Shown here: positions 1 through 60,075 of the stretch, piece after piece
How positions within the stretch are numbered: position 1 is the first letter of the stretch
Layout: each line of letters opens with the position of its first letter
From: Kiritimatiellia bacterium
GTDB lineage: Bacteria > Verrucomicrobiota > Kiritimatiellia > SS1-B-03-39 > UBA6053
Assembly (NCBI GenBank): GCA_018401235.1
Contig: JAGYLC010000003.1
Coordinates: 1 to 60,075 of the forward strand
Length of the DNA: 60,075 nt
Direction of reading: 5' to 3'
Position numbers and translations under genes: made by a program
The notes under the pieces: model-generated
The model's database searches: none
What the model was told of the DNA's origin: nothing
Seen by the model: the letters and a program-made list of their open reading frames with translations, nothing else

Positions 1-2
1 AC

Positions 3-1157
3 AAACTTCCGTCCTCCGTCCGGCAACAACAAGTCGATTTGTTTGCCGGGGACGGGTCTTCGGACTTGCTGATGCAGTTGCGAGCCTTGCAATGGACGGA
101 ACGTATGCGCTTCGATCGGCGGAAATGTCAGGAAATGGGGATACATGCGGGAAGTGCCCGAGAGGCAGTGCAAACGGCGGGACTTTTTCATCGCATAGGA
201 CAGAAACGCGGGACCTCACCGGGGAAAGTCCAGGATGTGTCAACCGAACTGCGCAAATGTCTGGCGGTAGCGTTTGCGGATCATTTGGCTCTGCGCAGGA
301 CGGATACCCGCCGATGTGACCTAGTGGATGGCCGGGTGGCCGAAATCGGTAAAGAGAGCATTTGCGGAGATGCGGGGTTGATGGTCGCTGCGGAAATCCG
401 GGATCCCGAGCGCGCAAAGACGCCTTTTTTGACCGGAGTCACCCGAGTGGAAATGGAGTGGCTGAATGAATTGTGGCCGGACAGTTTCGCGCCCACCCAA
501 CGGGTGGTCTACGACCAACAGGCCAAACGAGTGATTTCCGAAACCCGCACCCAATTCGGGGAACTCATTTTCGAAAATAAGCGCAGTCATGAAGTGGGCG
601 ATGACGATGCGGGACGACTGTTAATGGAAGCCGTGGATGCTGGATTCGTACCGCTCACGGGTTGGGATGCGGGTGTGGATGCCTGGATTACCCGACTGAA
701 TTGCCTGTCCGCCTGGAGACCGGATTGGGAATTGCCACCTATCACAAAAGCGGATCGGCGTACCCTGCTGGAGCATATGTTGTCCGGGTGTCGAACGAGA
801 AAGGATGTCAAAACGCTGAATGTGCGGACGCAGATCGAAGCATGGCTCTCCCCGATGCAGCGGGAGCTGGTACAGGAGCATTGTCCCACCCGCATTCGAC
901 TTCCCAACGGCCGTCAGGCCCGGGTTCGCTATGAAGAGGAAACGCCGCCCGTCGTCTCCTCCAAACTTCAGGATTTTTTGGGGATGACAGAATCACCGAA
1001 GGTGGCGGGGGGGCACGTTTCCTGCAAAGTCGAGTTGCTGGCACCTAACGGGCGTCCAGCCGCGTTGACCGAGGATTTGCAACGCTTTTGGGAAACCGGG
1101 TATCCGATGGTACGCAAAGAATTGAAAGGCCGATATCCCAAACACGAGTGGCCCTGA
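3..1157 (+). CDS. hrpB: ATP-dependent helicase HrpB, C-terminal part (5' end outside window)
   Basis: Frame open from the window edge; C-terminal HrpB-like sequence (QQVDLFAGDGSSDLLMQLRALQW... HVSCKVELLAPNGRPAALTEDLQRFWETGYPMVRKELKGRYPKHEWP). Confidence 0.85.
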   Translation, partial: KLPSSVRQQQVDLFAGDGSSDLLMQLRALQWTERMRFDRRKCQEMGIHAGSAREAVQTAGLFHRIGQKRGTSPGKVQDVSTELRKCLAVAFADHLALRRTDTRRCDLVDGRVAEIGKESICGDAGLMVAAEIRDPERAKTPFLTGVTRVEMEWLNELWPDSFAPTQRVVYDQQAKRVISETRTQFGELIFENKRSHEVGDDDAGRLLMEAVDAGFVPLTGWDAGVDAWITRLNCLSAWRPDWELPPITKADRRTLLEHMLSGCRTRKDVKTLNVRTQIEAWLSPMQRELVQEHCPTRIRLPNGRQARVRYEEETPPVVSSKLQDFLGMTESPKVAGGHVSCKVELLAPNGRPAALTEDLQRFWETGYPMVRKELKGRYPKHEWP

Positions 1158-1161
1158 TTCT

Positions 1162-1869
1162 TCAGGCCCAGAATTCGAATTTACCACTCCAGAGCACATA
1201 GGCTCCCAGCAGTCCGTTGGTAATGGCATGAGCGTATCCCACGGCCCAGATATCCCGGGTCTTCTTATAATAAAATCCATAGACCAGACCGCAGAGCAGG
1301 CCGGCAATCCATTGATCATGAATGCTCGCGAACAGCAGGGATGCGATCCAGATGCTTTTGGTTGAAACTGCCCCCGGGTCCACTTTGAGGAAGTTCTCTT
1401 TTTCGACCCAACGGGTCATCCAGCCCCGCCAGAAAAATTCCTCGATAAACGAAATAACCAACGCGGAACCCGCGAGGCGGGTAAGGGCAAAGAACCAGCC
1501 ATCGGTATCAGGAGCGTAGCGAACTTGCACCAGGGGAGAAGACAGCGACCAGGGCATCTGGATACCCACTGTGAGGTAGCCCCGATGAAAGCCCTCGAAG
1601 CGGGCGGCAAAATCCGTTTGCGGCGCCACCCAGAACAGAAAGACGAAAATTCCGATCAGGGTCGCCGATAGCAGATTTTTCCATTGGAAGGGTGGGTAGG
1701 ACCACTTCCACGGCTTCAAAGCCAGGAATACGATCAGGCATATGCCTGATCGTACGGCATATTTCCAGCCCGCCGGATCCCCCATCACCTGCATGAAAAA
1801 GATCCAGGCTACAAAGGGCAACACATGGGAAATCCATGCGGATGAGGGTTTGTCGGTGTGTTTGGTCAT
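1162..1869 (-). CDS. CPBP-family (CAAX protease-related) intramembrane metalloprotease
   Basis: Multiple TM segments, motif EEFFWRGWMTR and later FASIHDQ / HAITNGLLG. Confidence 0.75.
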   Translation of the reverse strand: MTKHTDKPSSAWISHVLPFVAWIFFMQVMGDPAGWKYAVRSGICLIVFLALKPWKWSYPPFQWKNLLSATLIGIFVFLFWVAPQTDFAARFEGFHRGYLTVGIQMPWSLSSPLVQVRYAPDTDGWFFALTRLAGSALVISFIEEFFWRGWMTRWVEKENFLKVDPGAVSTKSIWIASLLFASIHDQWIAGLLCGLVYGFYYKKTRDIWAVGYAHAITNGLLGAYVLWSGKFEFWA

Positions 1870-1899
1870 TTCCCTTTTATAGGGAAGGGAACTTATTTC

Positions 1900-4216
1900 T
1901 CAAGCACGACTCCCGCCTCTCTGGCTTCTTTTTCCAAAAATGGAACTAAGTTCAGGTATAATTGCCACCGTGATGTTGCGTTCTACCAACGTGTATCCCT
2001 TGTCGCCCAGAATCACGTCCAGGGCTTCCCGCCAGTAGACATCATTTAGGTTTCCGCTCACCAGTTCGTCCAGTCCTTCCGGAATAATAATGTTCGCGCC
2101 TCAAGGTCTGCCGGATACGCTCGGATTCATCCAGCGCCAACTGACGGAGTTCATTTTCTGTCAGGGGGGGAGCTTCCGGTTTGGATACAACAGGGGCGGG
2201 TTCGGTTGACTCAGAGGGCGACTGGCTATCCCGGGTTGCGGCTTTTGCGGTATCATAGTCGATGGGCCAGAATGGATCTCGCATCTCCGGGGTAGACTCC
2301 GCCAAAGCGGAAATGCCCATTCCCATTAACCAAGCGACCATTAAAAAACGTTTCATAGCCCCATCTCCTCTTCCACGTGGCTTCTCACCCAGGCCAAATC
2401 TTCTTCCAAACGTAAAATCGGCCACTCCAGCAACAATGCAATGTTGTGGTTCTCTGGATTCATAGGCGCAGCCGGAATTTCCAGTTTTCCTACCGAGCAA
2501 TAGGGGTAGCACTCATGCAAGAGTGTGAGAAATTTTTTCAAATTCTCAAAACTGGTATTCAGGTTCACATCCACCGAATAGGGGATCCACATAGGAATGC
2601 TGTTCACATCCAGTTTGCCTTTATCGCGAATCGGGATATACCGGGCACCGGGATGCTCCTGAACCGTGAGTTGTAAACCCAAATCTTCACCGAGCTGGGA
2701 AATTTGTTCCAGCGCCCAAATGTACCGACTGACTTCCGGGGGCAGGTGCTCCCGATAGATCCGCATCACGGTGGATGACAGTTTCTCGGTTTCCTTTTGA
2801 ATCAGGACATGCCTTCTGAGCATGCGTTCCCCGCGACTCACTTTTAGTTCAAATTCCGCCACATTTTTTCTTCCCGCCTCCGCGGCGGCCTTCGCCGGCG
2901 CTATCAGTAAATTCGACAACACCATCAGCAGGGTAAACGTTCCACCCACCGCCAGTATCAGCAGTTGTTTTTGTTCCTTGTTCAGTTCCGAGAATGAAAC
3001 AGAGCTTTTCTCCATATTCCCAGTCAACAGGTTACGTTGATACTGTCCCAAATATCGCTCAGGGCGATCCGAGCGGATGACTCCTCGTAGAGAGAGAGTG
3101 ACCTCCCTCGATACCGGGTGAAAATTAACCGGCTTATCACCGGGATTTTGATTCCGGAGCCTCCGCATCTGCTCATCGAAATGGACACGGGTGAATTGGA
3201 TGGTTTCCAGAGATTCGGGTGTCTGATCCACCACATATTGCAAAATATCCGCCCACTCATGACGGGAACCGGACCACCCCTCCAAGGTTTGCACGCCTTT
3301 TTCCAGACGTACCTTTTGTTGATTCCATACCTCCACGTCCACCCCCATGATTTCGGCCAGAGTAAAGGTCCAGTAGGGGGAATAACTCAATCCCCCGGAA
3401 GCGTAGACATGCTGAATCCGACTGTTTTCGTTTCGCTCCACGAATTTGCAAGAGATCGAAATTTCCTGGGTCATGGTGCTGATGGGATCCAGCGCTTGGT
3501 CCAGCAGCGGATTTCCATCTTCAAACAATACCGTGAGCGCATCGTCCTCGTTGATGTTCAATACATCCTGAATCCGCCGTGAATATACGCGGAGCCATGA
3601 TCGAATTTACGGACCAGACGCAGCTCTCCATCCAGAAAAAAGCTGATAAACAGGGAGGAGGCCCCCGCTTCCAAATAACATACGATTCCTTCCGCCTCTT
3701 GTACCGCCGGGGTATGACTGAAACTGTTCAGGGCCGACAGGCCGGCGATCTCCATTGATACCAGACTCGGATGGTTGGAGGCAAACAAGTTGCGAACTGT
3801 TTGTACTTCCTGAGTCGGAATTCCCGCCGCGAGTACTTTGTGATCAAGTTCATCTTTGCCTTTTCCACGATGGTGTACCCCACCCGGTACTCACGACTCA
3901 GACTAAGCGATTTGGCCACCCGTTGTTGGATCGCCCTGCCATCATTCAGTTTGCTGGAGATGAACATGAAGCGAACATGAGACTCTTGTCCGGTTAAGGC
4001 GGCCGCGACATAGGGCGCACTCAATTTTTTGGGAATGTTGAGTTTGGAACTGGCGGATTCACCCTCCAACTCAAACGCAGGCATCACATCCGCATCCACC
4101 AGGCTTATTTTTCCAGCCAATGTGCGGATGCGCACAAGTTTTGTGCTGGTGGAACCAAAGTCCACGCCAAGCACGTCGGTAATTTTAGGTTGAGTTGATG
4201 AAGGTTTGGATGCCAA
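1900..4216 (-). pseudogene. Degraded type IV pilus operon pilM-N-O-P-(Q): frameshifted PilM, PilM-PilN-PilO read-through fusion, truncated PilP, secretin N-domain fragment
   Basis: PilM N-term (VLGVDFGSTSTKLVRI) at 4216; other frames carry KVLAAGIPTQEVQTVRNLFASNHPSLVSMEIAGL and YASGGLSYSPYWTFTLAEIMGVDVEVWN, then PilN-like and PilO-like sequence; PilP-like RDPFWPIDY; secretin-like NIIIPEGLDELVSGNLNDVYWREALDVILGDKGYTLVERNITVAII. Confidence 0.75.
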
Positions 4217-4460
4217 TAGATTCTCCTGTAGGTATGTACTTTTTCCGTAATTTATGGGAAAACATCAAGACTGGATTCAATCGAAATATTACCGAGGCAT
4301 TGAAAGCCAACTGATTTTTGCGGCACTAGACTCTTGTCAATCAGCAGTTTTTTACCAATAGTCACCGGAATGGAATATGTAGACGAAGCAGCCAGCGCGT
4401 TTCCAGAGACAGGGATCCTCACAGCCCGACAGCCAGGAATGGCTATCTCACAGTTCCGCT

Positions 4461-5534
4461 TTAAAGCGGTTCCTGCATACTCAGGCAGTGCAGAGCCCCG
4501 CCCTCCAGAATGAGATCTTTACAGGGGATTCCCAGGACTTGCCTGCCCGGAAACAGCTCCGCCAGAATTCCCACCGCCTCGGCATCCGTTTTGGGTTGAT
4601 GGTAGGTCGGGACCAGCACCGCTTCGTTCAGAATCAGAAAATTCGCATAACTCGCCGGGAGTACTTCCTCCCGCCAGCCCTCCGGACGAATCGGTTCCGG
4701 ATGCGGCAGGCACACCACCTCCAGACGTTCCTGCAATTGCTCCCGGTTCTCCCGTAATACTCCATAATTAGTGTCCGATTCCCCGCAAAGGATGGTGACC
4801 ACGGTTTCGTCATTCACAAAGCGGCTCAAGGTGTCGATGTGCCCATCCGTATCATCCCCGATCAATCCCTGTTTCAACCACAGCGTCTCGGTCACCCCCA
4901 GATAGCGGGCGAAAACCGCCTCCGCTCGCTGTTTAGTCAATCCCGGATTACGATTCGGGTTCAGCCACACCGATTCTGTAGTCACCATCCGCCCCCGGCT
5001 GTTTACCTCGATCGCCCCGCCTTCTCCGACTGTCGGAAGCCGGTGACGGGTCAGGTTCCGAGCCTCGGAAATCCGCCGGGGAATCTCGTCATCCTTGTCA
5101 TACGGAAATTTGCCTCCCCAGGCGGTAAAACAAAAGTCGACCATCTCCAAATCACCTGTTGCTTTATAGGGTAGATCTAAAAAATCACCTGTTGCATTAT
5201 AAACAAACAAGGGGCCGTGATCGCGGCACCAGGCGTCATTGGTGGGCCAGTCATGAAAACGGATCACTTGAAAGTCGGCTCGGGCCTCCCGCAATCGCAG
5301 GCGGGCGGTGGATTCCCAGGCGGCCTGACAAATCAATTCAACGGGTTGAAAGCGGGTGATGGCCGCTACAAAATGTGCGTAGGCGGCCTCGGCGGTTGCG
5401 CGGATGTCCGGCCAAGTAACGGGATTCCCCGGCCAGGACAGCCAGATGGCGCGTTGGGGTTCATATTCGGCGGGTAGGCGAAGGGAGGTCATGCGCAAAT
5501 TCTTTAAAGGAAATGGCGGGGGGTTAAAGCTCAT
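4461..5534 (-). CDS. aguA: agmatine deiminase
   Basis: WPTNDAWCRDHGP, WGGKFPYDKDDEIP, GEGGAIEVNSRG, GDDTDGHIDTLSRF, C-terminal LEGGALHCLSMQEP. Confidence 0.9.
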   Translation of the reverse strand: MSFNPPPFPLKNLRMTSLRLPAEYEPQRAIWLSWPGNPVTWPDIRATAEAAYAHFVAAITRFQPVELICQAAWESTARLRLREARADFQVIRFHDWPTNDAWCRDHGPLFVYNATGDFLDLPYKATGDLEMVDFCFTAWGGKFPYDKDDEIPRRISEARNLTRHRLPTVGEGGAIEVNSRGRMVTTESVWLNPNRNPGLTKQRAEAVFARYLGVTETLWLKQGLIGDDTDGHIDTLSRFVNDETVVTILCGESDTNYGVLRENREQLQERLEVVCLPHPEPIRPEGWREEVLPASYANFLILNEAVLVPTYHQPKTDAEAVGILAELFPGRQVLGIPCKDLILEGGALHCLSMQEPL

Positions 5535-5629
5535 TTCTCTTTAATTCCTGATCGATGCGATTCCTTGGATGGCGAGAGGGATCAATTTTGCCTTTTGTTT
5601 GTCGGGAGTTTTCTATAGATGATCCCTGT

Positions 5630-7171
5630 ATGTCCGAAACAACTCCATTTGCAGGGAAACTTCCGATCGTTGATGACGCTATACCCGAACGGGAATGGAT
5701 TCATAGTGTCAGCGTGACGGGACCCTACGGGATTACAGCCGCGGTGAAGGATTTCGGTGAGGTGCTGGATTGGCAGGAGCACCGCCGGGAATTGACCCGG
5801 GGATACTATCGTCTGGTCCATCCGCCCCAGGTACGCCTGTTTAAACGTCGCTTGGAGGCAGCCTATCCGGGATATACCGCGGTGCTGTTTGGGTCGGGTC
5901 CACTGGCGCAAAAGGAATGGTGTGAACTGTGTTCGATTGAGGGGCATACCCTACACACGCAGTCACATTCGGAATTGCCGAAGACACTTGAGGAGGTGGA
6001 TTGTCACCTGTTGCACCTGACTCTGGATAGCCTAACCGCCGGGGCAGCACTGGTTAGAGATCCGGAACTGGCGGAGGAACTGCACGAGCGCAATCGCCGG
6101 CGGGGCGGCTCGCTGTCCGCGCGGACAGTCACGGCGATGCTGGGAGAGGAGGCGATGGGAGAGGGGACTGCGGAACTGGAAAGGGAATGTGCGGCCACAC
6201 TTTGCGAAATGGAACATGCGGATCATTGCTTGTTTTATGCCTCCGGCATGGGAGCGGTGACCGCGGTTCTGGATCTGGTGTTGCGCTCCGAATGTCCCCG
6301 GATGCTGGTGCTGGGAAATGTGTACCGAGATACGCACCTGTTGCTGGAGGAACAGGCCTGGGCCGGCCGGGAGGTGAAAACCGATTTTCTGGACACCCAC
6401 GACCTGCGGGGCCTGCAACAACGCATCGGACATCCCGAGGTCGCCGGGGTGCTGGTGGAAACCATCACCAATCCCCTGATCGAAATACCGGATCTGCCCG
6501 AAATCGCGCGGATTTGTGCCGAAGCCGGCAAACCCTTGTTGGTGGACAGTACCATGGCGGGCCCACTGAATGCCACCCCACTCGATCTGGGTGCCACTCT
6601 GGTGATTCACAGCACCAGCAAATATCTCAGCGGCAGCAACACCCACGGGGGAGGGATTGTGCTGACCAACCAGTCCGAGTGGGCGGAACAACTGGACATC
6701 CGCCAGCAGCGTGAACTTAATCGACTGTCCCCCCTGGAATTTCCGGCTCTCCGGGAGGGTCTCTCGACGTATCCCGAACGTTTGGAGCGTTTTAACCGTA
6801 ATGGCGAAGCGCTGGCGGCGCTGCTGCGGAGTCACCCAGCTGTCGAAACCGTCTATCATGGCAATCAGGGTCGACCCGAGTGGCTCAAAGGGCTGGCGAG
6901 CGTGGTGAGTTGCGAATGCAAAAATCCCTCTCTCGACAAAGTAGGCCGTTTCTTCGACGCGCCCCTGCCGGGAGTATTCAATGCGCCCTCGCTGGGGAGT
7001 AACCAGACCCTTTTCTGCCCCTATGTATTGTTGGCGTACTACGATAAAAGCGATGCGTATTTGAAGGAGTGCAACCTGTCTAAAACCTTGTTCCGCTTCG
7101 CCGCCGGGTGTGAAGAGGATTTCGCCTTGGTGCTCAAAGGGATTTCCGACGCGCTGGACGGACTTCTGTAG
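5630..7171 (+). CDS. PLP-dependent Cys/Met metabolism enzyme (cystathionine gamma-synthase-like) with N-terminal extension
   Basis: YASGMGAV, VETITNPLIEIPDLPEIA, LLVDSTMAGPLNATPLDLGATLVIHSTSKYLSGSNTHGGG. Confidence 0.85.
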   Translation: MSETTPFAGKLPIVDDAIPEREWIHSVSVTGPYGITAAVKDFGEVLDWQEHRRELTRGYYRLVHPPQVRLFKRRLEAAYPGYTAVLFGSGPLAQKEWCELCSIEGHTLHTQSHSELPKTLEEVDCHLLHLTLDSLTAGAALVRDPELAEELHERNRRRGGSLSARTVTAMLGEEAMGEGTAELERECAATLCEMEHADHCLFYASGMGAVTAVLDLVLRSECPRMLVLGNVYRDTHLLLEEQAWAGREVKTDFLDTHDLRGLQQRIGHPEVAGVLVETITNPLIEIPDLPEIARICAEAGKPLLVDSTMAGPLNATPLDLGATLVIHSTSKYLSGSNTHGGGIVLTNQSEWAEQLDIRQQRELNRLSPLEFPALREGLSTYPERLERFNRNGEALAALLRSHPAVETVYHGNQGRPEWLKGLASVVSCECKNPSLDKVGRFFDAPLPGVFNAPSLGSNQTLFCPYVLLAYYDKSDAYLKECNLSKTLFRFAAGCEEDFALVLKGISDALDGLL

Positions 7172-7285
7172 TAGGGCTACGCACTCGGTGCAAGGGAGGG
7201 TGGTACTGATGTTCCAACAGAGGATCATGCCGCCGTCCCGGTTTTGCCCTTTCTACCATATGGGAAGAGAAGAGGGAAAGGACCC

Positions 7286-7541
7286 CCAGACCTCAGTTTA
7301 AGAGATGAAATCCGCATTTTCACTCGCAGATACAAATGCAGGAACGGATCCAAAGTGAAGTGACTTGCCTAACATCCTTCTGCATGGGTCCGTGGGGTCC
7401 GCGCCGTCCGTGGTTGACAAAATCCGAAGCAAATAAAAACAACCGCGGACGGCACGGACTTCGCGGACACTTGCTGGTTTAAGAAGAGCATTTGAATCTG
7501 CGATGCCCATCCGCTATTTTGCCCTTCAAACTGAGGTCTGG
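7286..7541. repeat. MITE-like palindromic repeat element, copy 1
   Basis: Starts CCAGACCTCAGTTTAAG, ends CTTCAAACTGAGGTCTGG; outer ~55 nt of both arms are imperfect inverted repeats; near-identical inverted copy at 59909-60075. Confidence 0.8.
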
Positions 7542-7643
7542 AGCCCCGCCGAACGCATTAATTTGGGGCTGACCTACGAACAGGACGGGAAGTCGGACCT
7601 GGCCCTGCGCGAATACGAGCGCGCGGAGCGTAAGGAGTGCTGA
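7503..7643 (+). pseudogene. TPR-protein fragment fused to the repeat end
   Basis: Reads MPIRYFALQTEVWSPAERINLGLTYEQDGKSDLALREYERAERKEC*; TPR-like NLGLTYEQDGKSDLALREYERA. Confidence 0.45.
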
Positions 7644-7910
7644 TTTCATTCCGCGTTCGCGGTAGCAGCCAGCATCAGTCCCGGAAGGTTTGTGCAAATT
7701 TTGTCTACACCCGCTTCCATCCAATGGCTGATTCAGGAAGACACCTTTGTGGAATGGCTTCAGTTTTTCCTGTTCTTCAGTTCGGGTATATTTCTGTTTT
7801 TTTATCTGTATATCATGCATTTGAATCAGGAGATCAAAATTCGCTCTCTCCGATTTTTGAGTAGTCAGCAGTCAGTAGTCACTGGTCAATGGTCAGTCAG
7901 ATCGGCAGGA

Positions 7911-8075
7911 TTAGGGCGCGAGGCGGATACGGTCCCGCATAGCCTCGCGCTGACGCAGGGCGAGGTCGGCGGCGGCTTCCACAATTACGATTTCCCGGTG
8001 GGCAAGCACATACTCCCAGTACGTACTCTCCACTTCCGCGGCCAGTGCTTCCGCGAAGGCGCGGAATTCATTATT
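7911..8075 (-). pseudogene. TolC-like outer membrane efflux protein fragment
   Basis: FRAFAEALAAEVESTYWEYVLAHREIVIVEAAADLALRQREAMRDRI, TolC-family-like segment with no complete ORF. Confidence 0.5.
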
Positions 8076-8716
8076 TGCTTTTCCTGCATTGGGAGGTCGA
8101 CGCTGAGTTTGTGCGGCAAGCACTGCCTCCCGGACTTGAAGTGGATCTGCACGATGGCAAAGCCTGGCTGGGAGTCGTACCGCTTGACATGCAGGGAGTG
8201 ACCTTGCGGGGTTTCCCGGCACCTCCAAGCCTCTGTGATTTTCCGGAGATTAATCTGCGGACCTATGTGACGGTAAATGGCAAACCCGGAGTCTGGTTTT
8301 TCAGTTTGGACGTCCCAGGTGCCCTGGCAGTATGGACGGACAGAACATTTTTTAATCTGCCCTATTTCAAGGCAGAGGTGCGGGTGGAACGAAACGGGGG
8401 CGATATTCAGTATCATCATCGCCGGAAGAAGCTACATTTCGAAGCTGACTATCGGGCTGGGAAGGCGGTGGAGCCGGCGGAGGGCTCGTTCGAACACTGG
8501 GCTACCGCCCGCTATTGCCTGTACACGGCAGATCGCAAAGGTCGGCTACTTCGTGGTAACATTCACCACGCCTCCTGGCCCTTACAGCATGCGGAAGTGG
8601 ATATCCATGAAAACACACTGCTTCAAAATTTCCCAACCGGAGAAAGGCATCCCTCCGCACTCTTTTCCAAACGGCTCGATGTGGTGGTGTATCCGATGGA
8701 GGGGGTAGATCTTTAA
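8045..8716 (+). CDS. DUF2071 (YqjF-like) protein, apparently truncated or replaced at N-terminus
   Basis: HYLLFLHWEVDAEFVRQALPPGLEVDLHDGKAWLGVVPLDM ... INLRTYVTVNGKPGVWFFSLD. Confidence 0.7.
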   Translation: MLPRRRGIHYLLFLHWEVDAEFVRQALPPGLEVDLHDGKAWLGVVPLDMQGVTLRGFPAPPSLCDFPEINLRTYVTVNGKPGVWFFSLDVPGALAVWTDRTFFNLPYFKAEVRVERNGGDIQYHHRRKKLHFEADYRAGKAVEPAEGSFEHWATARYCLYTADRKGRLLRGNIHHASWPLQHAEVDIHENTLLQNFPTGERHPSALFSKRLDVVVYPMEGVDL

Positions 8717-8944
8717 ACCTGTGAAACTCTTAAGTTCCTAATGCCAGATCCAGGGAGCCTGCCAGACCGACAGGCAGGAATGCCTGCCCCACACAAGTGA
8801 CCGTCTCATATTACTAAGGGTGTACAGAACGGGGAACCCGTGCTATGTTTGATTTCATGCTATTGCTCCCTCTTCCGGAAACACTAAATTCCGCCCTCCG
8901 GGGTACTATTGACCATTGACTAATGACTAATGACTATTTCCTGC

Positions 8945-9922
8945 TCACGGTGCCATATTGCGCAGGACCCGGAAGTACTCGGAATCGGAGCTGATGATTA
9001 GTTCGGTCTGTTTGCCAAGCGTCCGGGCATAGCTTTCCAGGGTACGCAACAGTGCATAAAACTCGGGTCCCTCGGCGTAGGCGTCATTGTAGATACGGGT
9101 GGCCTCGGCATCCGCTTCGCCACGGATTACTTCCGCTCTGCGACGGGCCTCGGAGCGGATATTCGCCAGTTGACGCGAGGTGTCCCCGGTGATGCGCGAG
9201 GCTTCGCCCTGTCCTTCGGATTGGAATTGCGCCGCGATGCGCTGGCGTTCGGAAATCATGCGTTGAAATACCTGTTCGCGTACGGAGGGAATGTAATTCA
9301 GCCGTTTGATACGCACGTCCACCAATTCGATGCCGTATTGCTCGGGCAGGCCCCGGCTGGCTTCCTCCAGAATTTTGCCGGTAAGGGTGTTGCGCCCAAT
9401 TTTAATTTCTTCAGTCAAGGCGGCACTCTCATCTTCAGGCTGCACCACATCCGCCTGTTGCAAATCCTCTTCGCTGACACTCCAATCCTTGGAACGCACA
9501 ATCTCCGTAAGTTCAGTGCTGGAAATATTATCACGTACGGAAGAGTCGATGATATCATCGAGGCGGGCCTGGGCCCCATTTTCGTCGCGCACACTCATCA
9601 GGAAGCGGAGTGGATCCACAATCCGCCAGCGGGCGGTGGTATCGATGGAAATAAATTCACGTCCCCGGGTCGGAATCTGATTCGGATCTCCGTCCCAGGA
9701 CAACAGACGTTTGTCGTAGCGTCTGACTTCTTGAATGAAGGGGGTTTTGAAGTGGATGCCCGGCTCTGTGATCGCGTCTCCAATGGGACGCCCGAATTGC
9801 AGAACCAGTGCCTGCTCCCCCTGGTCCACGAAATAGACCGAGGATTTAAGTACAAAGGCCCCGCCAATCAGGATGACCAGAAACAGGGTGCCTCCAGCGG
9901 ATTTTAGTAGGTTTTTATTCAT
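8945..9922 (-). CDS. hflC: protease modulator HflC (SPFH/band 7)
   Basis: Band-7 protein overlapping the hflK ORF by 4 nt; EQALVLQFGRPIG, RRAEVIRGEADAEATRIYNDAYAEGPEFYALLRTLESY. Confidence 0.9.
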   Translation of the reverse strand: MNKNLLKSAGGTLFLVILIGGAFVLKSSVYFVDQGEQALVLQFGRPIGDAITEPGIHFKTPFIQEVRRYDKRLLSWDGDPNQIPTRGREFISIDTTARWRIVDPLRFLMSVRDENGAQARLDDIIDSSVRDNISSTELTEIVRSKDWSVSEEDLQQADVVQPEDESAALTEEIKIGRNTLTGKILEEASRGLPEQYGIELVDVRIKRLNYIPSVREQVFQRMISERQRIAAQFQSEGQGEASRITGDTSRQLANIRSEARRRAEVIRGEADAEATRIYNDAYAEGPEFYALLRTLESYARTLGKQTELIISSDSEYFRVLRNMAP

Positions 9923-10914
9923 CGTATATCTCCTGCAGCCGTTTTCCGTCCAATATCCAATAAGGGTAGAGGGGCGTTCCCGCCCTCCTCCATCACGACC
10001 ACCCGGCCCAGTTTGGGCAGAACCTCGTCAATCATTTCCAGATACAGGCGGCGTCCGGTCACGTCGGGCGATTCCGCGTAGGCGGAGAGCAGCGAGGTGA
10101 ATCGCGAGGCCTCCCCCTTGGCGGCGTTGGTGCGCTCGAAGCGGTAGGCCTCCGCCTCCGCGATAATCTGATCGGCCTCCCCGCGGGCCCGGGGAATAAT
10201 CTGGTTTCGGTTTTTCTCGGCCTCGTTCACCAGGCGCTCGCGTTGTTGTCGGGCCTCGTTGACTTCGTTGAAAGCGGGTTTCACTTTTTCCGGAGGGGTC
10301 ACGTCCTGCAATTCAATCCGCTCGACATTCACCCCCATGTCGTAAATAGCCAAAATTTCACGCATGTCCTGCAACGTTTCATCCGCAATCGCCATCCGCC
10401 CCACCGTCAGCACTTCCGAACCCAGTTTATTGCCGACGATGCGGCGCATCACCGACTCCGACACATCCCGAATGGTATCGGTGGGATCGCGAACCGCGAA
10501 CAGGTATTTGACCGGATCGTTTATTTTGTACTGCACCACCCATTCGACATCGATCACATTGAGGTCGCCGCTCAACATCAGCGACTCGTCCTGCATCTGC
10601 GGGGTTTTCGCGTACTGCGAGCGCTGGGCGGCAACCGTGGTGCGGAATCCGAACTCTTGTTTCAGCACCCGTTCGGTGGGAACAAAGGTGGCGGTGTCGA
10701 TGCCCAGGGGTAATTTAAAATGCAGGCCGGGATCGTTGATATCCACCACTTTGCCGAAGCGGCGAATCACCGCCCGCCCCTCCGGTTCCACGCTGAACAC
10801 CATGGAACGGAAGCCGCCGAAAATGAGCAGCAGCACCACCCCGATGAGGAAATAGCTTACCCCTTTCTTAATAGCGTCAAAATCGATTTCCGGGAGTTGT
10901 TGGTATTGGTTCAT
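9919..10914 (-). CDS. hflK: protease modulator HflK (SPFH/band 7)
   Basis: VEPEGRAVIRRFGKVVDINDPGLHFKLPLGID, EVLTVGR, ARGEADQIIAEAEAYRFERTNAAKGEASRF. Confidence 0.9.
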   Translation of the reverse strand: MNQYQQLPEIDFDAIKKGVSYFLIGVVLLLIFGGFRSMVFSVEPEGRAVIRRFGKVVDINDPGLHFKLPLGIDTATFVPTERVLKQEFGFRTTVAAQRSQYAKTPQMQDESLMLSGDLNVIDVEWVVQYKINDPVKYLFAVRDPTDTIRDVSESVMRRIVGNKLGSEVLTVGRMAIADETLQDMREILAIYDMGVNVERIELQDVTPPEKVKPAFNEVNEARQQRERLVNEAEKNRNQIIPRARGEADQIIAEAEAYRFERTNAAKGEASRFTSLLSAYAESPDVTGRRLYLEMIDEVLPKLGRVVVMEEGGNAPLPLLDIGRKTAAGDIR

Positions 10915-10976
10915 GGAATCACCCTAACAGCTCAAACCCAAAGCGCAAGCAGGAAGGGGAAGTCTAAGGATTTATC

Positions 10977-12362
10977 GTGAATAAACGAAACGAAATTGCT
11001 AATCATCGTACCCGAATGTACCCCTTACCCGATCAATTTGAATACTTCCGCATCTCGCATCACCTACCCGGACTGGTGATGAGCACCTTTTCCGCAGATA
11101 CCTTCGACACCCTGGCGCTCGGCGAGGCGGAGGCATCCACCCGCTTTCCTATTGCCTCCGTCACCAAAACCTTCACAGCCGACTTGGTTCTGGAACTTGC
11201 GGAGGAGCACTTGTTGGACCGCCCCATCCGGGAGATTCTCCCCGACTTCGCGCTGGCCGACCCCGACGCCACCACCCGCCTCACCCCCCGCGACGCGCTT
11301 TGTCACTTCTCCGGACTCCCCCCACACACCTGGGCCTGGGTCTACGGAGATCTTCCCCGCGCCGATTTTATCCGTGAACGTCTTCCCCATCTCCCCGGCA
11401 CCGCTTCCTTTCGGGGACGACACCGCTACTCCAATCTCCTCTACGCGGTGCTGGGTCAATGGATCGAATCCGTCAGCGGCCAGTCCTGGGAAAACCGATT
11501 GCAACAGGTGATATCCGACCCGCTGCATCTGGAGTCCACGGATTTTTTGGACGAAAACTGGGCGGCTTCCGCTCCCGTTCCCTACGAACGCTGCGCGGAT
11601 GGGATTCGACAACGTCCGCCCTTCTACGCAAAGAAAGATCATCTCATCGCCCCCGCCAGCGAACTGATTGCCTCGGTTCCCGATCTTGCCCGGTGGGGAC
11701 AGCATCACCTGAGGCTTTCCCCCGCAGATATCCGCTGGCAGCCCCACAACCTCATCGACACCCAGCGTCCCCACCCCGCCATGGGACCGTTGCACTACGG
11801 ACTCGGCTGGCGGGTGGACAGCGTGTGCGGGGAACCCCGGGTCTGGCACAGCGGTCAATGCAGCGGCTACTCCACCCTGCTTGTTCTCTACCCCGAACGT
11901 AAAGCCGGTTTTGCCGCCGCCACCAACCTCCATGCCGCCGTTCTCCCCCTGCAGACTCTCGATCTCTGGATCCATCACCACATTTCTCCCGAATGGCTGC
12001 GCCCCGAACAACCGGGGGTCAGAGGTCAGGGGACGGAGGTCAGAGGGCAGGGGTCGGAGGTCAGAGGGCAGGGGTCGGAGGGCAGTAAAAAAACTCAACC
12101 ACTCAAGTACCCAACCACCCAACTCACTCCCGGCCTTTACTCCAACCCCGGATACGGTGACTTAGAAATTTTGGTAAAAGACGGTTGCCTACAATCCCGC
12201 TTCCAGAATTCGCCCCCGGTCCCCCTGCAAGTTCAAGAGAATATCCTCCACCTCACGCTGCCGAGGTATTCCGTCCCTTTCCCCATCACCCAGCCCATCC
12301 CCAACCAGATTACCATCCCCTTTGACGCGCAATGTGAAAACGTGGTTTTTGGGTTTGCTTGA
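10977..12362 (+). CDS. serine beta-lactamase-family hydrolase
   Basis: FPIASVTKTFTADLVLEL (SxxK), RYSNLLYAVLGQWIE, YGLGWRV, HSGQCSGYSTLLVLYPE. Confidence 0.85.
   Translation: MNKRNEIANHRTRMYPLPDQFEYFRISHHLPGLVMSTFSADTFDTLALGEAEASTRFPIASVTKTFTADLVLELAEEHLLDRPIREILPDFALADPDATTRLTPRDALCHFSGLPPHTWAWVYGDLPRADFIRERLPHLPGTASFRGRHRYSNLLYAVLGQWIESVSGQSWENRLQQVISDPLHLESTDFLDENWAASAPVPYERCADGIRQRPPFYAKKDHLIAPASELIASVPDLARWGQHHLRLSPADIRWQPHNLIDTQRPHPAMGPLHYGLGWRVDSVCGEPRVWHSGQCSGYSTLLVLYPERKAGFAAATNLHAAVLPLQTLDLWIHHHISPEWLRPEQPGVRGQGTEVRGQGSEVRGQGSEGSKKTQPLKYPTTQLTPGLYSNPGYGDLEILVKDGCLQSRFQNSPPVPLQVQENILHLTLPRYSVPFPITQPIPNQITIPFDAQCENVVFGFA
12017..12085. repeat. 21-bp in-frame tandem repeat (~3.3 units) inside the serine hydrolase gene
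   Basis: GGTCAGAGGTCAGGGGACGGA GGTCAGAGGGCAGGGGTCGGA GGTCAGAGGGCAGGGGTCGGA; encodes (V)RGQG(T/S)E heptads. Confidence 0.9.
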
Positions 12363-12658
12363 GATAAACCGCTTCCCATATTTATGGGTAGTTGGGTGAG
12401 GCGGGGGTGTGGACTGGGCGAATTCCGGTATTGAATCTGTCCGCACCCCGAGGCGAGCTCCGAGTTTGGTTTATTCGATGAACACTGATATTTTTTTATC
12501 GGCTTCGCTTCGGTAGTGGGAGTCCTGGGCTTTGGCAATTCGATTTTTGCATTTGCTTGCCTCTCTTTCGGATTTACATGATCCATGTGTAGTCCTCACT
12601 ACGCTGGATCAGTGTCCATCAGTGTTCATCAGTGGTTCGATTCTTCTGATTCTTACTC

Positions 12659-12719
12659 TGCCAACGTCCAGCGTGAGAGACTGCGGCTTGCCGCTGTTCT
12701 CTCTACGCAATGGTTCGCA
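12659..12719 (-). other. attC-like imperfect palindrome (candidate cassette recombination site)
   Basis: TGCCAAC...GCGTGAGAGACTGCGGCTTGCCGCTGTTCTCTCTACGC...GTTCGCA; long stem with bulges, AAC/GTT ends, immediately 3' of the antitoxin gene. Confidence 0.35.
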
Positions 12720-12727
12720 CTGCTTCC

Positions 12728-13003
12728 TCAAGCAACTTCCAGTCGGAGGCATTTCCCAACGGCTTCGGCAAAGCTCTCCAAGGTGGATAAACGAATATCC
12801 TCGGCATGGTTTTCGATGCGGGATATCGCTGATTTTTTCGTGTGCAGTTTTTCCGCAACCTGTTCCTGAGTAAGACCCGCATCCAAACGGGCCTGCTTTA
12901 GAATCGCTCCGATTTTGAATTGTTCGTATCCGTGATCAAAGCCTTTGCCGAAGTCAGGGTTCTTCTGTTTTCTTTTTTCGATGTATTTGTCCAAGTCGTC
13001 CAT
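12728..13003 (-). CDS. XRE-family HTH antitoxin (HigA-like)
   Basis: [50 protein letters not shown]. Confidence 0.85.
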
Positions 13004-13006
13004 GAG

Positions 13007-13351
13007 TCAGCTCCTGTTAAGATAGTCCTTTTTTCTCCGTTCCGCCAATTTGATCTCTTTGGCGGGTGTTTTCTGCGTCTTCTTCTGAAAAGAATTGGTC
13101 AAAACCACCCATTCCTTCCCTTTGAGAAATCCAAGCAGCCGAAACGTATCCCGGCCTACATTTACCCGAATTTCCCATATGTCATCCGTGTTCACGAGCT
13201 TCTTCAGATACGTTGCCGGAACCGGTTCGACTTCCCGAACCAGTTTCAGCACCCACGCGATTTTGGTTACCTGTTTATCCGTGAGCGTATCCAAATGCTC
13301 CTGAACCGGAGTTTTTCCGGAGGCTGTCTTGTAAAAGACAATCTTCTTCAT
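13007..13351 (-). CDS. RelE/HigB-like (Gp49-type) toxin
   Basis: KTASGKTPVQEHLDTL, IWEIRVNVGRDTFRLLGFLKGKEWVVLTNSFQKKTQKTPAKEIKLAERRKKDY; toxin-first order upstream of the XRE gene. Confidence 0.85.
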   Translation of the reverse strand: MKKIVFYKTASGKTPVQEHLDTLTDKQVTKIAWVLKLVREVEPVPATYLKKLVNTDDIWEIRVNVGRDTFRLLGFLKGKEWVVLTNSFQKKTQKTPAKEIKLAERRKKDYLNRS

Positions 13352-13360
13352 GCATCAACG

Positions 13361-13378
13361 GTTAACATATATGTGAAC
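13361..13378. promoter_or_regulatory. Candidate autoregulatory operator of the toxin-antitoxin pair
   Basis: Near-perfect palindrome GTTAACATATATGTGAAC just upstream of the toxin start codon. Confidence 0.45.
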
Positions 13379-13382
13379 ACTG

Positions 13383-13826
13383 TCAAGCCGATAGTGGCAT
13401 ATCAATGGTGCCATAGCCATAGAGGGCGTTTGGGTCGTCCATCACGGGGAACCAGGACGACTCGTAGTCGGGGCAACCGTCACCCAAGATGACCCGCCAG
13501 GCCGGGGCAACGTTGGTTGTGAAATTGTAGTCTGTTCCCTCGCTCATGATGAACACGAGAAAACGTGTGAATGAGTATCCATTCGGGGGATTGGGAACAT
13601 GTCCGTGGATGCCGCTGCGGGGCATCGTGAACCGCACGTAGCCATCTATAACAACTGACATCTCTGCAGAAACAATAGACTCATCATCAATGGATGCCTG
13701 CTGCCTTCCAGACTGCTGCATCCAACCCCAGCCATACAGACAACGCAATGTTAGCGTCAGCCCCACTACTTCTTCACAATCATCAGCGATACATGAGTCA
13801 GTCAAAGGCGTTGGCGGTGTCTTCAT
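13383..13826 (-). CDS. hypothetical protein (possible cassette-borne ORF)
   Basis: Open 147-codon frame from ATG between toxin gene and integrase gene; no recognised domain. Confidence 0.4.
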   Translation of the reverse strand: MKTPPTPLTDSCIADDCEEVVGLTLTLRCLYGWGWMQQSGRQQASIDDESIVSAEMSVVIDGYVRFTMPRSGIHGHVPNPPNGYSFTRFLVFIMSEGTDYNFTTNVAPAWRVILGDGCPDYESSWFPVMDDPNALYGYGTIDMPLSA

Positions 13827-13974
13827 AATTGTTTTTTGCGAACATTATATTGAACCCATGTCATTATCGCTTCCAAAGAGTGATTGAAAAGACAAAAACG
13901 ACACATTTTTCAAAAAAACCCTTTACTTTTACAGTATACAGTCGTATAGCTTCCTTAACGAATGGAGGAATGAT

Positions 13975-15359
13975 ATGCGACAGCAAACACAAAAAAGGTT
14001 AATTTCAGTTTCTGCTTACAACCCGAATCCCCAGCGGCCGGAAGGGTATTTCGATGTGCTTCATGAGGCAGGGGTTCATCGTGATTTTTTCCAGTTGTAC
14101 GCGAATTGGGTAAGGTCATTTTTCGCCAAAAACCCCGGAAGGGCCCGGCGATCGTTGGGAGCGAAAGAGATTGCGGCCTTTTTGAATGAGCTGGGTCCGG
14201 AGAAATCGGATTCAGCCACCCAACGGCTTCAAGCCAGGGAGGCGTTGATCCTCTACTGCGAAAAATTCAGGGGGATTCCTTTGGTCAAACGAAAACGTGC
14301 GCAAGCGCATGGACATCCCGCATCCCGTCCGACAAAAGGCAAGGTTGCGGATGCGATACATCGGCAAATTCACAGTTCCTCATCCTCGACGGGACGCCTG
14401 GATTGGTCAGCACTTCAAACCGCATATTTAACCGCCATTCGGGTTGAAAACTATGCCCGGTCAACCGAAAAAACTTATTGGCATTGGATTCGGGAATTCC
14501 TTCAGTATCATCAGGGTCGTCGGCCCAGTAAAATGGGGGCCTCTGAAATCGAAGCCTATCTCGGATTTTTGGCGATGAAAAAACAGGTCGCGGCCTCCAC
14601 GCAAAATCAGGCTTTGAATTCAATCGTTTTCCTTTATCGAAACGTGATCAAAAAGATGTGGGGGATTTCAGTGCGTTTACCCGGGCCCGGAAAGGGAAAC
14701 ATCTTCCCGTGGTATGCAGTCGTGATGAGGTGGGAAATCTTCTGAGCAGGATGGACGGAGTGGAGGCGATCATATCAAAACTCATGTACGGAACAGGCAT
14801 GCGGGTTTCAGAAGCTTTGCGGCTCCGTATCCAGGATCTGAACATGGACCGTAAAGAAATTACGGTACGGGGAGGGAAAGGAAACAAGGACCGCCGGGTT
14901 CCGTTTCCGGATTCAATCGGGGACCCATTGCTTGCGCATCTGGATTGGCGTCGGAGGCTTTTTGAGGAGGATCGGACGAAAAACATGCATGAGGTGGAAC
15001 TGCCGCACGCGCTCGCCAGGAAATATCCGTCGGCACCCTATGAATGGAAATGGCAATATGTGTTTCCGGCGGATGGGTATTCCACAGACCCGAGAAGCGG
15101 GGCGTACCGGCGGCATCATATTCTTCCCAAACGTATCCAGCGTGCAGTGCGGCATGCCGCCCGGGCTGCGCAAATTCAATCACACATCACACCGCACACG
15201 CTGCGGCATTGTTTCGCGACGCATCTGCTGGAGGCGGGGCAGGACATCCGCACGGTGCAGGAGCTGTTGGGGCATTCGGATGTGAAGACCACGATGATTT
15301 ATACGCATGTGCTGAACAAGGGTCCGCTGGGGGTGGTGAGTCCCTTGGACACCTTGTGA
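13975..15359 (+). pseudogene. intI: Integron-integrase (IntI)-type tyrosine recombinase split by a -1 frameshift
   Basis: Second ORF has the IntI-specific insertion MHEVELPHALARKYPSAPYEWKWQYVFPADGYSTDPRSGAYRRHH and catalytic ITPHTLRHCFATHLLEAGQDIRTVQELLGHSDVKTTMIYTHVL; first ORF has core-binding domain; frames join near 14650 (NVIKK | DVGDFSAFTRARKGKHLPVV). Confidence 0.85.
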
Positions 15360-15689
15360 GGGAGGGGGTACAGGGCTGGAATGTTCTTTGCCTATCCGGT
15401 TGGCACAGGTTGCATAGAGAACACCATTTTTGCCGCCCGCTCTTTTGCGGCAAAAAAACGAATTCTACTTCCAGACCTCAGTTTACGAGGCGGATTTGTA
15501 CATGTTTATCGCAGGTTCAAATGCTTGTTTCGAAGGGGTGCTGCCCTCATCTGGAAGAAAGAATATTCCCGAAGAGACCGCAATGCCCGCAGATGAGAAG
15601 AGCAGAGGGGGATGTCCAACGGATAGCTGCGCCGGACAACGGATAGAAGAAGGTGCCCCGCGAATGGGAAGAGAAGAGGGAAAGGACCA

Positions 15690-16018
15690 CCAGACCTCAG
15701 TTTGAGGACGAATTTTACAAAAGTTCATCGCAAATCCAAATGGATGTTCATTGAATAAACCAAACCCGGAGCTCGCCTCGGGGTGCGGAGAACCACTCGG
15801 GGAATCTGCCCTGTTCCGCCTCACCACTGCGCTGCCGTTAGCTTCGCGTGCGGGAAGCAACGGCGGCGGGGTGGGTGGGGGAATTGGGGAGGGGCCCGGT
15901 ATCGTGAAGTGAATTTCTCCGCACTCCGAGCGAAGCTCAGAGTTTGGAAGTTGATCATAAACACACATTTGAATCTGCGAGCCCTTGCTGTCAAAATACT
16001 AAATAAACTGAGTTCTGG
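15690..16018. repeat. MITE-like palindromic repeat element, variant copy
   Basis: Starts CCAGACCTCAGTTTGAGG, ends AAACTGAGTTCTGG; internal inverted arms CCAAACCCGGAGCTCGCCTCGGGGTGCGGAGAA / TTCTCCGCACTCCGAGCGAAGCTCAGAGTTTGG. Confidence 0.75.
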
Positions 16019-16734
16019 ACCACGGATAGCTGCGCCGGACAACGGATGGGAAAAGCTTCGGAGACCCGCGTTTAGGGACTGTCGATTTATTTTGAGGAGA
16101 AGAAGGATATTCCAAGAGAATTATTTAGCGATATTTCAGCAGGACAGAAACCACTCTCGTGATCGTAATCTTCATCGAAAAATGGATTCAACCTCCGATT
16201 AAGATTACGATTACGCGTACGATTACGAAAAATTCACCTCGTTGATGCTCGAACGAAGCAAAAAAGTGCATTCCAGGAACCTGATGTGGTCCAGACCAGG
16301 GGGAAATTTGTAGAAACCTTTTGTAGTAAAAGCTTACCTGCCTGATTGATTGACTCAACTTCAACCTTCATTGAACGTATGTACGAGAAGACCCCCGTTC
16401 GCTTGCGGGCGGGAAAAGGGAATGGGTACGTCTGGAAATTCGACTAGCCGCAGGTGCCGTTCACCCGCGCCACAAGGGCGTGGGGCTCTTAAGCCTATTG
16501 CTGCAGGTGCCGTTCACCCATCCGCACGCGAACGGGGCCCGAAGTCTTCTACTTCGCAACGGGTTTGACACGTTCGCCACACATGATGAATGAAATGTAT
16601 ACAGAATATTGGACCGGTTGAGTCTATCAGCCAGGCAGGAAAGCTTTTTATGAGACTCCGTGTGACCCTGGAGGGGCTAACAGAACTCCAGATCAGGCTT
16701 GAATCATCGGATTTGCAAAGGCAAAGGGGAGGCT

Positions 16735-18081
16735 ATGTTTGATCAACTGACCCAATCTCTTCAAAAGACCTTTAAAAACCTGCGCGGACAGGGAAAACTG
16801 TCCGAGGAAAATATTCAGGAGGCCTTGCGCGATGTGCGCATGGCCCTGCTGGAGGCGGATGTGCATTTCCAGGTGGTAAAAACTTTTGTGGAGAATGTGC
16901 GCGAAAAAGTGATGGGCGCGGATGTGCTGAACAGCGTCTCTCCCGGTCAGCAGTTTATCAAGCATATCCACGACGAGATAGAACGGTTGCTGGGCGAAAA
17001 GCAGGCGGAGTTTGATAAGAGCGGGCGTCCGCAGTCGATTGTAATGTTGGGTCTGCACGGGGTGGGGAAAACCACCACCACCGGCAAACTGGCGCGGCGC
17101 TTCAAAGGGGAAGATAAAAAGGTGTTGGTGGTAGGCTGCGATATTCGGCGTCCGGCGGCGGTGGACCAGTTGCGGGTATTGGCGGAGCAGGCAGGAGTGG
17201 AAATGCTGGGTCCGATTCCGGGCGAGAGCGTGACGGCCGTGGGGCGCAGGGCGCGTCAGCAGGCGGAACAGGGTGGCTTTGATGTGGTGATCTACGATAC
17301 CGGGGGCCGCCTGCAGATTGACGACGAATTGGTGAACGAGGTGGCCGAGCTGACCCGGGTCACCGATGCCCGCAACAAAGTGCTGGTGATCGACGCGGCC
17401 ATGGGGCAGGAATCCGTCAACGTGGCGGAGACCTTTCATGCCCGCTGCGGATTGACGGGTCTGATTCTGACTAAACTCGACGGGGATGCCCGCGGGGGCG
17501 CGGCGCTGTCGGTGCGCGAGGTCACGGGCTGCCCGATTCTGATGGTGGGGGTCGGGGAAAAGCAGGAGGATCTGCAACCGTTCTATCCCAGCCGCATGGC
17601 CGATCGTATTCTGGGCATGGGCGACGTGGTGAGTCTGGTGGAGAAAGCCCAGGAGAACGTGGACGAGGACGAAATGAAGCGCATGGAAAAGCGCATGTTC
17701 AGCGGGCAGATGGATCTGGAGGATTTCCTGATGCAGCTTCGTCAGATGAAAAAACTGGGTTCGATGACCCAGTTGATGGATATGATGCCGGGGATGCCGA
17801 ACATGGACGCGGCCAAAAAAGCGAAGGCGGCGGAGTTGGGTCAACGTCAGTCCAAACGCTTTGAGGCCATCATCCTCAGCATGACCCCCTTCGAACGCAA
17901 ACGCCCGAAGATCATCAACGGCAAACGGCGCATTCGCATTGCCAAGGGCAGCGGAACCCGGGTGAAGGATGTGAATGATCTGATCAAGCAATTCTCCCAG
18001 GCCCAGAAAATGACTAAAAAACTCAAAAACATGAAAGGGAAAATGCCCCGGATGCCGAAGGGAATGATGCCGGGATTCTAA
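16735..18081 (+). CDS. ffh: signal recognition particle protein Ffh
   Basis: MFDQLTQSLQKTFKNLRGQGKLSEENIQEALRDVRMALLEADV, GLHGVGKTTTTGKLAR, DTGGRLQID, LTKLDGDARGGAALS, M-domain. Confidence 0.97.
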   Translation: MFDQLTQSLQKTFKNLRGQGKLSEENIQEALRDVRMALLEADVHFQVVKTFVENVREKVMGADVLNSVSPGQQFIKHIHDEIERLLGEKQAEFDKSGRPQSIVMLGLHGVGKTTTTGKLARRFKGEDKKVLVVGCDIRRPAAVDQLRVLAEQAGVEMLGPIPGESVTAVGRRARQQAEQGGFDVVIYDTGGRLQIDDELVNEVAELTRVTDARNKVLVIDAAMGQESVNVAETFHARCGLTGLILTKLDGDARGGAALSVREVTGCPILMVGVGEKQEDLQPFYPSRMADRILGMGDVVSLVEKAQENVDEDEMKRMEKRMFSGQMDLEDFLMQLRQMKKLGSMTQLMDMMPGMPNMDAAKKAKAAELGQRQSKRFEAIILSMTPFERKRPKIINGKRRIRIAKGSGTRVKDVNDLIKQFSQAQKMTKKLKNMKGKMPRMPKGMMPGF

Positions 18082-18085
18082 GTTC

Positions 18086-19246
18086 ATGCACGCGCAAGCA
18101 AACAGAGACCGTCTGGCCGCGGCCAAACGAGTAGTGATCAAATTCGGGACCCGGGTGCTGGTGGATAGCCGCGGACGTCCCAATCCGGATCGCATTCAAG
18201 CCATTGTGGATCAGGTGGCCGAATTGGTGAAGCAGGGTCGGGAGGTGGTGATTGTGTCCTCCGGAGCGGTGGGCGCGGGTCTGGATCCGCTGGGCTACGC
18301 AAAACGTCCCGTGGATTTGATGTCTCTGCAAATGGCGGCGGCGGTGGGGCAGACCCGCTTGATGCGGATGTACAGCGAGCGCTTTGAGCCGCAGGGCATC
18401 CATGTGGGGCAGGTACTGCTGAACCATGATGATCTCAAGCAGCGGAACCGTCATCTGAACGCCCGCAATGCCCTGCTGGGATTGCTGGCCAAGGGAGTGG
18501 TGCCGATTGTGAATGAAAACGATGTGGTGTCGGTGGATGAAATCAGGTTGGGCGACAATGATTATCTAGCCGCGTTGGTGGCGGTGCTGGTGGATGCGGA
18601 GGCGCTGTTACTGTGTACCTCGGTGAACGGTCTGCGGGCCCCCCTGAAAAAGGGCCGCACCCGGCGCATTCCCTACCTGCCAAGGATCAGCCAGACCGAA
18701 CTGGACCTGGTGTTCGGGAAAGGCTCGGAATTATCCACTGGCGGCATGGCTACCAAGTTGGGTGCCGCGCAAATGGCCAACAAGGCGGGCGCGGTGTCGG
18801 TAATTTTGGACGGTCGTAGATCGGACAGCGTGGTGAAAGCGTTACACGGCGAAGACGTGGGAACCTGCATTGGCCAGGTCGAGGACGCGGGGCGCATCCG
18901 TGGCAAGCGCAAGCACTGGATCGCGTTTTTCCATAAACCCGGCGGGCGGATTCGGGTGGACAAAGGAGCAGAACAGGCCCTGCGCGGTCGCGGAAAAAGC
19001 CTGCTGGCGGCGGGGGTCACCCGGGTAGAAGGAAGCTTCCAGACCGGAGCGGTGGTGGAGGTGGTGGATGCCTCGGGAACCCTGTTGGGTACAGGCCTCA
19101 GCGAGTTCAGCTCGGAGGATTTGGGACTGATTCAGGGGAAAAAATCAAATCGAATACATGAAATATTGGGCCCGGCAGTCTCGACAGAAGTCATTCATCG
19201 GGATAACCTGGTTCTTTTGATGGATAAGGAGTCCGAAGATGCCTAA
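18086..19246 (+). CDS. proB: glutamate 5-kinase
   Basis: VVIKFGTRVLVD, VIVSSGAVGAGLDPLG, NENDVVSVDEIRLGDNDYLAALVA, GTGGMATK-like STGGMATKLGAA; PUA domain. Confidence 0.95.
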   Translation: MHAQANRDRLAAAKRVVIKFGTRVLVDSRGRPNPDRIQAIVDQVAELVKQGREVVIVSSGAVGAGLDPLGYAKRPVDLMSLQMAAAVGQTRLMRMYSERFEPQGIHVGQVLLNHDDLKQRNRHLNARNALLGLLAKGVVPIVNENDVVSVDEIRLGDNDYLAALVAVLVDAEALLLCTSVNGLRAPLKKGRTRRIPYLPRISQTELDLVFGKGSELSTGGMATKLGAAQMANKAGAVSVILDGRRSDSVVKALHGEDVGTCIGQVEDAGRIRGKRKHWIAFFHKPGGRIRVDKGAEQALRGRGKSLLAAGVTRVEGSFQTGAVVEVVDASGTLLGTGLSEFSSEDLGLIQGKKSNRIHEILGPAVSTEVIHRDNLVLLMDKESEDA

Positions 19247-20492
19247 GAAAAGTGAAATACTAGAAATGGGTGAAAAAGCCCAGAAAGCGTCGCTTGCACT
19301 CGCTAAATTGAGTTCGCGCAAGAAAAATACCATTTTGGAAGCGATTGCGGACGAGCTGGAGGCTCGGCGCAACGAAATCCAGGCCGCCAACAAGAAAGAT
19401 GTGCAGGAAGGGGCCCGCAACGGGCTCAACGCGGCCATGCTGGATCGGCTGGAACTGAACGACGAGCGTTTCAGTTCTATGGTCAAAGGCATTCTGGATG
19501 TGATCGCGCTCAAGGATCCGGTGGGCGACGTGATCAGCACCTGGGTACGTCCGAACGGTCTGGAAATTCGCAAAACCCGGGTGCCCATCGGAGTGATTGG
19601 CATCATTTTTGAGTCCCGGCCCAACGTGACCGTGGACGCGGCGGTGCTTTGCTTCAAATCCTCCAACGCTACCATCCTGCGCGGGGGCAAAGAGGCGATT
19701 CACAGCAATCAGGCCCTGGCGCGTGCGATGCAGGAGGGGGGTGAAAAGAAAGGTCTGCCTCCCAACGCCATTCAGTTGGTGCAAACCACCAACCGGAGCG
19801 CGGTCAAGGAACTGGTGCAATTGGAAGGATTAGTGGATTTGGTGATTCCCCGGGGAGGCGAAAGCCTGATCCGGGCGGTAGTAGACGATGCCAAGGTGCC
19901 GGTGATCAAGCATTACAAGGGCATCTGCCATATCTATGTGGACAAAGAGGCGGATTTCCCGGGGGCGGTGGATATTATCGACAATGCTAAAACCCAGCGT
20001 CCGGGCGTGTGCAATTCGGTGGAGAAAGTGTTGGTCCACGAAGATATCGCCGCCGAGTTTCTGCCCATGTTGGCCAACCGGCTGATTGCCAAAAAAGTGG
20101 AATTGCGCGGGGATCCGGCCGCCTGCGCCCATATTCCCGAGGCCATTCCGGCCAAGCCCGAAGACTGGGACGAGGAATACTTGGACCTCATCCTCACCGT
20201 GGGAGTGGTTCCCAGCGTGGATGCCGCCATTGAGCATATCAACCGGCATGGGTCCCGACATTCCGACGCCATTCTCACCAGCAGGGAAGTGGCCCGGAAA
20301 AAATTCTTGCAGGAAGTCGACAGTGCCACGGTATATGTGAACGCCAGCACCCGCTTCACCGACGGCAATGAGTTCGGCTTGGGTGCCGAAATCGGCATCA
20401 GCACCGACAAGCTGCACGCCCGCGGTCCCATGGGGCTTGAGGAACTCACCACCTATAAATTCCTAGTCCTGGGTACCGGGCAGGTGAGGTGA
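19239..20492 (+). CDS. proA: gamma-glutamyl phosphate reductase
   Basis: IGVIGIIFESRPNVTVDAAVLCFKSSNATILRGGKEA, VIKHYKGICHIYVD, EFGLGAEIGISTDKLHARGPMGLEELTTYKFL. Confidence 0.97.
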   Translation: MPKKSEILEMGEKAQKASLALAKLSSRKKNTILEAIADELEARRNEIQAANKKDVQEGARNGLNAAMLDRLELNDERFSSMVKGILDVIALKDPVGDVISTWVRPNGLEIRKTRVPIGVIGIIFESRPNVTVDAAVLCFKSSNATILRGGKEAIHSNQALARAMQEGGEKKGLPPNAIQLVQTTNRSAVKELVQLEGLVDLVIPRGGESLIRAVVDDAKVPVIKHYKGICHIYVDKEADFPGAVDIIDNAKTQRPGVCNSVEKVLVHEDIAAEFLPMLANRLIAKKVELRGDPAACAHIPEAIPAKPEDWDEEYLDLILTVGVVPSVDAAIEHINRHGSRHSDAILTSREVARKKFLQEVDSATVYVNASTRFTDGNEFGLGAEIGISTDKLHARGPMGLEELTTYKFLVLGTGQVR

Positions 20493-20618
20493 GTTGGGCA
20501 GTTGGCAGTTGATAGTTGGCAGTGGTTAGTAGTCAATACCGTCAATGGGGTCAATAGGGTCCCCGGACCTTATTGACCGGGTTGACCCTATTGACGACTG
20601 ACCAATGACGACTGACAA
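20492..20618. repeat. Degenerate heptanucleotide repeat cluster downstream of proA
   Basis: Runs such as CAGTTGGCAGTTGATAGTTGGCAGT and ATTGACCGGGTTGACCCTATTGACGACTGACCAATGACGACTGAC. Confidence 0.6.
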
Positions 20619-20705
20619 ATCCCCTCCTTTCCGCTTGCCAGCGGCAGGGGGATTCGGTAGCGGAGGGTTTCCTTTTCAAACACTACTTCCTATGGGAATT
20701 TCAGT

Positions 20706-21935
20706 ATGTCCGACGTAAAAAAAGTGGCTTTTCTTACTGCCGGCGGGTTGGCCCCCTGCCTCTCCTCCGCCATTGCCGCTCTGATGGAGCGTTATACCGA
20801 AGTGGCACCCGAAGTTGAATTGATTGCTTACACCAGCGGGTACAAAGGCTTGCTGCTCGGGGAGTCGCTACCCATCACCGACGACATTCGCAAACAGGCG
20901 GCTACCCTCTACACGCACGGCGGCAGCCCCATCGGCAACAGCCGGGTGAAGCTGACCAACGTGAAAGACTGCGTGAAACGTGGTCTGGTGCAGGAAGGCG
21001 AAAATCCGCTCGAAGTCGCTGCCCGACAGCTCATCAAGGACGGGGTGGATGTCCTCCACACCATTGGCGGGGACGACACCAATACCACTGCCGCTGATTT
21101 GGCAGCCTTTCTGGCCGAAAACAATTACGAACTCACCGTGGTCGGCCTGCCAAAAACCATTGACAACGATGTGATTCCCATTCGTCAGTCCCTGGGGGCC
21201 TGGACCGCCGCCGAAGAAGGCGCGAGCTACTTCGCCAATGTGGTGGCCGAGCACAACGCCAATCCCCGCATGTTGATCGTGCATGAAGTGATGGGGCGCA
21301 ACTGCGGTTGGTTGACCGCCGCCACCGCGGTCGAATACCGAAAACGGCTGGATCAAATGGACTTTCTTCCTGGAATCGGCCTTTCCCGGATGCGCAAAGA
21401 GGTGCACGCGGTATTTGTTCCCGAAATGGATTCGGATCTGAAACAGGAGGCCGCCCGCCTCAAAGCCATTATGGACGAACACGATTGTGTGAACATCTTC
21501 ATTTCCGAAGGTGCGGGTGTGGAGTCCATCGTGGCGCAAATGGAGGAAGCCGGCGAGGAGGTTCCGCGTGACGCCTTTGGACACGTCAAACTGGATGCGG
21601 TCAATCCCGGAGCCTGGTTTGCCAAGCAGTTCGCGGCCATGCTGGATGCCGAGAAAACGTTGGTCCAGAAAAGTGGATACTACAGCCGCGCCGCTCCCAG
21701 CAACGCAGCCGATATCGACCTTATCAAACGCTGCGCCACCCTCGGCGCCGACTGCGCCCTGCGCCGGGAAACCGGAGTTATCGGCGAAGACGAGGAGCGG
21801 AATAACGAACTGCGCGCCATCGAGTTTCCCCGCATCAAGGGGGGTAAACCTTTCGATATCGACATCCCCTGGTTCAACGATCTCCTCGCCTCCATCGGTC
21901 AACCCAAAGGCCCGCGCGTTAAGGTGAACCACTAA
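20706..21935 (+). CDS. pfp: pyrophosphate-dependent 6-phosphofructokinase
   Basis: HTIGGDDTNTTAADLA (PPi-type GGDD), VGLPKTIDNDV, VHEVMGRNCGWLTA. Confidence 0.93.
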   Translation: MSDVKKVAFLTAGGLAPCLSSAIAALMERYTEVAPEVELIAYTSGYKGLLLGESLPITDDIRKQAATLYTHGGSPIGNSRVKLTNVKDCVKRGLVQEGENPLEVAARQLIKDGVDVLHTIGGDDTNTTAADLAAFLAENNYELTVVGLPKTIDNDVIPIRQSLGAWTAAEEGASYFANVVAEHNANPRMLIVHEVMGRNCGWLTAATAVEYRKRLDQMDFLPGIGLSRMRKEVHAVFVPEMDSDLKQEAARLKAIMDEHDCVNIFISEGAGVESIVAQMEEAGEEVPRDAFGHVKLDAVNPGAWFAKQFAAMLDAEKTLVQKSGYYSRAAPSNAADIDLIKRCATLGADCALRRETGVIGEDEERNNELRAIEFPRIKGGKPFDIDIPWFNDLLASIGQPKGPRVKVNH

Positions 21936-21954
21936 AATAAGGCAAATCCGGGGT

Positions 21955-22197
21955 TGACTGGGTGGAATTTCCTGTATTAACTTCTAAATATATTTTCCGC
22001 TGATCATTTTTTGATCAGGTCGGTAGCAGAACCATGAAGTTGATCGAGACCTTTTTCAGATTGCAACAGCGGGCCCACGTCGGGATCACCGCGAGTTTTG
22101 TCTGTACCTCTGCATGAGCTTCATTCTCCCGACAAATTTACTATGCCGCGGGTATTCGGATTCCCTGGAATCCGCTTATCAGCGGTTTTTTTGTACC
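21955..22197 (+). promoter_or_regulatory. Long structured leader upstream of infC with intrinsic terminator
   Basis: TTGACT...TATTAA promoter-like; hairpin CTGATCATTTTTTGATCAG; overlapping hairpins GGATTCCCTGGAATCC and CCGCTTATCAGCGGTTTTTTT. Confidence 0.5.
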
Positions 22198-22234
22198 CCA
22201 TAACTGCACGCAGGAGTTCCTTATCGCCAGCAAA

Positions 22235-22789
22235 ATGAATAATCGTCGCAAAAGCTTTAACCGAAGCCGTGAACCGGATATCCGATATAATCGGTATATT
22301 CGGGCCCGTGAAGTCCGTTTGATCGGACCTAACGGGGAAAATGGGGGGGTGGTGGATACCCGTGACGCTCTGCAGAAAGCCACCGAGTTCGGTCTGGATC
22401 TGGTGGAGATTTCCCCCAATGCGGAACCGCCCGTGTGCCGCATCATGGATTATGGCAAACATAAATACGAGATCGACAAGCGGAAGAAGGACGCCAAGAA
22501 AAAGCAATCCGTGGTGAAGGTCAAGGAAGTGAAGTTCCACGCCAATGTGGAGGAGCACGACTACGAAACCAAAATGCGGCATGTGCGTGATTTTATCGAG
22601 GACAACAATCGGGTTAAATGTACCCTGTGGTTCCGCGGACGCGAAAACACCCACACCGAAATCGGATTTGAACTGTATGAACGCATCAAAACCGATATCG
22701 AGGATATCGCCCATGCGGAACAGGAACCGAAGTTGGCGGGGAAAAACCTGAGCATGTTATTGTGCCCGGGAAATAAAAAGAAAAAATAG
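22235..22789 (+). CDS. infC: translation initiation factor IF-3
   Basis: REVRLIGPNGENGGVVDTRDALQKATEFGLDLVEISPNAEPPVCRIMDYGKHKYE ... ENTHTEIGFELYERI. Confidence 0.97.
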   Translation: MNNRRKSFNRSREPDIRYNRYIRAREVRLIGPNGENGGVVDTRDALQKATEFGLDLVEISPNAEPPVCRIMDYGKHKYEIDKRKKDAKKKQSVVKVKEVKFHANVEEHDYETKMRHVRDFIEDNNRVKCTLWFRGRENTHTEIGFELYERIKTDIEDIAHAEQEPKLAGKNLSMLLCPGNKKKK

Positions 22790-22801
22790 GGTTGGTGATT
22801 T

Positions 22802-24631
22802 ATGCAGGAAGCTGCGATCGAAAAGGATGAGTTGTACAAAATTCGCCATAGTTTGGCCCACGTGATGGCCCAGGCCCTCCTGGAAATGCGTCCGGGCTCT
22901 AAACTGGGCTTTGGACCGCCGGTTGACAACGGACTCTACTACGACTTTATTTTGTCGGAACCGTTGGTGGAAGCCGATTTCAAGGAACTGGAAAAGCGGA
23001 TGCGTAAAATCATCAATCAGGACCAGGTCTTCGAGGAGGAAAATCTCTCCTACGACGAGGCCATGGCCCGGATCGAGGACATGGGCGAACCCTATAAAAA
23101 GGAATACGCTCAAGAATTGTTCGAAACGAAAAACCTGGAAACCCTGCGTTTTTATCGGAATGGACCCTTTCTGGACATGTGCGAGGGGCCCCATGTCGCC
23201 TCTACCAAAGTCATTCCCGCAGATGGATTTAAAATCCGCTCGCTGGCGGGCGCTTATTGGCGGGGCGACAGCCGCAATGTGATGATGACCCGGATTTACG
23301 CCTGGGCCTATCCTTCCAAGGAAGAATTGAAAGCCGCCATTCAGGCCCACGAGGAAGCGCTCAAACGCGATCACAAAAAACTGGGCAAAGAGCTGGGTCT
23401 GTTCAAGATCGATGAACGGGTCGGGAAGGGGCTTCCCCTCTGGCTTCCCAACGGGGCGGTGGTCCGCAATCAGTTGGAACGCTACATGGACGAACTGGAA
23501 TTCCGGGATGGCTATCACCGGGTGGCCAGCCCCCATTTGGCCAAAGCCGAACTCTACAAGACCACCGGCCACCTTCCCTATTACAAGGATTCGATGTTTC
23601 CGTTCATGGAAATCAAGGAAACCACCCGCGAGGGCGGCGAACTGATCGAGGAATACGTGCTCAAACCCATGAACTGCCCGCATCATCATCTGATCTTTGA
23701 TGCACGCAAGCACAGTTATCGTGACCTGCCGGTTCGCTACGCCGAATACGGACACTGCTACCGCTATGAGGATTCGGGTTCCCTTTCCGGACTGTTACGG
23801 GTTCGTGGCATGTGCATGAACGACGCGCATATTTACTGCACGGAAGAGCAGATTGAGGAAGAATTCCTGAAGGTCATGGAAATGCACAAGACGCTGTATG
23901 CGAAATTGGGCATTAAAAATTACTACATGCGCCTCTCCACCTGGGATCCGGACGATCCAAAGGGCAAACAGAAATATGTGGAGAATCCGGAGGCCTGGGA
24001 ACGCACCCAGAATCTGGTCCGGAGCGCCATGATTCGTTCCGGTCTTCCTTTCACCGAGGTGAAGGGCGAGGCCGCGTTTTATGGTCCCAAAATCGATTTT
24101 CAGTTCAAGACGGTGACCGGACGCGAGGAGACCGCCTCCACCAACCAATTGGATTTCGCGGTTCCGGAGCGCATGAACATCACGTATACCGACGCGCAAA
24201 ACGAAGAACAGTTTCCATACGTGATCCACCGCGCGCCGGCGGGAACACACGAACGCTTTATCGCCTTTTTGATCGAGCACTTCGCCGGAGCCTTTCCCAC
24301 CTGGCTGTCACCGGTTCAGGTCAAAGTGATCACGGTCAGCGACGACTTCAAGGAAGCCGCGGACGCCCTGGTCGCGGATTTGCGCAACGACCTGATTCGG
24401 GCCGAATCCGATCCGGGTCACGACACCATGGGCAAAAAAATCCGCAATGCCATCAAAGCCAAAATTCCGCATGTGCTGGTGATGGGCCAACAGGAAGTTG
24501 AAAACGGAACCGTCACCGTGCGCCGCTACGGATCCGAAGAGCAACATACGGTGCCCGTGACTGAATTCAAAGCGGATCTGTTGCGCAGAATCCGCGACCG
24601 CGAACTGGATGCCGCCCGTATCCACGGCTGA
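22802..24631 (+). CDS. thrS: threonyl-tRNA synthetase lacking N-terminal TGS domain
   Basis: Starts at editing domain HSLAHVMAQALLEM; MNCPHHHLIF, YRYEDSGSLSGLLRVRGMCMNDAHIYC, FYGPKIDF. Confidence 0.97.
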   Translation: MQEAAIEKDELYKIRHSLAHVMAQALLEMRPGSKLGFGPPVDNGLYYDFILSEPLVEADFKELEKRMRKIINQDQVFEEENLSYDEAMARIEDMGEPYKKEYAQELFETKNLETLRFYRNGPFLDMCEGPHVASTKVIPADGFKIRSLAGAYWRGDSRNVMMTRIYAWAYPSKEELKAAIQAHEEALKRDHKKLGKELGLFKIDERVGKGLPLWLPNGAVVRNQLERYMDELEFRDGYHRVASPHLAKAELYKTTGHLPYYKDSMFPFMEIKETTREGGELIEEYVLKPMNCPHHHLIFDARKHSYRDLPVRYAEYGHCYRYEDSGSLSGLLRVRGMCMNDAHIYCTEEQIEEEFLKVMEMHKTLYAKLGIKNYYMRLSTWDPDDPKGKQKYVENPEAWERTQNLVRSAMIRSGLPFTEVKGEAAFYGPKIDFQFKTVTGREETASTNQLDFAVPERMNITYTDAQNEEQFPYVIHRAPAGTHERFIAFLIEHFAGAFPTWLSPVQVKVITVSDDFKEAADALVADLRNDLIRAESDPGHDTMGKKIRNAIKAKIPHVLVMGQQEVENGTVTVRRYGSEEQHTVPVTEFKADLLRRIRDRELDAARIHG

Positions 24632-24642
24632 GTACCGGGTTC

Positions 24643-25522
24643 ATGAAGCACCGGCTTGAGTATCTCCTGTTGTGTATCTTCCGGCGAATTGTCAGGGTGT
24701 TACCCCCGGGAATGGCCTATCGTTTCCTTGAAGGGGTGGCGCTGTTTGCACATGAAGTCTGTGGCTGGCGCAAAACCTCCGCCCGTAAGCGTATCGCCCA
24801 GGTCTGCAAAGACCGCAGTCCCGCGGAGCAAACCCGGATCCGCAGGGAGTCGGTGCGGAATCTGGCCCGGAACATTACCGAGTTGATGTACCCGGACGGA
24901 ACCGCGTTTAAAAAATATGTGGACTGCGAAGGGACCTTTGCCGCCTTCCGGGAGGCGCGCGGCCGCGGGAAGGGAGTTCTGCTGGTGATCGCACATTCCG
25001 GCAATTGGGACTTGGGAGCGTTTCTTACCGCCAAAGCCGGTTTTCCGGTGTGTTTTATCGCGCGTCAGCAGAAAAATTCACTCGCATACCGGGAATTGAT
25101 CCAAGCCCGGGAGGCGGGGGGGGGGACCGTCATTGAACGGGACGATCCGAGACTGATCCGCAAGCTTTTGGCCTTTCTTGCGGACAACGGCATTGTGGCG
25201 ATCTTCATCGATATTCGCGCGCGTCAGGCCGGGGACAGCTACCGCTTTCTGGGTGAAAACGCCTGGGTGGCAAACGGACTGGGCCTGCTGGCCGCCAAAT
25301 CGGGTGCGGAAGTTGTCCCCGTCTATCTGGGACGCGAAGGCCGCAAAACGCAGGTGTGGAAGCCTATGGCGCCCAGACGATTAGACCCTGAAGACACAGG
25401 GAAAGAGGAGCGGAAGCGACTTCTGCAAAGTTGTTTGGACGATTTGGGCGAGGAGATCCTTAAAACCCGCAGAGTTATTTCTGGTTCAATAAGCGTTAAA
25501 GCTGAACCCCTTTCAGGAGTAA
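24643..25522 (+). pseudogene. LpxL/HtrB-type lysophospholipid acyltransferase with 3' frameshift
   Basis: VIAHSGNWDLGAF, FIARQQKNSLAYRELI, ADNGIVAIFIDIRA; the frame offset at ~25464 reads NPQSYFWFNKR, the family C-terminal motif, while the annotated ORF reads into unrelated sequence to 25779. Confidence 0.7.
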
Positions 25523-26596
25523 ACATCTCTAGCGCTCAAACCCCGCGTCCGGTCGATCCGACTGATCAATTTTGCTGGCCGGAATCAATCCATTCGTTGA
25601 TGGGTGCTGGATACCTTGGAATCCAGGGCATTTTGGGAGTGAAATACATTTCCGCCCCCAAAAGGATCATGGCCATGGTGAGACTGCGAATGGGGCTGGC
25701 ATCGGCAAAAACAATCCATACACGAAGGCGTAGGGAGGCAGAAAAAACGCCAGGACCCCCTGAAGCAAACTGGAGCTAAAGGCCTCACATCACCAATATC
25801 ACCCAAAAAGCTACTCACCGTAACCCTGGGCGGTGTCGGTTTGCGGTCTGGTCAGAATCAAGTCATGCCGGTGGCCTGGATGATACAAAAAGGACCCAAA
25901 TATCGCGGAGCCAATAAGAAAGGATCCAAGGCCTGGCCTCTCCAAAAGCGCACTCCAAAAAAACGCCCAGACGCCGCCTGGGTTTGGGCCTTCGTTTTTC
26001 GGTTTTAAAGGCCTGGCGCCAATCGTACTGAGCCGGTTTTGGACTCGGCGCGCGGGTCAATGGAGGGGTGGATGCTGGTGTATCCCTGTGGGTTATCGCT
26101 CTATATCCTGACGGTGCTGGGGCGTGCGGGGGGCGAATGTAAAGAAAATGAACAGCCGGGAATCAGCGGATCTTCAGCTCCAGAGCTTCCGACAGACGGG
26201 AATAAATTCTCAGATAGATAACTCTGGCGGGCGGACCACTGCGCCGAGAGGTCTGCCAACCAGTCGTCGAACCCACCATGCGCCCGGGAGTAAACGATTT
26301 GCGCCATTCGTCCAGGCCGTTACAGGGAAACCAACAGGCAGACCTGCAGCGCCCTTCCATCCTTTTTCTAAACAGGTCTAATCGAATGAGGGAGGTGGCT
26401 GGCGGGCCCCCGAACACCGCGAAATGGCCGATCTTGTCGATGCCAGCTGAACCTGGCGGCCACTCTGGATTGAAGCGGATACCAGAAACACGGTGCCGAT
26501 AATAAACAAGGGCCAGTAGTAACTTTGATCTATTTCATGGTCGACAGCCTACTCTACGCAACACGCGTTCGGCAATCGAAAATGACACTCGTCATG

Positions 26597-26637
26597 GGTC
26601 AGTGACCAGTGACCAGTGACTAGTGACCAGTGACCAA
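26597..26637. repeat. Heptanucleotide tandem repeat (GACCAGT)n
   Basis: GGTCAGTGACCAGTGACCAGTGACTAGTGACCAGTGACCA. Confidence 0.85.
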
Positions 26638-26674
26638 CTTGTCCCGGCGTAGCTCGTAGAGCGAAGACGGATGA

Positions 26675-27266
26675 CTAAAACCTTCTCCGAACCAGTTCGA
26701 TGAGGCCGTTGGCGACGGGGACTTTGGGGACCAGGACATCGGCGGAGTCCCAGTAGTCCTGATGAAAATTACCCGTCCTTCCCGTTGAAGCGCAGGTGGC
26801 TGATCCCGATTGATCTCTGAGAGACCGGTTTACCTGGCAGGACCATGGTCCAGGGCAGATAAAAATTGATACCGTCGCGCACTGCTGGGAAAAAATCAAA
26901 GGTCACTCCCGGACTCATCTCCGCGGAATCCCGCATGTAGGTGACCAGGGTTTCCCGGTCGGTGAAGGTATGAAAGGCGTCCCGGAAATAGAAGGATTCC
27001 GCGTAGGCCAGGGGAAAATTCGCTTCCACGTTTTCCACCGTGAAGGTGCCGAAGGCGTCGCGGACCTTTTGAATCCACGCTGTTTCCTGCCCGGTTCCCT
27101 CTTCAGGCTCGGCGGCGATATTCGCGGTTTTATCCAGCCATTCCAGGTAGAGAGGGTTGGGTGCGGTCGCTTCGTGACGGGGGCTGACACCCACATTGTG
27201 AAGATACCCGAACAGCACCAACATTAAAAACAGCATGACGATCATTCCAAATACAAACGCTTTCAT
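26675..27266 (-). pseudogene. NTF2/SnoaL-like protein with N-terminal TM segment and 3' frameshift
   Basis: ORF 27266-26769 ends ISHLRFNGKDG; continuation in another frame reads NFHQDYWDSADVLVPKVPVANGLIELVRRRF*. Confidence 0.65.
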
Positions 27267-27766
27267 GATTCCACCTCTTCTTGAAGTTCCTGGAGTTGTG
27301 AGCGGGTGAATTCACCCGTTTTGATAAGAATGTGCATACTACCATAGATCAGTCCCATCCACAAGGGCGCAGAGAGAAGCCATCCGCACATCGCGTGCAC
27401 AAAGGTCATGGCGAATTCACCCAGGGTCTGCAAGGGCGCCGCCTGAAAGCGGGAGGTGAATTCCGGTATGCTGAGAAGAAAAGGCGTTCGGGTTTGGAAC
27501 ATCCACTCACCCAGGCGAATGTAGGGAATGATCAGAATAAATTTCAGGGGCGTGACCAAATAGTTGAAGCCCTGCAGCACCGCGTGATTCAATTTCCAGA
27601 TCCATCCCATCACCGCCAGCGTCGCCGTGGTCACCCCGTAAATAGGGAACACCCCGATGGTCACCCCCCAGGCGGCGGACCAACATACGTCGGAAGGCGA
27701 CCAGCCCTGCTTGAGGGCGGTCACAATGCGTTGGCGGAGTTTGGAGAACAATTTCTTCATAACCAC
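27263..27766 (-). CDS. DUF2062 family protein
   Basis: GWSPSDVCWSAAWGVTIGVFPIYGVTTATLAVMGWIWKLNHAVLQGFNYLVTPLKF. Confidence 0.8.
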   Translation of the reverse strand: MVMKKLFSKLRQRIVTALKQGWSPSDVCWSAAWGVTIGVFPIYGVTTATLAVMGWIWKLNHAVLQGFNYLVTPLKFILIIPYIRLGEWMFQTRTPFLLSIPEFTSRFQAAPLQTLGEFAMTFVHAMCGWLLSAPLWMGLIYGSMHILIKTGEFTRSQLQELQEEVES

Positions 27767-27877
27767 GGTTCGGTGTCCCTGTCTTTGACTTACAGGTGTA
27801 TGCAGGTTGATGACCGACGAATGAACACAAATACATACAAATTTCAGTCTTATGTAATTCGAGTTTATTCGTGGTTT

Positions 27878-28837
27878 TTAAGGGACTTCCACCCTCCCCG
27901 AGATCAACTCCCAGCCCTTTTTGCGCAGAGCGGCGGATACTGTTCCGGGTGTCAGCTTTAGTAGAACATCCAGATCGCCCAGATGATCCAGGGTAAATAG
28001 AACGGGTTCGGGTAACAAAACCGCCTCGTCATTCAAACGAACTTCGGCGACCTGTCCTTTGTGAATGGTCAGGTCTATGTTTCCACGTCCGGGTAGCTCA
28101 AGGGTAGTGTGGAACCGGGGGGTTTGACCCCAAATCCACTCGGCGGAGGCCTGGTGAATTCGCTCGTCCTCCACCCGCGAATCAGGGAGAATATTTGCGG
28201 GAAGGGGGCTCGCGAGTCCAAAGGTCTTTTTCGCCTCCTCTTGCAGCGCCTCCAACACGCGCTCATGGCTGAGGTCGGGATATCGGGTATTCAGATTCAA
28301 CACCGCCGCGGGCAAACTGGCCACCGCGTGGGTGCGCATCAGCAGTCGCGGCGGTGACAGCGATGCTTTCAAGCGGGCCAGATCCGCGTGCAACAACAGC
28401 GTTCCGTGATGCAGCACTTTTTCTTTGCGGTAACAGAAGGCGGAGCCGGCGATTTTTTTCCCTTCCACCCGGAAGGCGCCGCCCTTGCCTGCCTCCGCCG
28501 GTATCCCCAGCCGGGAAAGCGCCTGAATGAAAAGATCGTACATGCGCGGCGGGGAATAATCCTCCCGGGGGAGAATCCAGGAAAGATTGAGGTTTCCGGT
28601 ATCGTGATACACCGCCCCTCCGCCGGAAACGCGGCGGGCGAGCTTGAGGTTCAGATCCCGGATCACGGTCAGATTGCATTCCCGCCAGGGATTCTGGTTT
28701 TTCCCCATCACCACCGCCGGCTCCCCGATCCATCCGAACAGTATCGGTTCGGTGATCTCCGAATGATTCAACAGGCACTCTTCAATCGCCAGGGCGCGAT
28801 ATACTTCCAGGGGTTGATCCGGACAAAGCAGGTACAT
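27878..28837 (-). CDS. lipoate-protein ligase A family protein
   Basis: PAVVMGKNQNPWREC, ARRVSGGGAVYHDTGNLNLSWI, VEGKKIAGSAFCYRKEKVLHHGTLLL. Confidence 0.88.
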   Translation of the reverse strand: MYLLCPDQPLEVYRALAIEECLLNHSEITEPILFGWIGEPAVVMGKNQNPWRECNLTVIRDLNLKLARRVSGGGAVYHDTGNLNLSWILPREDYSPPRMYDLFIQALSRLGIPAEAGKGGAFRVEGKKIAGSAFCYRKEKVLHHGTLLLHADLARLKASLSPPRLLMRTHAVASLPAAVLNLNTRYPDLSHERVLEALQEEAKKTFGLASPLPANILPDSRVEDERIHQASAEWIWGQTPRFHTTLELPGRGNIDLTIHKGQVAEVRLNDEAVLLPEPVLFTLDHLGDLDVLLKLTPGTVSAALRKKGWELISGRVEVP

Positions 28838-28843
28838 CCGCGG

Positions 28844-29344
28844 TCAGGACTCCAGAAAGGGCCGGATTTTCGGCCACTCGAATTCAAAATTCGGAGTGAA
28901 GATTCCGGACCCGAGCGCGGCCTCGATTTCGGACAGTGCCCAGAATCCTCCGTCGTCCAATTCTTCGGGTTGCAGGCGGAAGGGTCCCTCGTGTTGCAGA
29001 CGGTACGAACGGATCAGTTCGGACTCGACAGGGCTTTGCCACCGATAGGAGTAGAGAAATTCCGGTTGTGCACCAACGATACCCAATTCCTCTCCCAGTT
29101 CCCGCCGTGCCGCTTCATCGGCCTTCTCGCCCGCATCCACATGCCCGCCCACCGAAGTGTCCCATTTTCCCGGCTGCACGTCTTTTTTCTGCGACCGTTT
29201 CTGCAAAAACAACTCTCCGGCCCGGTTGACCACAAATATATGGACAGCCTGATGAAGAAGCTTCGGATTTCCGTGACACTCCGAGCGCAGGGCCCTTCCG
29301 ATGCGGTTTCCTTCCGGGTCCACCAAATCAAAATACTCCGCCAT
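28844..29344 (-). CDS. NUDIX hydrolase
   Basis: SVGGHVDAGEKADEAARRELGEELGI NUDIX box; start within ORF at MAEYFDLVDPEGN. Confidence 0.85.
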   Translation of the reverse strand: MAEYFDLVDPEGNRIGRALRSECHGNPKLLHQAVHIFVVNRAGELFLQKRSQKKDVQPGKWDTSVGGHVDAGEKADEAARRELGEELGIVGAQPEFLYSYRWQSPVESELIRSYRLQHEGPFRLQPEELDDGGFWALSEIEAALGSGIFTPNFEFEWPKIRPFLES

Positions 29345-29862
29345 CAGGACTCCAGTTCCATCAGTGGAGGCGGAATCACGATATCGTGATTGCAGCGTAG
29401 GCAGCGGGTACTCATGTTTGCCCATTCCATCGGTACCTTCAGCTTTTGACCACAGCGGTAACAAAAGAATTTGAACGTTGGGACTTCCACTTCTTCCGGC
29501 GGGATTTCTTTCGGACCGGGCTCCACCTCTTCCGGCTCTAGGGGAACCTGCTTCACCGGGTCCTTGATGGTGGAACTGTTCAATTCCACCGCCATCGAAT
29601 CCGAGGCGTCCAGTATTTCGTCGTCGGGATCTTCGATGTGAAAGGTTTGGGAAGATTTCGGGATCCCGGAACTTTCAGTGGAATCATCCTTCTCCGGTTG
29701 AGACCCGGGTTTGGAAATTATCCCTTTCTTTTTGGCTACAGCTTCTTCCGCTTCCCCGCTATTCTGGCCGGATTTTTGCACATTTTTTCCAACTAGGGTC
29801 ACGGGCGTTTTTTTACTTTTTACTCGAATAACTTTTTTACTGGCCATTTTTACTCCTTTCAC
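29344..29862 (-). CDS. zinc-ribbon-containing hypothetical protein
   Basis: Basic, low-complexity N-terminus; C-terminal FFCYRCGQKLKVPMEWANMSTRCLRCNHDIVIP. Confidence 0.65.
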   Translation of the reverse strand: MKGVKMASKKVIRVKSKKTPVTLVGKNVQKSGQNSGEAEEAVAKKKGIISKPGSQPEKDDSTESSGIPKSSQTFHIEDPDDEILDASDSMAVELNSSTIKDPVKQVPLEPEEVEPGPKEIPPEEVEVPTFKFFCYRCGQKLKVPMEWANMSTRCLRCNHDIVIPPPLMELES

Positions 29863-29866
29863 TGGT

Positions 29867-31012
29867 TCAGGTTGATAGATTCTCTTTGTTCCGCAGTCGG
29901 TTTCCTAAACGGAAGCCGGCTTTCTCCGCCAAAACCGCAGCTTGTGCCAATGCCTGCTCGAGGGGCAGGTGTTGATGATTTGCGGATTCGGCTTCGGTAA
30001 TTCCGGCGGCATCCCGTTCGTCAGGGGTGAGGGTGCAGGAACCGGCAATGATCCCCACCCGGGTGTTGGCGGACCGTGCGACCTTCAACACCCCGCTGAG
30101 TACCTTTCCCTCGAGGCTTTGGCGGTCGACTTTTCCTTCACCGGTGATGACGAAATCCGCCGCAGCCATTTTTCCCGGTAATCCGGTAAGTCGCATCATT
30201 TCCTCCACGCCACTGACCAACTCCGCCCCGAAGCAGGCCACCGCCACTGCGGGAATTCCGCCCGCAGCCCCGGCTCCAGGCAGATCCGCGACCTCCAAGC
30301 CTAGATCGCGTTTCACCACCTCTGCGAATCGGGTCAGCCCCCGTTCCAAGCGTTTTACATCCTCCGGATTCGCCCCCTTTTGTGGAGCGAACACCGCTGC
30401 GGCCCCGTTCGGACCGAGCAAGGGATTGGTCACGTCACACATCACCCGTAACTGAAAGTCCGGTGCGTCCGCCGGCGGAACGAGTCGGTGCAACCGCAGC
30501 AGTTCGCCACCGCCGAATCCCAATTCCCGGCCCTGCTCATCTTCAAAAGCCCAGCCCATCGCCCGGGCCATGCCCATGCCCGCATCCACAGTTGCGGAGC
30601 CGCCCGCCGCCAGGGTAATGGAGCGACAGCCCCGGTTAAGAGCGTCCAGCATCCATTCGCCCACTCCATAGGTAGTGGTGATCAGCGGATTGCGTTCCGA
30701 CTCCGCCAACAGAGGAAGTCCGGCACACAGCGCCATTTCAATCAGGGCTTCGTCAGATTCGGGCCAAAACAAATAGGCATCCTCAATCCGCTGGTGCGCC
30801 AGCGGACCCTGTACCTGCATCATAATTCGTTGTCCCGGCCGAGCCTCCGCAACCAGGGCCGACGTCCCCTCTCCTCCATCCGCCAATGGCGACAACAGGA
30901 TCTCCGCGTCGGGAAGAGCCCGTTGTAAACCTCCGGCAGCCGCGAGACAGGCATCCATGGCCCCCAATGAGCCTTTCCAGGAATCCATGCACATCACAAT
31001 CTTCATGTTCAA
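29867..31012 (-). CDS. glycerate kinase
   Basis: MDSWKGSLGAMDACLAAAGGL, LSPLADGGEGT, GGSATVDAGMGMARAMGW, PGAGAAGGIP, VITGEGKVDRQSLEGKV. Confidence 0.93.
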   Translation of the reverse strand: MNMKIVMCMDSWKGSLGAMDACLAAAGGLQRALPDAEILLSPLADGGEGTSALVAEARPGQRIMMQVQGPLAHQRIEDAYLFWPESDEALIEMALCAGLPLLAESERNPLITTTYGVGEWMLDALNRGCRSITLAAGGSATVDAGMGMARAMGWAFEDEQGRELGFGGGELLRLHRLVPPADAPDFQLRVMCDVTNPLLGPNGAAAVFAPQKGANPEDVKRLERGLTRFAEVVKRDLGLEVADLPGAGAAGGIPAVAVACFGAELVSGVEEMMRLTGLPGKMAAADFVITGEGKVDRQSLEGKVLSGVLKVARSANTRVGIIAGSCTLTPDERDAAGITEAESANHQHLPLEQALAQAAVLAEKAGFRLGNRLRNKENLST

Positions 31013-31515
31013 AAAATCTCCAGATCCAGACCCAGCATTCGGTCGCCATCAAAAAGAAACGAGCCCTCCACCCGCTTTCCATCCAGGAAATGGGGCAGCC
31101 ACAGTACATCGTCGGCCCACATTTTCCGGTAGGGAATCCGATCCAAAGGGGTCCACAGCGGCACCGCCTCCTCCGTTTCAACCGCAACCCCTTCGCAGCC
31201 CGAGGCCATGAACACATGTGCTTGCAACGCATATCCGTTGGTAAATTGAAAACGTAGCACTCCCCGCTCCTCGGGGTTCAGAGGCGTGACGCCCAGTTCT
31301 TCCTGAGTTTCGCGAATGGCGCATTCCCGTGCGGTCTCTCCCGGATCAAACTTTCCTCCAGGTGCATTGATTTTTCCTTTGCCTAGTCCCCTTTTCTTCT
31401 CTATTAGCAAAACCTCTTCTTTCCGCAGTATAAAACAGAGGGTGGCCTGATCGGTCGGGATCCAGTTTTTCCACTGGACCGCGTCGAATCGGGGATGTGC
31501 ATGAGTAATTTTCAT
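31009..31515 (-). CDS. NUDIX hydrolase (MutT/8-oxo-dGTPase-like)
   Basis: NAPGGKFDPGETARECAIRETQEELGV. Confidence 0.88.
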   Translation of the reverse strand: MKITHAHPRFDAVQWKNWIPTDQATLCFILRKEEVLLIEKKRGLGKGKINAPGGKFDPGETARECAIRETQEELGVTPLNPEERGVLRFQFTNGYALQAHVFMASGCEGVAVETEEAVPLWTPLDRIPYRKMWADDVLWLPHFLDGKRVEGSFLFDGDRMLGLDLEIF

Positions 31516-31575
31516 GTGCTAAAACCTGCTGTTCTATTCCACGCTTACAAGCTTAAATCCAAAAATAGTGAAACC

Positions 31576-32997
31576 ATGACCACATCCTCCACTCGACGAA
31601 CCCGCATCATTGCCACCCTCGGTCCCGCCACCGAATCGCCGGAAATGATCCGGCAACTCATTGAAGCCGGCGTGAATATTTTCCGGCTCAACATGTCACA
31701 CGCCACCCACGACCAAGTTCGGGAAGCGGTCAAAAACATTCGGGAAATCAGTGCCAGGCAGATAACCCGGGTAGGGATCATGATGGATTCGCGGGGACCG
31801 GAAATCCGCACCGGGGAAGTGTCGAACGACCTGAACCTGACCGCCGGACAGACCATAGGACTCACCGTGCGCGGCGAAAAATCGGTGGAGGAATGCAGCG
31901 TGGATGTAAACTACGACCAGTTGGTGGAGGATTTGAAGGAAGGGGACGTGGTCCTGATCGATAACGGCACCATCGAGCTGAAAGTGGAGAAGAAAAAACA
32001 CAATCAACTGGTATGCAAAGTGCTGACGCCGGGGACCCTGAAAAGTCGGCGTCACGTCAATCTCCCCGGAGTGCGGGTGAACATGCCCTCCCTCACCCAG
32101 CAGGACAAAGAGGATATCAAGCTCGGTATCGAACTCGGCATCGACTGGTTTGCGATGTCCTTCGTTCGGGAGCCCGAGGACGTGAAGCAACTCAAAGCCA
32201 TTCTGGATTACCACAATGCCCCTCAGAAAGTGGTGGCCAAGCTGGAGGATCAGGAGGGCATCCGCAATTTAGACGGGATCATTGAAGCTGCCGATGCTAT
32301 CATGGTCGCCCGCGGCGATTTGGGAATCGAATGCGCCTATGAGGAATTGCCCATCATCCAGCGCCGAATGATCAAGCAATGCGCTCTGCAGGGCAAACCC
32401 GTGATTGTGGCCACCCACATGCTCGAATCCATGATCGAAAATCCTTCTCCCACCCGGGCTGAAGTGACCGATACGGCCAATGCGGTGTATGAGCAGGCGG
32501 ATGCCATCATGCTCAGCGGCGAAACCAGCATCGGAAAATATCCGGTCAAATGTGTGGAGATGATGAATCGAATTGCATCCCGAATTGAGCGCAGTGGCGG
32601 TGCAGGCTATTACGAGAAGGTGAAAATGCAGAGCAAATTCGCCAAACTGGTCAAATCGGCCGCCGTACTGGCGGAAGAATGCAATGCGGATGCCCTGTTT
32701 GTGTTCACCACCAGCGGCAGAATCGCCCGCAACGCCGCCCGGCTCCGCCTGGTGTCCACTCCGATCTATGCGTTTTCCAATGACGAGCATCTCCTCAATC
32801 AACTTCCTATGTACTGGGGAATTTACCCGTCCTTCCTGGAAACCACTGACGACCCGGAGGACAATGTCAGCCGGGCCATCGCCAAACTTGTAGGCCGGGG
32901 ACTGTTGAAAAAAGGCAATACCGTGGTCGCAGTTACCGAAGTAAAAATTCATGACCGCCTTGTCGACACCATCATGATGGAGCAGGTGGAGGGCTGA
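31576..32997 (+). CDS. pyk: pyruvate kinase
   Basis: RIIATLGPATES, FRLNMSHATH, MMDSRGPEIRTGEV, AIMVARGDLGIECAYEELPIIQRRMI, MLSGETSIGKYPV. Confidence 0.97.
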   Translation: MTTSSTRRTRIIATLGPATESPEMIRQLIEAGVNIFRLNMSHATHDQVREAVKNIREISARQITRVGIMMDSRGPEIRTGEVSNDLNLTAGQTIGLTVRGEKSVEECSVDVNYDQLVEDLKEGDVVLIDNGTIELKVEKKKHNQLVCKVLTPGTLKSRRHVNLPGVRVNMPSLTQQDKEDIKLGIELGIDWFAMSFVREPEDVKQLKAILDYHNAPQKVVAKLEDQEGIRNLDGIIEAADAIMVARGDLGIECAYEELPIIQRRMIKQCALQGKPVIVATHMLESMIENPSPTRAEVTDTANAVYEQADAIMLSGETSIGKYPVKCVEMMNRIASRIERSGGAGYYEKVKMQSKFAKLVKSAAVLAEECNADALFVFTTSGRIARNAARLRLVSTPIYAFSNDEHLLNQLPMYWGIYPSFLETTDDPEDNVSRAIAKLVGRGLLKKGNTVVAVTEVKIHDRLVDTIMMEQVEG

Positions 32998-33103
32998 TTA
33001 CTTATAATTTTCGTTGGATTCATCTTCTGGCCTATTCTCGGTTTCGGGGATGCACACTACCAGGCCGCAGGGCCGGTATCCTGATCTTTACCCATCCCCG
33101 GCT

Positions 33104-33787
33104 TCATTCGGCCAGATGTGTCCAGCGGCCGGGTCCTGAAGACGTCGGAGCATTTGGGATTGCTCCTTTTCCATGCTTCAACAGATGCAGAATCAGCGGA
33201 AGCGACAACAAACAGGCAGCCCCGATGCGCAGGGCCAAGCCGCTTTGCGCACTTAGTCGGGGAAGCGGCCACAGCGGCGGGGACGGAAAAAGCAGGTGTA
33301 ACAGCAGTAGCCCCACCGGAATCAGCAACAATGGCAGCAGCGGTTTCAGATTTCCGCCCCCGGTCCCCGGAGCCAAAAGCCCCCACCACAAAGCTCCCTG
33401 TATTACCCACACGATATACAGGTATCCCAGCGGATAATCGCCCCGCCAATCCGGCATCAAGGAGGACCACAACGCGTGGGTGAAAATCCAGAATGCGGCC
33501 TGACGATGAAACCCGTTCTGTTTGGACATCAATCCGCCCACTACACATGCACCCAGGACTCTCAAGCCGATCTGAGACCACGAAAAACCGCAAAACACAT
33601 CCCCGATCAACATCCCCGGTAACAGTGCCAACATCCAGGTTCGCCCGCCACGCAACGTGATCAAAGGCAACATCAGCCACAGCGGATCCAAGGCCACCGC
33701 GCCCGGAACCGGGCGGAGAGGGGCCAGCAGGATCCGCAGAACCAGATACCCGGCGGCGATAAATAAAGGTGAGTTAAGGAGTTTCAT
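33104..33787 (-). CDS. hypothetical integral membrane protein
   Basis: Multiple hydrophobic segments; overlaps the queA 3' end by a few nt (MKLLNSPLFIAAGYLVLRILLAP). Confidence 0.55.
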   Translation of the reverse strand: MKLLNSPLFIAAGYLVLRILLAPLRPVPGAVALDPLWLMLPLITLRGGRTWMLALLPGMLIGDVFCGFSWSQIGLRVLGACVVGGLMSKQNGFHRQAAFWIFTHALWSSLMPDWRGDYPLGYLYIVWVIQGALWWGLLAPGTGGGNLKPLLPLLLIPVGLLLLHLLFPSPPLWPLPRLSAQSGLALRIGAACLLSLPLILHLLKHGKGAIPNAPTSSGPGRWTHLAE

Positions 33788-34820
33788 GATGCAGGAACAT
33801 ACAATCTCCATAGGAAAAAAAGCGGTAGCGACGCTCAATGGCTTCCTGATAGGCCGCCAGCAGTGCCTCGCGGCCTGCGAAGGCACTCATCATCATCAAT
33901 AAGGTGGATTTGGGCAAATGAAAATTGGTCAAAATCGCATCCACCGCTTTAAACGAGTAGGGTGGGTAGATGTAGAGTCCGCTGCGCCCCCGGGCGGCCA
34001 CGAAGAGACCGTCCGCCCGCACCACAGTTTCCAGGGTGCGCACACTGGTGCTGCCCACCGCCACAATCCGTCCCCCCGCCCGTCGGGTCCGATTCAGAAT
34101 GTCTGCACTCTCTTTGCTCAGCTCGTACCGCTCCTCGTCCATATGGTGGGCGGTGACCTCCTCGACCTTGACCGGACGAAAGGTTCCCGGGCCCACATGC
34201 AGGGTCACTTCCACCACCTCCACCCCGGCGGCGCGGATACGGTCCAGTAATTCCGGGGTAAAATGCAGGCCGGCGGTGGGTGCCGCCACCGCCCCGGGCC
34301 GGGAGGCATACACGGTTTGATAGCGCTCCGGATCTTCTTCACACAAGGACTCCCTCTGAATATACGGCGGCAACGGCGGCTCCCCGATTTGTTCCAATGC
34401 ATCCAGCACCGGTTCCGATCCCAGCGCCCGCACTCGATTCAAACCATCGCTTCGATTTTCCAACACTTCAAGTTGCAGTACATTGGACAGGGTAATGATC
34501 GATCCCTCTTTCGGACGATGACTGCTTTTCATCATCACCAGCCATTCCTCCTCCGTGTTGTCAACCGGCTCGATAAACAGACATTCCACCCGCCCCCCCG
34601 TAGATTTCACGCCATGGGTGCGGGCCGGAATCACCCGGGTATTGTTCAACACCAGCGCATCCCCGGGGCGAAGATAGCCCGGAAAATCCACAATAGATTG
34701 ATGGTGCAGCTGTCCGTCCTCCACCCGAAGTGACAGCATCCGGGCCTCATCCCGCCGCATCGCCGGATGCTGCGCAATCAATTCGGTGGGGAGTTTATAA
34801 TCAAAATCAGCAGTTTTCAT
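33774..34820 (-). CDS. queA: S-adenosylmethionine:tRNA ribosyltransferase-isomerase
   Basis: FDYKLPTELIAQHPAMRRDEARML, PTAGLHFTPELLDRI, VTLHVGPGTFRPVKVEEV, LTNFHLPKSTLLMMMSAFAG. Confidence 0.97.
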   Translation of the reverse strand: MKTADFDYKLPTELIAQHPAMRRDEARMLSLRVEDGQLHHQSIVDFPGYLRPGDALVLNNTRVIPARTHGVKSTGGRVECLFIEPVDNTEEEWLVMMKSSHRPKEGSIITLSNVLQLEVLENRSDGLNRVRALGSEPVLDALEQIGEPPLPPYIQRESLCEEDPERYQTVYASRPGAVAAPTAGLHFTPELLDRIRAAGVEVVEVTLHVGPGTFRPVKVEEVTAHHMDEERYELSKESADILNRTRRAGGRIVAVGSTSVRTLETVVRADGLFVAARGRSGLYIYPPYSFKAVDAILTNFHLPKSTLLMMMSAFAGREALLAAYQEAIERRYRFFSYGDCMFLHHETP

Positions 34821-35142
34821 TTTTGTTGATAATGTCCATATACAAAGAACGGGAGTAAATCAAATCTTACGCCCACATCCCTACGACTCCGGCTGGTCAA
34901 TCTCCTAGCAAAATACAGGACAAAGGAAAGCATTTTAGCCTGGCCGGGAAGCAGGCAAAATTTGGACACTTCACAAAAAACACGGCTGATCGCTACTGGT
35001 ACCAGAATCTATCAATGGGTTATTGCAGAGGGTGCCAAAAATGGGACTACCTCTTTCAGAGGGAGTTCCTCTTTCCCACCGTCTTGTCCCGGCGCGGCTT
35101 GGCGTGCGAAAACGGAAGTTCAAAAAGAAGAGTAAAGAGTAC

Positions 35143-35240
35143 ACCAAACCACGAGCTTGCTCGGGGTTTGGAAGTTGATCATAAACAGACATCGGAATCT
35201 ACGGACCCTTTCTGTCAAAATCCCCTTCACACTGGGTTCT
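35143..35240. repeat. Partial copy of the MITE-like family (right end)
   Basis: GGTTTGGAAGTTGATCATAAACAGACATCGGAATCTACGGACCCTTTCTGTCAAAAT... matches 15690-16018 right arm. Confidence 0.7.
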
Positions 35241-35303
35241 GTGAGTCGTTCCTCAGCCTAGGCTTACCGCGGTGCCCGAGGCTTGGGGAACGAAAACCCC
35301 CGT

Positions 35304-35345
35304 TTGGACTTTAATGTAAACTTTGGTATAATTTTAGGTTTACAT
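35304..35345 (+). promoter_or_regulatory. sigma70 promoter (TTGGAC-N17-TATAAT) overlapped by BirA-type operator
   Basis: ATGTAAACT-N14-GGTTTACAT at 35314-35345 flanking TATAAT (35327-35332); -35 TTGGAC at 35304-35309. Confidence 0.7.
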
Positions 35346-35367
35346 ATAGAGGCGCCCCCGTTATTGC

Positions 35368-37182
35368 ATGGGTCTTATGAACAAATACCCCTTAACTCTC
35401 GTTGTTTCCCTCGCCCTTTGGTTAAATCTGCCTGCGCAGGAGCAGGTGACGGAGGGGGCGCCGATGCGGGTGTCGGAGCGTCCGCTGGCCAGTGTGCAAC
35501 AGGTGGGACAGGATGTGAGCATCGCCACCAGTTTGCAGTCGCTGCCGGGGGTGGTGATTTTGTCGCAGGGTCAAGCGGTGGGGCAAAGTGACATCAGTAT
35601 CCGGGGATCGAGCTTTTCGGGAGCGGGGCTAAGTATCGCGGGGCTTTCGCTGCGCAATGCCCAAACCGAGCATTTTCACACGGAACTCCCCTTTCCCGCC
35701 TGGTGGCTGGCCCAACCGGAGGTGCTGACGGGTGTGTCCCAGGCCGCGCAAACCGAGGGTCATCTGATGGGCACGGTTTCTCTTTCGCCACTGCTCATCC
35801 AAAATCTGAATCGGGTCTCGGGCGGAGTGGATAATAAGAGCGGATATTGGGTAAACGGCGGTTCGCAACAGGTGCGAACGGGCGAAAACGGGGTGCGGAC
35901 GGGGGTGGGAGTCTTCGCGGGTCACAGCGAAATTCCGGGGGTGGATTTTCCGGATAACGATGTGAAGGTGTCCAGGGGCGGGGCGCAGGTTCAACATCTG
36001 TCGGACCGGGGCCAGGGCGATCTTTGGCTGGGTCACCAGGACAAAACCTTCGGAGCTCGCGGTTATTATGGGGTGAGCGACGCATTTAAGGCGGAAGAGC
36101 GCACGCAGGACACCATGCTGCTGGGGAGTTGGCAGGGAAGGGATCCGGGTCGTCCGTATTCCGCGTCCATCCTGCTGCGTCAGTTTGATGACGACTATAA
36201 GTTGTGGCTGCCGAGTGGCTTGTTTCGGAATCAGCATCGTACCCGCACCGCCGCCACCCAGGTGAGCCGCCTTTTCTTGCTTCAGGAAGGTTTTCGGGTT
36301 CAGACCCGACTGGCTGCGGATATCGAGGATATCGATAGTGACAACCTGGGAGATTTCTCCCGTTCCCGTGTTGCAGCCACGGTGATGCCGCAGGTCGATC
36401 TGACCGACTCTCTCACCCTGTCGGTGGGGGTTCGGGGAGAACTTTTGGAGGGGGATTCAAATCAGGTGCTTCCCCTGGCCCGGGTGGATCTGACTTTGCG
36501 GGAGGATTTGGTCTTTCACGCGGAGGCCAGTCAATCGGTGCGGCGCCCGAGCTATACAGAACTGAACTATGAATCTCCCGGGAGTTTGGGAAACAGTGGT
36601 CTCGCTATTCAGGAACAAAGCTCGTTTGAGGGCGGGCTCACCTGGGATGCTTCCACGCAGACCCGTCTGCAGGCGCTGGTGTTTCAACATCGCACCAAGG
36701 ATACGGTGGACTGGATTCGCCCGGACGAGGACGCTCCCCGCTGGTTGGCGGAGAACATCGGGGATGTGGACACGTTGGGAACTGAAGTAATCCTGACCCA
36801 TGCCTTCCACCCCCGTTTTCAGGTGACCACCAGTTACATGTGGATGGACAAGGATGCGGACAATCCTCCCTACGCCAGTCGCTACAGCCTGGATTACGCG
36901 AAACATTTTGTCCGCGCCCAGATCGACTGGACCCTGCAGGACTGGCTGCGGCTGGAGCTGTCCCAGTGGTATCGGGATCAGGCGGACAACCCGCTGCGGA
37001 CGGAGGGAGGCAGTGAGCAGTGGCTCAGCAATGTCGCCGTGCATATTCGGTGTCCGAAATATTCAGCGATTCAATTCAGTCTGATGGCGAGCAATGCGAC
37101 CGACGATGACTATCGGATCTTCCCGGGCCAAAACACCGTCACCCAACGCCGGGTATCGGCGGGGGTGACTGTGGATTGGTAG
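35368..37182 (+). CDS. TonB-dependent outer-membrane receptor (BtuB-like plug/barrel)
   Basis: Signal peptide, plug domain (SLQSLPGVVILSQG...SDISIRGSSFSGAGLSIAGL), beta-barrel, C-terminal VSAGVTVDW. Confidence 0.88.
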   Translation: MGLMNKYPLTLVVSLALWLNLPAQEQVTEGAPMRVSERPLASVQQVGQDVSIATSLQSLPGVVILSQGQAVGQSDISIRGSSFSGAGLSIAGLSLRNAQTEHFHTELPFPAWWLAQPEVLTGVSQAAQTEGHLMGTVSLSPLLIQNLNRVSGGVDNKSGYWVNGGSQQVRTGENGVRTGVGVFAGHSEIPGVDFPDNDVKVSRGGAQVQHLSDRGQGDLWLGHQDKTFGARGYYGVSDAFKAEERTQDTMLLGSWQGRDPGRPYSASILLRQFDDDYKLWLPSGLFRNQHRTRTAATQVSRLFLLQEGFRVQTRLAADIEDIDSDNLGDFSRSRVAATVMPQVDLTDSLTLSVGVRGELLEGDSNQVLPLARVDLTLREDLVFHAEASQSVRRPSYTELNYESPGSLGNSGLAIQEQSSFEGGLTWDASTQTRLQALVFQHRTKDTVDWIRPDEDAPRWLAENIGDVDTLGTEVILTHAFHPRFQVTTSYMWMDKDADNPPYASRYSLDYAKHFVRAQIDWTLQDWLRLELSQWYRDQADNPLRTEGGSEQWLSNVAVHIRCPKYSAIQFSLMASNATDDDYRIFPGQNTVTQRRVSAGVTVDW

Positions 37183-37726
37183 TTACGCACTCCAACAAAT
37201 ACACATCATAGGCCTGTCCGTGGATGCGGAAGGCTCCATTCTCGCGTCCGATAATATGAAATCCACAGCTTTCGTATAGACGGAGCGCGGCGCTGTTGTT
37301 GACTTCCACGTTCATCTGACAGCAGGAGGTGAGGAAGTACTCCTGCAGATACAGGCGTGCCTGCTCCAGCAGGCAGCGTCCCTGTCCCTGTCCGCGGTGG
37401 GTGGGCAGGACGTACATACTGAAAATGAGTCCGCAGGCGGTCGGATGCTGCCGTTGAATACGCAATCCGGCGATGCCGACGAGATTCTGCTCCTGCCAGG
37501 CTCCCAGGATGGCCGCAGTGCCTCTCAGCCTATAGTGAAGGATCTGGCGACGATAATATCCGCTGCCTTTCGCCAACTCGATTCCCGGAGGGGTACCGAA
37601 GTTCCACGGACATTCTTGAATGGCCTGATGCCGGACCCGCATCAGGGCGCTCGCATCCCCGGGCCGCAGTATCCGGTGAGTACAGGCGGTCTGAAGGGTT
37701 AAGGGTTCGTCGCTGATATCGGTCAT
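37139..37726 (-). CDS. GNAT family N-acetyltransferase
   Basis: FSMYVLPTHRGQGQGRCLLEQARLYLQE, NNSAALRLYESCGFHIIGRENGAFRI; 3' end overlaps the TonB receptor convergently. Confidence 0.85.
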   Translation of the reverse strand: MTDISDEPLTLQTACTHRILRPGDASALMRVRHQAIQECPWNFGTPPGIELAKGSGYYRRQILHYRLRGTAAILGAWQEQNLVGIAGLRIQRQHPTACGLIFSMYVLPTHRGQGQGRCLLEQARLYLQEYFLTSCCQMNVEVNNSAALRLYESCGFHIIGRENGAFRIHGQAYDVYLLECVTTNPQSPPPIPGVG

Positions 37727-38306
37727 CGTATCGAATCATAACAACCCGGACTTCATCCGCAATCGAATTGTATAGTGGAAAATGAACCGATCACGGATTT
37801 CATTCGCAACCGAAGAAGGTATATAGACGGTATTCCTCAATGGTTAGGACCACGGATAGCGATGCCAGACCACGGATGAAATGCATTGGAGACCGGAATT
37901 ATTCCAAGCGGCACGGAGGAGACTACAGGATGGGTTCAAAAGATATTTTCTTTCTTCTATCCGTGGTCCGGCAAGGCTATCCGTGGGACACTACTCCAAA
38001 AAACAAACCACTAACCCCATATCGCTTGATTTGTTGCATAAAACTCATCCATTTTTCTAAAGTATCTTTCTCTGGGAAAATCAACAGGCCAAATTTGAAG
38101 CTATTAGGGTACAAATTTGTAGGATTCTGAATGACTCGGGGCGATAGAGGAAAAATTTTACTTGTGTGATTCCGCATAGGCGATTACAAATTGGGGCCCT
38201 TTTGTTCCCAACCTGAAACGAAGGTTGAGACCAGGCACATAGCACCTGTCCTGAACGCATCACGGCCTCACGTGTACTGCAGATTAAAGTTAGAGAGAAA
38301 AAATTT

Positions 38307-41300
38307 ATGTCCAATCAAGATCAATACCGCCCGGCAAATTACCCGAAAACCCAGGGATTGTACAGTCCCGAGCAGGAGCGCGACGCCTGCGGGGTAGGCT
38401 TTATTTGCAATATGAACGGAAAACGTTCGCACAAAATTATTCACCAGGCGCTGGAAATTCTGGTACGACTGACCCATCGCGGCGCAGAGAGTTCGGATAA
38501 CCGGACCGGGGACGGCGCCGGAATTCTAATTCAGATTCCGGATGCGTTTTTCCGCCGGGAATGCGCCGTTTTGGGGATCAACTTGCCGGCGGCGGGTGCC
38601 TACGGCACCGGATTGGTATTTTTACCGAAGGACGAAGCCGAACGCTCCGCGATCAAAGCGCAGTTTGAGAAGGAAATTGTTGAGAACGGTCAGCAGTTTC
38701 TGGGATGGCGCCAGGTGCCGGTCAATTCCAAGGTGTTGGGTGATTTGGCGGCGAAATCCGAGCCGGTTATGGAACAGGTGTTCATTGGCCAGGGAGAGGA
38801 AACCAAGGATCAGCGCGGGTTCGAGCGGGAGATGTACATCATCCGCAAGGGAGTGGAGAAATTCGTAGCCGAGAACGAAACCCTGAAGGACAAGCAGACC
38901 TTTTACGTGCCCAGCCTGTCTTCCCGCACTATGATTTACAAGGGGCTCCTGAAACCGGAGGACTTTGAACCGTACTATCAGGACTTGCTGGACAAGGATG
39001 TCGAAACCTGCCTGGCTCTGGTGCATCAGCGCTATTCCACCAACACCTTCCCGGCCTGGCGCCTGGCCCAGCCTTTCCGCCTGCTTTGTCACAACGGCGA
39101 AATCAACACGGTTCGCGGCAATGCCAACTGGATGAACGCGCGTCAGTCCCAGTTTCAGAACGAGGCCTTCGGCGACCGCATGGATAACTTGCGGCCCATA
39201 TGTGTGCCTGGCAACAGCGACTCCGCCACCTTGGACAACACTCTGGAGTTATTGTACCACACCGGACGCGACCTGCCCAAGGCGATGATGATGATGGTGC
39301 CGGAAGCCTGGCAGAATCACATGACCATGTCGGATGAGAAAAAAGCCTTTTACGAATATCATTCCTGCATGATGGAGCCTTGGGACGGTCCAGCGTTGAT
39401 GCCGTTCACGGATGGTACCTTTGTCGGCGCGATTCTGGACCGCAATGGACTGCGTCCCGCCCGTTATCTGGTCACCACCGACGATCAGGTGGTGATGGCC
39501 TCGGAAACCGGGGTGGTCGATATCGACCCCGCCACCATCGTCAAAAAAGGACGACTGGAGCCCGGCCGCATGTTCCTCATCAATCTGGAGGAAGGCCGGA
39601 TCGTCGAGGATGCGGAGATCAAACAGACCATTGCCAACAGCAAGCCCTACCGAAGCTGGTTGGATCAACACATGATCAGCATCCATGACCTGCCCCCGCA
39701 GATTGATCCCATTCCCCTGCGCGGTCCCAACCTGATCGAGCGGCAAAAGTTGTTCGGCTACAGTCTGGAAGACTTGCGCATTGTCATGAAACCGATGTAC
39801 GAAAAAGGCATCGAAGCCCTGGGTTCCATGGGCGTGGATATTCCCATTTCGGTTCTGAGCGACAAGCCGCAGTTGATGTACAACTATTTCAAGCAATTGT
39901 TTGCGCAGGTTACCAATCCTCCGCTGGACGGGATTCGTGAGGAAATCGTCACCTCCCTGATCACCAACATTGGCCGCGAACGGGATTTGTTTAAGGAAAC
40001 TCCGGAGCACGCGCTGTTGTTAAAGCTGGAACAGCCGATTCTGAACAGCCGCAACCTGGAACGTATTCGCCGTTCCTCCCAACCGGGGGTCAAGGCGCAA
40101 ACCCTCAAAATGCAGTTTGACGCAACCCAGGGCGGTGCGGCTCTGGAAGCGGCCGTGGATGCGCTGTGCCAGGGCGCGGAAACCGCGGTGGACAATGGTA
40201 ACACCATTTTGATTTTGAGTGACCGTCATCTGGAAGACACTTTGATGCCTATTCCGGCTCTTTTGGCGACGGCGGCGGTTCACCATCACCTGACCCGCAA
40301 AGGGAAACGTACTCAATGCGGACTGATCGTTGAAACGGCGGAAGCCCGGGAAGTGCATCATTTCTGCTGCCTCTTCGGCTTCGGTGCCGGAGCGATCAAT
40401 CCCTATCTGGCCTTGGCCACCGTTCGAAATGAAAAGGATCATCTGGATCCCACCAGCCACTCGGCGGACAAAGCGGTGCAGATGTACATCAAGGCATTGA
40501 ACAAAGGGCTGCTGAAGGTAATGTCCAAGATCGGGATCGCCACCCTGCATTCCTATCGGGGCGCACAGGTATTTGAATGCATCGGACTTTCCCAGTCCAT
40601 TGTGGACCGTTACTTTTATGGCACCCCCACCCGCATTGAAGGGGCGGACATGGATGCCTTGGCGCAGGATGTGCTAAAGCGCTACCAGGCCGCCTACCCG
40701 TCCAAGGATATTTCCGAAAATTTGGAACTGGACGTGGGCGGAGTGTACCAGTGGCGTCGTCAAGGGGAGCATCACTTAATTTCCCCCATGTTGGTGGCTC
40801 TGCTACAGAAAGCTTCCAAGGTGCGAAGCAAAGACGATTACAAGGCCTACAGCGAGTTGGTGAACGATCAAAGTCGCAAACTCTGTACGCTACGCGGATT
40901 GATGGACTTCACATTCGATGAGAGCAAATCGATCCCGATTGAGGAAGTGGAGCCCTGGACCGAGATCGTGAAACGCTTCAAAACCGGGGCGATGTCCTAC
41001 GGATCGATCAGTCGGGAGGCGCATGAAACCCTCGCGGTGGCCATGAACCGCATTGGCGGAAAGTCTAATTCCGGTGAAGGCGGCGAAGAGGAACATCGCT
41101 ATGAACTCGATTCCAACGGGGACAACCGCAGTTCCGCGATTAAGCAGGTGGCGTCCGGACGTTTCGGGGTCACCAGTTACTACCTGACCCAGAGTAAAGA
41201 AATTCAAATCAAAATGGCTCAGGGAGCCAAGCCGGGTGAAGGCGGACAACTTCCGGGGATCAAAGTGAACCAGACCATCGCCAAGGCCCGCTTCAGTACG

Positions 41301-42908
41301 CCCTACGTTGGACTGGTCTCCCCGCCCCCCCACCACGATATTTACTCGATCGAGGATTTGGCCCAGTTGATCCACGACCTCAAAAACGCCAACAAGTACG
41401 CCCGCATCAATGTGAAGCTGGTATCCGAAGTGGGCGTGGGGGTGGTGGCAGCCGGGGTGGCCAAAGGCAAAGCCGACGTGGTGCTGATCAGTGGCTATGA
41501 TGGTGGAACCGGAGCATCGCCCGAAACCTCGCTGAAACACGCCGGACTTCCCTGGGAGCTTGGGGTGTCCGAAGCGCATCAGACCCTGCTGTTGAACAAC
41601 CTGCGCAGCCGGATCACGGTGGAATGCGATGGCAAACTGCTTACCGGTCGCGACGTGGCCATCGCCTGTTTGCTGGGAGCCGAGGAATTCGGGTTCAGCA
41701 CCGCGCCCCTGATCACCATGGGCTGTATCATGATGCGGGTCTGTCACCTGAACACGTGCCCGGTGGGGATCGCCACCCAGAATCCGGAATTGCGTAAGAA
41801 ATTTACAGGCTCACCCGATTCCGTGATTAACTTTTTCCATCTGGTCGCGGAAGAGTTGCGTGAAATCATGGCCAAACTGGGCTACCGTACGCTCGATGAC
41901 ATGGTGGGCCACAGCGAACGACTGAACATGCGCGAGGCGATTGACCATTACCGGGCCAGAGGCCTGGATTTCAGTCGCATCCTCCACAAACCGGATGTGC
42001 CCGCGGACTGTCCCCTGCACAAAACCATTGAGCAGGATCACGGATTGGAAGACGCTTTGGATAATGTACTCATTGAGAAATGCGCCAATTCTATTGAGCA
42101 TGCCGCACCGGTGCATCTGGAGATGGCCATCAAAAACGTAAACCGGACGGTGGGCACCATGCTCAGCGCGGAAATCAGCCGGAAATATGGCGAGGCCGCA
42201 TTGCCAGAGCAAACCATCACCGTGGATTTCCATGGCAACGCCGGACAAAGTTTTGGCGCCTTCCTGGTCCGTGGGGTGCATTTCCGTCTGAACGGCGATG
42301 CCAACGACTACTTCGGCAAGGGCCTCAGTGGCGGCAGTCTGATTGTGAAGCCGCCGAAGAACTCCTCGTTCCGGGCGGAGAAAAACGTGATCATCGGAAA
42401 TGTGGCCCTGTTCGGCGCCACCCGTGGCGAAGCCTACATCAACGGCATGGCGGGCGAACGCTTCTGCGTGCGTAACTCCGGTGCCCTTGCGGTGGTGGAA
42501 GGCGTGGGCGACCACGGCTGCGAATACATGACCGGCGGACAAGTCGTAGTGCTGGGCCCCACCGGACGCAATTTCGCGGCCGGTATGAGCGGCGGAATCG
42601 CCTATGTACTTGATTACGCCGGGGACTTCGACGAACACCACTGCAATCACGAATTGGTGGACCTGGAGGATCTGGTCGATCCGGAGGATGTCGAGCAAGT
42701 GTATGACATGATCGATAAACACCACCGATACACCGGTTCCACCCTTGCCCGCAAAGTACTGGATGACTGGACCGATTTCCTTCCCAAGTTCGTCAAGGTT
42801 ATGCCGCGCGATTACCGCCTGGCCCTGGAACGACTCGCCCGCGAGCGGGAAGAGGCGCAGCGCGAGGTGGCCGAGGCCTCCGAAGAACTCCACTTGAAAC
42901 AAAACTAA
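38307..42908 (+). CDS. gltB: glutamate synthase large subunit
   Basis: ERDACGVGFICNMNGKRSHKII, AWRLAQPFRLLCHNGEINTVRGN, GEGGEEEHR, RVCHLNTCPVGIATQ, GXGXG C-terminal domain. Confidence 0.97.
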   Translation: MSNQDQYRPANYPKTQGLYSPEQERDACGVGFICNMNGKRSHKIIHQALEILVRLTHRGAESSDNRTGDGAGILIQIPDAFFRRECAVLGINLPAAGAYGTGLVFLPKDEAERSAIKAQFEKEIVENGQQFLGWRQVPVNSKVLGDLAAKSEPVMEQVFIGQGEETKDQRGFEREMYIIRKGVEKFVAENETLKDKQTFYVPSLSSRTMIYKGLLKPEDFEPYYQDLLDKDVETCLALVHQRYSTNTFPAWRLAQPFRLLCHNGEINTVRGNANWMNARQSQFQNEAFGDRMDNLRPICVPGNSDSATLDNTLELLYHTGRDLPKAMMMMVPEAWQNHMTMSDEKKAFYEYHSCMMEPWDGPALMPFTDGTFVGAILDRNGLRPARYLVTTDDQVVMASETGVVDIDPATIVKKGRLEPGRMFLINLEEGRIVEDAEIKQTIANSKPYRSWLDQHMISIHDLPPQIDPIPLRGPNLIERQKLFGYSLEDLRIVMKPMYEKGIEALGSMGVDIPISVLSDKPQLMYNYFKQLFAQVTNPPLDGIREEIVTSLITNIGRERDLFKETPEHALLLKLEQPILNSRNLERIRRSSQPGVKAQTLKMQFDATQGGAALEAAVDALCQGAETAVDNGNTILILSDRHLEDTLMPIPALLATAAVHHHLTRKGKRTQCGLIVETAEAREVHHFCCLFGFGAGAINPYLALATVRNEKDHLDPTSHSADKAVQMYIKALNKGLLKVMSKIGIATLHSYRGAQVFECIGLSQSIVDRYFYGTPTRIEGADMDALAQDVLKRYQAAYPSKDISENLELDVGGVYQWRRQGEHHLISPMLVALLQKASKVRSKDDYKAYSELVNDQSRKLCTLRGLMDFTFDESKSIPIEEVEPWTEIVKRFKTGAMSYGSISREAHETLAVAMNRIGGKSNSGEGGEEEHRYELDSNGDNRSSAIKQVASGRFGVTSYYLTQSKEIQIKMAQGAKPGEGGQLPGIKVNQTIAKARFSTPYVGLVSPPPHHDIYSIEDLAQLIHDLKNANKYARINVKLVSEVGVGVVAAGVAKGKADVVLISGYDGGTGASPETSLKHAGLPWELGVSEAHQTLLLNNLRSRITVECDGKLLTGRDVAIACLLGAEEFGFSTAPLITMGCIMMRVCHLNTCPVGIATQNPELRKKFTGSPDSVINFFHLVAEELREIMAKLGYRTLDDMVGHSERLNMREAIDHYRARGLDFSRILHKPDVPADCPLHKTIEQDHGLEDALDNVLIEKCANSIEHAAPVHLEMAIKNVNRTVGTMLSAEISRKYGEAALPEQTITVDFHGNAGQSFGAFLVRGVHFRLNGDANDYFGKGLSGGSLIVKPPKNSSFRAEKNVIIGNVALFGATRGEAYINGMAGERFCVRNSGALAVVEGVGDHGCEYMTGGQVVVLGPTGRNFAAGMSGGIAYVLDYAGDFDEHHCNHELVDLEDLVDPEDVEQVYDMIDKHHRYTGSTLARKVLDDWTDFLPKFVKVMPRDYRLALERLAREREEAQREVAEASEELHLKQN

Positions 42909-42927
42909 TTTAAATAGGAAAACCATT

Positions 42928-44412
42928 ATGGGTAAAATCACCGGATTCATGGAAGCCACCCGGGAGCTTCCCAAAAAACGCCGTGTCGAAGAACGTATAC
43001 GGGACTATAAAGAACTCTATCTCCCCGTTCCCGAAGAAAAAAAACGGGAACAGGCCGGACGCTGCATGAATTGCGGCATTCCGTTCTGTCACACCGGCTG
43101 CCCGCTGGGGAACCTGATTCCCGACTGGAATGACCTGGTGTACAACGGAAATTGGAAGGCGGCACTTGACGAGTTGCACGCCACCAATAACTTTCCGGAA
43201 TTTACCGGACGTCTCTGTCCCGCCCCCTGCGAGGAAGCCTGCGTGCTGGGTATCAATGAACCGGCCGTCACCATTGAGGAAATCGAAAAATCCATCATCG
43301 AACGCGGTTTTGCCGAAGGCTGGGTGAAACCGGTTCCCCCGGCATCCCGCACCGGCAAAAAAGTGGCGGTGATCGGGTCCGGTCCTTCCGGCCTCGCCTG
43401 TGCCCAGCAACTCAACCGGGCCGGACATTCTGTGACCGTGCTGGAACGCTCGGACCGGATCGGCGGTTTGCTTCGCTACGGTATTCCCCATTTCAAAATG
43501 GAAAAGTGGGTCATAGACCGTCGACTCGACATTATGGATGCCGAGGGAGTCGAATTCAAAACCGGAATCGAAGTCGGCAAAGACGTTTCCAAAGCGGATC
43601 TGGAAAAAGACTATGACGCGGTCGTGTTCTGCGGTGGCGCCACCCAATCGCGCGATCTCCCCATCGAAGGACGGGAACTCGAGGGAGTCGAATTCGCCAT
43701 GGAATTCCTCCCGCAATCCAATTCCCGGGTGGAGGGAGACGATGTGATGGCGAAAGGGGTCTGGCAGAAAGAAATTCTGGCTACCGGCAAAGATGTGATC
43801 GTGATTGGCGGTGGAGATACCGGATCGGATTGCATCGGCACCTCTATTCGCCAGGGCGCGAATAGTGTAGAAAATTTCGAGTTGATGCCGATGCCGCCAG
43901 TTGGCCGTCCGGAGAGTCAGCCCTGGCCCTTCTGGCCGATGAAATTCCGCAGCAGTTCCTCTCATGAGGAGGGTTGTGAGCGTCACTACAGCGTGCTCAC
44001 CAAACGGTTTTTGGGTGATAACGGAAAATTGACCGGACTGGAAACCATCAACATTGAAATGGAAACCCCGGAAGGCGGCGGACGCCCGCAACTCAAAGAA
44101 ATCGAAGGCACCGAACGTACCTGGCCCTGTCAATTGGCGGTGCTGGCGCTGGGCTTCCTGGGCCCCGAAACCGGAAGCATTGTCGCGCAATACGGCTGCG
44201 ATCTCGATCCCCGGGGAAACGTGAAAGTGGATGAAAACTGGATGAGTTCGGTTCCCGGCTTTTTCGCCGCCGGTGATTGTCAACGCGGCCAATCCCTCAT
44301 CGTCTGGGCCATCTCCGACGGCCGAGAATGCGCGGTGTCCGTGGACGAATATCTCATGAAAAAACCCTCGGAACTCCCCCGAAAAATGGGGGTGGATTTG
44401 CCGAGGGTTTAG
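42928..44412 (+). CDS. gltD: glutamate synthase small subunit
   Basis: GRCMNCGIPFCHTGCPLGNLIPDWNDLVY, GSGPSGLACAQQLNRAGHSVTVLE, GDTGSDCIGT, FFAAGDCQRGQSLIVWAI. Confidence 0.97.
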   Translation: MGKITGFMEATRELPKKRRVEERIRDYKELYLPVPEEKKREQAGRCMNCGIPFCHTGCPLGNLIPDWNDLVYNGNWKAALDELHATNNFPEFTGRLCPAPCEEACVLGINEPAVTIEEIEKSIIERGFAEGWVKPVPPASRTGKKVAVIGSGPSGLACAQQLNRAGHSVTVLERSDRIGGLLRYGIPHFKMEKWVIDRRLDIMDAEGVEFKTGIEVGKDVSKADLEKDYDAVVFCGGATQSRDLPIEGRELEGVEFAMEFLPQSNSRVEGDDVMAKGVWQKEILATGKDVIVIGGGDTGSDCIGTSIRQGANSVENFELMPMPPVGRPESQPWPFWPMKFRSSSSHEEGCERHYSVLTKRFLGDNGKLTGLETINIEMETPEGGGRPQLKEIEGTERTWPCQLAVLALGFLGPETGSIVAQYGCDLDPRGNVKVDENWMSSVPGFFAAGDCQRGQSLIVWAISDGRECAVSVDEYLMKKPSELPRKMGVDLPRV

Positions 44413-44758
44413 TCACTCGTCAATGGTTAGTCGTCATTGCTCCAACCAAAGAAACCACTCACTCGCAAGCTCCGTGCATCTCCGTGCCCTCCGGTTTTAT
44501 ATGAATGAAAGCAAAGGCTCAACAGTCGGGCATTGAGTGTTCATGCTGTCAGTCCCACCATCCCGCAGGTTTCTGACTTTACGTCCTTATAATTTATCCT
44601 TACTTTATAGGTATGATTGCAACGCTTACTTCCAATACCGCCATCGATACCTCGGTTTTATTGTTAATTCAAAAGCGGCAGAACTTTACACAAATCCTTC
44701 TGGACACGCGTTTTTACCAAGGATCCAGTTCGAATGATGCATATGGATGGATTCAATG

Positions 44759-45000
44759 CGTCGCGTAGCGACGGGCCCACGCGTAGGCGTGGATTTCAAT
44801 CCACGTTTTCGGTGCAAAAGCTAAGTTTTCGTCGCGTAGCGACGGTTGACGGACCTGGAGGTTTTCTACCTCCGATGTGGAGACACCGGGATTGAAATCC
44901 CCATGTCCCTCAGGCGACGCTACGCGGCGCAGCATCCCATCTCTCTGCTGAGAGACGTGGATTGAAATCCACGCCTATGCGTCGAATGTCGCTACGCGAC
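44759..45000. repeat. Palindrome-rich intergenic repeat cluster
   Basis: GTCGCGTAGCGAC x2 (44760, 44831) and GTCGCTACGCGAC (44988); GCGTAGGCGTGGATTTCAATCCACG (44780) mirrored by ACGTGGATTGAAATCCACGCCTATGCGT (44955). Confidence 0.8.
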
Positions 45001-45345
45001 AGAATCGGAGGTGCCAAAACCCCTCAAAAAAAGGCCCCTCTGAGGATTCAGGCTGTTCTTGTGCAAACTCGTGTCCAGAAAAAGATGTGTGTAAAGGGCA
45101 GCCCTTGCGGCGCGGGTGAATGGCATCCTCGGCTATCGACACGCATTTGCTTCTGCGACGGAAAAGACGGGTTTTACTCTTTAAACTGAGGCCTGTACGT
45201 CAGTTCCTGTTCGGTCTGCTTCTCGTTGGTTACATTCCCGGACACCGGAACCACGCCGATGGTTTCACCTGCGTCGTTGTGAATGGATACCGATGGACAA
45301 GAGTAGAATGAGTGAAACCATGTCGCCTCGTAGTAAAAATTTCTT

Positions 45346-47043
45346 TCACTTCTTCAAGACGTTTGAAGCGGCCCGAAGCTGTTCAAGGATATCCGATCGG
45401 GTGGCGGCTTCGCACACCTTGGTTCGCACCTCTGCTCGCAAGGTCTTGGCAATTCCCTGTAATAGTTGGATTTGGGCATCCGGTTGATCTTTTGGAGTCA
45501 AAATGAGAAATACCATCCGAACCAACTGGTCATCCGCGGTGTTCCAGTCAATTCCCTGGAGACTGCGCCCGAAAAAGACCACCGGCCGGGACAAGCCTTC
45601 CAGTCGGGCGTGAGGCGCGGCCATGCGTTCCTCCAAGGCCGTGGACATTTGCCGTTCGCGGGTCAGCACGGCTTCTGTCACGGCTTCCACATCGAGGGGT
45701 TCCAACGAAGGACCGGCATACTGGCACATCTCGCGAATCAGGCCCTCCGGATTCCGACTCTTCAAATCGGGCAGCACATGGTCGACAGGTAAAAAGGCCA
45801 GCCAATCGACTTTCTCGATTTTGTGCAGGAGACGGCCCATCAGCGGGCCCGCCAATACGGAGGTGGCAATCGCACCGAAAATGATGGCCACATACACGCG
45901 TTCGCTAATAACACCGTATTCAAGGGCCAGCATCCCGATGATAATCTGCATTTCGCCGCCGGGGACATGCGCATCGGCAATCAGGCGACTGTGCAGGGAG
46001 GGTTGTCCAATCAGGCGCCCCCCGACATAGGCCCCGATATAACGCCCGGCAAATCCGATGACAAAAATGAACCCGACCAGTAGCAAATCAAAGTTCCCGA
46101 GGAAATCGAGGTGCAGGCCGATGGACGTAAAGAAGATCGGCACCAGCAGAGCCTGCACCATTTGATCGAAAACATGGCGGGTTCTTTCGGAGAGCTGCTG
46201 GGATTCGCCCGCCATAATGCCGCCAATAAAAAATCCGAAAAGCGCGTGAATCCCGATCCAGGTGGTGATGGCTCCCCCGATGAGCCCGCAAATAAACACC
46301 AGGGTCAGGGACCCGGCCGGTTCGGGCACCCGGCGGGTTTTAAAAAAGCCCAAAGCCCGGTTAAAGAGATGGGAGCCAACGGTCAGCGAAAGGGTGGAAT
46401 ACACCAGCGTGGCCACCAGCACGAACGCCATTTGACCCAAGGACATTCCCGCGTCCGAAACCACACCCAGAATCATGGCAAACACAATCCAGCCGGCGAC
46501 ATCATTGATGGTGAGCGCGGAGATAATCAGCAGCCCCAGATCCGTCCGGTAAATTTTGAGATCCTGCAGAACCCTCGCGGTAACCGGCAACGCACTGATG
46601 GTCATGATCACGGCGACAAACAGGGCGAAAATCATGCGATTCCCCTCGTCGCCCAGATAGGCCTCCGGAAGGAAGTAGCAGGGAATAAAGGCGATCAGCA
46701 TGGGAATGATTAAATCGGAAAAGGAGAGGGTCATAGCCTGATTCCGCTGCCGCCAAGCGGTGGCGAAGTTCGTCTCCAGTCCGGCCTTCAGCAAAAAAAG
46801 GAGGATGCCGAGCCAGGCGACAGTTCCCAGCATATGCACCTGTATCGGGTCCTCGGGAAAGAGTCGCGCCTGAAGCTCCGGGGCCATGCGACCAAAGATG
46901 CTGGGTCCAAAAAAGATCCCCACCAGAATTTCAGCGGTGATCGACGGCTGACCAAAGCGGCGGAACACCTCCCCCAACAGCCTGGCGCAACCCAGCAGCA
47001 CGGCTATTTGCAACAGAAAAATCAGAATATGGCTTTCCGTCAT
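45346..47043 (-). CDS. CPA2-type cation:proton antiporter with C-terminal PTS EIIA-like (PtsN) domain
   Basis: QPSITAEILVGIFFGPSIFG, 12-TM pattern; C-terminal LTREREMSTALEERMAAPHARLEGLSRPVVFFGRS-like EIIA segment. Confidence 0.85.
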   Translation of the reverse strand: MTESHILIFLLQIAVLLGCARLLGEVFRRFGQPSITAEILVGIFFGPSIFGRMAPELQARLFPEDPIQVHMLGTVAWLGILLFLLKAGLETNFATAWRQRNQAMTLSFSDLIIPMLIAFIPCYFLPEAYLGDEGNRMIFALFVAVIMTISALPVTARVLQDLKIYRTDLGLLIISALTINDVAGWIVFAMILGVVSDAGMSLGQMAFVLVATLVYSTLSLTVGSHLFNRALGFFKTRRVPEPAGSLTLVFICGLIGGAITTWIGIHALFGFFIGGIMAGESQQLSERTRHVFDQMVQALLVPIFFTSIGLHLDFLGNFDLLLVGFIFVIGFAGRYIGAYVGGRLIGQPSLHSRLIADAHVPGGEMQIIIGMLALEYGVISERVYVAIIFGAIATSVLAGPLMGRLLHKIEKVDWLAFLPVDHVLPDLKSRNPEGLIREMCQYAGPSLEPLDVEAVTEAVLTRERQMSTALEERMAAPHARLEGLSRPVVFFGRSLQGIDWNTADDQLVRMVFLILTPKDQPDAQIQLLQGIAKTLRAEVRTKVCEAATRSDILEQLRAASNVLKK

Positions 47044-47323
47044 TAAGTGCATCCGCAAAAAGTAAATGGGGCGGCGTAAAAAATCAAGATCTATTTCTGA
47101 TCCAGGAGTTTCCCCATTTTTTTGACGGGATCAAACTTGCCATGGCGGATTTATTTTTGAGTAGACAGGATCTCATGGATTTTTTTCCAGTTTACCGAAC
47201 CATCCCGCACATCCTGTTATCCTGTCAAAAAACTTCTCTTCGAAGCCTTTTATTTCTTACCGTCCCTGAAACTCCCGACTGCTTCGGGCTTGCAACCCCG
47301 CGAGAGCTTTTTAGAGTGTCACC

Positions 47324-49801
47324 ATGCTTCCGATTACCGACAATGTGCTGATTTTTACCATGATCATGTCCGTGATCCTGTTTTCGTTGCTGGTCGGCGC
47401 GAAACTCAAGATCCCGGATCTGGTCCTGCTGTTGATCGCGGGTGCATTCATGGGTGAACACGGCTTTCACGTGCTCGAACGTTCCAGCGCCATTACCCTG
47501 TTCGGGGAAATTGGACTTATTTTCATCATGTTTCTGGCGGGATTGGAGATTGATCTCTACCAATTCTCACGCACCAAAAGCCGCAGTGTCGGCTTTGGTT
47601 TGCTGACCTTTATTTTTCCACAGGTGCTTGGAACGATCGCAGTGCGGTACGCGCTGGATTTGAATTGGACCGCCTCGGTGCTCATGGCCAGTATGTTCGC
47701 CTCCCACACCCTGCTGGCCTATCCCGCCGCGGCCCGACTGGGCATTCACCGTACCGAGCCGGTGACCATCAGCGTGGGCGCGACCATTATCACCGATACT
47801 CTAGCGCTTTTGGTCCTGGCGGTGGTGGCCGACGCCGCAGAGGGCGAAGTTATGAACCCCCTATTCTGGGGCGGACTCATTCTGGGTCTGATCATCCTGG
47901 TCGTGGTGATCACCCAGTTGATCCCCCGTCTGGCCCGATGGTTTTTCCAACATGTCACCGAGTCGGGTGGCGCCCAATTTTTGTTTGTTCTGGCCCTGGT
48001 GGGTGCCTGCGCCTATCTTTCCGAATACGCCCGCATGAAACCCATCATTGGCGCCTTTCTCGCCGGAGCGGCCTTCAACCATCAAATTCCCGAACACAGT
48101 CCGCTCATGAATCGGCTGGCCTTCGCGGGAAACAACCTCTTCATTCCCTTTTTCCTGATTTCCGTGGGCATGATGGTGGAGCCGAACCGCCTGATCGGCG
48201 ATTGGAAAACCTGGGAAGTGATCATCGCCATGGTAGTGCTGGTGATCATCACCAAAGGAATTGCCGCCTGGGTCGCCGCTAAAATATACGGGTACAATTC
48301 CGATGAACGGGGAGTGATGTTTGGCCTCACCGTGGTCCAAGCCGCCGCTACACTTGCCGCAGCTCTGGTGGGCTTTGAAGCGGGAATTCTCGATGAAAAC
48401 GCCCTCAACGGCGCCATTGCCATGATTATGGTCACGGTCCCCCTCGGCACCTGGGTGACCGATCGTTACGGACGCCGAGTAGCCATGGCCGCCAAATCGT
48501 CCAAACGTATCACCAAAATCACTGAACAACGCATGGTGCTTTCCGTCTCCAATCCCGTCACCGCCGCCCGCCTCACCGATTTAGCCTTTCTCATGCGCGA
48601 CACGTCGGTACCGGGTGCCGTTTATCCCCTCACCATCGTCCGCGAGCAAACCGACACAGAAGAGGCGGTTTCCAGGGGTGAGAAGCTCCTCGCCCAGTGC
48701 ATGACGCAGGCCTCCTCCGCCGATGTCAGTGTGGAACCCCATGTGCGGGTGGACCTCAATGTATCCGACGGCATCATCCGGGCGGTTCGTGAACTGCGGG
48801 GGAGCACCGTACTGGCGGGTTGGGGCGGAGACCATAACCGGGGCAGCCGCATTTTCGGCACCATAAACCAGAGCCTCACCCAAAATTGCCCTTCCCGCCT
48901 GATCCTCTGCCGGATTACACGCCCCCCCAACACCACCCGGGTCTTGCGCTTTCCTTTTCCCCCTCTCGCGGAACATCGAGAGGACCTTGGCACCCTCATC
49001 CGGGAAACCAAGCTCCTTGCCAAGCAAATCGGCGCCCAGCTCCATGTCTACCTCTCCGGCAAAGCCGCGGTGGAATTGGAGGCCCGAATCGAAAAAACCT
49101 CTCCCGGTTGCGACACCACATACATTGTCAAAGACACCTGGACTGAATCCAGAAAACGCATGTTTGAAGAGGTGCATGAGGACGACCTCATTGTCCTCCC
49201 CCAGATCCGCCGCAACACCCTGCTGTGGACACCGACCCTAGACAGCCTCCCGGAGTTGATCGCCCGGCACTTCCCCTACACCAAACTGCTGATTGCGTAT
49301 CCGGGTCTGTCCTCCAACCCCATTGGCGGATCCGCCCCTGTCGTACTCCCCGCCACCAGCAAGTTTCCCGCCGTTCACGGTGTCGACCTTCCCCCCGAAC
49401 TCGATGGATCCGAACGCATCCAACAACTGCTCGACCACGGGTTGAGTGATGACCCCGATATGGCCGACGATGCCTATCCCCTGCTGTTGGATTCCGCCAA
49501 ACTCAATCCTATTGAACTGACTCACGGCGTTATCCTGATTCATGGCCACTGCGGACAAAAAGAGAACTCCGTGCTTCTGGTCGGCTGTGGAGAATCCGAT
49601 CAGCCCTTCCTGAGTCTGCCCCACACGCCTAAAGTGATCGTCGCCCTCATCAGCCCCAGGGGAGACACCCCTGAAATCCATTTGCGCGCCCTCGCTGCAG
49701 TGGCCCGCCGCTTCCGGGATCAGGATGTCACCCAGGCCATTAATCAAGCTGGCAGCGCCCAGGAGATTTGTACGATACTTTCGCCCAGGACCGGCGAGTA
49801 A
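47324..49801 (+). CDS. CPA2-type cation:proton antiporter with long cytoplasmic C-terminal region
   Basis: LKIPDLVLLLIAGAFMGEHGFHVLE, FLAGLEIDLYQF, 12-TM region followed by USP-like region and EIIA-like tail. Confidence 0.85.
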   Translation: MLPITDNVLIFTMIMSVILFSLLVGAKLKIPDLVLLLIAGAFMGEHGFHVLERSSAITLFGEIGLIFIMFLAGLEIDLYQFSRTKSRSVGFGLLTFIFPQVLGTIAVRYALDLNWTASVLMASMFASHTLLAYPAAARLGIHRTEPVTISVGATIITDTLALLVLAVVADAAEGEVMNPLFWGGLILGLIILVVVITQLIPRLARWFFQHVTESGGAQFLFVLALVGACAYLSEYARMKPIIGAFLAGAAFNHQIPEHSPLMNRLAFAGNNLFIPFFLISVGMMVEPNRLIGDWKTWEVIIAMVVLVIITKGIAAWVAAKIYGYNSDERGVMFGLTVVQAAATLAAALVGFEAGILDENALNGAIAMIMVTVPLGTWVTDRYGRRVAMAAKSSKRITKITEQRMVLSVSNPVTAARLTDLAFLMRDTSVPGAVYPLTIVREQTDTEEAVSRGEKLLAQCMTQASSADVSVEPHVRVDLNVSDGIIRAVRELRGSTVLAGWGGDHNRGSRIFGTINQSLTQNCPSRLILCRITRPPNTTRVLRFPFPPLAEHREDLGTLIRETKLLAKQIGAQLHVYLSGKAAVELEARIEKTSPGCDTTYIVKDTWTESRKRMFEEVHEDDLIVLPQIRRNTLLWTPTLDSLPELIARHFPYTKLLIAYPGLSSNPIGGSAPVVLPATSKFPAVHGVDLPPELDGSERIQQLLDHGLSDDPDMADDAYPLLLDSAKLNPIELTHGVILIHGHCGQKENSVLLVGCGESDQPFLSLPHTPKVIVALISPRGDTPEIHLRALAAVARRFRDQDVTQAINQAGSAQEICTILSPRTGE

Positions 49802-49872
49802 AGTAAAGGGTCTTATGCCTCGAGCTACTCTGGGTTTTAATATACTCCTAATTAACCTTACTCTAATACATC

Positions 49873-50028
49873 ATGAAAACCTTCCTGCTTTTTACCCTAT
49901 TCGTTCCTCTGTGGGTATATGCCCAGTTGAGCCTGCCCAGCATTTTCTCCGATCATATGGTACCGCAACGGGATCAACCGATTCAGCTAATGGATCTGTT
50001 GAACGCGGCCAAAGATGAGGAAATCTAA
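49873..50028 (+). pseudogene. N-terminal fragment of sialate O-acetylesterase-like protein
   Basis: Reads MKTFLLFTLFVPLWVYAQLSLPSIFSDHMVPQRDQPIQLMDLLNAAKDEEI*; LSLPSIFSDHMVxQRDQP is the typical mature N-terminus of this family. Confidence 0.6.
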
Positions 50029-50926
50029 CGTGCATTCCGACAGCAACCCAATCGTGAATGATATGCGTTTTGCCATAGAAACACATAAAAGACGCCCCCA
50101 TAACCATTCTATGTATTTTTTGTGGGGGTCTGTGGGGGCATTTGTGGCTAGACTCGTTACCTCCATCCTTTTGTTGCTGATCATCCAGTGCCCCGCCTTT
50201 GCTCAACGCAAATGGAGGGAGCTCGATGGAGTCCGTCTGGTGGAACACGACGCAAATGACGGCGACAGTTTCCATGCCCGACGCAATCGGACCCGCTATT
50301 TGTTTCGATTGTATTTTGTGGATACCGCCGAAACCGATCTCCGCTTCGAGGATCGGTTACAGGAGCAGGCGGATTACTTCGGGGTGACGATTCCGGAGGT
50401 GGTGAAAGGTGCCGATGACGCCACCGAGTTCGTCAAAAACCTCCTGAAGGATACGGATTTCACCGTTTACACCCGCTACGAGGACGCGCGCGGAGCGAGT
50501 AACATGAAACGCTATTTTGCCATGGTCAAAATTGGAGACCGATGGTTGTGCGAACTATTGATTGAAAATGGTCACGCCCGGATTTTCGGCAAACCGTCGG
50601 ATCTGCCGGACGGAACCCCGGAACGCATCCACTGGGCGCGCCTGCGCAGTCTGGAGTCCGAGGCCAAGGAGGCCCACCGCGGCACCTGGGGAATCGCCTC
50701 GGGAAAAATCGCGGTGGATCGACTGGAACCGGGTCAAACGATCACGCTGCCCTCCCGCACCGCCGTGTTTCAGATCAAACCGCCACATCAATTGGTGGGA
50801 CATTTGCCGGAAGGGTGGAAAGTCAAAGCGGGCTCGACCACCCGGGAAGGTTTTCGGGAGATTTCTTTCACCAGTCCCGGCGGGTCGGAATTTACCGGAG
50901 AAATTCAAGAAAGCTCGCTCCAATAG
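50015..50926 (+). CDS. thermonuclease (SNase-like) family protein
   Basis: NDGDSFHARRNRTRYLFRLYFVDTAETD, LLKDTDFTVYTRYED, LLIENGHARIFG. Confidence 0.8.
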   Translation: MRKSNVHSDSNPIVNDMRFAIETHKRRPHNHSMYFLWGSVGAFVARLVTSILLLLIIQCPAFAQRKWRELDGVRLVEHDANDGDSFHARRNRTRYLFRLYFVDTAETDLRFEDRLQEQADYFGVTIPEVVKGADDATEFVKNLLKDTDFTVYTRYEDARGASNMKRYFAMVKIGDRWLCELLIENGHARIFGKPSDLPDGTPERIHWARLRSLESEAKEAHRGTWGIASGKIAVDRLEPGQTITLPSRTAVFQIKPPHQLVGHLPEGWKVKAGSTTREGFREISFTSPGGSEFTGEIQESSLQ

Positions 50927-50930
50927 CACT

Positions 50931-52103
<1,173 letters not shown>

Positions 52104-52251
52104 TTACAGTCCCAGGAATTTCATACGAAGGAAATTCAGCGGTTAGAGGGGAGAGGTCAGATTTCCCAAATCCCCAATTTCCCATATCCCCAATCAACCA
52201 CCCTGTCCCGGCGTAGCTCGAAGAGCGAAGACGGATCAACCACCCACAAAA

Positions 52252-52279
52252 AAACCCTCTCCATATAAGGAGAGGGTTT
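52252..52279. terminator. Bidirectional intrinsic terminator-like hairpin
   Basis: AAACCCTCTCC-ATATAA-GGAGAGGGTTT. Confidence 0.75.
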
Positions 52280-52343
52280 GGAAAGTGGCACAGGCTTCCA
52301 GCCTGTTTACTCTAGGGGGCAGGCGGAACGCCTGAACAATAAA

Positions 52344-52371
52344 AAACCCTCTCCTGCAAAGGAGAGGGTTT
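52344..52371. terminator. Second terminator-like hairpin, same stem as 52252-52279
   Basis: AAACCCTCTCC-TGCAAA-GGAGAGGGTTT. Confidence 0.75.
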
Positions 52372-52392
52372 GGAAGTAAACGGAAGATCCGA

Positions 52393-53076
52393 TTACAGCG
52401 TGAAGCCGATCGTGGCGAAGACGTCTTCGTCAACTTCAAGCACGTCGTCATCCATTTCCACCACATAGCTGATGCCAATGCTGATGGAGTGGTCGGTTTC
52501 GGGAATTCCGATGTCCGTACCCACGCTCAGGGTGAGGTGGGAGAAACCGGATTCACCTTCGTCGGGATCCACATAACCGAGTTCAGCACCCAGTCCGAGG
52601 GAGATATTCTCTGCCACGTCGACAGAGGTTCCGGCGGAAAGGCCAAGATACAGGGTTTTGTCAATCGCACCGTCAATACCATAGGCGACCAAAAGTCCGA
52701 GTTCAATGCCCTCGATTTCGGTGCCCAGGCTCAGGTAGGGTTCACGGTCCGCGTCGCCTTCCGCACCCGGATACGCGTATTCGGTGTAGCCGATTTCAAC
52801 TCCGACAGGTCCGTCCAAAGGAAGCGGAATGCCGAAGAAATAATCGATTTCGTCGAACTGAGACGAATCGGTGTTGAAGTTGGCCCAGGTGCCGACAGAA
52901 ACGGCACCACCCAGGATTTCGGTATCGAAACCGGGCTGGATGTTTACTTCATCATTGATCGTTCCCCCACGGAAGACATAGGCGGAAGTTACGTCCACGG
53001 CGACCTGTGCGGAAGCAGTGAGGGCAACGGCTGCAAGAGCAGCACTGGTTAAAGCAATGAATTTCTTCACTGTCAT
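52393..53076 (-). CDS. outer-membrane beta-barrel-like protein (TorF-like)
   Basis: Signal peptide MTVKKFIALTSAALAAVALTASAQ; VAVDVTSAYVFRGGTINDEVNIQPGFD; alternating beta-strand pattern. Confidence 0.65.
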   Translation of the reverse strand: MTVKKFIALTSAALAAVALTASAQVAVDVTSAYVFRGGTINDEVNIQPGFDTEILGGAVSVGTWANFNTDSSQFDEIDYFFGIPLPLDGPVGVEIGYTEYAYPGAEGDADREPYLSLGTEIEGIELGLLVAYGIDGAIDKTLYLGLSAGTSVDVAENISLGLGAELGYVDPDEGESGFSHLTLSVGTDIGIPETDHSISIGISYVVEMDDDVLEVDEDVFATIGFTL

Positions 53077-53229
53077 GGTATTCTCTCTCTTTTTTGGTTT
53101 TCGTTCAATGACCCCACCCTTGTTGGCGGCGGCCATGTGTAGATTTTATGTTAGGACTAAGTTATATAATGATTAGAGTATAAAATTTGTAAAGGTTGTT
53201 TTTAGGGAAAAACGATAGAAAATAAAATG

Positions 53230-53571
53230 CTATCCAACAGCCTCTTCCCCTTTTTCACCGGTGCGGATGCGGATACAATCTGACATTTCCATCACGAAGA
53301 TTTTTCCATCCCCGATCTTACCTGTCCGGGCGCCCGATATAATCGCATCAATGGTGGTTTGAACATAAGGTTCGGTCACCGCAATTTCGACACGTATTTT
53401 CTTCAGCAGGTTTACCTCAATACCTGCCCCCCGATAGGTTTCATGATAGCCCATCTGCTGACCACAGCCCAGGGCGGTGGTGACGGACATTTTGACCACT
53501 TCTTTTTCAAACAACGCTTGCTTCACCGCGTTGAGTCGGTGGGGTTGAATATAGGCAATGATTAATTTCAT
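53230..53571 (-). CDS. glnK: nitrogen regulatory protein P-II family
   Basis: MKLIIAYIQPHRLNAVKQAL, ARTGKIGDGKIFVMEMSDCIRIRTGEKGEEAV; downstream of amtB. Confidence 0.93.
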   Translation of the reverse strand: MKLIIAYIQPHRLNAVKQALFEKEVVKMSVTTALGCGQQMGYHETYRGAGIEVNLLKKIRVEIAVTEPYVQTTIDAIISGARTGKIGDGKIFVMEMSDCIRIRTGEKGEEAVG

Positions 53572-53608
53572 GGGTGAGCGTGCAAATCGGTTTTCAGGTG
53601 TGGGTGAA

Positions 53609-54946
53609 TTACTGGGTTAAAAAGATCTGAAAGCCATTATAGGCCTCCATACCATGTTCCCCTATATCGAGTCCGATGAGTTCTTCTTCTTCGCTCACTC
53701 GGATTCCAATGGTGATCTTCAGGAGGAAAAAAATCAGCATCGCACAACTAAAGGAAGTGATTCCATAGGCGACAACCCCCAAAAGCTGAATAGCAAATGA
53801 GGCCTGATCGGGTGCGAAAACCCCCACCGCCAGCGTGCCCCATATTCCGCAAAGTAAATGCACCGACAAGGCCCCCACCGGATCATCCAATCGCAGTCTG
53901 TCAAACAACGGCACTCCAAAGATAACAATTACGCCGCTGACCATTCCGATCACGATCGAACTGGACACGCTGACGAGATCCGCCGATGCAGTCACTCCCA
54001 CCAGTCCGGCCAAGGCCCCGTTCAACGCCATGGTTAAATCCGGCTTACGCGAGAGCAACCACGACATCAGAATGGCGGTCATCATCGGCTGCCGCCGACA
54101 TGGAGGTCGTCTGGCGCCAGCACCGACCGCTTCCGAGGTTGACACTCCTTGCGATCCACCGTTGAATCCGTACCAACCGAACCACAACAGGAACACCCCA
54201 ATGGCCGCCAGCGGCAGGCTATGTCCCATAATCGGTTTCAAACTGCCGCCTACATATTTTCCAATCCTCGGCCCCAACAGGATCACCCCGGCCAGCGCGG
54301 CCCATCCCCCCACCGAATGCACCAAAGTGGAGCCTGCGAAATCATGAAACCCCCGGTCATGCAGCCAACCGAATCCCCATTTCCACGAACCCAGCCAGGG
54401 ATAAACGAACCCCACAAAGATCAAGGAAAACAACAGAAAGCTACTCAACTTGATTCGTTCGGCGACGGCCCCCGAAACAATGGTGGCCGCCGTCGCCGCG
54501 AACATAGCCTGAAACAGAAAATCCGTCCAAAAGGTGTAGTTTCCTCCCGCATAGGTCACCGGATCATAGTCCGCAGGGGGTTCTATGCCCCACCCCGCAA
54601 ATCCGAACCATTCGTTTCCGGCCGCCCCCGCCTCGGCTACCACGGTCGCATCCTGACCGTCAATAAACCCTGGGTACATCAAGTTGAATCCGCACAAGGA
54701 AAACGTCAGCAGGCCAATTGCCAGTACTCCGGTATTTTTAAACAAGATGTTCACGGTGTTTTTGGAACGGGTTAATCCGGACTCGAGGGTGGCAAAGCCC
54801 AAATGCATGATAAAGACCAAAATGATCGATACCAACATCCAAGTGTTGTTCGCCTTCAAGTTTAATTCCGCCAAGGTCACATCAGCGGCGTAGCCCTGCG
54901 TGGAGGAGAGGGCCAGTATGAGGGCTGGAAATAAGAAGGGCTTCAT
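53609..54946 (-). CDS. amtB: ammonium transporter AmtB, with an out-of-frame internal block
   Basis: LTFSLCGFNLMYPGF, FAATAATIVSGAVAERIKLSSFLLFSLIFVGFVYPWLGSWKWGFGWL, DFAGSTLVHSVGGWAALAG; block ARRPPCRRQ anomalous. Confidence 0.9.
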   Translation of the reverse strand: MKPFLFPALILALSSTQGYAADVTLAELNLKANNTWMLVSIILVFIMHLGFATLESGLTRSKNTVNILFKNTGVLAIGLLTFSLCGFNLMYPGFIDGQDATVVAEAGAAGNEWFGFAGWGIEPPADYDPVTYAGGNYTFWTDFLFQAMFAATAATIVSGAVAERIKLSSFLLFSLIFVGFVYPWLGSWKWGFGWLHDRGFHDFAGSTLVHSVGGWAALAGVILLGPRIGKYVGGSLKPIMGHSLPLAAIGVFLLWFGWYGFNGGSQGVSTSEAVGAGARRPPCRRQPMMTAILMSWLLSRKPDLTMALNGALAGLVGVTASADLVSVSSSIVIGMVSGVIVIFGVPLFDRLRLDDPVGALSVHLLCGIWGTLAVGVFAPDQASFAIQLLGVVAYGITSFSCAMLIFFLLKITIGIRVSEEEELIGLDIGEHGMEAYNGFQIFLTQ

Positions 54947-55014
54947 GTATGGGGATTCGTGTTCGTTTGTATAAGGTACGGTTTTTTATCCGCATTAGTG
55001 GGTAGTGAACAAAC

Positions 55015-55031
55015 AGCAAAAAAAATGCCAA
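55015..55031 (-). promoter_or_regulatory. sigma54 promoter of amtB-glnK
   Basis: Minus strand TTGGCATTTTTTTTGCT: GG-N10-GC spacing as in TGGCAC-N5-TTGC, about 70 nt upstream of the amtB ATG. Confidence 0.7.
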
Positions 55032-55308
55032 CTTTCATATTTTGCGGAAATTAATAATAAACAGACATGATTTCCATCAAAATCATCCATGAATCCAATT
55101 TACGTACGGGAGCAGATCCACACATTTGACCACATTATTGTTGTTTATAAAATTATAAAATACAATATTGTTTTATTTATATTCAGGAACCTGCGAACGG
55201 ATCGCTTCTTATCTTCCACCCCTTGTCCGACAAAGCCATCCGGTGGTAAAAAATTTTCATGTATTCTGTTCGGTTGCGGTTGAAATCCGCGTTAGGTACT
55301 GGAAGTCC

Positions 55309-56337
55309 ATGAAAAATATTCTCCATTACTTTTACGATCACTCTTACTCCGTTAGAGGCATCGGATGGGGGTGTATGTGGCTCCTGGGCTTCGGGTTGCT
55401 TTTCATCTCTCTTTCCTCTCTGCTGGCACAGGTCTTTTTTCCCTCCGGAACTCCGTCTGCGGGCACCACATATATCTATATCCTGTGTCTGTCCCTGTTT
55501 GCGGGGGTTATTTGGACGAGACTTCTGCTTAGCCTGTTTCCCGGACGCCTACACTGGCGGGTGGGGATCATTGCGGCGGGTGCGTTGGTGCTGGGATGGT
55601 TGTCTACCGTTCCCACCCTCGCCTCCATGCGCTGGCTGGACACCCGATTTGACTTACATGAAGGACACGATTTTCTATCCGCATTCCGGTATCATCTGCT
55701 TTCGGTGGGACTCCGGGAGGAACTTTGTAAACTGCTCCTCTTCACTCCCATGTTGATTCTGGTGCTCCGCAAAAATCGTGACCTGGAGGCCTTGATCTTG
55801 GGGGGGCTGGTGGGGCTGGGCTTTGCTATTGAGGAAAATATCACCTATTACATCCTCTATCAGCACTCGGGCGTGGCGGTCAGCCGCTTTGTGAGTGCGA
55901 ACCTCCTTCACGTCACCCTCACCGGTGTAACTGCATTGGCCCTCGCCCGCGTGCTACGTGATCCGAAGACGTGGTGGCTGGACTCGCTGCAAACCCTGAT
56001 GTACGCCGTTGCTCTCCACGGCATCTACAATGCCCTGCTCTCCCAGCCAGTCCCGGGCTTCGGGGAGATGTCCTATTTTTCGGGCGCGGCTCTGGCCGGG
56101 TGCGCCTATCTATTTTTCAGGGAAGCACATACCCTCTCCCCTCTCCCTCAAAAGGGGATATCTCGTACCGCACTGTTTTGCTGGGGTTTTTGCCTGTTAT
56201 GTCTGCTCGAACTTCTGCTCGCCACCTTCACCCTGCCTTTCGATCTCGCATTGTACCTTATCGGTCAATCCGCGTTGGCCGGCGTCTTCACGGGATATAT
56301 TTTTGTGCATCAGGTCCGTGAACCTCTGGCTCCATAG
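55309..56337 (+). CDS. PrsW-family intramembrane metalloprotease
   Basis: GLREELCKLLLFTPML, GLVGLGFAIEENITYYILY, RFVSANLLHVTLTG, ALHGIYNALL. Confidence 0.8.
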   Translation: MKNILHYFYDHSYSVRGIGWGCMWLLGFGLLFISLSSLLAQVFFPSGTPSAGTTYIYILCLSLFAGVIWTRLLLSLFPGRLHWRVGIIAAGALVLGWLSTVPTLASMRWLDTRFDLHEGHDFLSAFRYHLLSVGLREELCKLLLFTPMLILVLRKNRDLEALILGGLVGLGFAIEENITYYILYQHSGVAVSRFVSANLLHVTLTGVTALALARVLRDPKTWWLDSLQTLMYAVALHGIYNALLSQPVPGFGEMSYFSGAALAGCAYLFFREAHTLSPLPQKGISRTALFCWGFCLLCLLELLLATFTLPFDLALYLIGQSALAGVFTGYIFVHQVREPLAP

Positions 56338-56341
56338 ACTT

Positions 56342-56839
56342 CTATAATTTTAACCGCAAGAGCAGACCATAATCCAAATCGCCGATTCGGATATCGCTAA
56401 GGTTGGAAAAGCTTGAAAACGGATAGAAGGCGTGAGCGCCAATTTGGATTCGTTGCGAAATCGGAAAATTCAGGCCCAACTGAACCTGATAATAGACACT
56501 TACCCAATCGGTTTCATCCCCGGTGTCGACATAATCAATCAATGCCGATACGCCCGCCTCCCAAATTCCATCCGTGGCAAGCAGCGTCACTTCAGGCGTA
56601 ATCACACTGTCGGCCTCGCCGGCACCACTCAACCCGGACGCATAGCTGGCTCCGAGCCGCCAGGCCCCCATTCCCTCGTAAAAATCGACATAAAGTCCAT
56701 AGGAGATGTCATTTTTCCCATACGGCCGCTCGTCAAAATTCTTGCCGCGGTCATCGTATTGCTTCACCAGCCCGGTTACCATGGGTTGCGCAAATAAGGG
56801 CGAAATTATACAAAGACAAAGGATTATACAGCATTTCAT
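56342..56839 (-). CDS. hypothetical exported protein, possible beta-barrel
   Basis: Signal peptide MKCCIILCLCIISPLFAQ; amphipathic beta pattern. Confidence 0.5.
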   Translation of the reverse strand: MKCCIILCLCIISPLFAQPMVTGLVKQYDDRGKNFDERPYGKNDISYGLYVDFYEGMGAWRLGASYASGLSGAGEADSVITPEVTLLATDGIWEAGVSALIDYVDTGDETDWVSVYYQVQLGLNFPISQRIQIGAHAFYPFSSFSNLSDIRIGDLDYGLLLRLKL

Positions 56840-56971
56840 AGGTCATTCCATAGGGTGAAAGAACCTCCTTCATGACAAAGCTGCTCCGAATAGCAAGCGA
56901 GAAGCAACATTCCAGGCTTGCAATCCTGTTTTGAATACGATGAATCGTTATTGTCAGCTCACTTCTCTTTT

Positions 56972-59194
56972 TTTATGAAAAAATTACTCATCTCTCTATC
57001 CCTTGTGTTCCTTCACTGGCTCTCGTTGAGCAACGGGTTGGCGCAGCAACAGTCGGATTTGAATGTTGAAGCCGATCAACTCGATTTCGAAAACGAAGCG
57101 AACAGGGTCACCGCCCGAGGCAATGTTCTGCTTCGCAAAGGGGCGCAAAGCCTCCGCGCGGACGTGGTTACTTACAACACCGTGACCGAGCAGGCCTTCG
57201 CCAGGGGCAATGTGGTATTCACCAATCAGGACCAGATATGGAGGGGCGATACCCTTCAATACAACTTTATCACTGGTAAGGGAAGTTTCCCGGATCTGGA
57301 AATGAAATCGGGTCCCTTCACCCTCAACGCCGATTCCGTGGACCGAATGAGCCCGGTCCAAACCCAATTGCAGGGTGTAACCGTTACCACCTGTCCTGTT
57401 ACGGTGGATCCCGAATTTTTGATTTCTGCATCCAAAGTGGATGTGTATGACGAGTCGATTTTTGTGATGCGTAATCCGGTCTTCCACCTCCACGGCATCC
57501 CTTTTTTCTATTTACCCCGTTTGACCCTGGATCAGGAGCGCCAACCTACAAATATTGATGTGATTCCAGGTTACGGATCCCGCGATGGCTTCAGCCTGTT
57601 AACCTCCTATAACCGCTACCCCTCCGATGGCTACCGCACCAAAACCCATCTGGATTACCGCTCCGAACGCGGTCCCGCGCTGGGGCAGGATTTCTTTTGG
57701 TACGAACCCGGAAATCACCATCAAAACCTCACCTCACTCAAATTGTACGGCATGATGGATGACGCACCCTACCGGGATGAGAAACAGAAGACCCGTCTAA
57801 ACGAACAGGGAATCGAAGTTGAAGAGGAGCGGTACCGAATCCAGGTCCGGCATCGCCAGCAGATTACCCCCACCGACACCCTGTGGGCTAACGCCTCCTA
57901 TTTAAGCGATGCCAAAGTTGTGGAGGAGTTTTTCAGAGACGATTTCCGGCAGGAACCGACTCCGGAAAACCGACTGGTCTACAGTTCCTATGGAGATGGC
58001 TGGAATGCGAATATTGAACTGAACCGTCAGTTGAACGATGATATGTTCAATTCTGTAAACCGACTTCCGGAGGCAAGCTTCAATATGCCGCTTCGACAAT
58101 TGGAAAACATCGATCTTCTCTATGCGGGATCTACCCAGGCAGGATTCCTGGAACGGAGCTACTCATCGTTTGACCGCGGTCAGGGAAATGAAAAATACGA
58201 CAGCCTGCGGGTCCACACGGACCACATGCTGTTCTACCCCACCCGGCATTTCGGCTGGCTGAACGTGATTCCCAGAGCCGGGGGGCGGGCAACCTACTAT
58301 GGGAACACCCGCGAAACCCAAACCCGGATCGTGCCGGTTTCCACCACCGACGAAAACAATATCATCACCACCACCTTCAAAGAGGAAACCTTTGAAACCT
58401 CCGAATCGGCCGATATTCGGATTCTGCCCGAATTGGGACTGGAAACCTCCTTCAAGGCCTTCGGGATTGTACATGACCAACCCACCGGCCTCGGACGCGG
58501 TCTTCGACACGTGGTGGAACCCTTTACCAACTACACCTTCATCCCCGAACCCGATCTCACTCCGGACAAGATCTATCAATTTGACGAAATTGACCGCTTG
58601 GGTGAGCAACATAATATGGCATTTGGTGTGCGCAATAAATGGCAAACCCGCAGAACCCGAACAGATGGAAGCTCCTATATTCATGACATGGTCAATGTGG
58701 CCGTGAGTTCAAACTACGATCTGCGCTCCGAAGCCGATCCCAACCTGGGCAATATTCGGGTGGATACAGAACTGCGTTTGGTGGATTGGGCTCGCGCCCG
58801 GGTCGATTTTCAGTACGACACGGATGAGGGTGAGATCAATACCGTGGATACCCACCTTCGGTTTGAAGATCCACAAAGCAGAAGCTGGATCAGCCTTGAT
58901 CAACGCTTCCGGGTAGACAACACCCATACCATGCAACTGACCTATCGACTGAACCCCCGCGGCAAACTGGGATTTGAAGGGTATACCCGGTACGAACTGG
59001 AAAACGACGGGTTTGAGGAACAAGATGTCATGTTCACGTACCAAACCGACTGTGTCGGCTACGGAATCGGAGGTAGATGGATAAAAGGCGACACCTTCCA
59101 GGATGGCACCCGCGATGACGACGACTACGAAATCTGGTTTCAAATCTGGTTAACCGCCTTTCCCCGGGCTATTTTGGGTAGCAGAGGACGATAA
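56972..59194 (+). CDS. lptD: LPS-assembly protein LptD (OstA)
   Basis: SDLNVEADQLDFENEANRVTARGNVLLRKGAQSLRADVVTYNTVTEQAFARGNV; FYLPRLTLDQERQPT; large beta-barrel domain. Confidence 0.9.
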   Translation, partial: FMKKLLISLSLVFLHWLSLSNGLAQQQSDLNVEADQLDFENEANRVTARGNVLLRKGAQSLRADVVTYNTVTEQAFARGNVVFTNQDQIWRGDTLQYNFITGKGSFPDLEMKSGPFTLNADSVDRMSPVQTQLQGVTVTTCPVTVDPEFLISASKVDVYDESIFVMRNPVFHLHGIPFFYLPRLTLDQERQPTNIDVIPGYGSRDGFSLLTSYNRYPSDGYRTKTHLDYRSERGPALGQDFFWYEPGNHHQNLTSLKLYGMMDDAPYRDEKQKTRLNEQGIEVEEERYRIQVRHRQQITPTDTLWANASYLSDAKVVEEFFRDDFRQEPTPENRLVYSSYGDGWNANIELNRQLNDDMFNSVNRLPEASFNMPLRQLENIDLLYAGSTQAGFLERSYSSFDRGQGNEKYDSLRVHTDHMLFYPTRHFGWLNVIPRAGGRATYYGNTRETQTRIVPVSTTDENNIITTTFKEETFETSESADIRILPELGLETSFKAFGIVHDQPTGLGRGLRHVVEPFTNYTFIPEPDLTPDKIYQFDEIDRLGEQHNMAFGVRNKWQTRRTRTDGSSYIHDMVNVAVSSNYDLRSEADPNLGNIRVDTELRLVDWARARVDFQYDTDEGEINTVDTHLRFEDPQSRSWISLDQRFRVDNTHTMQLTYRLNPRGKLGFEGYTRYELENDGFEEQDVMFTYQTDCVGYGIGGRWIKGDTFQDGTRDDDDYEIWFQIWLTAFPRAILGSRGR

Positions 59195-59628
59195 TGAAAA
59201 ATACACACACACATGGATTCTCCCTGATCGAAGTCTTGGTCGCCCTGGTTATCATTGCCATTATGGGCTCGGTAGTGGCCCTGAATTTGGTGGGAACCAC
59301 CGACGAGGCTAAAATCACCAGCACCCGGGCCGAAGTTAACACCCTGGCCAGCGCCCTCACCCTCTATCAATCCCAGCAAGGTACTCTTCCCACCCAACAA
59401 CAGGGCTTGGAAGCACTGGTACGGAAACCCGCAACGCCTCCTATCCCGCCCCGATATCCCCAGGGCGGCTATTTGGTCAGTCGCGAAGTCCCCACGGATG
59501 CCTGGGGCCGACCCTATGTGTACCTAGTCCCGGGACGTGAAAATGAACCCTTCGAGATCATCAGCTATGGTGCCGACGGGCTGGAGGGAGGTACCGGACC
59601 CAATGCGGATATCAGCAGCGCGGACTAA
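59194..59628 (+). CDS. gspG: type II secretion major pseudopilin GspG-like
   Basis: GFSLIEVLVALVIIAIMGSVVALNLVG prepilin motif; QGTLPTQQQGLEALV ... WGRPYVYLVPGRENEPFEIISYGADGLEGGTGPNADI. Confidence 0.93.
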   Translation: MKNTHTHGFSLIEVLVALVIIAIMGSVVALNLVGTTDEAKITSTRAEVNTLASALTLYQSQQGTLPTQQQGLEALVRKPATPPIPPRYPQGGYLVSREVPTDAWGRPYVYLVPGRENEPFEIISYGADGLEGGTGPNADISSAD

Positions 59629-59845
59629 AAAAGGGTTTACCCTCGTTGAGGTTCTGATCGCCCTGTTGATCATCGCCATTCTGGCCGCCCTCATGGGCAG
59701 GATTCTACAGGGTTCCCTGCTCAGCCACCAAACACAAAAGCGGGCGCAGACAACGTACGGGGAAAACCGGAACGAACTGAATCTTCAATTTGCCGGAGAA
59801 CGGGAAGAAGAACCGATTCTCATCCTTGAAGAACGGATTCCTTAA
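59603..59845 (+). CDS. short pseudopilin (prepilin cleavage motif)
   Basis: KKGFTLVEVLIALLIIAILAALMGRILQGSL; overlaps gspG stop. Confidence 0.7.
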   Translation: MRISAARTKKGFTLVEVLIALLIIAILAALMGRILQGSLLSHQTQKRAQTTYGENRNELNLQFAGEREEEPILILEERIP

Positions 59846-59908
59846 GCTAACTCTCGAAACCAACTTCGTCGGGCTGGCAACATGGAGTGACGGCGCCCCC
59901 GCCGTCTT

Positions 59909-60075
59909 CCAGACCTCAGTTTAAACGGCAAAATAGCGGAGGGGCATCGCAGATTCAAATGCTATTCATCAACCAGCAAGTGTCCGCGAAGTCCGTGCCG
60001 TCCGCGGTTGTTTTTTTATTTGCTTGGGATTTTATCAACCACGGACGGCGCGGACCCCACGGACCCATGCGGAAG
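59909..60075. repeat. MITE-like palindromic repeat, copy 2 (inverted relative to 7286-7541; runs off the window)
   Basis: CCAGACCTCAGTTTAAACGGCAAAATAGCGGAGGGGCATCGCAGATTCAAATGC ... CCACGGACGGCGCGGACCCCACGGACCCATGC matches the reverse complement of 7286-7541. Confidence 0.85.

Follow-up and report, generated by a model that had tools for sequence, protein, structure and literature searches.

The window analysed here, a stretch of 60,075 nucleotides from a Kiritimatiellia bacterium, contains a gene for a TonB-dependent receptor that is preceded by a promoter and by a palindrome resembling the operator of BirA. The features are listed in Table 1.

Table 1. Features of the receptor locus, in positions of the window
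Feature	Position	Strand	Basis
Sigma-70-type promoter TTGGAC-N17-TATAAT	35304..35332	+	Read directly; consensus scan
Predicted BirA-type operator ATGTAAACT-N14-GGTTTACAT, overlapping the -10 box	35314..35345	.	Letters, conservation
TonB-dependent receptor, 604 aa, proposed outer-membrane biotin transporter	35368..37182	+	Pfam plug, model, fold, neighbourhoods in relatives

The receptor and its upstream region

The receptor has a signal-peptide-like N terminus and a Trp as its last residue; translation may instead start at the ATG at 35377. The Pfam Plug domain (PF07715) was recovered with an E-value of 4.8e-6 and 27.5 bits (cut-off 23.9), and the AlphaFold2 model, built on 56 homologues, has 22 long strands at a mean pLDDT of 89.3. 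Domain and model together thus provide the N-terminal plug and the 22-strand barrel of TonB-dependent transporters. The nearest solved folds are those of BtuB and other TonB-dependent receptors, siderophore receptors included, at 12-17% identity, and among the PDB fold matches listed all were TonB-dependent receptors. A sequence search of the PDB gave no match, and NCBIfam returned weak generic receptor matches with no equivalog above cut-off. The possibility that the protein is BtuB itself was rejected on the basis of TIGR01779, which did not hit the window protein at E<=1e-3 and gave the homologue of relative L067 34 bits against a cut-off of 599.7, and of the lack of a cobalamin riboswitch upstream. 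In fact, the Rfam scan of 34000-38400 came back empty up to E 1, by which a riboswitch of another kind, or another structured RNA upstream of the receptor, was discarded as well.

The initial annotation had described a promoter and a palindrome around the -10 box, directly before a TonB receptor, and the letters read as claimed. The -35 box occupies 35304-35309 and the -10 box 35327-35332. The predicted arms of the operator lie at 35314-35322 and 35337-35345, and the palindrome stops 22 nt short of the receptor's ATG. A consensus promoter scan returned a shifted reading of the promoter that matched 10/12 positions and carried a TG 5' of the -10 box (shuffles average 0.4 hits). TATAAT-like letters were found in the same operator gap in genomes G002, G003 and G004. 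The BirA consensus used in the initial annotation, TTGTAAACC-N14/15-GGTTTACAA, is printed in PMC545781, there citing Rodionov et al. 2002. Compared to TTGTAAACC-N14-GGTTTACAA the site matches 15 of the 18 positions with the same spacing, again as annotated. It is the sole site with at most 3 mismatches within the window (shuffle mean 0.02). In the 2.49-Mb assembly it alone fits WTGTWAACY-N14-RGTTWACAW without mismatch, and the second-best site has 2 mismatches. Of the further near-palindromes in the genome, with 2-3 mismatches, three (L002, L004 and L005) were rechecked with the degenerate operator and dropped, as none of the three reached <=1 mismatch.

Operator conservation and the type of BirA

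The regulator that such an operator calls for, a BirA with an HTH domain, is present as the one BirA of the assembly, which is 85% complete (L010 1237-2235, HTH N-terminal). Its HTH_11, BPL_LplA_LipB and BPL_C domains all scored above the Pfam cut-off, and the birA_repr_reg model gave 40 of 70 bits, which is below the curated cut-off. Directly 5' of this birA, and overlapping it, lies a PIN-domain-like toxin ORF (L010 845-1252), in the position that operator and receptor occupy in relatives.

Within the 58 relatives that were searched, 18 possess a strong homologue of the receptor. In the 11 genomes of the genus/family the site precedes the receptor in all nine that have the gene, own genome included, and is found in neither of the two that lack it; almost no other site passes in these genomes, nearly every one having only the receptor site. 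In six relatives (L013, L014, L017-L020) birA lies on the other side of the site in divergent orientation, so that one operator can serve both genes. Receptor and birA are no longer direct neighbours in own genome, in G001 and in G002, and still the operator is found with the receptor in all three. The neighbour across the site is queA in own genome and an RsfS-like gene in G001, and in G002 birA and receptor are separated by a transposase-like ORF. In L055 a transposase-like ORF (around 4.7-5.9 kb; REP-associated type by eye) is situated between the two genes, divergent from the receptor, the operator having remained with the latter. Adjoining queA in the window, a hydrophobic protein of 260 aa is encoded on the minus strand (33104-33886), for which neither Pfam nor NCBIfam gave a match.

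A scan of named genomes recovered 65 receptor loci, nearly all of them under the names Kiritimatiellota, Lentisphaerae, Verrucomicrobia or PVC. When an operator was called at <=1 mismatch, with a spacing of 13-16 nt and within 400 nt upstream, it was found before the receptor in 21/62 loci, never downstream (0/57) or inside the gene (0/66), and never in shuffles at the same stringency. The palindrome is therefore conserved before orthologous receptors, as the operator reading predicted. Two deep clades of the receptor tree, both well supported, contain the operator. Five loci (L077, L095, L096, L111 and L112) have birA and the receptor in tandem, with the operator standing before birA. Around two thirds of the 62 loci lack a recognisable operator directly upstream of the receptor, which, in those with a BirA that was checked, fits an HTH-less BirA. 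Among 18 receptor genomes the operator was present in 12 of the 13 with an HTH-bearing BirA and in none of the five with an HTH-less BirA (Fisher 7e-4, the genomes not being independent), and the lone exception with an HTH-bearing BirA, G028, has a site with 3 mismatches. This dependence is as predicted by BirA control. In L022/L062 the receptor comes directly after ExbB- and ExbD-like genes, which suggests an energising unit dedicated to it in that lineage.

Receptor, biotin synthesis and transport

The expectation that the same site would be found near other biotin genes was borne out in the relatives, where it lies between receptor and birA or before a birA-receptor operon. Own genome has no detectable bioB or BioY to bear a second one: no bioB was found above cut-off in the genome, which is 85% complete, a weak match (28 bits against a cut-off of 225) was rejected as BioB, and BioY was not detected.

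The neighbourhoods in relatives place the receptor gene in biotin metabolism, with birA near the receptor in 16 loci and a bio operon in 15 genomes. On the contig shared by L067 and G172, the receptor closes the operon bioF-bioH-like-bioC-bioD-bioA and overlaps the end of bioA, with bioB divergent. In family f31 the receptor is found 3' of bioA on the same strand in 14 genomes, at a distance of 30-240 nt in ten and of 0.9-3 kb in four, with bioD in line and sometimes bioC, bioH and bioF too. In L070/G110 the receptor and bioB are transcribed divergently. Considering that the bioA of G172 is 81-86% identical to that of f31 while the receptors share only 35-41%, and that the G172 receptor falls in the f18 clade of the tree, the two associations with bio operons probably arose separately. 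The f31 bio clusters also contain a second, divergent BioA-like aminotransferase, around 26% identical (L137 2899-4095; L141 639-1826).

Co-occurrence of receptor and bioB was scored in 213 genomes of the class, and a strong receptor (E<=1e-90) was present in 66 of these. Outside family f31, bioB was present in 4/45 receptor genomes versus 112/145 receptor-less ones (Fisher P 8e-17), and with f31 included in 25/66 versus 114/147 (Fisher 6e-8), although these P values overstate independence, the genomes being related. In the window's own family the split between receptor and bioB is perfect. An absolute rule, by which the receptor occurs instead of bioB, was rejected on the basis of family f31 (21 genomes) and four f18 genomes, which have both genes; 33 of the 213 genomes have neither. 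The fact that f31 combines receptor and bioB indicates that the receptor is more than a substitute for synthesis.

No inner-membrane partner for the receptor was found, and BioY is ruled out as such by its absence from own genome and from 57 of the 58 relatives searched, which would imply another inner-membrane biotin transporter. An AEC-like permease recurs near the receptor or birA (L066 4442-5413; L067 9215-10186; and 5' of birA in L084) and is a candidate for this role.

Interpretation and known systems

We consider it best explained, with a probability of about 0.86 and judging from sequence, that the receptor is a BirA-repressed, TonB-driven outer-membrane importer of biotin. With biotin plentiful, BirA would make biotinyl-5'-AMP, dimerise on the palindrome over the -10 box and stop transcription; with biotin scarce, repression would be lifted, the promoter would open and the receptor would be made. 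That TonB energises the receptor is expected from the modelled fold. In the window's lineage the receptor would stand in for lost biotin synthesis, and in other lineages its wiring would differ, the gene being paired with birA, divergently or in tandem, or closing a bio operon. Biotin is of a size that porins can pass, and a dedicated importer is therefore not a strict necessity, which counts against the importer reading.

In favour of a ligand other than free biotin, a TonB-driven route suits molecules too large for porins. A BirA-controlled transporter for a derivative or precursor (dethiobiotin, biocytin, biotinyl peptides or a pimelate source) would also account for receptors within bio operons of genomes that keep bioB, and for the bioB that is divergent from the receptor in G110/L070. 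Given that 41/66 receptor genomes lack bioB, and that cells without it cannot use dethiobiotin or the intermediates before it, this is unlikely, and the likeliest ligand is biotin or a biotin conjugate.

Control by BirA, or by a different HTH protein that recognises a similar site, of a receptor with an unrelated ligand (a siderophore or cobalamin, for example) is very improbable. The nearest solved folds and the weak matches of other family members to siderophore and B12 receptor models point in that direction, but fold similarity at 12-17% identity does not predict the ligand, and the recurrent linkage to birA and bio operons, the anticorrelation with bioB and the empty Rfam scan argue against it. 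A palindrome that resembles the operator by chance and has no regulatory role can practically be dismissed: by our own estimate 1-2 sites with 15/18 positions and two spacings are expected per bacterial genome, but this one is kept before orthologous receptors at 45-67% protein identity, is absent from the controls and is tied to an HTH-bearing BirA. The reading as a BirA-controlled biotin importer survived every test run and is supported, and none of the results that the initial annotation had named as refuting it was obtained.

Outer-membrane receptors are known or predicted for the vitamins B12 and thiamin. BtuB, the TonB-dependent cobalamin transporter, shares with the window receptor the plug, the 22-strand barrel and, as proposed here, the role of vitamin receptor, and is its nearest solved fold (TM 0.69-0.77, E 4e-25); it differs in sequence (16% identity), and the window receptor has linkage to biotin genes instead of a BtuB model match or a cobalamin riboswitch. 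The thiamin receptors of the BT2390 type (PMC5317091) were likewise assigned from a regulatory site in a vitamin auxotroph, although for another vitamin and from a TPP riboswitch rather than a proposed protein repressor. The BirA regulon is matched in half-sites, spacing, promoter overlap and a BirA of the HTH type, and the divergent placing of birA and receptor in relatives has its parallel in the bio operons of Desulfovibrio (PMC545781, PMC5343134). The regulons in these papers comprise biotin synthesis and fatty-acid genes, whereas the gene that would be regulated here encodes a TonB-dependent receptor. BioY and YigM, the only biotin transporters given in PMC6593275, handle the same vitamin but are inner-membrane transporters and not an outer-membrane barrel; a biotin auxotroph without known transporter is reported in PMC5317091. 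Neither an outer-membrane biotin transporter nor a BirA-regulated TonB receptor was found in the literature searched, which covered few subscription papers, so that an earlier prediction is possible.

The receptors would make up a new, coherent vitamin-receptor family inside a known protein class. It is likely that this is a biotin-specific family of TonB-dependent transporters, widespread in Kiritimatiellota/Lentisphaerae and without counterpart in the literature searched, that repeatedly replaced biotin synthesis and implies a further inner-membrane biotin transporter. With a defined family, a regulatory readout, gene neighbourhoods and isolate-like relatives (B1221, B12222), outer-membrane biotin uptake becomes directly testable. 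The predicted control would extend the BirA regulon to outer-membrane transport, and the receptor may help to recognise biotin auxotrophs in metagenomes from a phylum that is poorly represented in culture.
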